A DNA stretch of 33,517 nt from Candidatus Gastranaerophilales bacterium (GTDB lineage: Bacteria > Cyanobacteriota > Vampirovibrionia > Gastranaerophilales > Gastranaerophilaceae). Location of the stretch: NCBI GenBank assembly GCA_944325825.1, contig CALVBP010000020.1, forward strand, positions 1 through 33,517. The letters are read 5' to 3'. The stretch's first letter is position 1; every line of letters starts with the position of its first letter. Below, in pieces: positions 1-33,517 of this stretch. The position numbers and the translations under genes are program-made. The notes beneath the pieces were generated by a model. The model saw nothing but the letters and a program-made list of their open reading frames with translations. It had not been told where the DNA came from and did not search any database.

Positions 1-384
1 ATTCAGGGTCTATCCATTCAATATAAAACCAACATTGATAGATTCCGGGTCAAAGCCCGGAATGACGGGGGTAAATATACTTATTTCCTCCCCTGCTCGG
101 GGAGGGTTAGAGTGGGGGGCAATTAGTGAATAGTGATTAGTGAATAGTGATTAGATGATTACTATTTCCTTTGTCATGCTGAACTAGATTCAGCATCTAT
201 CCATTCAATACAAAACCAACATTGATAGATTCCGGGTCAAAGCCCGGAATAACGGGGGTAAATAAACATTCTCCCTCCCCTGCTCGGGGAGGGCTGGGGT
301 GGGGAGCAATTAGTGAATAGTGATTAGTGAATAGTGATTAGATGATTACTATTTCCTTTGTCATGCTGAACTAGATTCAGCATC
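1..384. repeat. Tandem 187-bp intergenic repeat, two copies
   Basis: Two near-identical units with a 187-bp period (about 11-197 and 198-384); the window begins inside the tail of an earlier unit. Each unit holds, in order, a hairpin motif TTCCGGGTCAAAGCCCGGAA, a CTCCCC...GGGGAG hairpin, a short direct repeat of ATTAGTGAATAGTG, and an imperfect TGCTGAACTAGATTCAGCA palindrome. No open frame of note is present. Such composite palindromic elements are typical of REP-like intergenic repeats. A related segment occurs in opposite orientation near 27124-27180. Confidence 0.85.
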
Positions 385-618
385 TTACCAATGTAGCGTT
401 ATACTTGGTTTCCGGTAAGATCCCGAAGGGGTAAATATAAGTTAGCAGGCTAGACCAACACAATAGTCCGCTTGGTATAAAAAATTCGGGATGACAACGA
501 AATTCAGACATCAGCCCCGATACAAAATTAACATTGATAGATTCCGGCTCACAGCCCGGAAGGACGAATATTCATAATTCTCTTTACACTGAAACAAAAA
601 GTTGTTTAAAACTCCTGG
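385..618. repeat. Non-coding tail of the repeat block with a third partial copy (521-566)
   Basis: Positions 521-566 repeat part of the 187-bp unit (ACATTGATAGATTCCGG then CAGCCCGGAA) with several substitutions, so this is a diverged third copy. The rest of 385-618 has no convincing gene. AAACAA-AAA-GTTGTTT at about 593-608 could form a weak hairpin just beyond the adaptor gene's stop codon. I see no tRNA or integration site. Confidence 0.6.
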
Positions 619-1278
619 CTACTGAACAATTCTCTTATCAATATCAAGCGCTTTTGCATACTTGACTAAAAGCCTATATGCTTTATCAGCCTGTCTTTTA
701 TATGCAGAATAATTTTCATCGCTTTCAGAGGCTATAGAGTTTATCATTGCCTTTGTAATAACAGCATCCTTCATTAATACTTCCAGATGAGGTGGAACAG
801 AAAGTATATCATCTTGATTTTTTAATGTATAAATTTCTTCCCCGTTTGCTGTTTCACCAATTGAAAGTGTAGAATAATCTATCGTAACAATGGATTTTAC
901 AACAGGAGACGGATAAAGAACTATTTTATCCCCTTTAATATAGAATCCTTCAGGTATTCCGCATTTATGCTTTAAACTTTCTGGATTTTTAATTAAATCT
1001 AAGAATTTTGAGTTAAGCTTAACCATATATTTACCATGAGAATCTTTTTTAATTAACCCGTTTGGTAAATCATAAGCACAAGTGCCCGGTATTGTTAAAA
1101 TAACATGGACTCTCTCTCTAAACGGGAAGTCGTAAGATGTGTAAATTTCAGTTATAGCCTTATTCAGGGCTAACACAAGCGAATCTTCAAATTCTTCTTC
1201 CGACGCAGCATCATTGTCATACATCGACCACTCCTGTGATGCCGCTGTGTTGTACAAATCCAGTAATGTTAGTGTCAT
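619..1278 (-). CDS. Putative phage head-tail adaptor (P22 gp4-like position)
   Basis: 219 aa, soluble, preceded by a textbook Shine-Dalgarno AAAGGAGG 6 nt before ATG. The sequence is mostly helical, with a central region (about residues 50-140) rich in beta-type segments and the phrase IKGDKIVLYPSP. Many podoviral and siphoviral adaptor/connector proteins carry this 'x-G-x-I-x-L-x-P-x-P' element between N- and C-terminal helices. Its place after portal, scaffold and coat, and directly downstream of a lysin, matches the P22 order in which the gp4 adaptor follows coat. It would sit under the portal ring to close the filled head. The family call is by resemblance and position. It is the last phage gene visible to the left. 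Confidence 0.55.
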   Translation of the reverse strand: MTLTLLDLYNTAASQEWSMYDNDAASEEEFEDSLVLALNKAITEIYTSYDFPFRERVHVILTIPGTCAYDLPNGLIKKDSHGKYMVKLNSKFLDLIKNPESLKHKCGIPEGFYIKGDKIVLYPSPVVKSIVTIDYSTLSIGETANGEEIYTLKNQDDILSVPPHLEVLMKDAVITKAMINSIASESDENYSAYKRQADKAYRLLVKYAKALDIDKRIVQ

Positions 1279-1293
1279 AAAAACCTCCTTTAT

Positions 1294-1794
1294 TTAACTT
1301 ATAACTTCCGACACATCATAATCCGCAAACTGCTTCATGTAGCTTTCAATACTTGTTCCGAAAGCATCTTTGCTGATGCTTTTACCTCCGCTTTTTAAAT
1401 ATGTTATTACAGCTCCTGCCCCCTTTAAATGAGCACCTGCAAGCAATCCGGACGGTGTTATTTTATATCCGTTAATAATCAAACCTATATATTTATCAGC
1501 ACCGACAGCTTTAAGATATCCCCACTGTTTTCTCTTAAAAACTATTTGGGCATTTTCCTGGGCTTTAGGATTATTCAAAAAATCCTGAATAGAGCAGACC
1601 CCGTCTTTTCCGGTAAACTCCCCCCGCCAGTCATTATTGTAAATTCTTGAGACCTTCCTGTAATATCCTGCATCAACAAGAGCCGATTCTCCCATCTGGT
1701 ATTTACCGGCATAGCCGTATTTATTAAAAGCTTTATAATTTCCGGCAGATTCCCTTGAGCCAAGGTCATTTAAAAATTGCTGAAATGTTTTCAT
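1294..1794 (-). CDS. Phage lysozyme/lytic transglycosylase-like peptidoglycan hydrolase
   Basis: 166 aa with a strong SD (GGGGGGAG). The N-terminus reads LGSRESAGNYKAFNKYGYAGKY (residues about 11-32) followed by QMGESAL. This is the signature of VirB1/SLT-type hydrolases: the Glu of RES is the expected catalytic acid and the G-x-YQMG segment lines the substrate cleft. No signal peptide is present, so it is either a virion-associated lysin that locally opens peptidoglycan during DNA entry or is released by a holin outside this window. Its start codon overlaps the stop of the 68-aa gene by 4 nt, indicating translational coupling. It is followed 15 nt later by the adaptor gene. In P22, gp4 itself has muramidase activity; here the activity looks like a separate gene (inference). 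Confidence 0.75.
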   Translation of the reverse strand: MKTFQQFLNDLGSRESAGNYKAFNKYGYAGKYQMGESALVDAGYYRKVSRIYNNDWRGEFTGKDGVCSIQDFLNNPKAQENAQIVFKRKQWGYLKAVGADKYIGLIINGYKITPSGLLAGAHLKGAGAVITYLKSGGKSISKDAFGTSIESYMKQFADYDVSEVIS

Positions 1795-1997
1795 TGTTCT
1801 CCCCCCTTGTCCAGAATTTTTGATAAAATACTTTTATCATTCTGAATCTTTTCCTGCTTTTTTATCCGGTCTCTGAACTTTTTTCCGTTTTTTTCAAGAA
1901 TTTTATACTCGGCCGGATATTTTGACTTTAATTCTTTTGCAGAATCATCAGGAAGGGAAAAAATATGCCCTGTTGGAATAAATTCAATCTTATACAT
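1791..1997 (-). CDS. Small basic phage protein of unknown function
   Basis: 68 aa with a strong SD (AAGGAGG) 5-6 nt before ATG and a 4-nt overlap with the downstream lysin gene, so it is very likely translated. The N-terminal half (IEFIPTGHIFSLPDDSAKEL) looks like a small beta-alpha domain. The C-terminal half is a highly charged Lys-rich helix. Short proteins of this type between decoration and adaptor genes are common in podoviral and siphoviral head modules, but I do not recognise the family and assign no function. Confidence 0.7.
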   Translation of the reverse strand: MYKIEFIPTGHIFSLPDDSAKELKSKYPAEYKILEKNGKKFRDRIKKQEKIQNDKSILSKILDKGGEQ

Positions 1998-2008
1998 TCT
2001 TTTCCTCC

Positions 2009-2155
2009 TTAAATCAAATCTTTAAGCATTTGGCTAACTTCTTTTTCCGTCATCTCATTGAAAGATTTACCGCCGTATTTCTTCTTCAAAATATCCGGAG
2101 GAGAAATTTCTCCCCAGATTAATTCTTTTTCATCTTGATAGTTTTCATCTGTCAT
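2009..2155 (-). CDS. 48-aa microprotein resembling the scaffold C-terminal coat-binding tail
   Basis: ATG at 2155, stop TAA at 2009-2011, with the SD AAAGGA upstream; the stop lies just ahead of the SD of the next gene (1997), so it belongs to the phage operon. The last residues (FNEMTEKEVSQMLKDLI) match the very C-terminus of the scaffold-like protein encoded at 5099-5749 (FDEMTPKEVDELLERLI). F, E-M-T, K-E-V, L and L-I are shared, 10 of 17 positions, and both end at the stop codon after an upstream PP and a lysine cluster. In P22-type scaffolds the C-terminal helix-turn-helix binds the coat protein. A free copy could modulate assembly; this is inference. Confidence 0.72.
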   Translation of the reverse strand: MTDENYQDEKELIWGEISPPDILKKKYGGKSFNEMTEKEVSQMLKDLI

Positions 2156-2181
2156 AATTCCGTCCTTTCCATATTAACCTA

Positions 2182-2190
2182 TGATATAAT
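2182..2190 (+). promoter_or_regulatory. Extended -10 promoter of the 2197 membrane-protein gene
   Basis: TGATATAAT fits the extended -10 consensus TGnTATAAT. The box ends 6 nt before the ATG at 2197, placing the predicted +1 on or next to the start codon. No recognisable -35 and no SD are present. Confidence 0.55.
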
Positions 2191-2196
2191 TACGCT

Positions 2197-2787
2197 ATGA
2201 AACTTAAGTCTTATTTCAAAAATCTTCCTGATATGTGGAGTGCTAATATTATAGCTATGCTCGGATTTGTGAGCTTTGTTCTTGCAATTATTGCTGCATC
2301 TGTTTCATCCTATTGTTCCGCAAATGTTATTTCATTGCCGCAAACATGCAAGGATGTCTACAGGTTGATTGAAGACTGCATAATATTACACACCTTTTCA
2401 TTTCCGCTAACCTGCGCTCACGCAATTGTTCCCATTATTGTTCAATGTATATTGCTATCTAAGCAGAAACTACAAAATAATATCATATTTATCATAATGA
2501 TAGTTATTACTATTCTTTGCACAATACCGGGGTATAATTTATTTGATTTCAGCCGCGGAGGAGGCATATATATCGCATTCTTACCGATATTCGGCTCTCC
2601 TGTTACAATAATTGCATTCATTATACTTTTTATATTATTTTGTAGGGATTTGAAAAGTAGAAAACAAATACCTGACAGTAAGCATATTACAAACCCTTCT
2701 TATATCAATTTTGTAAATATCTTTTTCTGGTATGGAATTGTTGTGCTGATTCTTGAAGCTCTTCTGCTGGTATTTCTAATTGCATAA
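2197..2787 (+). CDS. Multi-spanning membrane protein, probable phage moron
   Basis: 196 aa with about five hydrophobic segments: residues about 17-37, 65-87, 95-112, 124-148 and 174-195. It ends in a membrane helix. It is the only plus-strand gene inside the minus-strand head operon, has its own extended -10 promoter, and appears to be leaderless (no SD). Those are hallmarks of a moron, a prophage cargo gene expressed from the lysogen. Superinfection exclusion or another membrane role would fit, but no domain is recognised. It runs convergent with the lipase gene, leaving 7 nt between the stops. No clear terminator is seen. Confidence 0.65.
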   Translation: MKLKSYFKNLPDMWSANIIAMLGFVSFVLAIIAASVSSYCSANVISLPQTCKDVYRLIEDCIILHTFSFPLTCAHAIVPIIVQCILLSKQKLQNNIIFIIMIVITILCTIPGYNLFDFSRGGGIYIAFLPIFGSPVTIIAFIILFILFCRDLKSRKQIPDSKHITNPSYINFVNIFFWYGIVVLILEALLLVFLIA

Positions 2788-2794
2788 AATTCCG

Positions 2795-3679
2795 CTAACT
2801 TCCATGTTTCGCGCCGCAGGTACGTACATAATCCCCGACTTTTGTCCCGTCAGAGCGAGTATATCCGCTCACCGTATATGAACCTACGCATTGCGGACCT
2901 GTTGAACTCTCTTTTGCTTTTTCGGCTTTGCTTCGCTTTTTATTAATTGTAGATTTTAAATCCCCTATCTTTTGCCGAATATTATTCTTGAAATTATCAG
3001 CCATTTCTCCGGACAAAAATTCCTTCCCTCGTGTCATATTTGGATGCAAGTTCTTACTTATCTGTTGAACTTTTTCAGGAGTAATTATTTTCCTTTGAGA
3101 CAAATCTTCCATGCTTTCTGCTTCATGGCTGTTTGCGTTTCCGGGTTTTTCAGGTACTGTATAAATTTCTCCGAGATGATTCTGCCCGTTCACCATAGTA
3201 AACATATCTTTTTCATTAACATAGTTTATTACATTATTTTCCTTTAACTTTATTCCGCTTCTGAACATGTCTCTTATCCCGTAGGCATTAAATGTCGCCG
3301 CAAAAACCCCTCTAATGCCGGAAACTATTTCACTGAGACTCCCACCCAGAGAATGACCCGTTACAGATATGTCCATCCCCGGATTCTCCATTACTACTTT
3401 ATCATAAACAGCTATGGCATCCGTTGCCTGTGAAGGAAGTCTGTTTCTTGCCATTGCTGCATCATTTTTAATGTCATTCACTTCATCTGTTCCGCGATAC
3501 GCTATTATTATATCTTTTCCGTTCGACAGAACCTCTGCATGAAAGCCATTATTCTTATTATCCACTGAATCAATTACTTTATATCCGGCGGGCGGCTTTG
3601 AGTTATCCTTGCGATACGCATATATAGAAGCTTGTTTTAATATTTCATGATACCTGGTATCTTCTTTTTTATTTTTCAT
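2795..3679 (-). CDS. Phage-encoded lipase, class 3-type alpha/beta hydrolase
   Basis: 294 aa from the ATG at 3679, chosen because AAGGAAAA lies just upstream; an in-frame ATG at 3739 has no such site. The core shows IIIAYRGTDEVNDIKND (the oxyanion-side strand of Lipase_3/Mbeg1-like enzymes), then VTGHSLGGSLSE with the nucleophile Ser in GHSLGG. A downstream Asp and His are available, but I cannot assign them by eye. Residues about 225-275 are Lys-rich and helical. The C-terminus carries a separate Cys-containing motif (YTVSGYTRSDGTKVGDYVRT), seen as a tail on many phage-associated proteins. There is no signal peptide. A lipase within a head module suggests a virion-borne enzyme acting on the host envelope, or prophage cargo; substrate unknown. 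Confidence 0.75.
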   Translation of the reverse strand: MKNKKEDTRYHEILKQASIYAYRKDNSKPPAGYKVIDSVDNKNNGFHAEVLSNGKDIIIAYRGTDEVNDIKNDAAMARNRLPSQATDAIAVYDKVVMENPGMDISVTGHSLGGSLSEIVSGIRGVFAATFNAYGIRDMFRSGIKLKENNVINYVNEKDMFTMVNGQNHLGEIYTVPEKPGNANSHEAESMEDLSQRKIITPEKVQQISKNLHPNMTRGKEFLSGEMADNFKNNIRQKIGDLKSTINKKRSKAEKAKESSTGPQCVGSYTVSGYTRSDGTKVGDYVRTCGAKHGS

Positions 3680-3727
3680 ACTTTTTCCTTTCTCATGTTC
3701 TTTCTTCTTAAAGAATATTTTCCCGGA

Positions 3728-3750
3728 CGGGCGGAGCAAAGCTCCGCCCG
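3728..3750. other. GC-rich intergenic hairpin upstream of the lipase gene
   Basis: CGGGCGGAGC (3728-3737), loop AAA, then GCTCCGCCCG (3741-3750): a perfect 10-bp stem between the decoration and lipase genes. On the transcribed (minus) strand no U-run follows it, so it is not a typical terminator. Partial termination or mRNA processing/stabilisation are possible. Confidence 0.7.
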
Positions 3751-3768
3751 CTTGGGAAGAAAGATAAA

Positions 3769-4155
3769 CTATTCAACAGGTCTTACACCAGCCCATTTTG
3801 CGACTGCAAAAATATTTCCGGTAAAACCTTCTGCGAAATCTAAATCAATAGAACCGTCAGCTTTTTCGAATCTGGATAAATCCTGAAGCTGAATGGCAGA
3901 AGTCCCTTTGGTTAATTCTATTACAATATCGCCTAACATTGAGTTAGGGTAAGCATCTCCTGCTTTTACGGTTAGCAAAGAATCTGAAGATGTTGTTTCT
4001 ATAATAATAAATAAGGAATTATTCTTATTAGAAAATGCTTCTTCTATAGTGATTCCGTTAGCCTGAGTTACGGCCTTTTTTTCAATAACAATATTAGCAA
4101 CCGATTCTGTATGGTCAAGACTCGGATACTGAACTTCAATAATATCTCTTGTCAT
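3769..4155 (-). CDS. Probable capsid decoration/head-fibre protein
   Basis: 128 aa, SD AAAGGAA, encoded 27 nt after the coat gene. The sequence is beta-rich with alternating hydrophobics (NIVIEKKAV, SLFIIIETT, DSLLTVKAGD, GDIVIELTKG) and ends in a compact beta segment (GNIFAVAKWAGVRP). The length, composition and place directly after coat match small decoration proteins that bind the outside of the capsid. The phrase 'LTVKAGDAYPNSMLGDI' resembles beta-sandwich decoration proteins of many tailed phages. No catalytic motif is visible. Function is inferred mostly from position. Confidence 0.55.
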   Translation of the reverse strand: MTRDIIEVQYPSLDHTESVANIVIEKKAVTQANGITIEEAFSNKNNSLFIIIETTSSDSLLTVKAGDAYPNSMLGDIVIELTKGTSAIQLQDLSRFEKADGSIDLDFAEGFTGNIFAVAKWAGVRPVE

Positions 4156-4182
4156 AAATTATTCCTTTCTATAATTAACTAT

Positions 4183-5073
4183 TTATACAGACAGCTTAGC
4201 AGAAACCTTAACCGTACCTAACATATCGGCTCTCGGAGCACCTACACCATAGAGACCATAACCTTTGTAGCAGGTGTTAAAGTTCTTTTCCGGAGTATAG
4301 AAAGTGGTATTCAAATCTGCTGAAATACCACCGGCAAGAGTCTTGCCTTTAACCCCAAAGAGCGGGTAGAATACACCTGTTTCAGGCTGTGCAATGTTAT
4401 TGGATACAAGAATTTCCCAGCCGCAAAGAGTTCCGATATAACCTTTAGAAATTTGAGCTTTACCGGTTTCAGTATATTTGAGTTCATCCAGTTTTCCCAA
4501 ATAGAATTGATATTCCGGAGGAATTACGCAGAGCATTGAACCATCAGTCCAGTTAGTGTGTCCTTTGCCGTCTCCTCTCTGGAATTTTGCCTGCATATAT
4601 GCAAAGATATCTTTTGCAGTATCTGCCGTAAGTACAATTGCTTCGCCTTCATCATCGAGGTAATGACCTGCTCTTGTGTAAAGATTAGCGTAAGCACTAT
4701 CTACAGCAGCAGCAAATTGTTTAATTGCATCATTAGTGTAATCTTTTGCCAAATCAACCATTTTATCCGGATTATCCTGAGAGTTTTGGAGCATTTTTTC
4801 TTCCATTTCTGAAAGTTCAAAGTGGAATGCTTTTCCTCTGTCAATTTTAACCTTGCAGGTGGAAAGAGTTGCTGCCTCGGCATCTGGCAAATCTCCGCCA
4901 TCATAATCAAACAACTGAACCATTCCGGGCATTGTTACATCAACCTCATCACCTTTGTTGATTGAATTTTTCATTTCTGAATGAGCGAGTTTACCTATTA
5001 CAAGCTCATTGTAAAAATACTTGCCAAATGCTTTAGAAAAAGCATCTGCAATCATTTGTTTTGTAGTTGTCAT
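4183..5073 (-). CDS. Major capsid (coat) protein, podovirus-type
   Basis: 296 aa from the ATG at 5073, which has GAAAGGAAAA just upstream; a longer frame to 5124 would overlap the scaffold gene and lacks such a site. Features of an HK97-fold coat are visible: an N-terminal arm, an E-loop-like stretch around VDVTMPGMVQLFDYDGG, a long spine helix (about residues 93-130, KMVDLAKDYTNDAIKQFAAA), and P/A-domain strands near the end (FNTCYKGYGLYGVGAPRADM). It follows the scaffold gene by 25 nt and precedes a decoration-like gene, the usual order. The assignment comes from sequence character plus context. It resembles capsid proteins of the P22/T7-type podoviral group more than those with a fused protease; no separate protease gene is present. 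Confidence 0.8.
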   Translation of the reverse strand: MTTTKQMIADAFSKAFGKYFYNELVIGKLAHSEMKNSINKGDEVDVTMPGMVQLFDYDGGDLPDAEAATLSTCKVKIDRGKAFHFELSEMEEKMLQNSQDNPDKMVDLAKDYTNDAIKQFAAAVDSAYANLYTRAGHYLDDEGEAIVLTADTAKDIFAYMQAKFQRGDGKGHTNWTDGSMLCVIPPEYQFYLGKLDELKYTETGKAQISKGYIGTLCGWEILVSNNIAQPETGVFYPLFGVKGKTLAGGISADLNTTFYTPEKNFNTCYKGYGLYGVGAPRADMLGTVKVSAKLSV

Positions 5074-5098
5074 CGTTTTTTCCTTTCTTTGAATTGTG

Positions 5099-5749
5099 CT
5101 AAATAAGTCTTTCCAAAAGTTCATCCACCTCTTTCGGGGTCATTTCATCAAACCTCTTTTTCGGCGGAGTAAATGATGTTTTAGAGTTTTTATCATAAGT
5201 CATTGAATCAAGAACTTTTTCGGTCTCATTTTTCGCAGAACGTTCTCTGTCATGTGCAAAGATTCTTGCTGAAACATATTCATCAAGGAGACAAACAAGC
5301 CTATCCATATCCAGATTGTTTCCCAAAACCGTATAAGCTTCTCTAAAAATCTCCTTGAATGAAGGATCTTGAAAATATTCCGGAGTGTTATACTTATCTT
5401 TGTATCTATCCAGATATTCCTGTATTTCACCTGTAGATTTTTTGAATAAGTCAAAAACTCTGCTAACTTCCCTGAGTTCAGAAACATTTTTCCTTAAAGA
5501 ACCCAGCTCAGCAGAACTCACCCCCTGACGTCTTTCAAGTTCTTGATAAGCCTTAGATAAATCTTCAACTGATTTAAATTTACCCAAAATCAAAGCCCCC
5601 GAAGGGTTTTCTGAAATAGATTCTCCTTCTTGAGGATTATGAACTTCCGGCATTAACTCTTCATCACAAACATCTGTTGAGTTTTCGGTCGCTTCCGGCT
5701 CAACATACTGTTCCGATGAAATTTGTGTTTCATTTAAAGTTTCTTCCAT
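5099..5749 (-). CDS. Capsid scaffolding protein
   Basis: 216 aa, strongly acidic N-terminus (residues 1-50, many E/D), a long coiled-coil-prone middle (DLSKAYQELERRQGVSSAEL onward) and a basic, helical C-terminus. That is the standard scaffold layout. SD GGAAAGGAAA lies upstream of the ATG. The last residues, FDEMTPKEVDELLERLI, are expected to form the coat-binding helix-turn-helix by analogy with P22 gp8, and are echoed in a separate 48-aa gene at 2009-2155. It lies between a minus-strand terminator-like hairpin (5801-5830) and the coat gene. No protease domain is fused. Confidence 0.75.
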   Translation of the reverse strand: MEETLNETQISSEQYVEPEATENSTDVCDEELMPEVHNPQEGESISENPSGALILGKFKSVEDLSKAYQELERRQGVSSAELGSLRKNVSELREVSRVFDLFKKSTGEIQEYLDRYKDKYNTPEYFQDPSFKEIFREAYTVLGNNLDMDRLVCLLDEYVSARIFAHDRERSAKNETEKVLDSMTYDKNSKTSFTPPKKRFDEMTPKEVDELLERLI

Positions 5750-5800
5750 AAAAAGTTTCCTTTCCGGGTTTCCCCATTTAATCCTTTAGTTTTCTTGTAT

Positions 5801-5830
5801 TAAAAATAAGGTGCTCAACCGAACACCTTA
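5801..5830 (-). terminator. Terminator/attenuator-like hairpin ahead of the scaffold gene
   Basis: On the minus strand CACC-type stem TAAGGTG/CACCTTA (5824-5830 with 5807-5813), extended inward by two pairs across one mismatch, is followed by UUUUUA. It would stop minus-strand transcripts arriving from the portal/cargo side. I see no good promoter between it and the scaffold start at 5749, so partial read-through or antitermination would be required. Confidence 0.6.
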
Positions 5831-5884
5831 CTAAAAATCCCCGCCAATTTTTTTAACATTTTTTAATATATCTTCAAAAAAGGC

Positions 5885-5913
5885 TTGACAAATTTTCTGC
5901 TGTTAGATATAAT
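5885..5913 (+). promoter_or_regulatory. Consensus sigma-70 promoter of a structured RNA
   Basis: TTGACA (5885-5890), 17-nt spacer, TATAAT (5908-5913): a perfect match to consensus on the plus strand, opposite to the phage genes. The predicted +1 (about G5920) is exactly the first base of a 14-bp hairpin. No plausible plus-strand protein follows. Confidence 0.8.
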
Positions 5914-6017
5914 AATATTGATACTTCCTTTGGAGCCTAGGCTTGTAGTCTAGTGTGTACCAAAGGAAGTATCGCTCTATATATTTTCAAAATTTGGACC
6001 GATTTCGTATTTGAATT

Positions 6018-6026
6018 TGTTATAAT
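6018..6026 (+). promoter_or_regulatory. Second, extended -10 promoter inside the RNA locus
   Basis: TGTTATAAT is a perfect TGnTATAAT. The box ends 6 nt before G6033, the first base of a 12-bp stem. TTGGAC at 5994-5999 is too far away (21 nt) to be a normal -35, so extended -10 recognition is assumed. Confidence 0.55.
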
Positions 6027-6032
6027 GTTATT

Positions 6033-6123
6033 GTTCGCCGTAAGTTCCGGGATAGAATGAGTTCCGTTCCCGGTGGTAACGTTTGATAAGGGTGCACCAG
6101 ACATCAAACACTTACGGACGGAC
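6033..6123 (+). ncRNA. Three-way-junction RNA element
   Basis: Closing stem 6033-6044 with 6111-6123 (GTTCGCCGTAAG with CTTACGG-A-CGGAC): 12 pairs including one G-U, and one bulged A. Hairpin 1: CCGGGA (6047-6052) with TCCCGG (6068-6073). Hairpin 2: GTTTGAT (6081-6087) with ATCAAAC (6103-6109); its loop contains the palindrome GGTGCACC (6091-6098), which could self-pair or mediate loop-loop dimerisation. The closing stem is followed by TTATTGTTGATT, a weak U-tract that could end the transcript. A TTG-initiated 68-codon minus-strand frame overlaps it but has no SD. Confidence 0.65.
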
Positions 6124-6146
6124 TTATTGTTGATTACAGCCAAATA

Positions 6147-6890
6147 CTAATCGGGGTTTTCATAATAATACAAGATTTGATTAGTATCATAATTTACTCC
6201 TATCCCATAGTGATAGGGGAAGTTATGCTTAGGCAAATTTTCGCTTTCCCGATCATTAATAACATAAAATGTAAACCCTTGAATATCTATATTCCCACTG
6301 TAATAACGGTAAGCAACCGCTTTTTCATTTTTACACTTACCATTCTTACAAACATTAATAAATTTATACTTTTTTAACTCATTATCAATAAATTTCCTAC
6401 TTGTATCAAATTTTAAATATAAATCTTCACTTCCAAAAACAGAAAAAATACTTGATTTTACTTCCGCATTTTTTGCTTCTTTAGGAATACTGCGCGGAAA
6501 ATGGAGTGTTTTTGACTGATCAACTTTACTGAGGGCTAGCTTATAATATTTTATTTGATTACATTTATCTTCTACATCACTAATTGAAAGCAAAATCAAA
6601 ATAAAGAAACAAAAAAAGATTTGTATAAATATAATTACAAAACTATTTAGTACAACTAGTAAAAACCGGTTCACAAAAGAAGCTTGCTTACGACCTCGCA
6701 CAAAAATAGCTGATATTAAAAAAATTAATAGAACCGGAAGTAAGAATATAAAACCAAATAATTTATATTTCCATTCAAAACTTATTAAACAGTATATAAA
6801 TGGCATGATACCAAGAATTAATGATATGCAGCATACTAGGAATAGCCAAGGATAATCCTGTTTAAAAATTTTTATACATTTTCTATTCAT
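6147..6890 (-). CDS. Membrane protein, candidate immunity partner of the 315-aa cargo protein
   Basis: 247 aa. Three to four N-terminal membrane helices (residues about 14-34, 40-60, 75-100 with a flanking aromatic-rich FIQIFFCFFILILLS) are followed by a roughly 140-residue soluble domain. That domain has a Cys pair in CKNGKCKN and a C-terminus GINYDTNQILYYYENPD-like (VNYDTNQILYYYENPD). The start ATG at 6890 has no SD, but TTGACA-N17-TAAATT ends 6 nt before it, so it seems leaderless and independently transcribed. It lies immediately downstream of the 315-aa gene and belongs to no known virion protein class. A membrane immunity protein is an inference from the pairing; it may equally be an unrelated moron. 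Confidence 0.55.
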   Translation of the reverse strand: MNRKCIKIFKQDYPWLFLVCCISLILGIMPFIYCLISFEWKYKLFGFIFLLPVLLIFLISAIFVRGRKQASFVNRFLLVVLNSFVIIFIQIFFCFFILILLSISDVEDKCNQIKYYKLALSKVDQSKTLHFPRSIPKEAKNAEVKSSIFSVFGSEDLYLKFDTSRKFIDNELKKYKFINVCKNGKCKNEKAVAYRYYSGNIDIQGFTFYVINDRESENLPKHNFPYHYGIGVNYDTNQILYYYENPD

Positions 6891-6896
6891 GCTGCT

Positions 6897-6925
6897 AATT
6901 TATCAGTTTTATTTACTTGTGTCAA
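6897..6925 (-). promoter_or_regulatory. Strong promoter of the 6890 membrane-protein gene
   Basis: On the minus strand TTGACA (6920-6925), 17-nt spacer, TAAATT (6897-6902), with TGA directly before the -10 (extended -10). The box is 6 nt from the ATG, giving a +1 at the start codon. It overlaps the end of the upstream gene's 3' region. Confidence 0.7.
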
Positions 6926-6929
6926 GCAA

Positions 6930-7877
6930 TTATTCATTATTCAAGTCTATTAATAAATCAAAAACAGAGTAATAGTTTTTATACAAGCCTTTTTCCTGCA
7001 GACCATGACCAAAATTATTTGGAATAGCTTTTAAAATTTCTACAGGAGTTTTTGGATTACGTTTTACAAAATCACTATTATCTATAAATCTACCATGAAA
7101 TACATTATTCTGATCTATATAAGGCTCAATTAATTTAGCATGTTGTATAGAAAAATATCGCTCTGCTTTATCGGGGGTTAAGCCTTTAAATTCAAAATCC
7201 CAATCTCTTATAGTTTTTTTCAAAAGAGATTCCTTATTAGCTTTTATAAAATCTTTCAACTCAGGAGATGATGCAAGTTTTTTAGAAAAATCTGAATTTG
7301 AATTATATAAAACACCTTTTTCACCAGCTTTTACACCATAGTTGTATAAATATTGTTTAGTTATATTTCCTAAGCTGTTTATGTTCTCTATGATTTTGGC
7401 ATTGGGGTTTGATTTTGCTTCTGAGAGGTCATCTACGCCATCAATATACATTTTGGATGCCATAGGCAACACGCTTTTTGTTACCGGATTTCTTATCAGG
7501 AAATCCAATGCCTGTTCCCCCGCAGTCATCTGCGAAATGTTTTTTTCACTAACATTATCAGACTTTAAAATTTTCTGTTTACCACTTATAGGATATTTTT
7601 GCTTCTTTTGAGCATTTACTGCAAAACCTGTTGGTTGAAATTCCGAAGCTTGTGCCAATCGAGAAAACCATCCTTGATTCCCGTTAGAATCTGTTCTTTT
7701 CTCCACATCAGGAGAAAGCTCAAGTTCTTCATCCTCAGGTATACCAATATTTCGATACTGATACACCAACTCCTTTTCCCGCTCTAATAGTTCTTCCAAT
7801 GTCATCCCAAGCATTCTTGCACGAGTATATATATCACTGTTTCCGGTTATACGATTTAAATAATTTTTAAAATTCAT
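6930..7877 (-). CDS. Portal-adjacent cargo protein, candidate toxin-like effector
   Basis: 315 aa, SD GAAAGGAAA. The N-terminus begins with a charged helix (YTRARMLGMTLEELLEREKE). A low-complexity, Lys/Asn-rich linker (about 65-110) follows, then a C-terminal domain of about 200 residues with the distinctive segments TIRDWDFEFKGLTPDKAERY and IEPYIDQNNVFHGRFIDNSD. It sits directly after portal, where many temperate phages place a MuF/minor-head protein, sometimes fused to a polymorphic toxin. It is followed by a membrane protein with its own promoter, the usual toxin/immunity layout. No catalytic family is recognised, so 'toxin' is inference. Alternative: a minor head or ejection protein. Confidence 0.5.
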   Translation of the reverse strand: MNFKNYLNRITGNSDIYTRARMLGMTLEELLEREKELVYQYRNIGIPEDEELELSPDVEKRTDSNGNQGWFSRLAQASEFQPTGFAVNAQKKQKYPISGKQKILKSDNVSEKNISQMTAGEQALDFLIRNPVTKSVLPMASKMYIDGVDDLSEAKSNPNAKIIENINSLGNITKQYLYNYGVKAGEKGVLYNSNSDFSKKLASSPELKDFIKANKESLLKKTIRDWDFEFKGLTPDKAERYFSIQHAKLIEPYIDQNNVFHGRFIDNSDFVKRNPKTPVEILKAIPNNFGHGLQEKGLYKNYYSVFDLLIDLNNE

Positions 7878-7910
7878 AAATTTTTCCTTTCGTCAATTTT
7901 CATAGGGAGG

Positions 7911-7943
7911 TTTATCGGCGCAGCCTGCGGCTGCGCCGATAAA
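7911..7943. other. 15-bp GC-rich hairpin between portal and cargo genes
   Basis: TTTATCGGCGCAGCC (7911-7925), loop TGC, then its perfect complement (7929-7943). It lies 19 nt past the portal stop and about 33 nt before the next start. On the minus strand no U-run follows; on the plus strand the stem ends in AAAAAT. It could act as a processing/stability element separating portal from cargo expression. Confidence 0.75.
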
Positions 7944-7962
7944 AATAATGCCAAATAGAAAG

Positions 7963-9936
7963 TTATTTTTTATTACGTTTTTTGAGCTCTTTAATAATTT
8001 CTTCTAAAGCTTCTTCTTTATCTTCAGAAATTACATCAGGAACAATCTCACCTTGTATTTCAGGTACAGATTCGGCTGCTAAAGGTAAACCTTGCTGCAA
8101 AGCAGAGTTACCCTGTGAATTCTCATTTCTTATTTGAGAGAGCAAACCTGCAAGGACCAACGGATTTAGTCCGTTATTTAACTCATTATTTACCCCGTTA
8201 TTTACTCCCATTCCGGCCAAAAACCTTTCAGGATTATCAACCCCTTTTTGTTCAAAATACCAGATAAAAATTTCCTCAAGATTCAATTGTATATGCTGGG
8301 CAAACCTTTCTACCGACTGAACAAGCATATCTGCCTGTTCGGATTTTAAAGTTGCCATTGAAGAATCCGCATAAGTATATTTATAATCAGCTTGCCTTAT
8401 TGCATCATCAATTTCAATCATTTCCTGCTGATTCTCTTTATTAACAAAAACTCTTTCAACTCCCGATTTAAAATCAGCACAAAGTTTTGCTACTTTTTCC
8501 ACAACGGAAATAATATAATCTTGATTAATAGTATCCACAAGCATTGAAAGTCTTGTCATCTGCCCTTGTGTTTTTGTGTTAATTTCGGTTGCGGTTTTTG
8601 TAGAACTCGGTTCCACCGCTCCGACCATATTAGGGAAAATTCCGGAGACTTCCGCCATCAAATCATTGAGAAATGAAATATCCTGAAGGTAAATATTAGA
8701 ATTAAACGTTAACTGCTGGAAAGCTGCATTTGGAGAAATATTATCGCCATATTCAATAATTTTACCCGGATAAAGTTTGATTTCGTCCTCATCAAAGAAG
8801 CCTTCCGGGGCAAGAAGAGGAGGATTTTCGTTAAGCGCTTGCAAATTACAGGTTCTGTTCATCAAGTCCTCCTGAAAATGAGCAAGTGAAAGCACCGAAT
8901 AAAGCGGGCTTATACCCCGTTTCGTTTCAGGGTCGAGGACAAAAGCACCATAAGAAAACGGATTTATTATTCTTTCATTCTTTCCGAATGCTACAAGATA
9001 TTTCCTTCCCACTACAACTGCATGCCAGTTTTTCAAAAGAGTTCCGTCAGAAAGTTTTAAATCTCCCCAGTGTTCGAGAACTTCAAGGGTGGTACCATTA
9101 ACAACATCTTCCGAATAATTATCTGAGAATCCGGATTTGTAATTCGGGTGAGATGCAGAATTTACCATCCCGTTAATTTCTCTTGCCTGTTCTTCTGTAA
9201 TAGTATAATATTTATTACTTATTATATCAGACGGAGTTTTGTATGAACGGTAAATTTTGGGACATGAATCCCAATTATCAGCTTGAGACGGATCAAAAAC
9301 TATATCAGCAGGATTAACGGGATAAACGTAAGGATTATCATACTTTTTCCTTATATCTACCCAGAAATTCTTACCCTTTTTTATTGCATCAAGTATCCTC
9401 GGAAGTTTTATCACGTCCTGAGAAAACAGTGTTCTGAAAAAGTCTATCGGACGACGATATTCTTCATAGTTCTTTTTCCAGGCAGTAAAAGATATTAATT
9501 CACCATAAAGTAAAGCGTAATCAATAACCTTGTCGCAGGTTCTTTGAAAACCCATTTTCTCAAAAATGTCCACAAGCATAGCTTTTTGTTTATTTGAGGC
9601 ATTGTTGGAGTCGTGATTTTCTCCCGATACGTCGAACATAGAATTAACATTTGCATAAGTATTTCTCCAGATAAAAGCTTTGAGGGTTTGATAAAACATA
9701 AATGTTTTGCACATCTTTACTTTTGATTTCCATTTTTCGTTCTTATCCGAAACTGATTTAAAATCATTTTTAAAAAATATTTCATTGGCAAGTTTAGATG
9801 CCATATCTAAATTGGCAGACCGCTTGGAGTTGAAAGTTACAAATCCGGTTGAAATTCTTTTTACGAGATTTTCCTCTTCCGATTTTGTTAATTGTTTTGT
9901 AGAATTGTCTTTTTCAATAATGTACTCAAATGACAT
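7963..9936 (-). CDS. Phage portal protein, podovirus type
   Basis: 657 aa from the ATG at 9936, which has GGAAAGGAAAA upstream; an in-frame extension to 10074 encodes a hydrophobic stretch and overlaps the divergent gene, so it is rejected. Portal-like signs: an N-terminal helical region, the wing/stem strands VYPVNPADIVFDPSQADNWD and TTLEVLEHWGDL, a helical segment with LAHFQEDLMNRTCNLQALNE and the bound-loop PPLLAPEGFFDEDEIKLYPG, then the tunnel-helix region TATEINTKTQGQMTRLSMLV. The tail after about residue 570 is Asn/Gln-rich and acidic-basic (coiled 'barrel' region), as in P22-like portals. It forms the dodecameric DNA channel and terminase dock. No terminase gene is adjacent upstream, which is unusual. 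Confidence 0.85.
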   Translation of the reverse strand: MSFEYIIEKDNSTKQLTKSEEENLVKRISTGFVTFNSKRSANLDMASKLANEIFFKNDFKSVSDKNEKWKSKVKMCKTFMFYQTLKAFIWRNTYANVNSMFDVSGENHDSNNASNKQKAMLVDIFEKMGFQRTCDKVIDYALLYGELISFTAWKKNYEEYRRPIDFFRTLFSQDVIKLPRILDAIKKGKNFWVDIRKKYDNPYVYPVNPADIVFDPSQADNWDSCPKIYRSYKTPSDIISNKYYTITEEQAREINGMVNSASHPNYKSGFSDNYSEDVVNGTTLEVLEHWGDLKLSDGTLLKNWHAVVVGRKYLVAFGKNERIINPFSYGAFVLDPETKRGISPLYSVLSLAHFQEDLMNRTCNLQALNENPPLLAPEGFFDEDEIKLYPGKIIEYGDNISPNAAFQQLTFNSNIYLQDISFLNDLMAEVSGIFPNMVGAVEPSSTKTATEINTKTQGQMTRLSMLVDTINQDYIISVVEKVAKLCADFKSGVERVFVNKENQQEMIEIDDAIRQADYKYTYADSSMATLKSEQADMLVQSVERFAQHIQLNLEEIFIWYFEQKGVDNPERFLAGMGVNNGVNNELNNGLNPLVLAGLLSQIRNENSQGNSALQQGLPLAAESVPEIQGEIVPDVISEDKEEALEEIIKELKKRNKK

Positions 9937-10041
9937 AATTTTCCTTTCCGGAGCTTTTGCTCCATTTTGTATAGCAAAAATATTTTTTAGAAGGTTTAAA
10001 AATAAGAGCCAGTAAATATAAAAGAAAGTAAGGACAGATAA

Positions 10042-12933
10042 ATGAAAATTCAAGGAATCAATAACACCCCGCATTTTTACAGCATCACAAGCTTTAAGAA
10101 AGACTCAAGCAGAGATGAAAATAATAAAACTATTCAACCAAATGCTCAATATATTACACCTGCAATAAACTTTGGAGCCAGAGTGGACAAGGGTTTAGAA
10201 AGATTTTATGAATTCAATTCCCATAGAATGCCGCAAACTGTTAAAACATATATAGAATCTCTGGGAGATAGGAGTATCCTGTCCCCGCTAATGGCACAAA
10301 GAAATGCATTTGCCAGGCTCGCAGATGTAACCGATGCAAATGAAATAAAAACACTTTTCCCGAAAGAAGATTTATTTAAAAACTTAATTAATCCCGAGCA
10401 AAGTAAAGCTACAAGAGGTATCCTCGGTGTTTACAGAGAAAATAAAGAACTCCTCGATTTATGCAATCAGGGGATTTTGGCGAATAATGAAAATCTTACG
10501 GTCTATCTTGTAAAGAAAATTTTCCTTGAAGGAAAAACTCTGGATGAAATGAACGAAGATTTAAAAAAAGATGCAAATCCTGAATTCCTTGAAATTTATA
10601 ACCAAAAAGAAGAAAGTATTAAAAATAAATCTGCAGAAGGTAAAATACTCAGAAGCTCAACTTTGAAAGCTCTTGGCATTGAGCAGCCTGAAGTTGAATA
10701 CCTGCAGTCTTTAAGATACACAAGGGACGGCTACTCCGACCTTGTTGGAGAAAAGATTTCACAAGTTCAAAGAGCTTTTTGGGAATCAATGCCGGTTGAA
10801 GAAAGAACTGCAAGAGCCAGAAAAAGTGTTGAAAGATTTGAAAAATGGTGGAACTCTCTTACAAGAGACCAGCAGCTTGATAAAATTGCCGCCCAGGCAG
10901 ATGAAATAGAACTGCTTGAGGAATTCAACAAATCTGATTTCGGCAAAACCAAGAGGAATACTGCCGCAAAAACAAATATAAAAGAACACTCTCCTCTTCA
11001 TCAAAAAACATCGGTTACATCAACTCTAAGCAGAGATGATTTATTTAAAATCTGGGCATCAAATAATTTAAAAATATTTACAGCTAATTTAAGCGACCTT
11101 GACAAAAGAATACTTCAAACAAAAAGAACCCAAAATGCAGCTGCACGATGGGAAAATATGACCCCGGCAGAAAAAACAGAATATATTTCCAAATTAAAAG
11201 CCGGAACAGAACCTTTAAAATACGCAATGATAGATGCCTGGAATAATAATCCGGATATTATTGTTGCAATGTCTATATTTTTGAAAAAACGTCAAATTAA
11301 CAAACCTCTTGATGAATTATATTCAAGTATGGAATTCAGCAACTTTATGTCTAAAGCTATGACTGAATTCTGGGAAGAGCATCCGGATTTTGCTATAAAA
11401 CTCGGTTCTTCTATTAAAGATTCTCACCAAAAAATAAAAGAAGCCGTAATAAGCGGTCATTTTCAAGATTTAAAGAATCAAATAATGAACAATAAAAAAG
11501 ACCGAATTAAAAATATTCTGGCTGAAATAAAAAATCACAGAGAAATAAATTTAAATCTTAACGGATTCAGACCCATTGTAAAAGAATTTGCTACAGAATA
11601 TCAAAACAGGCATTCCGAATTTTTAAAATTCCTGCCTGATGAATATCTGCAAGACTTCTTTAATATAGCAAATGAAGAACTTCCGGATAATCAAATTAAA
11701 AGTTGGTTAAAAGTCATAAGAGATGATGATTCTTTGACAGTAGAAGATTTTGATAACATAAATGCAATAAAAAAACATGAATCTAATGATGCAAAATTTA
11801 TGAATCGTGCCCTCGAAGGAGCCCTTGCTGACACATTATACCTCTGCACAGGAAGCCCTGAAGTATTTATGATGTCACAGGCAGATGCCAAAGTCGCATT
11901 ACTCCAAATTGCTGAAGGTTATGATAAAGTTGCTTTATATTCAGAAAAATATGACAGAAGATTTGAACTTCCGGTTCGAAAACATGATTTTGACAGAAAT
12001 ATGATATCAAAACTTTATAACTGGTATAAAACTCCGCTTAATAACTATGAAATCAACTCCATACTTGAACAATTCTTTACTATAAAAACCCCGGACAATA
12101 CTATTAGTAATGACCGCCGGGATACAATACTAAACCTTTGTGAATATATCTTCTCCTACGGACACAGCATATTTATCCCATTTTCTCATATTAACTATCC
12201 GCCGGAAGTAAAGGCTGCATTCGTAAAAAAATTCTTAGACAATCTACCGTCAGATATTCCTGAAGATTCGTTTGCCATCAGAACAGAAACCGTTGCTGAC
12301 TTCCAAAAGGAAGAAAAAATTAAAGCAATTAATCATATTGTTGCGAAAAAATACAGCTTCTTACCAAAAGAAATTTTGGAACTCTATACGTATGAGCTTG
12401 ATAAAATGCTCAGAGCTGTAGAAGACAGAACTGTTAATGATTTTAAATATGTAATTACGGAATATCAAAAAGAAAATGATATACAGTTTGTTAAAAGTAT
12501 TAGATTTAGACGAGAATTATTCAATAGAATTAACACTTTGTACAGCCTTTGCGCAGAACAAACCATAGCCGACATTATTTATAATGCTACCGGTGAACCT
12601 AAAGTTTACGCAATGTCGTTTGAAGAACTCATAGATGCAGCAGAACAACTATCTAAGAAAAACAACCGGGGCAAAACTATAGATGCTGCTTGTTCAATTC
12701 TTAACGGAACAATATCTCTTAAGCTTAAGAATAAATTAAATTTCTATAAGGGTGATAATGCTTATAACAATTACAAAAACGAACTTATTGAATACTTAAA
12801 AGAACTTGAAGACGAAGGAAAACGAAAAGCAGACAAAACAGAACTTTTATACATACTAAATCCGGAAGAATCACAAAAAGAAATAGATTATTATACTCAA
12901 AAAAGAATTGATGCAATGGAAAATTATTTTTAA
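10042..12933 (+). CDS. 963-aa helical repeat protein of unknown function
   Basis: No signal peptide or membrane helix; almost entirely alpha-helical and Lys/Glu/Asn-rich. The N-terminus (MKIQGINNTPHFYSITSFKK ... AINFGARVDK) shares the 'MKI...(I/V)xFxG/A' tag with the 102-aa protein at 21668. There is internal duplication. FLPDEYLQDFF (about residue 532) and FLPKEILELYT (about 772) each precede, by roughly 65-80 residues, the matching segments ADTLYLCTGSPEVFMMS (about 594) and ADIIYNATGEPKVYAMS (about 845). The middle has WESMPVEERTARARK and WENMTPAEKTEYISKLK, resembling short modular helix repeats. Only a weak SD (AAGGA) precedes ATG. It diverges from portal and its stop overlaps the convergent GNAT-like gene by 4 nt. 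A structural or secreted lineage-specific protein is possible; no function assigned. Confidence 0.75.
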   Translation: MKIQGINNTPHFYSITSFKKDSSRDENNKTIQPNAQYITPAINFGARVDKGLERFYEFNSHRMPQTVKTYIESLGDRSILSPLMAQRNAFARLADVTDANEIKTLFPKEDLFKNLINPEQSKATRGILGVYRENKELLDLCNQGILANNENLTVYLVKKIFLEGKTLDEMNEDLKKDANPEFLEIYNQKEESIKNKSAEGKILRSSTLKALGIEQPEVEYLQSLRYTRDGYSDLVGEKISQVQRAFWESMPVEERTARARKSVERFEKWWNSLTRDQQLDKIAAQADEIELLEEFNKSDFGKTKRNTAAKTNIKEHSPLHQKTSVTSTLSRDDLFKIWASNNLKIFTANLSDLDKRILQTKRTQNAAARWENMTPAEKTEYISKLKAGTEPLKYAMIDAWNNNPDIIVAMSIFLKKRQINKPLDELYSSMEFSNFMSKAMTEFWEEHPDFAIKLGSSIKDSHQKIKEAVISGHFQDLKNQIMNNKKDRIKNILAEIKNHREINLNLNGFRPIVKEFATEYQNRHSEFLKFLPDEYLQDFFNIANEELPDNQIKSWLKVIRDDDSLTVEDFDNINAIKKHESNDAKFMNRALEGALADTLYLCTGSPEVFMMSQADAKVALLQIAEGYDKVALYSEKYDRRFELPVRKHDFDRNMISKLYNWYKTPLNNYEINSILEQFFTIKTPDNTISNDRRDTILNLCEYIFSYGHSIFIPFSHINYPPEVKAAFVKKFLDNLPSDIPEDSFAIRTETVADFQKEEKIKAINHIVAKKYSFLPKEILELYTYELDKMLRAVEDRTVNDFKYVITEYQKENDIQFVKSIRFRRELFNRINTLYSLCAEQTIADIIYNATGEPKVYAMSFEELIDAAEQLSKKNNRGKTIDAACSILNGTISLKLKNKLNFYKGDNAYNNYKNELIEYLKELEDEGKRKADKTELLYILNPEESQKEIDYYTQKRIDAMENYF

Positions 12934-13316
12934 GCTTTCTTCCTTAATATAAAAATATTATGCTCAAGCCTCGTAAAGCCTGCTTTCAAAAGACAAAGTG
13001 CAGAAGCCCTATTCATTGCTTCCGCATAAATATCAACAGAAAACCAGGTTGTTGAAAGCCTCAGACATTCAATATTTATTTCAAACATTTTTCTGTTTGC
13101 AAATCCGTTCAGATATAATTTATCATCTTTTATATAATAATAAATTCCGCCTACAAGTTTGTTATTATAAACAAACATATAGAAAAAAGTATTGTCACGG
13201 ATAAATTCAAACGAATTATCATCGCATATTTTATCTTGGACTTTTTTATATAATAATCTGAGCGGGTCTTCGTATACTCGAAAACCCGCATCAGACGGTA
13301 TAAAAACTTTTAACAT
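12930..13316 (-). CDS. GNAT-fold-like small protein, possibly phage-derived
   Basis: 128 aa. A GNAT-like pattern is visible: an N-terminal helix pair, then strands FFYMFVYNNKLVGGIYYYIK and DKLYLNGFANR, and a C-terminal NRASALCLLKAGFTRLEHN that matches motif B ('N..s..ll.k.GF') of acetyltransferases. The canonical Q/R-x-x-G-x-G/A pyrophosphate loop is not evident, so acetyl-CoA binding is doubtful. Similar compact GNAT-like proteins occur in podoviruses near the terminase/internal-protein genes (T7 gp13-like group). It is on the same strand as the head genes, overlaps the 963-aa gene's stop by 4 nt, and lies 16 nt after the M48 gene. Could be phage relic or host. Confidence 0.5.
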   Translation of the reverse strand: MLKVFIPSDAGFRVYEDPLRLLYKKVQDKICDDNSFEFIRDNTFFYMFVYNNKLVGGIYYYIKDDKLYLNGFANRKMFEINIECLRLSTTWFSVDIYAEAMNRASALCLLKAGFTRLEHNIFILRKKA

Positions 13317-13332
13317 TTTATCCCCAAATTTC

Positions 13333-14604
13333 TTATAAAACTGCCGATTGCTCTTTTAGATACTTGTTATCGGGAGCAAACAAAAGACCTTTTCTTGCAG
13401 CAGCCCGAGCTTCTTCCAAATACTTATTCTCACCTGTCTGTTTATATAAATATTCATAAGTATAAGAAAGGTATAAATAAAGAATCGGATTTTTGCCATC
13501 CTTTTTCAAAAGTTTATTAAAATATTTTTCTGCATCTTCAAAATCACCGTTTTTGTAAGACTTATATGCATACCTTAATAACATTTCGTCTACAGTTTCC
13601 GGTCTATAGTAAGAATCCTGATTTTTAGCAGAACCTCTTGAAATTATAATAGAAGTTCTGTCTGAAGACTTATTACACTGTAAAACATCTGAATTATAAA
13701 TGTTATATTTACCTTCAAGCTTCCATTGTTCTTCAACAAAATACTGTCTGTTTTCTTCAAAATTTCTTAATCTTTTTTCCGGATTCGGATGGGATAAAGT
13801 CACAGTTCCTACATAAGGAAGTGTATTGATAAAAGAAAGAGTTTCCTTTGCCGAATCAAGGTTATACCCGGCTCTTGCCGCCAGAATTGCACCCTCTATA
13901 TCGGCAGAATATTCCATTTTTTGTAGTTTTGTATTTGCTATTGCATTACGCATCGCAGTATCGAAATTTGCATACGTATCAGTTGCGAAATCATACTGCC
14001 TGTTCAAATTTCGCAATATTTTGGCAGTTCTTTGCCCATGGCCTAAAAGTTGATGAGCCATTTCATGCCCTATAACAAGAGCCATGGCGTCTTCATTATC
14101 GGATAATGTATCATAAAGCCCTGTATAAATTACTATGTAATTCATATTAGATGAGCCTGCATTAAACTCTCCGTCAGTTGTTTTTCTTATCGCTATTCTC
14201 CAATTAATATAATCCAAGTTATTCGCCCTGATTATACGTTCGGCAATTCTGTATACTTTATAAAAATCCTTCGGATAAGCCTGCGTATTATAATCATCTA
14301 CTTTATTTTTTCTCAAATTATCTTTTATCTTGTTATACTGAACGTCATCCTTCGATATTTTTGCTTTAAAGGTTGCATCATCAATTTTTTTGTAATTACC
14401 AAAAGGAATCAGGTTCGGATCTTTAACCTTAACCGTAGAAACAGTGGATTGGTTTGTTGCTGCAAAATATCTGTTTGTTGTACCATATTTTTGAGATTCT
14501 TTAGCTTCACGCAAATTCAAAGATGCATAATCATCCCAGGGCCACGCACCTGCAAGTGTTTGAGAGATGAAAACTGCAGCTAAAACAAATAAAATCTTTT
14601 TCAT
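13333..14604 (-). CDS. Secreted M48-family metalloprotease with TPR tail
   Basis: 423 aa, SD GGAGAA. Signal peptide MKKILFVLAAVFISQTLAGA with cleavage near residue 19. The zinc-binding HExxH is HEMAH (residues 180-184) followed by LLGH. The downstream third ligand lies in MEYSADIEG (ExxxD, about residues 232-239), exactly the gluzincin M48 arrangement. After a linker, residues about 345-415 carry tetratricopeptide-type helices (YKSYKNGDFEDAEKYFNKLL). This is the BepA/YfgC-like layout: a periplasmic protease acting in outer-membrane protein quality control, with the TPR contacting partners. No lipobox. It interrupts the possible phage genes on both sides but looks like a normal host gene. Confidence 0.85.
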   Translation of the reverse strand: MKKILFVLAAVFISQTLAGAWPWDDYASLNLREAKESQKYGTTNRYFAATNQSTVSTVKVKDPNLIPFGNYKKIDDATFKAKISKDDVQYNKIKDNLRKNKVDDYNTQAYPKDFYKVYRIAERIIRANNLDYINWRIAIRKTTDGEFNAGSSNMNYIVIYTGLYDTLSDNEDAMALVIGHEMAHQLLGHGQRTAKILRNLNRQYDFATDTYANFDTAMRNAIANTKLQKMEYSADIEGAILAARAGYNLDSAKETLSFINTLPYVGTVTLSHPNPEKRLRNFEENRQYFVEEQWKLEGKYNIYNSDVLQCNKSSDRTSIIISRGSAKNQDSYYRPETVDEMLLRYAYKSYKNGDFEDAEKYFNKLLKKDGKNPILYLYLSYTYEYLYKQTGENKYLEEARAAARKGLLFAPDNKYLKEQSAVL

Positions 14605-14654
14605 ATATTCTCCATTTTTTATTCAAGATTAACATTTTTAAGTTTTTTTTTCAA

Positions 14655-14984
14655 CTAAATTTTACATTCATTCAACCCTTCAATAATATTAATCTGAGGT
14701 TCTGTATCTGCAAACTCTGTATCTTCCATCCCTAACGCAATACGCTGTCCTTTCTGAACCTTTACCATAGAAGAAATTAAAAAATCTAAAACAGATACAG
14801 AGTTCTTTGGAATATCAAGGAATTCTATATCCGCTCTTGTCAATTCTCTTGAATACTCATCAAGAATAAAACCTAAAATAGAAAGTGTTTTATCGTAAAA
14901 TTCAATATGTTTTTGATTTACCTCGTTTTTAAGGTCCTTTATATCTTTTACTTTTACTTTTTCTTTTTCTTTATTTTTAACCAT
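14655..14984 (-). CDS. Small helical protein, possibly terminase small-subunit-like
   Basis: 109 aa, SD AAGGA. Very Lys/Glu-rich first 30 residues (KEKEKVKVKDIKDLKNEVN), then helices, ending with VQKGQRIALGMEDTEFADTE followed by PQINIIEGL. Several phage small terminases end with a helix of the type '..Q..A.GL', then an acidic segment and a short beta strand of this kind, which is the basis for the suggestion. Against it: no large terminase follows, and the next gene downstream is a host-type M48 protease. It is separated from the upstream zinc-ribbon gene by a terminator (15007-15064). Treat the function as unknown with a phage flavour. Confidence 0.45.
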   Translation of the reverse strand: MVKNKEKEKVKVKDIKDLKNEVNQKHIEFYDKTLSILGFILDEYSRELTRADIEFLDIPKNSVSVLDFLISSMVKVQKGQRIALGMEDTEFADTEPQINIIEGLNECKI

Positions 14985-15006
14985 AATTAATCCTTAAATA
15001 ATTAAA

Positions 15007-15064
15007 TAAAAAAACAGGGGCTGAAAAGAGCTGTATGAGAGAAAGGTGAAATAAAAGCCCCTGT
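15007..15064 (-). terminator. Intrinsic terminator of the zinc-ribbon gene
   Basis: ACAGGGGCT (15014-15022) pairs with AGCCCCTGT (15056-15064) around a 33-nt loop. On the minus strand the stem is followed by a run of seven T (15007-15013). It ends the 15077 gene's transcript before the 14984 gene. Confidence 0.7.
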
Positions 15065-15076
15065 AAAGATGTGTGT

Positions 15077-15448
15077 TTATATCAATTTGATTAATTCTTT
15101 ATTCCCATAAAAATCGCAGGCATACTGCTTAAGTTTTTCCTTACCGTTAATTCTGATAACTTTATTAATCCCGTATTTCCAGCCGTAAGGCTTTGTTTTA
15201 AACCTCAAGTAGTTACACTCTTTCATTGAGTAGACAATTTCTTTGCTACATTTGAGCATCAAGTCATTTGCCTCTATTCCGGCAAGGGATATTCGATTAA
15301 TAACCCCGTCAAAGCGGTATTCGATAAGCTCTGCAACAGGTTTACCGCATATCGGGCAAAAACCTATTGAAAGTTTCCTTGAATTATATAAATCATTTTC
15401 GGATAAATAATAAATATCATCCGCTTTAAACTTACAGCAATGGCGCAC
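15077..15448 (-). CDS. Small zinc-ribbon protein of unknown function
   Basis: 123 aa from a GTG at 15448, chosen because GGAAGGAGG ends 6 nt upstream; a longer frame to 15529 would start with TTG and lacks an SD. The protein opens with RHCCKF and continues to FCPICGKPVAELIEY, giving two Cys pairs about 30 residues apart, a likely zinc ribbon. The C-terminal half is basic (YLRFKTKPYGWKYGINKVIR), suggesting nucleic-acid or protein binding. Compact Cys4 proteins of this sort are common in phages. It is the first gene of its transcript and has its own terminator. No family recognised. Confidence 0.6.
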   Translation of the reverse strand: MRHCCKFKADDIYYLSENDLYNSRKLSIGFCPICGKPVAELIEYRFDGVINRISLAGIEANDLMLKCSKEIVYSMKECNYLRFKTKPYGWKYGINKVIRINGKEKLKQYACDFYGNKELIKLI

Positions 15449-15727
15449 AACAAACCTCCTTCCGGCATACCAATCCGGATTAATAAATAATAATTGACAT
15501 AAAAAATAAGCCTGTATATTAACAAGCAAAATGATAATAGTATTCCTTATACCCGGGGATGATTTCTCCTACGCAGTTTCCTTTGTTTTGAAATCGAGTA
15601 CAGATATATAATACAATATTTTCAATTTTCACCTAAGGATTGTAACAACTTTTTTACATCTTAACCCAGAATATAATATTCATAATATTTTTGAGGTAAA
15701 ATTAAAGCTGAAAGAGAGGTATAAAGC

Positions 15728-16693
15728 ATGAAAGCTATTGTTTTTGATAACGGATTAAAATTAGATACAAATTATCCCAAACCGGTACCGCAAAAGGGAG
15801 AAGCTTTAATAAGGGTAACTCTTGCCGGAATTTGTAATACTGATTACGAAATTACAAAAGGATATATGGGTTATAAAGGTATTTTAGGACATGAATTTGT
15901 CGGAGTAGTAGAAGATGTTAACGGAGAAGATAAATCCCTTGTTGGCAAAAGAGTTGTTGCGGAAATAAGCTACGGCTGCAATGACCCTGATTGTGAATGG
16001 TGTGCAGTAAAAAACTACCGCCACTGTCCGAACAGACATACTCTCGGAATCTGGAGGAAAGACGGCTGTTTCGCAGAATATATGACCATGCCTGTTAACG
16101 TTTTGTTTGAAGTTCCCGATAACGTAACAGACGAACAGGCAGTTTTTGTAGAGCCGCTGGCTGCAGCTTGCGAGATATCAGAACAATTACATATTGAGCC
16201 AATGAAAAAAGTCATCGTTTTAGGAGACGGAAAACTCGGTCTTACAACAGCTCTAACCCTGAACGCATTAAATCTGGATGTTCTTTTAGTCGGCAAACAT
16301 CAAAACAAACTTGATATTGCAAAAGCTCAGGGTGTAAAAACCGAACTTTTAAATTCGTTTACCCCTGAAAAAATATACGATGTCGTAGTAGAAGCAACAG
16401 GAACTGCCTCCGGATTTGAGACCTCTATGGCATTAACCAAACCGAGAGGCGTACTCGTCTTAAAAAGCACTGTGGCTTCGGGCAAAGAACTAAACCTCGC
16501 CCCGATTGTTATAGACGAAATAACCGTTCTGGGCTCACGCTGCGGTCAATTCCCGCCTGCATTAAGACTCCTTAAAAATAACAGAATAAATTTCAAACCT
16601 TTTATTACAAAAATCTATTCTATTGATGAAGCTCTGGAAGCTTTTGAAGCCAATAAAGCAAAAGAAAGTCTAAAAATTCTTATTAAAATGTAA
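15728..16693 (+). CDS. Zinc-dependent MDR alcohol/polyol dehydrogenase
   Basis: 321 aa, SD GAGAGG. Medium-chain dehydrogenase layout: GroES-like catalytic domain, then a Rossmann fold. The catalytic zinc ligand Cys is in LAGICNTDYE and the His-Glu pair in GHEFVG. A structural zinc lobe with C-x4-C-x2-C-x7-C is CNDPDCEWCAVKNYRHC (about residues 84-100). The NAD(P) loop VIVLGDGKLGL fits GxGxxG with one variation (GDGKLG). It would oxidise a secondary alcohol or polyol to a ketone with NAD(P)+; sorbitol/threonine-type substrates are conceivable but undetermined. At 321 aa it is slightly shorter than typical members (about 340-350). Single-gene unit; it converges on the RelA-like operon across a shared hairpin. 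Confidence 0.85.
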   Translation: MKAIVFDNGLKLDTNYPKPVPQKGEALIRVTLAGICNTDYEITKGYMGYKGILGHEFVGVVEDVNGEDKSLVGKRVVAEISYGCNDPDCEWCAVKNYRHCPNRHTLGIWRKDGCFAEYMTMPVNVLFEVPDNVTDEQAVFVEPLAAACEISEQLHIEPMKKVIVLGDGKLGLTTALTLNALNLDVLLVGKHQNKLDIAKAQGVKTELLNSFTPEKIYDVVVEATGTASGFETSMALTKPRGVLVLKSTVASGKELNLAPIVIDEITVLGSRCGQFPPALRLLKNNRINFKPFITKIYSIDEALEAFEANKAKESLKILIKM

Positions 16694-16727
16694 AAATAAA
16701 GGCGGATTTTCCTTCGGAAAATCCGCC
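16689..16727 (-). terminator. Terminator between the convergent ADH and RelA-like operons
   Basis: GGCGGATTTTCC (16701-16712), loop TTC, complement 16716-16727: a perfect 12-bp stem. On the minus strand it is followed by TTTATTTTTA, a good U-tract ending the 18478-16745 operon. On the plus strand (ADH) the following sequence is A-rich, so it is a weaker terminator there. Confidence 0.8.
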
Positions 16728-16744
16728 TCAAATATTACAACCAT

Positions 16745-17155
16745 CTAACCTTTTAACGATTCGGAAAGTTGCTGAATCGTTTTTACAATCTCATTCTTAA
16801 AATTTTTATCATTCATATATCTCAAAATAGCATCTCTATTACCGGACATCAGCATAACTGAAGCATCAGTATTCAAACTGGGATGAAGAACTGATAGCAA
16901 AAGAAGTGCCCGTCCGTCTAAGTTTTCATCTCTTTCAACACAAAGAGCTGCGGCTCTGCCATAAAAATCTTTATTTAAATAAATATCTTCAGCAAAATTT
17001 CTAAAGTAACCTGTATCATGAACTTCCCGTTCAATACGTTCTTTCATCTTTGAAATCATACTGTCCAACTGTTGAGGAAAGGGTATTCTACTGGGTTCCT
17101 TGGGTCTCATTAATATATTCCTATTCTTAATTTTTATCAACTCATATTTTACCAT
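16745..17155 (-). CDS. Unknown protein co-transcribed with the RelA/SpoT-like gene
   Basis: 136 aa, with AGGGA ahead of ATG; the start lies 12 nt after the stop of the RelA/SpoT-like gene, so the two are almost certainly one operon. Mixed helical protein, no membrane helix. Visible features are a Pro-rich N-terminus (MRPKEPSRIPFPQQLDSM), a helix-rich middle (ERIEREVHDTGYFRNFAEDI), and a C-terminal helical pair. No family recognised. Given the operon, it could regulate or neutralise the upstream nucleotide transferase, but nothing in its own sequence shows that. A terminator follows directly. Confidence 0.65.
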   Translation of the reverse strand: MVKYELIKIKNRNILMRPKEPSRIPFPQQLDSMISKMKERIEREVHDTGYFRNFAEDIYLNKDFYGRAAALCVERDENLDGRALLLLSVLHPSLNTDASVMLMSGNRDAILRYMNDKNFKNEIVKTIQQLSESLKG

Positions 17156-17167
17156 ATCTATTCCCTA

Positions 17168-18478
17168 TCAGACAACCGCTGTAAAATACGGCTGAAAATC
17201 TTTTCCCAATTCCTTAAGCATTATTTCGTTTTTATCATGCAGCATTCTCAAGCTGTCGTCTGATAATATTTGATTAAATTTTTCAGGCAGTTTCGGTTTT
17301 ACCGCCGGTAAACCCAGCTCAAGCCTATTATAGTAATTATAACATTTTTCAAGATACAAATTATATTCCCCGTAATCATCTTTGGAGAGTTTTGATATTT
17401 CTTCTTTAAAGTCATCAAATAAACAGCCGAGAGTATTTTTCCCCTCCCGCATATCATAGGCAATATGTTCATATTCTGCAAATCTGTTCGTTAATTCTCC
17501 TCTGAACTGAAGCTCACCTAAAGCTCCGTTTGAATGAATTATGTTAGCCTGTGCCGTTCTGTATCCCGAAGCTTTAAGTGCAAAATCTTTTATTTCATCT
17601 TTTGTATAACCCGTATTCGGGAAGCGGTTATAATCCGCTAAATCAGGCCGTGAATGTATAACAATTTTTCCCTCTGTTGCTTTTCTTAAAGCCTGAATTT
17701 GTCTGCCGCTAAATTCCGGCAGTCCGTTGAACCCCCTATAATTATTAATCAAAGTTATATCCATAGGTTCTATGTTTTCTTTTTTGAGTCTGTTAATTAA
17801 ATCATCGGACAAAAGGCCTTTTGCTTTAATATCCTCAATAGTTAACCCTTCTTTTATCATGCGACTTTTAGTAATAGAAAGAAGAAGGTTATCCACAACA
17901 GGCTGGGAACGTTTTTCTATTAAAGGTTGAGCAAATTTTTCAAACAAAGGAAACGCTTCTATTTCCTGTTCAGGTGTAAGTTTTTGCCCGTAAATATATT
18001 TTTGTAATAACACTTTCTGGTCAGAAGTTAAAGGTGCATTATTAATTTTTACATCATCAATCATTTGTGCTATTTCTTTTTTACCCATAGGGTTAAGCGA
18101 TTTTGAAATCACCCTTGAGCCAATTCCGTCAAGAACAAAATTCTGCGCTGTTTCAAAAGAAGTAATTTCACCCTCTTTTACACCTCGTACAATTTTTGAA
18201 TGAATTGACGGCACTCCTTTAGCACGATTTTGAATGTCGATAACTGTTCTAAGTTTAGAAAACACGTTATCAACTTGCTGTTTAGCAGCTTCAAACTTCT
18301 TCATTAAATCTATAGCAATTTGAACGGCTGCAGTACCTAATTCTGCTTCCAAAACATTTTCGGTTTTTCCGCTGATATTAAGACAAGTATCATTTACCCG
18401 TAACTTTGAAAAATTTACAGGCACACCGATTCCCGGTTTCGAAAAAAATGTTCTATAAATTACTTGAGGTACTTTCAC
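17168..18478 (-). CDS. Divergent RelA/SpoT-type nucleotide pyrophosphotransferase-like protein with a large insertion
   Basis: 436 aa from the GTG at 18478, 5 nt after AGGAG; a TTG one codon earlier is too close to the SD. RelA/SpoT synthetase landmarks appear in order. KGVPSIHSKIVRG (about residues 88-99) aligns with the substrate-binding 'GRpKH.YSIyrKm'. LDGIGSRVI (116-124) matches 'yDliGiRvi' with the metal-binding Asp. ASGYRTAQANIIH (303-315) matches 'nGYqs.H..v'. GELQFRGEL (321-329) matches 'vEvQIRT', keeping the catalytic Glu. AEYEHIAYD (334-342) matches 'AEyg.AahW'. Between the Asp and Tyr motifs lie about 180 residues instead of about 40. No HD hydrolase or TGS/ACT domain. It may make (p)ppGpp or modify another acceptor, as toxSAS enzymes do. 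Confidence 0.65.
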   Translation of the reverse strand: MKVPQVIYRTFFSKPGIGVPVNFSKLRVNDTCLNISGKTENVLEAELGTAAVQIAIDLMKKFEAAKQQVDNVFSKLRTVIDIQNRAKGVPSIHSKIVRGVKEGEITSFETAQNFVLDGIGSRVISKSLNPMGKKEIAQMIDDVKINNAPLTSDQKVLLQKYIYGQKLTPEQEIEAFPLFEKFAQPLIEKRSQPVVDNLLLSITKSRMIKEGLTIEDIKAKGLLSDDLINRLKKENIEPMDITLINNYRGFNGLPEFSGRQIQALRKATEGKIVIHSRPDLADYNRFPNTGYTKDEIKDFALKASGYRTAQANIIHSNGALGELQFRGELTNRFAEYEHIAYDMREGKNTLGCLFDDFKEEISKLSKDDYGEYNLYLEKCYNYYNRLELGLPAVKPKLPEKFNQILSDDSLRMLHDKNEIMLKELGKDFQPYFTAVV

Positions 18479-18564
18479 CAAAACTCCTGATATTTAATCC
18501 CCTATATATTAATAAAGTTTTTTTGACTTTGTCAATTGCCTAAAGTATTAATTTTTATAAAGAC

Positions 18565-18598
18565 AAAAAAGAAGCGGAGGTTTTATCACTTCCGCTTC
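18565..18598 (-). terminator. Intrinsic terminator of the HEAT-repeat gene
   Basis: GAAGCGGA (18571-18578) pairs with TCCGCTTC (18591-18598). On the minus strand the stem is followed immediately by TTTTTT (18565-18570). It lies 22 nt past the HEAT gene's stop. Confidence 0.8.
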
Positions 18599-18619
18599 CT
18601 TTTATGAATTCCTTTAATA

Positions 18620-19474
18620 TTAAACAGTTGCAGGTTTTTTCTGTTGATTAGCTCCCGGAATTGCATGCCAGTTTGCGGCCATGATTTTCTTAAACGATTT
18701 GAGAGCTGTATCTTCAAGTTCACCAAGCTCTTCCGCTTCCATAATAAGTTCTCTTAGCGGAAGCAGCGCCCTCTGGTCTCTTAGAACACCCAGGGCTGCA
18801 GCAGCACCTGCTCTTACAAGGTCATTTTCAGAACGGTTTTTCATAACATCAATTAATGCCGGAACCGCTTTAGTATCGTTTAATTTACCTAAAGAAGTTA
18901 CCGCATAAATTCTAACATTAACCCATTCGTCATATAACATATTGATAATCTTATCAACACATTTTTTATTTCCGATTTCACCTAATGCACGTGTTGCATC
19001 ACAACGAACGTTCACTTTTTCATGGTCTAAAGATTTCATCAAAGCATCTGTTGCGACATCTCCGATTTCAATTAAAGCATCTGTAGCTGTTATACAAACC
19101 TGAGAATTTTCATCATTTAAAGCTTCAACAAGAGGCTCTACAACAATCTTTCCGCCCAAACGTCCCAATGCACGAGCAGCACGAACACGAACATCGACAT
19201 TTCTGTCTTCTCTTAATGATTGAATTAAATGTTCAGTTGCTTTTGAGTCCCCGAGTTCACCGAGGGCACGAGCTGCGTATAAGCGAACAGAACCATTTTT
19301 ATCATTTTTCAATACGTCAATTAACGGTTCGACAGCTTTGGAATCACCCATTTCGCCTAAAACACGAGCAGCATTATATCTAACTTTTTCCGAACTTGAT
19401 GTCATTAAATCATTTATTAATTCCGAAAAAGTTTTCTTTACTTGTTTCTTTTTGCTGTTCACAGTAATTGCCAT
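18620..19474 (-). CDS. HEAT-repeat protein (PBS-lyase/CpcE-type repeats)
   Basis: 284 aa with SD GGAGGT. After a basic N-terminus (VNSKKKQVKKTF) the whole chain is seven to eight HEAT repeats of about 31 residues. Each carries the pattern 'VR..AARALGE[LM]GD..AVEPLI.AL.D', for example VRYNAARVLGEMGDSKAVEP and VRLYAARALGELGDSKATEH. This is the PBS-lyase HEAT-like repeat found in phycobilin lyases CpcE/F and in many bacterial scaffold proteins. Vampirovibrionia lack phycobilisomes, so a protein-binding scaffold is more likely than a lyase; nothing in the sequence shows a bilin site. Monocistronic with its own terminator. Confidence 0.85.
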   Translation of the reverse strand: MAITVNSKKKQVKKTFSELINDLMTSSSEKVRYNAARVLGEMGDSKAVEPLIDVLKNDKNGSVRLYAARALGELGDSKATEHLIQSLREDRNVDVRVRAARALGRLGGKIVVEPLVEALNDENSQVCITATDALIEIGDVATDALMKSLDHEKVNVRCDATRALGEIGNKKCVDKIINMLYDEWVNVRIYAVTSLGKLNDTKAVPALIDVMKNRSENDLVRAGAAAALGVLRDQRALLPLRELIMEAEELGELEDTALKSFKKIMAANWHAIPGANQQKKPATV

Positions 19475-19634
19475 ACACTTTACCTCCGATATGCAAATAA
19501 AAATTATCTAACTACTACACAGATATATAAAGTTTTGGGTTTATAAAAAATTGCCTTTATCTATTCGATTTGTTAACTTTTTGTTACATACCCTTATTAG
19601 GGTAAATTTTACACTTATTCTTTGTGCATATGCT

Positions 19635-19643
19635 AGTATATCA
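19635..19643 (-). promoter_or_regulatory. Possible extended -10 promoter of the HEAT-repeat gene
   Basis: On the minus strand TGATATACT resembles TGnTATAAT, about 160 nt before the HEAT start codon, implying a long 5' leader. The 19475-19768 gap is otherwise AT-rich with no gene visible; a weak ACCCT-TATT-AGGGT hairpin lies near 19588-19601. Confidence 0.3.
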
Positions 19644-19768
19644 TATTTTTACATATTATTAACTACTCCACCAGATAATTTTACAAAAGTTAATTGAAAT
19701 TATAATTCAACTATCCCTATAAAGCTGTAATATCAACAAATTTAAAGATTAAAAAAACTTAATAATTA

Positions 19769-21406
19769 TTACTCACCAGGGATAGTAATAACGAATTCAC
19801 TTCCCTTACCTAATTTTGATTTTACTTCGATTTTTCCTTTATGCTTTTCTATAATTTTTTGAGAAATCGCAAGCCCCAAGCCGGTTCCGACACCGACCCC
19901 CTTAGTTGTATAGCCTGCAAAAAATATTTTGTCCGGTTCTTTAATCCCGCAGCCGTCATCCTTAATTTTTACAACAAGATTATTTTTCTTGTAATCCGTG
20001 TCAATAGTTATCGTTCCCTCCGAAAGTATTGCCTGGGTTGCATTTACAAGAATATTCATAAACACTTGGTTTAACATGTTAGGATAACATTTTACAGGAG
20101 GAATTTTTCCATAATGTTTTACAATATTAATTCTGTTCTTTGTTTCATGTCTTATCAAATCAAGCGTGAGGTCGAGTTCTTTATTAATATCAGCATCCTG
20201 AAGCTCTGCCTCATCAAGCCTTACAAACTTTCTCAATGAAACAACCAATCTATTAATTCTCTCAATAGCCTCTTTATCAATTTCATTTATTTCTTTTAAA
20301 AGCGAGCACGTTTCTTCATCTTTTATTCTTGAAATAATTTTTGAAGAAATCTCATTATTCGACTTTATAGAAGCTACAGGCGTATTAATTTCATGTGCAA
20401 CACCCGCAACAAGCTGCCCCAGTGATGCCATTTTTTCCGAGTTAATAAGTTTCAGCTGAGTATCTTGAAGTTCTCCCAGAGTTCTTGTCAACTCTTTAAC
20501 CATTCTCGCATCTTTTTCATAGAGCTCTGACTGTATAATTGCATTCCCCAACTGAAAAGATACGCCGTCCATGACCTCCAAGATATCATCAAGTTTTGTT
20601 TTTTGCTTCGTCAAAAGAACTATAACCCCGAGCTTTGTATCCATATGAGAAATTGGAATAATAATCCTCTGAACCAGCTCCTTAAACGGACGGGCTTCTT
20701 TGTACTCTTTTAAACAAAATGTGCAGGAGACTTTGTCATCAGCATTTCTGTCAAAAGAAACATTTTTCCCTATATCTTTTCTATCAAAAGATTCTTTAAT
20801 TATATAAGAAGCCGTATCCGGAACGTATACTGCATAATAAGCCTTAAATGCCGCAAAAAGCTGCGAGAGTTCGGATAGTGAAGAAGAGAGAATAACTGAC
20901 GTATCAATGGAACTTCTAATAATATTAGATATATTATTAAGAAGGAGGAGCTTCATTGCCTGAGATTGAGCCTGTGATTTTATTTTTGAAAGATTTTTAT
21001 TATCTGCCTCAAGAAGGGATATCTTTTTTTGATATGCCTGATTCCTTACAAGCATGGTTTCCAGCCCTATTTTTGATGTTACATCCGTTAAAAATATAAT
21101 TGTATAAGTCCCCTTTTTAGTTGCCATTAAATCATAATAAAAATAGTCATTCCCTGATGTTTGATAGGTCACATGCGCGCAGAAATCCTGCGGTGAAAAC
21201 AGCGCCTGTAATATTGGAGAATGAACTTCAACATCATTGCTTACAAGGGCACAAACATTATAATTTAATTTATGCGAAAACTTTTTTAAGTTCTCAAAAT
21301 CAGAAAACATGCGCTTAAAAAGGTTGTTTCTGAAAACAACTTCTTTTTTATCATTAACCACGATTACCGCACTGTTGAATTTATTAAATAAATCAAACTT
21401 CCCCAT
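19769..21406 (-). CDS. Sensor histidine kinase with PAS- and GAF-like input domains
   Basis: 545 aa from the ATG at 21406 (MGKFDLF). The N-terminus (about 1-110) resembles a PAS domain: 'FNSAVIVVNDKKEVVFRNNLF' then YFYYDLMATKKGTYTIIFLTDVT. A helix and coiled linker lead to a GAF-like domain (about 160-290) with a Cys pair in KVSCTFCLKEY. H-box GQLVAGVAHEINTPVASIKS with phospho-acceptor His, then ATPase N-box VFMNILVNATQAI, G1 KDDGCGI and G2 GVGTGLGLAISQKI follow. It has no membrane helix, so it senses a cytoplasmic signal. No response regulator is adjacent, making it an orphan kinase. No SD: a TATAAT ends 6 nt before the ATG, so the mRNA is probably leaderless. Confidence 0.88.
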   Translation of the reverse strand: MGKFDLFNKFNSAVIVVNDKKEVVFRNNLFKRMFSDFENLKKFSHKLNYNVCALVSNDVEVHSPILQALFSPQDFCAHVTYQTSGNDYFYYDLMATKKGTYTIIFLTDVTSKIGLETMLVRNQAYQKKISLLEADNKNLSKIKSQAQSQAMKLLLLNNISNIIRSSIDTSVILSSSLSELSQLFAAFKAYYAVYVPDTASYIIKESFDRKDIGKNVSFDRNADDKVSCTFCLKEYKEARPFKELVQRIIIPISHMDTKLGVIVLLTKQKTKLDDILEVMDGVSFQLGNAIIQSELYEKDARMVKELTRTLGELQDTQLKLINSEKMASLGQLVAGVAHEINTPVASIKSNNEISSKIISRIKDEETCSLLKEINEIDKEAIERINRLVVSLRKFVRLDEAELQDADINKELDLTLDLIRHETKNRINIVKHYGKIPPVKCYPNMLNQVFMNILVNATQAILSEGTITIDTDYKKNNLVVKIKDDGCGIKEPDKIFFAGYTTKGVGVGTGLGLAISQKIIEKHKGKIEVKSKLGKGSEFVITIPGE

Positions 21407-21412
21407 ATAAAT

Positions 21413-21418
21413 ATTATA
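21413..21418 (-). promoter_or_regulatory. -10 box of the histidine kinase gene (leaderless start)
   Basis: TATAAT on the minus strand, ending 6 nt before ATG 21406. The -35 region is poor. The same -10-to-ATG distance occurs at 2197 and 6890. Confidence 0.45.
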
Positions 21419-21604
21419 CAATCATCCAAACAAAAAAGCTAATGACTAACCCCGGGGAAAAGTGAACTTGCGGAAAAAATTGCTTCCCCAACCCCGACAA
21501 ACAGGTTCCGGCAAAATAGTTCGAGAAATAGCGCACAATATCACGCTTACATATCTTAAATAGATTTTCCACCCCACAAGATGTAAAGTTTTATAAATTT
21601 TTTC

Positions 21605-21632
21605 TTGACAAAACCCCTATGTGTGATATATT
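21605..21632 (+). promoter_or_regulatory. Promoter of the glycine-zipper protein gene
   Basis: TTGACA (21605-21610), 16-nt spacer, TATATT (21627-21632), with TGA directly before the -10. Predicted +1 is about 21639, leaving a 29-nt leader containing AAGGAGG. Confidence 0.65.
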
Positions 21633-21667
21633 TACATGGTTGTCAATTATCACAAGGAGGATTTATT

Positions 21668-21976
21668 ATGAGAATTAATCCCGTAAGTGTCATGCCTTAT
21701 CACACAAACACAACACATAGTAAACAAACAGCTCCTCATACATCAGTCAGCCGTCCGACAGTTGATACTGTTAGTTTTCAAGGAAAAACCGCAGGTCTCT
21801 TAGGCATAGTCGGAACGTTTGCCGGCATAGGTCTTGGGACATTGGCTACAATTGCCACCGGCGGACTGGCAGCACCTTTATTTCTCGGAATGACAGGTTG
21901 TGCAGCCGGATGTATTGGCGGGAGTGCTATTGAAGCTAAGAAAAACCCGGAAAAATACAAAGAAGATCATTATTAA
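21668..21976 (+). CDS. Small glycine-zipper membrane protein with lineage N-terminal tag
   Basis: 102 aa from the ATG at 21668, with AAGGAGG 7 nt upstream; a longer in-frame start at 21605 coincides with the promoter and is rejected. The N-terminus (MRINPVSVMPYHTNTT ... VDTVSFQGKT) ends in a V-S-F-Q-G-K tag like that of the 963-aa protein. Residues about 42-90 are a hydrophobic Gly-rich stretch with GxxxG-type spacing (GIVGTFAGIGLGTLATIATGG then AGCIGGSAIEA), predicted to make one or two packed membrane helices. A short charged tail follows. Strong own promoter. Possible roles are an envelope-associated, pore-forming or bacteriocin-like small protein; none is proven by the sequence. Confidence 0.7.
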   Translation: MRINPVSVMPYHTNTTHSKQTAPHTSVSRPTVDTVSFQGKTAGLLGIVGTFAGIGLGTLATIATGGLAAPLFLGMTGCAAGCIGGSAIEAKKNPEKYKEDHY

Positions 21977-22072
21977 TATTTTTCTGCAGCAAAAAAAAAC
22001 AAAACCATCCTATCTCATACCATAGCCGATAATCCAATGTATTTTAATTAGCCGTTAATTAAATATACATAT

Positions 22073-22615
22073 ATGAGGTTATTTAAAGTAATAGTATTTG
22101 GCATAGTACTTATACACCTCTCCGACTCTTGTTTTGCCGGAGAGTTTGTGCATATTATGAATGATGAATGCATTGACGTCTTATACAAAAAAGCCGTAAA
22201 TTATTTTAAAGAAAATAAGGATTTTGAAATAAAAAGAGACCCCCGGGGTATTATATTAAGGTTCGGTATATCAAATACTTGTGAAGAAATTCGGTATATA
22301 AATACTCCTACTTATCGAAAAATTTTGCTTGCGGAAGATTTTTTGGCAAAAATAAAAAATCCTGCTATAATAGAAGTGCATACAAGAAAAGCTTCTTGCA
22401 AGGAGAGGGGAACCCTTAAAAACTGGGAAATATCCACAGTCATAGCTAATAATATTGAATCTATTGTTCTGACACCTAACGGGAAGCTTTCAAGAAGCAG
22501 AATAAATTCAGTCGGATACGGAGAATTTTTACCGTTAAAGAATACTCCAAATAATGGTAGTAAATACACGAATAGGGTTGATATAATAATACTATGTAAT
22601 GTAAGCGGAGAATAG
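22073..22615 (+). CDS. Secreted OmpA/MotB-like peptidoglycan-binding-type protein
   Basis: 180 aa. Signal peptide at about residues 1-22 (VIVFGIVLIHLSDSCFAG). The C-terminal half follows the OmpA/MotB pattern: a beta-alpha unit with IIEVHTRKASC, an ANNIESIVLTPNGKLSRSRI helix, and the closing VGYGEFLPLKNTPNNGSKYT then NRVDIIIL, matching 'S.GyGe..P...N.t..gr..NRRVei.i'. The key Asp/Arg of the PG-binding pocket appears partly changed (the usual 'GHTD' is replaced by VHTRKAS), so diaminopimelate binding is uncertain. Its stop is 1 nt before fliL's ATG, so it is the first gene of a flagellar operon. It lacks the MotB transmembrane/proton-channel segment. No SD is visible at its ATG. Confidence 0.65.
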   Translation: MRLFKVIVFGIVLIHLSDSCFAGEFVHIMNDECIDVLYKKAVNYFKENKDFEIKRDPRGIILRFGISNTCEEIRYINTPTYRKILLAEDFLAKIKNPAIIEVHTRKASCKERGTLKNWEISTVIANNIESIVLTPNGKLSRSRINSVGYGEFLPLKNTPNNGSKYTNRVDIIILCNVSGE

Positions 22616-22616
22616 T

Positions 22617-23219
22617 ATGGCAGATAACGAAACAAATTCAGAATCAAGAACAAAAGACTTAAATAAATTATTAATTATAAGTTTGATTTCTACTGTAATG
22701 CTGTGTGTAGTATTTGCAGGAGTGAATTATCTTGTAATGGAAAACTTATTGACTCAAAAAATCGGAAATATTAACCTGCAGCAGGAAGAATTAAGCGATG
22801 AAGAAGCTGATGACGAAATTCAGCGTGGTATAATTGTCGATCTCGGTGATTTTATACTAAATCTTTGCGATGAAGCACAGAAAAAATACTTAAAAGTTAA
22901 TGTTGCAATAGAAGTTTCTCAAAAAGATACCGATTTCCCTAAAGAAGAAGAACAAGCTAAAAGCGGAGGCCACGGCGGACATGGTGCAGCCCCGGCTCCG
23001 GTTGACCCAATGGAAGCTATTCAAAAAGAAATGGCTCAATTCAAACCTGCTATCAGAGATGCGGTAATAACAAATCTGTCAAGCAAAACTTCTGCAGAGT
23101 TATCTTCTGCGGCAGGAAAAGAATTGGCTAAAGAACAGATAGCAAATGATATAAATTCAATTTTAGGCGGAGAGAGGGAAGTCTTAAGAATAAGCTTCGG
23201 ACAATTTATTATTCAATAG
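22617..23219 (+). CDS. fliL: Flagellar basal-body protein FliL
   Basis: 200 aa. Short cytoplasmic tail, one membrane helix (about 19-42, LLIISLISTVMLCVVFAGVN), then the periplasmic FliL domain: IIVDLGDFILNLCDEAQKKY then LKVNVAIEV, and a C-terminal helix-strand EREVLRISFGQFIIQ. An unusual spacer rich in His/Gly/Ala (GGHGGHGAAPAPVD, about 117-130) interrupts the domain. FliL surrounds the stator around the motor. The gene is flanked by the OmpA-like gene (1 nt before) and fliM (9 nt after), indicating one operon. Confidence 0.88.
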   Translation: MADNETNSESRTKDLNKLLIISLISTVMLCVVFAGVNYLVMENLLTQKIGNINLQQEELSDEEADDEIQRGIIVDLGDFILNLCDEAQKKYLKVNVAIEVSQKDTDFPKEEEQAKSGGHGGHGAAPAPVDPMEAIQKEMAQFKPAIRDAVITNLSSKTSAELSSAAGKELAKEQIANDINSILGGEREVLRISFGQFIIQ

Positions 23220-23228
23220 GGATTTTAG

Positions 23229-24212
23229 ATGGCAGAGTTAAAAAAAGAACTGAAAAATACAGAACCTGATATCTATGATGAAGATATGGATGAGTCTGAG
23301 CATAAGAGCTACAAGCTTTATAACTTTAGACGTCCTGATAAATTCTCAAAAGATAACCTGAGAGCCTTGAGAGATATTCACAGAGAATTTTCTAAGGCAA
23401 TTTCTCTTATCTTAAGCGGCTATCTACGTATGAGAGTTGAAATAGAAATCGTTTCGGTTGACCAACTGACGTATGAAGAATTTATTCGTTCAATGCCTTC
23501 CCCTATAAATGTCGGAGTTTTTGAATTTGAACCGTTGTCCGGACAAATTCTTTTAGGTATAAGTTTTGAAGTTCTATCATGCATAGTTAACCGTATGCTG
23601 GGCGGTGTCGGGAATATTGATACCCAATCCAGAGAACTTACCGATATTGAAAAAGCTCTGGCTAAAAAGATTATTAATATTATTATTCAGTCACTGGAAG
23701 ACTCTTGGAATGCAATAATTCCAGTAACCGGAAAATTTATAAGTCTTGATGATAATTATCAATCAATACAAGTAGCAACAGCGGGAGAAATCGTTGCTCT
23801 TTTAACTTTTGAAGTACAGATTTCCGGAAAACATTTCGGCTTGTTCAGTATTTGTTTCCCTTATCCTGTTTTAGAGACTGTTTTAGGACATTTAAGCACA
23901 CAGCATATCTTCCAAACGAAAGGTCTTGTTGCATCAAATGAAGAACGTTTAAAAATGATAAGCAAGCTAAATTCCTCAAACGTAGATTTGAGAGTTCAGT
24001 TTGGCTCATGCAGCATTACACTTGATGACTTTTTGCAGCTTACCGAAGGTGATATCATAAAACTGGATAACAGAGTACAAGATGATTTGATAGTCAAAGT
24101 TAACGGTGAAAAGAAATTTTTCGCACGGCCGGGAACAATAAAAGATAAAATTTGTGTTAAAATAACTGATGTATATGATGAAATGCATGAATTATTAAGG
24201 AATTATTTTTAG
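23229..24212 (+). CDS. fliM: Flagellar motor switch protein FliM
   Basis: 327 aa. Middle CheC-like domain with the GGVG signature (IVNRMLGGVGNID, about 118-130) and the helix DIHREFSKAISLILSGYLRM. A C-terminal SpoA domain (about 245-320) has NSSNVDLRVQFGSCSITLDD and KLDNRVQDDLIVKVNGEKKF. It forms the C-ring with FliN and FliG and sets rotation direction. The N-terminus (MAELKKELKNTEPDIYDEDM) lacks the conserved LSQxEIDALL peptide that binds phospho-CheY. The rest is normal. Start is supported by AGGGAT upstream. fliN follows 12 nt later. Confidence 0.93.
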   Translation: MAELKKELKNTEPDIYDEDMDESEHKSYKLYNFRRPDKFSKDNLRALRDIHREFSKAISLILSGYLRMRVEIEIVSVDQLTYEEFIRSMPSPINVGVFEFEPLSGQILLGISFEVLSCIVNRMLGGVGNIDTQSRELTDIEKALAKKIINIIIQSLEDSWNAIIPVTGKFISLDDNYQSIQVATAGEIVALLTFEVQISGKHFGLFSICFPYPVLETVLGHLSTQHIFQTKGLVASNEERLKMISKLNSSNVDLRVQFGSCSITLDDFLQLTEGDIIKLDNRVQDDLIVKVNGEKKFFARPGTIKDKICVKITDVYDEMHELLRNYF

Positions 24213-24224
24213 AGAGGACTTAAG

Positions 24225-24725
24225 ATGCTAGATGACGATTTCAAAGAGACAGATAATATAAATGAGGAACCGTCTCCGGAAGAAGAACCGGATGAAGAAG
24301 TAACTCCTGCAGAAGAAATTGTAGAAGACGAGCCGCTTGAGGAACATGTCAATGTTGAAGGTCATAATGATGATTCTACAGTAACAGTACAACCTGTACA
24401 ATTTGCATCTTTTGAAGATTTAGATCAAGTACAGGGGCCTCAGAACCAAAATCTTAACATTCTGCTGGATGTTAAACTTCAATTAACAGTAGAGCTCGGG
24501 AGAACGGAACTTCCTATTAAAAAAGTCCTTGAACTTACCAAGGGTTCTATTGTAACCCTGAACAAGGCTGCAGGTGAACCGGTAGAACTCTATGCTAATG
24601 GTAAGTTGATTGCATACGGTGAAGTTGTTGTTATTGAAGATAACTTCGGTTTAAGAATCACTCATATTACTGACCCTGCTAAGAGGTTACATTCTTTGGG
24701 TTCTAACACAAACAAAGAAGAATAA
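24225..24725 (+). CDS. fliN: Flagellar motor switch protein FliN
   Basis: 166 aa, SD GAGAGGA. The first 75 residues are a very acidic, low-complexity region (EEPSPEEEPDEEVTPAEEIV). The conserved SpoA/FliN domain follows: LNILLDVKLQLTVELGRTEL, ELTKGSIVTLNKAAGEPVEL then YANGKLIAYGEVVVIEDNFG and LRITHIT. This is the canonical FliN core; the N-terminal extension resembles FliY-type additions but has no CheC phosphatase domain. It builds the lower C-ring and, via FliH, contacts the export ATPase. Last gene before a strong terminator. Confidence 0.93.
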   Translation: MLDDDFKETDNINEEPSPEEEPDEEVTPAEEIVEDEPLEEHVNVEGHNDDSTVTVQPVQFASFEDLDQVQGPQNQNLNILLDVKLQLTVELGRTELPIKKVLELTKGSIVTLNKAAGEPVELYANGKLIAYGEVVVIEDNFGLRITHITDPAKRLHSLGSNTNKEE

Positions 24726-24758
24726 CCTTGACTTCGGGGTATATTTAAAGTATTTTTA

Positions 24759-24782
24759 AAAGGTGCGAATATTCGCACCTTT
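24759..24782 (+). terminator. Terminator after fliN
   Basis: AAAGGTGCGAAT/ATTCGCACCTTT is a perfect 24-nt palindrome, followed by ATTAG; the stem's own 3' end is U-rich (CUUUAUUA). It closes the fliLMN operon. yidC starts 34 nt later with its own site. Confidence 0.8.
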
Positions 24783-24815
24783 ATTAGTATCACAAAATAT
24801 TAGGGAAGAGAACAA

Positions 24816-25901
24816 ATGGATTTTACTACACTAACCATCGACGTTTTAAAGGTACTTTCTGTTGCCGGAAGTTACGGAATAGGTATAATTTTACTCACAA
24901 TTATTGTTAGACTTGCAATGTGGCCACTGGGGCTTTCACAGCAGCGTTCTATGAGACAGATGCAGCTATTGCAGCCTAAAATGAAAGCTATTCAAGACAG
25001 ATACAAAAGTGACCCGCAGAAAATGCAGCAGAAGATGATGGAGTTCTACAAAGAACACAAGTTTAATCCAATGGCCGGCTGTTTCCCATTGTTAATTCAA
25101 ATGCCCATATTCATTCTGCTGTACTCAACATTAATGAGTCCGCAGTTCATTCAAATGGCAGGAGATTCTCAATTTTTATTTATAAACAGACTTGATGCTA
25201 CAATGAAAACTTCCGCAGGAGTTTCAAATGACGGGGTTTTTGGAGTATCTAAATATGATTCTTTTATGACCGGTAAAACAGCAAAAGTGTATTTTATCGG
25301 CACAGATGAACCGGAAACGGTAAAGATTACAAAACCTAACAGAGCTGTAGAAATTCAAGGAGAGTTAAATCCCGGCAAAGCTCCTGCAGATTTTAAAATC
25401 AGTCTGGATAATTTAAATCTCCCATTCAGCAAGCTCGATAAAATTGAAAAAGCAGAAGTTCAAATAACGGATATTCAGACAAAAGAATCTGAAATGTTGA
25501 ATTTTGACAGAAAAGAAGGCTTGTTGATAAGCTCAGTCCCGACAAAAGAAGTAAAGGCTGCTTTCCATTGGGATGTGTTAGTTCTTGTAATTCTCTTTAT
25601 GATTACAATGGTACTGTCACAAAAAGCAATGCTTGCCATGAATAAGAACATGCAGCAAGATCCGGCGCAAGCTGCTATGCAAAAATCAATGAATACTTTC
25701 ATGCCGCTTATGCTCGGTTTTACTTTTGTAATAATTCCGATACCTGCCGGAGTGCTTTTATATCTGATATCAAGTAATATTTTCCAGGTTATACAAACTG
25801 TTATTATAAATAAACAGTTAGAAGCTGAAGATAAACACAAAGAAGCAAAAATTGACGATGACGATGTTAATAATGCTAAAAAAATAAATCTAAAAGAGTA
25901 A
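24816..25901 (+). CDS. yidC: Membrane protein insertase YidC/Oxa1, cyanobacterial-type
   Basis: 361 aa with five membrane helices. Helix 1 carries the conserved Arg in IIVRLAMWPL. A cytoplasmic helical hairpin follows (MRQMQLLQPKMKAIQDRYKS). Helix 2 is FPLLIQMPIFILLYSTL; helix 3, after a long insert, is DVLVLVILFMITMVLSQKAM; helices 4-5 are MPLMLGFTFVIIPIPAGVLL then YLISSNIFQVIQTVII. Between helix 2 and helix 3 lie about 125 residues with a beta-sandwich-like sequence (KAVYFIG-type strands, EIQGELNPGKAPADFKISLD). That loop is short in E. coli YidC but similarly enlarged in cyanobacterial/Alb3-type homologues. It inserts and folds inner-membrane proteins with or without Sec. queA follows after 3 nt, so the two are co-transcribed. 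Confidence 0.93.
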   Translation: MDFTTLTIDVLKVLSVAGSYGIGIILLTIIVRLAMWPLGLSQQRSMRQMQLLQPKMKAIQDRYKSDPQKMQQKMMEFYKEHKFNPMAGCFPLLIQMPIFILLYSTLMSPQFIQMAGDSQFLFINRLDATMKTSAGVSNDGVFGVSKYDSFMTGKTAKVYFIGTDEPETVKITKPNRAVEIQGELNPGKAPADFKISLDNLNLPFSKLDKIEKAEVQITDIQTKESEMLNFDRKEGLLISSVPTKEVKAAFHWDVLVLVILFMITMVLSQKAMLAMNKNMQQDPAQAAMQKSMNTFMPLMLGFTFVIIPIPAGVLLYLISSNIFQVIQTVIINKQLEAEDKHKEAKIDDDDVNNAKKINLKE

Positions 25902-25904
25902 TAT

Positions 25905-26951
25905 ATGCTATTATCAGAATTTGACTACAAATTACCGGAAGAATTAATTGCACAAAAGCCCAGTGATAAACGTGAAAATTCAAAAATGATGGTTTTGAAA
26001 AGAGCCACAGAAGAAATTTCACACGAACACTTTTATAATATCATTGACCTTCTGGATGATAACTGTATTTTGATTCTTAACGATACAAAAGTCATGCCTG
26101 CAAGGTTATATGGGCATAAGGATACGGGAGCAAAAATTGAGGTTTTCTTACTTAAGGAAAAAGAAGACCACAAGTGGGAAGTTCTTATTCGTCCGTCGAA
26201 ACGTGTCCGTCCCGGAGTTAAGATTAAAATAAGTGATGAGCTTGAAGCAGAAGTTCTAATGCCTCTTCCAGAAGATGGCAAATGGATAGTCAAAATGATT
26301 TACGAGGGGGATATCTTTGAAATCCTTCACAGAGTCGGAAATATTCCGCTTCCGCCTTATATTGAAAGAAAAATGGCAGATGAAGACTTAAAGAAACTGG
26401 ATTTTGAAAGATATCAAACAGTTTATGCAAAAGACGAAGGCTCTGTTGCAGCTCCTACTGCCGGCTTGCATTTTACTAAAGATATATTAAAACAACTTGA
26501 AGAAAAAGGTGTCCAAATAGGTTATGTTACTTTAAATGTAGGTATTGGAACTTTTAGACCGGTAAAGTGCGACAACATCTTAGACCACCATATGGATTCA
26601 GAAGTCTTTGAGATTCCGGAAGAAACCGCCAGAATGATTAATCTCGGGAAAGCAGAAGGGAAAAAAATTGTAGCCGTAGGAACAACCACTGTTAGAACTC
26701 TGGAGACAGCAGCTATTTTATATGGTAAAGAGCTAAAAGCATGCAAGGCTGCTTCTGAACTCTTTATTTACCCTCCTTACCAGTTTAAAATTGTAGATAG
26801 CCTGATAACGAATTTTCATTTACCTAAATCTACTCTTCTAATGCTTGTAAGTGCACTTGCCGGAAAAGATTTTATATTTAAAGCGTATGATGAGGCAATA
26901 AAAAACAAATATCGTTTTTATAGTTACGGCGACTGCATGTTCATCGACTAA
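25905..26951 (+). CDS. queA: S-adenosylmethionine:tRNA ribosyltransferase-isomerase
   Basis: 348 aa, the normal QueA length. Family motifs: FDYKLPEELIAQKPSDKRE at the N-terminus, LILNDTKVMPARLYG, YQTVYAKDEGSVAAPTAGLH then FTKDIL, and the C-terminal SLITNFHLPKSTLLMLVSAL then AG and YRFYSYGDCMFI. It transfers and isomerises the ribosyl of SAM to preQ1-tRNA, giving epoxyqueuosine in the queuosine pathway. Starts 3 nt after yidC's stop; a hairpin terminator begins 4 nt after its own stop. Confidence 0.97.
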   Translation: MLLSEFDYKLPEELIAQKPSDKRENSKMMVLKRATEEISHEHFYNIIDLLDDNCILILNDTKVMPARLYGHKDTGAKIEVFLLKEKEDHKWEVLIRPSKRVRPGVKIKISDELEAEVLMPLPEDGKWIVKMIYEGDIFEILHRVGNIPLPPYIERKMADEDLKKLDFERYQTVYAKDEGSVAAPTAGLHFTKDILKQLEEKGVQIGYVTLNVGIGTFRPVKCDNILDHHMDSEVFEIPEETARMINLGKAEGKKIVAVGTTTVRTLETAAILYGKELKACKAASELFIYPPYQFKIVDSLITNFHLPKSTLLMLVSALAGKDFIFKAYDEAIKNKYRFYSYGDCMFID

Positions 26952-26955
26952 AAGG

Positions 26956-26985
26956 TATACAACACAATTGATATTGTGTTGTATA
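26956..26985 (+). terminator. Hairpin after queA (ACAACACAAT palindrome)
   Basis: TATACAACACAAT (26956-26968), loop TGAT, complement 26973-26985: a perfect 13-bp stem, followed by AGTATTTTGTA. Probable terminator of yidC-queA. A near copy lies at 27415-27442. Confidence 0.7.
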
Positions 26986-27414
26986 AGTATTTTGTATCGG
27001 GGCTAATGCCGCCCCGTACCCTGCACCATATTTCTTTCTTTTATTGCGATACAAAAGAAAGAAATATGGAAAAGAAAGAAAATAACGCACTGCTGCATTT
27101 TTCTGCCGAAAAATGCCTGTGACTGCTCCCCACCCCCAGCCCTCCCCGAGTTGGGGAGGGAGTAAGTTTTATTTATCCCCCTGCGGGCGTGTGACGTAGT
27201 CACCATAGCCCGCAAAAGAGTGCAGGCTATGCCTGCTACAGTTATTTAATCTGATGCCCGAAGGGCATAGAAAACAACACGTGTTTTCTTTTTCTTTTCG
27301 TACTTTTCTTTTTCTTTGCTTCGTAAATAAAGAAAAAGAAAAGTACATTGATAGATATTGTTGGACTAGAATCCACAAACTAAATTTATCCCGCTGAAGA
27401 AAAAAAGTATCTTT
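26986..27414. repeat. Intergenic hairpin array with REP-like element
   Basis: Gene-free block of stacked inverted repeats. In order: a 17-bp stem (27026-27042/27053-27069) of polypyrimidine/polypurine sequence; a REP-like CTCCCC...GGGGAG segment (about 27124-27180), the reverse complement of part of the 187-bp repeat at 1-384; TGCGGGC...GCCCGCA enclosing GTGAC-GTA-GTCAC (about 27182-27215); GCAGGC-TAT-GCCTGC; GCCC-GAA-GGGC; and an 18-bp polypyrimidine/polypurine stem (27300-27317/27329-27346). The short ORFs seen across it are accidental. Confidence 0.75.
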
Positions 27415-27442
27415 ATACAACACAATTGTAATTGTGTTGTGT
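27415..27442 (+). terminator. Second ACAACACAAT hairpin, upstream of serS
   Basis: ACAACACAAT (27417-27426), loop TGTA, complement 27431-27440, extended by two outer pairs, then TTTTAC. Nearly the same sequence as the hairpin after queA, so the two bracket the repeat block. It lies about 60 nt before serS and could end a leader transcript. Confidence 0.55.
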
Positions 27443-27502
27443 TTTACTATACATTTATTATATTTTGTGATAAAAATAAAATCAGAAAAAGAGGTATTAA
27501 GA

Positions 27503-28765
27503 ATGTTAGATATTAGACTTATTAGAGAAAATCCGGAAAAAATCAATGAACTTTTAAAAAGAAGAAATCCTGAGCTTTCAATAAATGAAGTTATTGAAAT
27601 TGATGCCGAAAGAAGAAAGATTCAAACACAGGCGGATGAACTTCGCGCAAAACGAAAATCTGAATCCCAAAAAATCGGCATGATGAAAAAAAATGGCGAA
27701 AATACTGATTCTATTCAAGAAGAAGTTCGTTTCCTGGGAGAAGAAATAAAAGTACTTGAAGATAAGCAGGCAGAACTTGATACAAAACAGAGAGATATTC
27801 TTCTTAGAATACCTAACATTCCTGATGAAACCACTCCAATTGGAACTTCCGAAGATGATAACCAAGTTGTTTCAACCTGGGGAGAACCGACCAAGTTTTC
27901 ATTCGAACCTAAACCGCATTGGGATATCTGCGAAGAAAAAGGTATTGTAGATTTTGAAAGAGGTGTTAAACTTTCTCAATCAAGATTTACCCTCTACAGA
28001 GGAAAAGGTGCAAAATTAGAGCGTGCAATTATTCAATTCTTCCTTGATTTGCATACCGAAGAACACGGATACGAAGAAATCTTGCCTCCGTTTATGGCAA
28101 ATGCCGCAACAATGACAGGAACCGGACAGTTACCTAAGTTTGCTGAAGATATGTACAAATGCGTAGACGAAGATTTATATCTGATTCCGACTGCGGAAGT
28201 TCCTGTTACAAATATTTATGCAGGAGAAATCCTTTCAGAAGAAGATTTGCCAAAATATATGACTGCATATACTCCGTGTTTCAGACGTGAAGCCGGCTCA
28301 GCCGGAAAAGACACAAGAGGTTTAATAAGAGTTCATCAGTTTAACAAAGTTGAAATGGTTAAACTTACAACTCCGGAATCAAGCCCTGAAGAGCATGCAA
28401 AACTTACCAGAGATGCAGAAGTTTGCCTGGAAAGGCTGGGTCTTCCGTATAGAAGAGTAGCTCTTTGCACAGCAGATATTGGGTTTTCTGCAAATAAATG
28501 CTGGGATTTGGAAGTCTGGATGCCTTCTTATAATAACTACAAAGAAATCTCAAGCTGCTCAAACTACGGCGATTATCAGGCAAGAAGAGCTAATATGAGA
28601 TATAGAACAAAAGATGGACAGATAAGATTTGTCCATACTATTAACGGTTCAGGTCTTGCTGTCGGAAGAACATTTGCAGCTATTATAGAAAACTTCCAGC
28701 AAGAAGACGGAACAATTATTATTCCGGAAGTTTTAAGAAAATATACCGGATTTGATAAAATATAA
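27503..28765 (+). CDS. serS: Seryl-tRNA synthetase
   Basis: 420 aa from the ATG at 27503 ([10 protein letters not shown]), the standard SerRS beginning; an in-frame start 69 nt earlier overlaps the hairpin. The N-terminal two-helix coiled-coil arm (about 28-100) holds the tRNA. Class II motifs: motif 2 in [20 protein letters not shown] then VHQFNKVE, and motif 3 in [20 protein letters not shown] then [14 protein letters not shown]. It charges tRNA-Ser with serine using ATP. SD GAGGT. The small gene at 28782 follows after 16 nt, probably in the same transcript. Confidence 0.98.
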
Positions 28766-28781
28766 AAAGGAGTTGCGTATT

Positions 28782-29123
28782 ATGCCTAAAATACCGCCTA
28801 TTAATTACACTGAATCTCTTCCTAAAAAACTTGCCCGTCTAAAGGGTGATTCATCATATTCAATGCTGTTAGGAGATTTCAAGGGATTTAAAACTGCCCA
28901 CAGAGAATATGCAAAGCTCGCAGTAGATAATTTTGAGCTGGCAGCATCAATTGAACCTCCTGTTAAAGGTAAAATATCCCTGTTTTCAAAACTGGGGTTA
29001 AATGTTTTAAAATGCTTGTTTTTAAACTTGTTCAGCAAAAAGACTCCGGAAGAAAAACAATTAATAAAAATGGGAAAAAAATTTAAGCTGGAGCAAAAAG
29101 CCAAAGCTCTTATGAACAAATAA
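28782..29123 (+). CDS. Small basic protein of unknown function downstream of serS
   Basis: 113 aa from the ATG at 28782, with AAAGGAG 8 nt upstream; an in-frame start at 28752 overlaps serS and has no SD. Basic (many Lys), with one amphipathic/hydrophobic segment (about 63-80, FSKLGLNVLKCLFLNLFSKK) that could associate with the membrane, and a charged C-terminal helix. The N-terminus (MPKIPPINYTESLPKKLARL) weakly recalls the M-x-I-type tags of other proteins here. No family recognised. Convergent with the 29126 gene, 2 nt apart. Confidence 0.6.
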   Translation: MPKIPPINYTESLPKKLARLKGDSSYSMLLGDFKGFKTAHREYAKLAVDNFELAASIEPPVKGKISLFSKLGLNVLKCLFLNLFSKKTPEEKQLIKMGKKFKLEQKAKALMNK

Positions 29124-29125
29124 GC

Positions 29126-29554
29126 CTAATATGCTCTAATTAAAAATATTTTTATGCCTTTATCAAGTCTTTCAACTCTCTTAACATATCTGTAGTCGGC
29201 AAGGCTTGTTAGTATTAAAGCAACTGCAGGTTTTTTACCCGTCATTTTAGAATAATAAAGCGATTGTCCGATGGATTCCGCCCATTTTTTTGCAAAATCA
29301 AACTCTATAGCATAATCCTTTGCAAGACAGTCAACTCTGGTTAAATCCCACAAAACAGCTTCTTTTCGTCCGAAATCAGAAGTACACCACTGATTAACAT
29401 AATATGATTCCACCTGGTCGGGCATCATTGTCTGAGTTTCGTACCACTTTTGAGGGACATAATTCAATCCCAGATAATAAACTCCAGTTGCCATAAGAAA
29501 AAATATTACTAAAAATCTGATGATTGTATTATTAGATTTTTTCTTCCGTGCCAT
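29126..29554 (-). CDS. Membrane-anchored protein with possible PD-(D/E)XK-like core
   Basis: 142 aa. A single N-terminal anchor (about 12-30, IIRFLVIFFLMATGVYYLGL) is followed by a soluble domain. Residues about 60-100 read EAVLWDLTRVDCLAKDYAIE then FDFAKKWAESIGQSLYY and MTGKKPAVALI. The Asp (RVDC), Glu (AIEFD), Lys (AKKW) spacing followed by a Q-x-x-x-Y helix is the arrangement of PD-(D/E)XK-type folds. I recall similar small proteins in Cyanobacteria, but no function is established. Its start overlaps the 3' end of the decarboxylase gene by 23 nt, so they form an operon. Confidence 0.55.
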   Translation of the reverse strand: MARKKKSNNTIIRFLVIFFLMATGVYYLGLNYVPQKWYETQTMMPDQVESYYVNQWCTSDFGRKEAVLWDLTRVDCLAKDYAIEFDFAKKWAESIGQSLYYSKMTGKKPAVALILTSLADYRYVKRVERLDKGIKIFLIRAY

Positions 29555-31001
29555 TTTCTTTTACCACCTCTAAAACATCATAATCATTTAAGTATGGTAA
29601 ATGTTCTTCTGTTATAAGTTCACCAGGAAGCAGAATTGAAATACCCGGAGGACATTCCGCAATAACCTCTGCTGAAATTCTTCCTACAGCTTCCTCTTTT
29701 CTTATTGTTTCTTTTTCTGCATAGAACGCATCTCTCAAACTCATTATAATTTGAGGTTCGAGCATCGGCATGTGTTTGCGTTTTTCTAAATAATAAATAT
29801 CTTTATATCCGCCGGAAGCAATTTTTTCTAAAGAATCTGCAAGATATTTAAAGTCGGAATGCGAGTTACCGAGATTACAAAGAATCAGAACCCCTATATC
29901 AGAAGCGGATTCTACTTCTATATTAAAATCAATTTCAAGAATGGACTCAAGTCTTTTGCCTGAAAGTCCGTCAATTTTTATAAAGACTTTTGTAACATCT
30001 GTCATATAGCCAAAATCTGACTTTAACTGATGTAAATTAGGAATATTATCTAATCTTGTTCTTAAGTATTTAGCATTTTTAACAGCTCTTTCTAATGCTG
30101 CTTGACCTGATTTTGATTCCAAATTTGCTCTTGCAGCATCAAGACTTGCAAGAAGCAATAAGGAAGGACTTGTTGTATGTAAAAGTTTAAGCGCTTTTTC
30201 TACAGCTTTGTCATCTAAAATAGAATCCTTTGCTATATGGAGCATTGAACTTTGGCTCATACTCCCGCCGGTTTTGTGAAGTGAATGAACAACAGCATCA
30301 GCACCGAGTTTGAGAGCTGTTTCAGGAAGATGTTTGCTAAAATTCCACAAACATCCGTGAGCTTCGTCAACTACAAGCGGAACTCCGTATTTTTTGCAAA
30401 CAGCACTGATTGATTTAATATCAGATACAACTCCTTCATAAGTTGGGTTTGTAATCCATACAAGTCCTGTATCAGGATTTTCCTGAAGAAGTTTTTCTAT
30501 TTTGGAAGCATCAAGATTTCCCCAAATTGACCAGTCCTCAATCTGGTTCGGACATACCCAGATAGGTTCTGCACCTGAAATCATTAATCCCGTTAAGGCT
30601 GAACGGTGGCAGTTTCTGTTAATAATAACTTTCTGACCTTTTTTAGTCAAAGCCATTGCAATAGCAAGGTTACCGGCAGTAGAACCATTAAGTAAAAAGA
30701 ATGTTCTTTTTGCACCGAAAGCTTGAGCGGCAAGTTCCTGCGCCTCTTTAATCGGGCCTGTTGCAGGATGAAGAGTCCCCAGATTGTCAAACTCATCCGT
30801 GGTATCAATATTTAAAACTTTATCACCGACAAGTTTTCTAAAATCTTTAAAAATTGCTTTCCCTTTTGTATGTCCGGGTATATGAAATTGATAAGTAGGA
30901 TTTTCATAAGCAGCTTTTAAAGCTTCCACAATTGGAGCTTTTACTCTCACGCTGTCATTTTCAGCAAATCTTATGGTTTGTTTTGTCTGTTGTTTTGCCA
31001 C
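29532..31001 (-). CDS. PLP-dependent Orn/Lys/Arg decarboxylase
   Basis: 489 aa, GTG start at 31001 with AAGGAAAG upstream. Fold-type I PLP enzyme of the biosynthetic SpeA-like/'Orn/Lys/Arg decarboxylase major domain' family: HIPGHTKGKAIFKDF near the N-terminus, FLLNGSTAGNLA (PLP phosphate), VVDEAHGCLWNF (Asp binding the pyridine N), and SLHKTGGSMSQSS with the Schiff-base Lys. The C-terminal domain includes CPPGISILLPGELI, typical of the family. At 489 aa it is the short form found in Cyanobacteria and Firmicutes, without the inducible-type wing domain. It would make agmatine, cadaverine or putrescine; arginine is the likeliest substrate by analogy. Confidence 0.92.
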   Translation of the reverse strand: MAKQQTKQTIRFAENDSVRVKAPIVEALKAAYENPTYQFHIPGHTKGKAIFKDFRKLVGDKVLNIDTTDEFDNLGTLHPATGPIKEAQELAAQAFGAKRTFFLLNGSTAGNLAIAMALTKKGQKVIINRNCHRSALTGLMISGAEPIWVCPNQIEDWSIWGNLDASKIEKLLQENPDTGLVWITNPTYEGVVSDIKSISAVCKKYGVPLVVDEAHGCLWNFSKHLPETALKLGADAVVHSLHKTGGSMSQSSMLHIAKDSILDDKAVEKALKLLHTTSPSLLLLASLDAARANLESKSGQAALERAVKNAKYLRTRLDNIPNLHQLKSDFGYMTDVTKVFIKIDGLSGKRLESILEIDFNIEVESASDIGVLILCNLGNSHSDFKYLADSLEKIASGGYKDIYYLEKRKHMPMLEPQIIMSLRDAFYAEKETIRKEEAVGRISAEVIAECPPGISILLPGELITEEHLPYLNDYDVLEVVKENGTEEKI

Positions 31002-31095
31002 TAATCTTTCCTTAATTATTCACTATGATGTATAATACTCTAAAAAAATTTTTTTTGCCAGAATTTAATTGTAAAGTTTTTATAATAAACTTCTC

Positions 31096-31124
31096 TTGAT
31101 TTTTCTCTGTGAGGATTCTATAAT
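31096..31124 (+). promoter_or_regulatory. Promoter of glgA
   Basis: TTGATT (31096-31101), 17-nt spacer, TATAAT (31119-31124). Predicted +1 about 31131, with AGGAG in the leader before the ATG at 31160. Confidence 0.7.
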
Positions 31125-31159
31125 CCCCATGTAAAGAGAGAGTTTCAGGAGTATAGTTT

Positions 31160-32599
31160 ATGAAAATTTTGTTTGCTTCAGCAGAAGTTGCCCCTTTTTC
31201 AAAAGCCGGCGGATTGTCTGATGTCGTTGGAAGTTTACCTAAGTTTTTGGAAAAAGATGCCGAAATCGCTATTTTTACCCCGCTTCATGGCTGTATTGAT
31301 ATGAATAAATGGGGGATAAAAGAGCTTGAAAATTCGGAAATGTGGATAACTTTCGGCTATTCTCCTCAAAAGTTCAAACTATTTATGTGCAAACTCCCGT
31401 CCACAAATATTAATGTCTTTTTTATCCAGAACGACTGGTATTTTACCTGCTTCAACGAGGTCTACCCGAAATGGCTTGACCCTCGCTATGAGCACGAACG
31501 ATATATAGCTTTTTCGCTTGCAACTCTAGAATACGCAAAGCAGCTTAATTTTAGAGCAGATATAATTCATTCCAATGACTGGCACACAGCAATGATTCCT
31601 CTCTATATCAAAGCAAACTACAAGTTTGACGAGTTCTGGTCAAAAACTAAAAATGTATTCGAAATCCACAACCTTGCTTATCAAGGTGTCTGGTTTGAAG
31701 ATATACTTGATTTTGCAAATATGAGGAAAGATATTGTCTATAACGAGTGGGGGTGCGAACACTACGGACGTGTAAACTGGATGAAAGGTGCAATCAACTA
31801 TTCAGATAAAATAGTTGTTGTTTCTCCTAACTATGCTCACGAAATTTTAACCGGGGAATACGGAGAAGGTATGGACTATACCCTAAGAGGGCATACTGAT
31901 AAAATCATTGGAATCCTTAATGGTATAGATTATGATGTCTTTAATCCAAAAACCGATAAATATATTTTCAAAAACTATGATATTAGTTCAATTGAAAATA
32001 AAGAAGAAAATAAAAAACGGATACTGGAAAACTTTGGGCTTAAGTATAATCCGTCCAGACCCCTTATCGGGTTTGTTTCCCGTCTTGTTGACCAGAAGGG
32101 GCTTGACTTAATCCGTCAGGTTGAAGGTGATTTGCAGCATTTGGATGCGGATTTTATTTTCTTAGGTTCAGGCGATAAAGATTACGAGAACCTCTTAATC
32201 TGGCTTTCTAATAATACGCCTAATATCAGAGCTTATGTGGGATATAAACCTGATGTTGCAAATCAAATTTATGCAGGTTCAGACTTCTTCCTGATGCCGT
32301 CTAAATTTGAACCTTGCGGACTTTCACAACTTATTGCAATGAGATACGGCTCTTTGCCGATAGTCAGAGCAACCGGAGGGCTGGAAAATACAGTTACGGG
32401 CTATCCGCTTGATAATTCAACCGGATTTAAATTCTGGGGCTATGACGGTTGGGCCATGAAAGATGCTATACTCTGCGCAATAAATGTTTATAAAGATAAA
32501 TACACCCTTAATGCTATGAGAACAAGTGCTATGAAAGCAGATTTCAGCTGGAAGGAAAGCGCTAAAAAATACCTCGAGATGTATAAATCTCTGGTATAA
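31160..32599 (+). CDS. glgA: Glycogen synthase (ADP-glucose type, GT5)
   Basis: 479 aa, the typical GlgA length. N-terminal KAGGLSDVVGSLP holds the KxGGL ADP-glucose-binding motif. HSNDWHTAMIPLYIK and EIHNLAYQGVW are GT5 hallmarks. The C-terminal catalytic segment FFLMPSKFEPCGLSQLIAMR then YGSLPIVRATGGLENTV contains the E-x7-E pair. It elongates alpha-1,4-glucan from ADP-glucose for glycogen storage. It sits 7 nt before purM, so the two share a transcript although their pathways differ. Confidence 0.97.
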   Translation: MKILFASAEVAPFSKAGGLSDVVGSLPKFLEKDAEIAIFTPLHGCIDMNKWGIKELENSEMWITFGYSPQKFKLFMCKLPSTNINVFFIQNDWYFTCFNEVYPKWLDPRYEHERYIAFSLATLEYAKQLNFRADIIHSNDWHTAMIPLYIKANYKFDEFWSKTKNVFEIHNLAYQGVWFEDILDFANMRKDIVYNEWGCEHYGRVNWMKGAINYSDKIVVVSPNYAHEILTGEYGEGMDYTLRGHTDKIIGILNGIDYDVFNPKTDKYIFKNYDISSIENKEENKKRILENFGLKYNPSRPLIGFVSRLVDQKGLDLIRQVEGDLQHLDADFIFLGSGDKDYENLLIWLSNNTPNIRAYVGYKPDVANQIYAGSDFFLMPSKFEPCGLSQLIAMRYGSLPIVRATGGLENTVTGYPLDNSTGFKFWGYDGWAMKDAILCAINVYKDKYTLNAMRTSAMKADFSWKESAKKYLEMYKSLV

Positions 32600-32606
32600 T
32601 ATTTTT

Positions 32607-33491
32607 ATGAACAACTTGTACGAAAAATCAGGTGTAAATCTTAGTGAAGCTCGTGAGCTTGAAAGAAAAATATCCTCAATTGGCGGTAATATAGGAAGAT
32701 TTGCGGGAATAAACGGGAATATTGTTTCGACCTGCGACGGAATCGGAACAAAAATTATCCCGCTCTATAAAAGAGGCTTGTATAAAACTATTGCCCAAGA
32801 TTTAGCTGCCGCAAATCTCAATGATTTAGCGGTATCTGGAGCTAAAGCCTTAGGATTTTTAGACTATATAGCTGTTCATAAGCTTGAGAGCAAAAAAATA
32901 TCTCAAATTATTCTGGAGCTTGCAAATATCTTAAAAGAGCATTCCTGTCCTCTTCTCGGGGGTGAAACCGCAGAAATGCCGGATTTGATAACAAAAGAGA
33001 ATATCGATATCTCCGGATTTGTTATCGGCGAGGGTAAAGGGGTAAATAATATCAATCTTAGAGAAGGAGATTTGATAATAGGGCTAAAATCCAACGGACT
33101 TCACGCAAACGGATTTTCGCTTGTAAGAAAATTCTATTCAGAAGGTCTGTTAACAGAAGAAGAATTCGAAGAAACTCTTAAGCCTACATATATTTATTAT
33201 TCAAAAGTCTTGAAACTTTGGGAAGCAGGACTTATTAAAGCAGCAGCTAATATTACAGGAGGCGGAATATATTCTAATCTCAAACGGGTTGTTCCGGAGT
33301 TTGAACTCGACCATAACTCATTTGAAAAAATTCCAGTTTTAGAAAAATTAAAAGAACTCACAGGGGAAGAAGAGTTTTATCAGGTATTTAATCCGGGAAT
33401 AGGATTCTGTTTGGCAGCGGAAAGTTTTAGTGAGGATATTAAACAGATTTGCGGCGAATTTTCACCGAGAATAATCGGGAGGGTATTATGA
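32607..33491 (+). CDS. purM: Phosphoribosylformylglycinamidine cyclo-ligase
   Basis: 294 aa, shorter than the usual 340-350. N-terminal SGVNLSEARELERKI, substrate/metal segment STCDGIGTKIIPLYKRG, LNDLAVSGAKALGFLDYIAV, the hallmark LLGGETAEMPDLI, and the C-terminal domain with NITGGGIYSNLKRVVPEF and VFNPGIGFCLA. It converts FGAM to AIR with ATP in purine synthesis. The shortness comes from trimmed loops rather than an obvious truncation, because all motifs are present. Its stop overlaps the purN start (ATGA). No clear SD precedes the ATG, which is 7 nt after the glgA stop; coupling is likely. Confidence 0.95.
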   Translation: MNNLYEKSGVNLSEARELERKISSIGGNIGRFAGINGNIVSTCDGIGTKIIPLYKRGLYKTIAQDLAAANLNDLAVSGAKALGFLDYIAVHKLESKKISQIILELANILKEHSCPLLGGETAEMPDLITKENIDISGFVIGEGKGVNNINLREGDLIIGLKSNGLHANGFSLVRKFYSEGLLTEEEFEETLKPTYIYYSKVLKLWEAGLIKAAANITGGGIYSNLKRVVPEFELDHNSFEKIPVLEKLKELTGEEEFYQVFNPGIGFCLAAESFSEDIKQICGEFSPRIIGRVL

Positions 33492-33517
33492 AAAAACTCG
33501 CCATTCTCGGCTCAGGC
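33488..33517 (+). CDS. purN: Start of phosphoribosylglycinamide formyltransferase (partial)
   Basis: Only ten codons are in the window: MKKLAILGSG, matching the first beta strand and glycine loop of PurN. ATG overlaps purM's TGA by 4 nt, and GGGAGGG lies 8 nt upstream. The gene order purM-purN is common. The rest lies beyond the window edge. Confidence 0.75.
   Translation, partial: MKKLAILGSG

What the first reader, a model, noticed from the sequence alone, without database searches (positions are those of the whole stretch)
5885..6123. Undescribed structured RNA locus antisense to a phage head operon
A roughly 400-nt gene-free gap holds two plus-strand promoters. Each has its predicted +1 on the first base of a strong RNA structure. 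TTGACA-N17-TATAAT leads to a 14-bp hairpin (5920-5973); TGnTATAAT leads to a 12-bp stem closing a three-way junction (6033-6123). Two independent coincidences of +1 and stem start are hard to explain by chance. One junction loop carries the palindrome GGTGCACC, which could allow dimerisation. It could be a regulator of cargo versus capsid genes (it is antisense to their read-through transcript), a packaging-type RNA, or a moron sRNA. No known family is recognised.
Basis: partly seen in the sequence, partly recalled or inferred. Interest (0 to 1): 0.85.

Follow-up and report, generated by a model that had tools for sequence, protein, structure and literature searches.

The report
Toxin-linked antisense RNAs in phage remnant
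A gap in a phage-derived gene cluster of a gut bacterium holds two small RNA genes, orphan members of new RNA families that elsewhere lie antisense to phage toxin genes; they look like RNA antidotes left after their toxins were lost, a job so far known only for proteins in such toxin systems.

Summary
The host is a Gastranaerophilales species. Both structures are real plus-strand RNA elements. The 5920-5973 hairpin follows the only perfect TTGACA-N17-TATAAT in the 1.85-Mb genome; promoter and pairing are conserved in related species with compensatory changes. The 6033-6125 three-way junction covaries across several genera. It is also, on the minus strand, the decayed tail of a PBECR1 (predicted RNase) phage toxin. 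In relatives, such RNAs sit antisense at the end of the toxin domain of phage-associated polymorphic-toxin genes. There the same geometry recurs: -35, 17 bp, -10, 6 bp, first base of the stem. Antisense promoters of 11/12 or better occur in 22/38 toxin cassettes against 5/152 control genes. Each toxin type tends to have its own RNA fold. RNA plus promoter persists as orphan copies and arrays where the toxin frame is gone. The genome here keeps two such orphans and neither cognate toxin. Best explanation: antisense RNA antidotes ("immunity RNAs"), resembling type I antitoxins in position and perhaps type III in structure. That they are structured RNA elements linked to toxins is well supported by sequence; transcription and antidote function are inferred. 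No Rfam family matches.

The parts
5885..5913 (+). sigma-70-type promoter of RNA 1 (TTGACA-N17-TATAAT)
   Evidence: 12/12 match; unique in the genome; both hexamers identical in G038 and G010 while the spacer differs
5920..5973 (+). RNA 1: 54-nt hairpin (14-bp lower stem, asymmetric internal loop, upper stem), orphan copy of the RNA linked to an LPD3-like toxin cargo in G010 and G038
   Evidence: z about -6.9; 100% pairing and 4 double changes in 4 copies; same shape and length in genus g44 with 7 of 17 pairs doubly changed
6018..6026 (+). extended -10 (TGTTATAAT) of RNA 2; the -35 seen in relatives is lost here
6033..6125 (+). RNA 2: 93-nt three-way-junction RNA, orphan copy of the PBECR1-linked RNA
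   Evidence: model R2 match 100 bits (the window copy was in the model); covariation; sharp unit boundaries in relatives
6000..6140 (-). decayed C-terminal tail of a PBECR1-type toxin (pseudogene fragment) overlapping RNA 2
   Evidence: E = 1.2e-9 to the intact G004 protein; that protein hits PBECR1 at 9.7e-17
6147..6890 (-). membrane protein downstream of the effector, possible protein-type immunity gene (inference)
   Evidence: ORF with hydrophobic N-terminal half; no significant Pfam or PHROG match
6930..7877 (-). resident polymorphic effector; its N-terminal domain is shared by cargo proteins in 24 of 65 genomes of the genus
7963..10074 (-). portal protein
   Evidence: SU10_portal 9.7e-13, phrog_332
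5099..5749 (-). putative scaffold protein (named from its position before the major head protein)
   Evidence: conserved next to the major head protein across the genus; no family match
4183..5124 (-). major head protein
   Evidence: phrog_267 6.9e-17; found in 51 of 57 other genomes of the genus searched
5808..5829 (-). separate minus-strand hairpin before the scaffold gene, probably the terminator of the upstream cargo unit
   Evidence: different stems at the same place in G004, G010 and G015, all still pairing

Best explanation
5885-6125 holds two orphan members of new families of toxin-linked antisense small RNAs. In relatives each RNA is read by its own strong promoter on the strand opposite a phage-associated polymorphic-toxin gene, starting at the end of the toxin domain, and folds into a compact structure typical of that toxin type. 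The most likely job is an antidote: the RNA keeps the toxin off in the cell that carries the cassette, by pairing with the toxin message (type I-like) and/or by binding the toxin, a predicted RNase in the PBECR1 case (type III-like). Orphan copies, as here, would protect against related toxins delivered by kin or neighbours, as orphan immunity genes do in protein-based polymorphic toxin systems. Well supported by sequence: RNA structure, strand, promoters, toxin linkage, orphan retention. Inferred: transcription, antidote action, and which of the two mechanisms.
For: Promoter: both hexamers conserved across three species while the spacer diverges. In 38 toxin cassettes the best antisense promoter is >=11/12 in 22 (spacer 17 in 20) against 0/38 on the sense strand and 5/152 control ORFs, Fisher 3e-14. 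Structure: no broken pair and double changes for RNA 1; 98% paired with 17 doubly changed cells for RNA 2; 10 of 17 pairs doubly changed in a third RNA type; 0/500 shuffles reach the covariation score, 3/500. Strand: lower stems hold 40 G.U but 3 A.C, and the antisense fold is more stable in 22/24. Independent test: RNAs found with a promoter-blind model carry a >=10/12 promoter at exactly spacer 17, gap 6, in 13/15 new places (7/9 counting only new sequences), background 0.35%; most lie in no long antisense frame. Unit: the 93 nt are 90-99% identical between genera while the non-homologous flanks are at chance. Linkage: PBECR1 with the junction, LPD3-like with the hairpin. G000 has no match to either toxin beyond the decayed tail. 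Two G142 cassettes lie 26 nt apart, leaving no room for an immunity gene.
Against: No transcript was seen; all evidence is from sequence. 16 of 38 cassettes lack an antisense promoter of 11/12 or better, and cargo of the other N-terminal family in the window's genus does not show one as a rule. RNA 2 here has lost its -35. The LPD3-like domain was only a weak Pfam match, below the curated cut-off, so toxicity of that cargo is inferred. The cassettes and RNA copies are related, so the P values overstate independence. My scan for downstream immunity genes missed 6147-6890, so absence of protein immunity genes is weakly tested.
Confidence: 0.6

Rival explanations
1. The RNAs bind and inhibit the toxin protein directly (type III-like decoys or substrate mimics); antisense position only keeps toxin and antidote together during cassette exchange. 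(A sub-case of the antidote reading, listed because it predicts different experiments.)
For: Shape is conserved beyond sequence and differs by toxin type; PBECR domains are predicted endoRNases (PMC5512222); orphans keep the fold.
Against: Orientation is antisense wherever the RNA meets a toxin gene (sense-strand control never above 10/12), which direct binding does not require; not the upstream tandem-repeat layout of type III loci.
Confidence: 0.28
2. The RNAs are regulators, not antidotes: antisense promoters and hairpins limit cargo expression or insulate cargo from head genes until particles are made.
For: Convergent placement between cargo and head genes in the window's genus; T5-T7 follows the hairpin in several non-coding copies.
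Against: The same RNAs occur within toxin genes of other genera without this operon order, and orphans persist with no toxin frame.
Confidence: 0.2
3. DNA-level element: hairpins that are sites of cassette recombination (integron attC-like), promoters incidental.
For: Hairpins lie at cassette ends; unit boundaries are sharp and flanks swap.
Against: Fixed promoter geometry in a promoter-blind test; no attC core boxes at the hairpin ends (sequence); several unrelated folds, including a three-way junction.
Confidence: 0.08
4. Artefact of coding: the antisense promoter and structures are by-products of conserved toxin-tail codons, and the window copy is a dead pseudogene.
For: The stretch codes in intact relatives; sense hairpins necessarily mirror antisense ones.
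Against: Copies outside any long frame keep promoter and fold; G.U versus A.C asymmetry; compensatory changes in the window copy that alter the residues.
Confidence: 0.06

Closest known systems
Type I toxin-antitoxin with 3'-overlapping antisense RNA (yonT/SR6, bsrG/SR4 of the SPbeta prophage; PMC5848175, PMC6562991)
   Same: Phage-linked toxin; short RNA from its own promoter, antisense to the 3' end of the toxin gene.
   Different: Here the toxins are large polymorphic effectors (about 300-740 aa) rather than small hydrophobic peptides; the RNA can lie inside the reading frame; folds covary by toxin type; orphan RNA arrays occur.
Type III toxin-antitoxin (ToxIN; PMC5086642)
   Same: Structured RNA linked to a (predicted) endoRNase toxin.
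   Different: Opposite strand, own promoter, single hairpin or three-way junction, not a sense-strand repeat array before the toxin gene.
Polymorphic toxin systems with immunity proteins and polyimmunity loci (PMC3482391)
   Same: Shared N-terminal half, exchangeable toxin domains, antidote next to the toxin domain, orphan antidotes.
   Different: The candidate antidote is RNA; that paper describes immunity proteins and its main text does not mention antisense.
PBECR / polyvalent phage effectors (PMC5512222)
   Same: PBECR1 domain in proteins encoded with virion parts.
   Different: No RNA partner is described there (no mention of antisense or noncoding RNA).

Membership tests
Type I toxin-antitoxin | antitoxin RNA is antisense to the toxin gene | tested here: met
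   antisense promoter and RNA at the end of the toxin domain
Type I toxin-antitoxin | toxin is a small hydrophobic protein | tested here: not met
   cassette proteins of about 300-740 aa; intact PBECR1 protein at least 299 aa
Type I toxin-antitoxin | RNA blocks translation or stability of toxin mRNA | not testable with these tools
   needs an experiment
Type III toxin-antitoxin | toxin is an endoRNase | tested here: inconclusive
   PBECR1 9.7e-17, a predicted RNase; other toxin types unassigned
Type III toxin-antitoxin | antitoxin RNA encoded upstream on the same strand as the toxin | tested here: not met
   antisense, at or after the toxin domain
Type III toxin-antitoxin | tandem-repeat antitoxin RNA | tested here: not met
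   mostly single units, each with its own promoter
Type III toxin-antitoxin | RNA binds the toxin protein | not testable with these tools
   needs an experiment
Polymorphic toxin system | shared N-terminal part with exchangeable toxin domains | tested here: met
Polymorphic toxin system | adjacent immunity protein gene | tested here: inconclusive
   none found by a filtered scan for most RNA-bearing cassettes, but the scan missed 6147-6890
Integron attC site | RYYYAAC...GTTRRRY core boxes at hairpin ends | tested here: not met
   hairpin ends are GATACTTCC/GGAAGTATC
Any Rfam family | match at the gathering score | tested here: not met
   only chance-level matches at a lax threshold

The most novel reading that the evidence does not exclude
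An RNA-based immunity system for phage-delivered polymorphic toxins: many toxin types come with their own structured antisense RNA, exchanged as one cassette, and lineages keep arrays of orphan RNAs as a heritable record of toxins they must resist.
Probability: 0.4. Interest if true: 0.95.

Novelty: new variant of a known kind. Interest (0 to 1): 0.86.

Why it matters
Known immunity in polymorphic toxin systems is protein. RNA antidotes built into toxin cassettes, with several covarying folds and orphan arrays, would add an RNA arm to these conflicts. They would also explain how some phage effector genes can exist without an immunity gene, and give gut Gastranaerophilales, which are hardly studied at the bench, a testable phage-derived weapon system. 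The RNA families are undescribed whatever their function.

Tried and rejected
Rfam at both thresholds: nothing. A rule that every cargo of the window's N-terminal family has an antisense promoter: not supported, scores equal the sense control. Short hits of the promoter region elsewhere in the genus and in G078: AT-rich chance matches on inspection. The window hairpin in IMG/VR: none; in 65 genus genomes only G000, G010 and G038 at a credible E-value; a pattern scan of 383 genomes of the order found it only in G000 and G038. IMG/VR relatives of the PBECR1 part: none. PBECR1-like parts in Helicobacter phages exist but were not examined for antisense RNA. Dimerisation palindrome: not conserved. 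Terminator for the minus-strand cargo: no U-run on that side. Weak R2 hits (E > 0.001) were treated as chance.

Full report
What the window is. Record titles of close relatives name the host as Candidatus Gastranaerophilales. The first 10 kb of the window is a phage-derived cluster: SU10-type adaptor and portal, major head protein, a putative scaffold gene. The head protein is found in 51 of 57 other genomes of the genus that were searched, nearly always once, so the cluster looks long resident. Between portal and scaffold lies variable cargo.

The observation. Both promoters and both structures are as described. TTGACA-N17-TATAAT with no mismatch occurs once in 1.85 Mb (the reversed control also occurs once, so the count alone proves nothing). 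Rfam has no match.

RNA 1 (5920-5973). G010 and G038 carry the same element. Both hexamers and the +1 region are unchanged while the spacer differs. G038 also has a second, diverged copy with its own promoter. Across four copies all 19 pairs hold, four of them through changes on both sides. In G010, and for the second copy in G038, the hairpin stands about 20 nt after the stop of a cargo gene with the shared N-terminal domain and a weak LPD3 match, convergent with it. G000 has no match to the N-half family of that cargo, and of the short N-terminal family only the resident effector.

RNA 2 (6033-6125). BLAST copies in G004 and G015 led to an intact G004 gene whose product hits PBECR1 at 9.7e-17. 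RNA 2 is antisense to its C-terminal tail. In the window only a decayed tail is left. Taken alone this would make the junction a coding by-product. But homologues in other genera (G142, G146, G130, G122) keep a promoter at the same place, 10-11/12 with a 17-bp spacer (9/12 in G122), +1 at the first base of the stem, and the same three-way junction with different stem sequences. On nine sequences, 98% of cells pair, six pairs show double changes (17 cells), and none of 500 shuffles reaches the covariation score. The 93-nt unit is 90-99% identical between the four genomes with different surroundings, while flanks fall to about 20-40% identity further out on the sides that are not shared, and G165 shares one flank with G146 and the other with G142. 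The unit that is kept is therefore the RNA.

The wider pattern. In G142 three toxin cassettes share an N-half and a C-half and differ in the toxin domain. At each toxin/C-half junction the antisense strand carries a promoter followed by a strong, toxin-specific fold. A search with the N-half gave 38 cassettes. Best antisense promoter scores: 5 at 12/12, 17 at 11/12. Sense strand: none above 10. Control ORFs: 5 of 152 at 11 (Fisher 3e-14, not corrected for relatedness). In most genes with the C-half the promoter is about 157-224 codons before the stop; in several without it, the promoter is 60-105 nt after the stop. In most of these genes the RNA next to the promoter folds better than nearly all other antisense windows of the same gene. 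At least three hairpin groups share one plan: a lower stem of about 12-14 bp, an asymmetric internal loop, a short upper stem. One group shows double changes in 10 of 17 pairs. The window hairpin and a G166 hairpin from another genus have the same length and nearly the same pairing at 32/54 identity. Some non-coding copies are followed by T5-T7.

Strand and independence. Lower stems contain 40 G.U and 3 A.C pairs read antisense, and the antisense strand folds better in 22 of 24 cases, so the antisense transcript is the structured molecule. A model of the third group, built without promoter sequence, found 15 further places. Thirteen have a promoter of at least 10/12 with spacer 17 and gap 6, against 0.35% at random positions. 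Several of the 15 are identical to training sequences; counting new sequences only, it is 7 of 9. Most of these places have no long antisense frame, and G122, G130, G193 and G181 hold small arrays.

How it most likely works. Toxins delivered by phage-like particles need to be harmless in the producer. In known polymorphic toxin systems an immunity protein gene sits next to the toxin domain, and orphan immunity genes accumulate (PMC3482391). Here an RNA gene sits in that place, goes with the toxin type, and persists as orphan. I therefore read the RNAs as antidotes. Antisense placement favours pairing with the toxin message, as in yonT/SR6 (PMC5848175, abstract). The covarying, toxin-specific folds and the predicted RNase nature of PBECR1 (PMC5512222) leave direct binding open. 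In G142 two cassettes lie 26 nt apart, so no immunity gene fits between them; elsewhere the absence of protein immunity genes was only weakly tested. The window's resident effector (6930-7877) shows no antisense promoter but is followed by a membrane protein gene (6147-6890), perhaps its immunity protein.

Limits. No expression data; relatedness among copies; not every cassette has the element; toxicity of the LPD3-like cargo is unproven; RNA 2 in this genome has lost its -35 and may be dying. Literature searches found no description of such RNAs, but only an open-access library was searched.

Noticed in passing
window 619-10074: The phage head cluster (portal, putative scaffold, head protein, adaptor, baseplate-like) has its head protein in 51 of 57 other genus genomes, with variable cargo inserts, suggesting a domesticated, toxin-carrying particle.
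   Followed up: partly
L049:3-902, L047:2333-3544, L048:2409-3593: Cargo proteins that lack the conserved C-half end in a similar short motif (VIENILKRFGIGK, LIENILRKLGYGRW, MENILKLLRYIR), possibly a loading signal for the particle.
   Followed up: no
window 5808-5829 (minus strand): Hairpin before the scaffold gene whose stem differs completely in G004 and G015 yet still pairs; G.U wobble on the minus strand; probably a terminator of the cargo unit.
   Followed up: partly
L213:7749-8067: G122 holds three orphan RNAs in a row (two hairpins and one three-way junction), each with its own promoter, beside a tyrosine-recombinase-like gene.
   Followed up: partly
L214:9401-10492 and window 2795-3739: Lipase-like effectors: the G142 one carries the same conserved C-terminal part as the nuclease cassettes and shows no antisense promoter above 10/12; the window has a related lipase gene (Mbeg1-like/Lipase_3) between the baseplate and head genes.
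   Followed up: no
window 10042-12933: Large plus-strand ORF (963 aa) beside the portal, conserved in relatives, with no Pfam match.
   Followed up: no

Follow-up and report, generated by a model that had tools for sequence, protein, structure and literature searches.

The window, by which I mean the whole stretch of 33,517 nucleotides analysed here, contains on its minus strand an open reading frame for a putative RelA-like pyrophosphotransferase, which has AGGAG five bases 5' of its GTG start and is followed by a small partner gene (Table 1). On either side lie a HEAT-repeat gene and a gene for a zinc alcohol-dehydrogenase-like protein (ADH). A sequence-only reading of this stretch had listed the core motifs PSIHSKI, LDGIGSRVI, SGYRTAQANI, GELQFRG and AEYEHIAYD, and all five are indeed present, in this order, in the minus-strand frame. 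Its claims that the metal-binding Asp and the catalytic Glu are kept, and that the HD and regulatory domains are absent, hold as well: the Asp is found in every row of an alignment of relatives and the Glu in all rows but one, and HD, TGS and ACT domains were undetected in a Pfam scan, so that the protein does not have the architecture of a long RSH enzyme. No N-terminal trafficking domain or secretion signal was recognised. The partner gene had been absent from that reading. The RelA-like gene is under purifying constraint, with dN/dS of 0.10-0.13 in the four comparisons with a usable dS (a fifth gave none). The host genome (1.85 Mb in 57 contigs) also encodes a normal long RelA on contig C40, which scores 154 bits to PF04607.

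Table 1. Positions of the features discussed in the text; coordinates are those of the window unless a contig or locus is named.
Feature	Position	Strand	Remarks
Putative RelA-like pyrophosphotransferase CDS, 436 aa	17168..18478	-	GTG start, TGA stop; TTG at 18481 is an alternative start
Predicted ATP (pyrophosphate donor) motif R85, K87, S91, K95, R98	18185..18226	-	FaRel2 spacing and conservation
Asp117, predicted Mg-binding Asp (LDGIGSR)	18128..18130	-	Invariant, 31/31
Insertion 1, about residues 129-240	17759..18094	-	About 95 residues longer than the RelA segment; predicted mostly helical; clade-specific
Asn246-Tyr247 (NNYRG)	17738..17743	-	Counterpart of the YwaC KDY in the alignment
Insertion 2, residues 248-304, expanded acceptor (G-) loop	17567..17737	-	Exceeds the RelA loop by about 50 residues; family-wide
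Tyr306, predicted acceptor-base-stacking Tyr (SGYRTAQ)	17561..17563	-	Invariant, 31/31
Glu322, predicted catalytic Glu (GELQFRG)	17513..17515	-	30/31 rows; Lys in L048
Partner gene, 136 aa, predicted cognate immunity/antitoxin	16745..17155	-	Starts 12 bases past the RelA-like stop codon
HEAT-repeat gene	18620..19474	-	Flank and site marker outside the system; Pfam, locus comparison
Zinc alcohol-dehydrogenase-like gene	15728..16693	+	Convergent flank and site marker outside the system; Pfam, locus comparison
Second copy in the same genome (L115)	2494-6090, contig C4		Weak RelA-like match near the end of a 1198-aa protein
Very diverged partner homologue after the L115 copy	6091-6486, contig C4		E 0.001; directly adjacent
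RelA-like gene of L058	L058:5599-6246		Large in-frame internal deletion removing the acceptor loop and the catalytic Glu
Kinase-like domain	L180:1553-2542; L181:8541-9530; L185 residues 1490-1768 of the large frame		Basis: sequence reading

As judged from the alignments, the window domain has a complete ATP donor site together with the Mg-binding Asp, the acceptor Tyr and the catalytic Glu, the donor pattern being R-x-K-x3-S-x3-K-x2-R and the Glu lying in ExQxR. The spacing of R85, K87, S91, K95 and R98 is identical to that of R64, K66, S70, K74 and R77 in FaRel2, which hold ATP, and D117 and Y306 correspond to D90 and the acceptor Tyr Y128 of the same protein (PMC11782079). All 31 aligned relatives keep R85, K87, S91, D117, R122, N246, Y247, Y306, Q324, H338, K347 and Y375. 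In 32 further aligned copies, among which some of the genomes of the first alignment are repeated, the catalytic position is occupied by Glu in 31 and by Lys in one, and the constant residues are R, K, D, R, N, Y, G, Y, Q, Q and R.

That this domain belongs to the RelA/SpoT synthetase superfamily, as the sequence-only reading had it, is well supported by the sequence comparisons, because of a chain of relatives and not because of the window sequence alone. In single-sequence searches of Pfam, NCBIfam and the PDB the window protein remained unmatched by RelA_SpoT (PF04607 up to E 1). I made three alignments: A1, with 22 full-length or near-full-length standalone sequences; A2, with 31 sequences including domains within large proteins; and A4, with the four minimal relatives L059, L108, L063 and L076. 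The search for a RelA/SpoT fold succeeded at the family level, where 9s6k (2.5e-4), 6fgk, which is YwaC (3.8e-4), and 8vx3 (2.6e-3) head the PDB matches of the A2 profile, followed by 8acu and 7oiw, all five being GTP pyrophosphokinases or a small alarmone synthetase (SAS); the A1 profile alone had no RSH or synthetase among its PDB matches. The R-K-S-K/Asp block and the GY-to-ExQxR block are collinear in the two A2-PDB alignments displayed, and the lower-scoring rows include unrelated repeat proteins. PF04607 is matched by seven of the 31 A2 members (best 4.1e-8), A1 aligns with A4 over 246 columns (E 9e-43), and of the three A4 members scanned, which did not include L076, L059 and L108 exceed the PF04607 cut-off of 27 bits (32.6 and 30.3 bits, respectively) and L063 stays below it. 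With hhalign, only the C-terminal motif block of the family was aligned to 11 housekeeping RelA proteins, with low probabilities of 1.7, 36.8 and 12.2. An AlphaFold2 model of the RelA-like protein, built with five close sequences, has a mean pLDDT of 50.4, with the catalytic part at low confidence and mainly the helical insertion well predicted; fold searches with this low-confidence model gave nothing at E<=0.001 in Foldseek and no Z of at least 5 in VIA-align, and solved synthetases are absent from both lists.

The synthetase core differs most from that of housekeeping enzymes in the distance between Asp and acceptor Tyr, which is 189 residues in the window protein and 44 in each of the 29 housekeeping RelA proteins for which it was measured (the searched motif was absent from a 30th). 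The sequence-only reading had noticed this enlargement and ascribed it to a single insertion of roughly 180 residues. The enlargement stands and the single insertion does not: since the distance splits at the NY motif into 130 + 59 residues in the window protein, compared with 35 + 9 in the RelA of its own genome, two insertions at two sites are present. The first separates the Asp strand from the NY motif and is mostly clade-specific, with a local pLDDT of mostly 60-93 in a model that is otherwise mostly unreliable; the second lies in the acceptor loop (G-loop as defined in PMC11782079), immediately before Tyr306. Both are graded in size by clade. Within A2 the Asp-Tyr distance is 80-82 residues in L076, L059 and L063, 101-177 in 15 other domain copies and 183-202 in 13 standalone copies, so that a minimal relative spans about 81 residues in all.

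The acceptor Tyr is followed by T/A-x-Q, which is neither the guanosine-type S-x-H nor the G-x-N of the Apk2 toxins (PMC12226406). This motif is not taken here as a guide to the acceptor, because swapping the residues after the Tyr gave no conversion of specificity (PMC12226406). The enlargement of the acceptor loop together with the loss of the guanosine-type SxH suggests an acceptor other than GTP or GDP, which could be an adenosine nucleotide or the 3' end of an RNA. With the motif definitions of PMC12226406, the syn2 and syn4 Arg of the window protein are as in (p)ppGpp synthetases.

The partner gene directly follows the standalone RelA-like gene in all 23 loci, one of which has an internally deleted RelA-like gene (L058). 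It is kept in L045, L055 and L056, where the HEAT and ADH flanks were not found in the 7-11 kb fetched; L054 and L057 are likewise without these flanks, in fetched stretches of less than 4 kb. Strong partner matches are found in exactly those 23 of 97 related genomes that have the standalone orthologue, and the other 74 give none at E<=1e-3 and three weak ones (0.002-0.008). The association extends beyond the standalone form: the partner profile detects a homologue downstream of most large carrier proteins (E 2e-14 to 6e-6), but none downstream of L063 or L076; in this search L059 stops at a contig end and L073 and L075 are incomplete. Over the 287 genomes of the window's family the partner profile matches 160 and the domain profile 212. 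Among the best 150 domain copies, 136 are followed on their own strand and contig by a partner, 101 of them within 300 bp (median gap 88 bp) and 25 at a distance of at least 2 kb, where those inspected belong to domains internal to long frames; for the remaining 14, some of them at contig breaks, no partner was detected. The partner profile found no relative among solved structures, antitoxins included (best E 0.1), nor did it point consistently to any one Pfam family, and the AlphaFold2 model of the partner has a pLDDT of 44, at which its fold is not comparable to the pZFD, Tis1-like or SAH antitoxins. A short N-terminal motif, NINFxGxKP, recurs in partners such as L060, L061, L065 and L070 and is possibly a sorting signal. 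A similar stretch, FGAKP, lies close to the start of unrelated proteins that are encoded downstream of the HEAT gene (L130, L131).

The flanking genes made it possible to recognise sites without the cassette. The HEAT gene is present in all 22 same-genus genomes searched; six have an empty site with a HEAT-ADH gap of 60-75 bp and nothing inside, and the other 16 have another gene after HEAT or a contig end. Over a larger set, the standalone cassette occurs in 23 of 58 same-genus genomes. Further along the window, two small conserved genes (15077-15529 and 14655-14984) without Pfam or NCBIfam assignment stay beside the ADH gene in many relatives, and the product of the former has a Cys-x2-Cys pair.

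The 212 family genomes with a domain match carry it mostly within very large proteins. In the draw of related genomes 44 of 97 have a match, five of these from other families of the order (G061, G063, G068, G069, G072), and in a draw of 339 genomes over the phylum all 112 matching genomes belong to the window's family; as far as searched, the domain family is restricted to the window's order. Among the carriers scanned, some match LysM, ADP-ribosyltransferase and, weakly, calpain-like domains; hydrophobic stretches rich in Gly and Ala occur in others, as in the 1198-aa protein with the second copy in the window's own genome. These large proteins are probably exported. An in-frame TAG near the match in six genomes of one genus raised the thought of stop-codon recoding, but these proved to be ordinary terminal stops.

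Partner homologues are not confined to RelA-like neighbours. L180 and L181 are carriers without a RelA-like domain that end in a kinase-like domain, unrecognised by Pfam in these and in L185 and identified by reading the sequence, and are followed by a partner homologue; one further homologue is an orphan. Because of L180, L181 and the orphan, the partner family cannot be called exclusive to RelA. In L185 the RelA-like and the kinase-like domain occur in one protein, which is followed by two tandem partner genes. A tree of 49 partners places one of these with the partners of kinase-like carriers (support 98/95 and 97/89), and the other within the RelA-linked carrier partners (94/90), beside L182 (100/99), whose carrier lies outside this check. 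As the two partners of L185 sort by domain type, I call the partner domain-specific, a case that rests on this one two-domain carrier: judged by sequence relationships, the partner family tracks the effector domain and not the large carrier proteins. A chaperone serving the carriers in general is weakened by the same observation of one partner per domain. The pattern would fit matched toxin and immunity genes, and a domain-specific chaperone would give the same.

Taken together, the explanation I consider probable is that of a RelA/SpoT-fold pyrophosphotransferase toxin domain with the 136-aa partner as its cognate neutralising (immunity or antitoxin) protein. A toxin-antidote pair is preferred to an ordinary stress enzyme because a remodelled core is coupled to an antidote-like small gene. 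The predicted enzyme would transfer the beta,gamma-pyrophosphate of ATP to the 3'-hydroxyl of an acceptor nucleotide or RNA, this transfer would halt the growth of the cell in which it takes place, and the partner would neutralise the toxin by direct binding. The idea of the sequence-only reading that the enzyme could be toxSAS-like gains support, as the linked small gene behaves, by its distribution, like a cognate neutraliser. The family also shows the pattern of polymorphic toxins, with one domain on different carriers and an immunity-type gene next to it. The copy in the window is of the standalone cassette type and may act in its own cell or leave it by an unrecognised export route.

Alternatively, the pair may be a classical cytoplasmic toxin-antitoxin module such as FaRel2 or CapRel, possibly directed against phages. 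This reading and the toxin-immunity one overlap, differing only in the site of toxin action, and I regard the former as possible but not probable. The two-gene form of the cassette, its cassette-like gain or loss and the lack of a recognised export signal are consistent with it, and so is the intact partner of L058 beside a RelA-like gene that is without most of its C-terminal half. However, G236 has a similarly short RelA-like form with no partner detected, and I therefore treat the L058 deletion as neutral evidence. Most family members, moreover, are payloads of very large proteins, and each PADLOC family matched at most one of the 31 members, the best match having E 0.0028 to an unrelated family. 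Relatives were also not found among viral contigs (IMG/VR), among phages searched with a carrier-type domain or among plasmids searched with a minimal relative; a phage or plasmid origin was set aside on this ground, with which carriage by a prophage remains compatible.

It is rather unlikely that the partner is instead a secretion or folding chaperone for the RelA-like (or kinase-like) domain of an effector exported against other bacteria or a host. The partner is small, lies closely adjacent and is associated with very large multidomain carriers, and each of the two effector types has its own partner subtype. Yet the carrier-less 436-aa form has a partner in all of its loci. Class I type III chaperones are usually acidic, and the six partners measured, with a pI of 6.6-9.0, are not consistently so. 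A small downstream gene is also the usual immunity arrangement (PMC12691689).

A further alternative is a specialised small alarmone synthetase with a housekeeping role, whose (p)ppGpp-type signals would serve its own cell and whose regulatory subunit would be the small partner. The intact catalytic residues under purifying constraint and the syn2 and syn4 Arg agree with this reading, but it is improbable: the genome already has a full-length RelA, the cassette is patchy and has empty sites, the RelA-like domain is elsewhere fused in proteins with toxin domains, and its guanosine signature is replaced.

RelA-like domains are established as exported toxins and as toxin-antitoxin modules (PMC12691689, PMC3482391, PMC11559606, PMC9712102), and the novelty here lies in the partner family, in the lineage and in an acceptor side that is rebuilt. 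With the toxSAS proteins (FaRel2, CapRel, PhRel, FaRel) the window protein shares a synthetase domain without hydrolase and a dedicated small neighbour gene, and with FaRel2 also the spacing of the donor residues, but its acceptor loop and the preceding segment are enlarged and its partner has no sequence similarity to any solved antitoxin. Tas1/Apk1, Apk2 (MuF) and SaEAS are likewise RelA-like toxin payloads of modular proteins, and several of their lineages have an immunity gene downstream (PMC12691689); their carriers differ from those of the window's family. The RelA/SpoT-like domains of polymorphic toxins are of the same fold class and toxin use, but are carried there by ESX/T7SS, T3SS and MuF proteins, whereas the window's family is, as searched, order-restricted (PMC3482391). 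Housekeeping long RelA/SpoT proteins have the same order of synthetase motifs, and differ by their HD, TGS and ACT domains and their short Asp-Tyr distance. The main text of PMC12691689 contains no occurrence of Melainabacteria, Cyanobacteri or insertion, and by title and abstract the literature matches listed, which mostly exclude subscription papers, hold no description of this clade.

A bolder version, which I regard as possible but not probable, is that of an undescribed Gastranaerophilales clade of RelA-fold toxins, in which the helical insertion and the rebuilt loop would direct pyrophosphate transfer towards an acceptor of a new kind, either the 3' end of an RNA or a non-guanosine nucleotide, and of a new immunity superfamily whose paralogues would neutralise a chemically unrelated, kinase-like toxin. 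A rebuilt acceptor loop such as this one should determine which substrate is chosen, and the two effector domains with matched partner subtypes offer a natural test of immunity following its toxin. The clade is mostly missed by Pfam and abundant in a little-studied gut lineage, and if the toxin-immunity reading is confirmed, it would point to widespread competition by toxins and immunity proteins in Gastranaerophilales.
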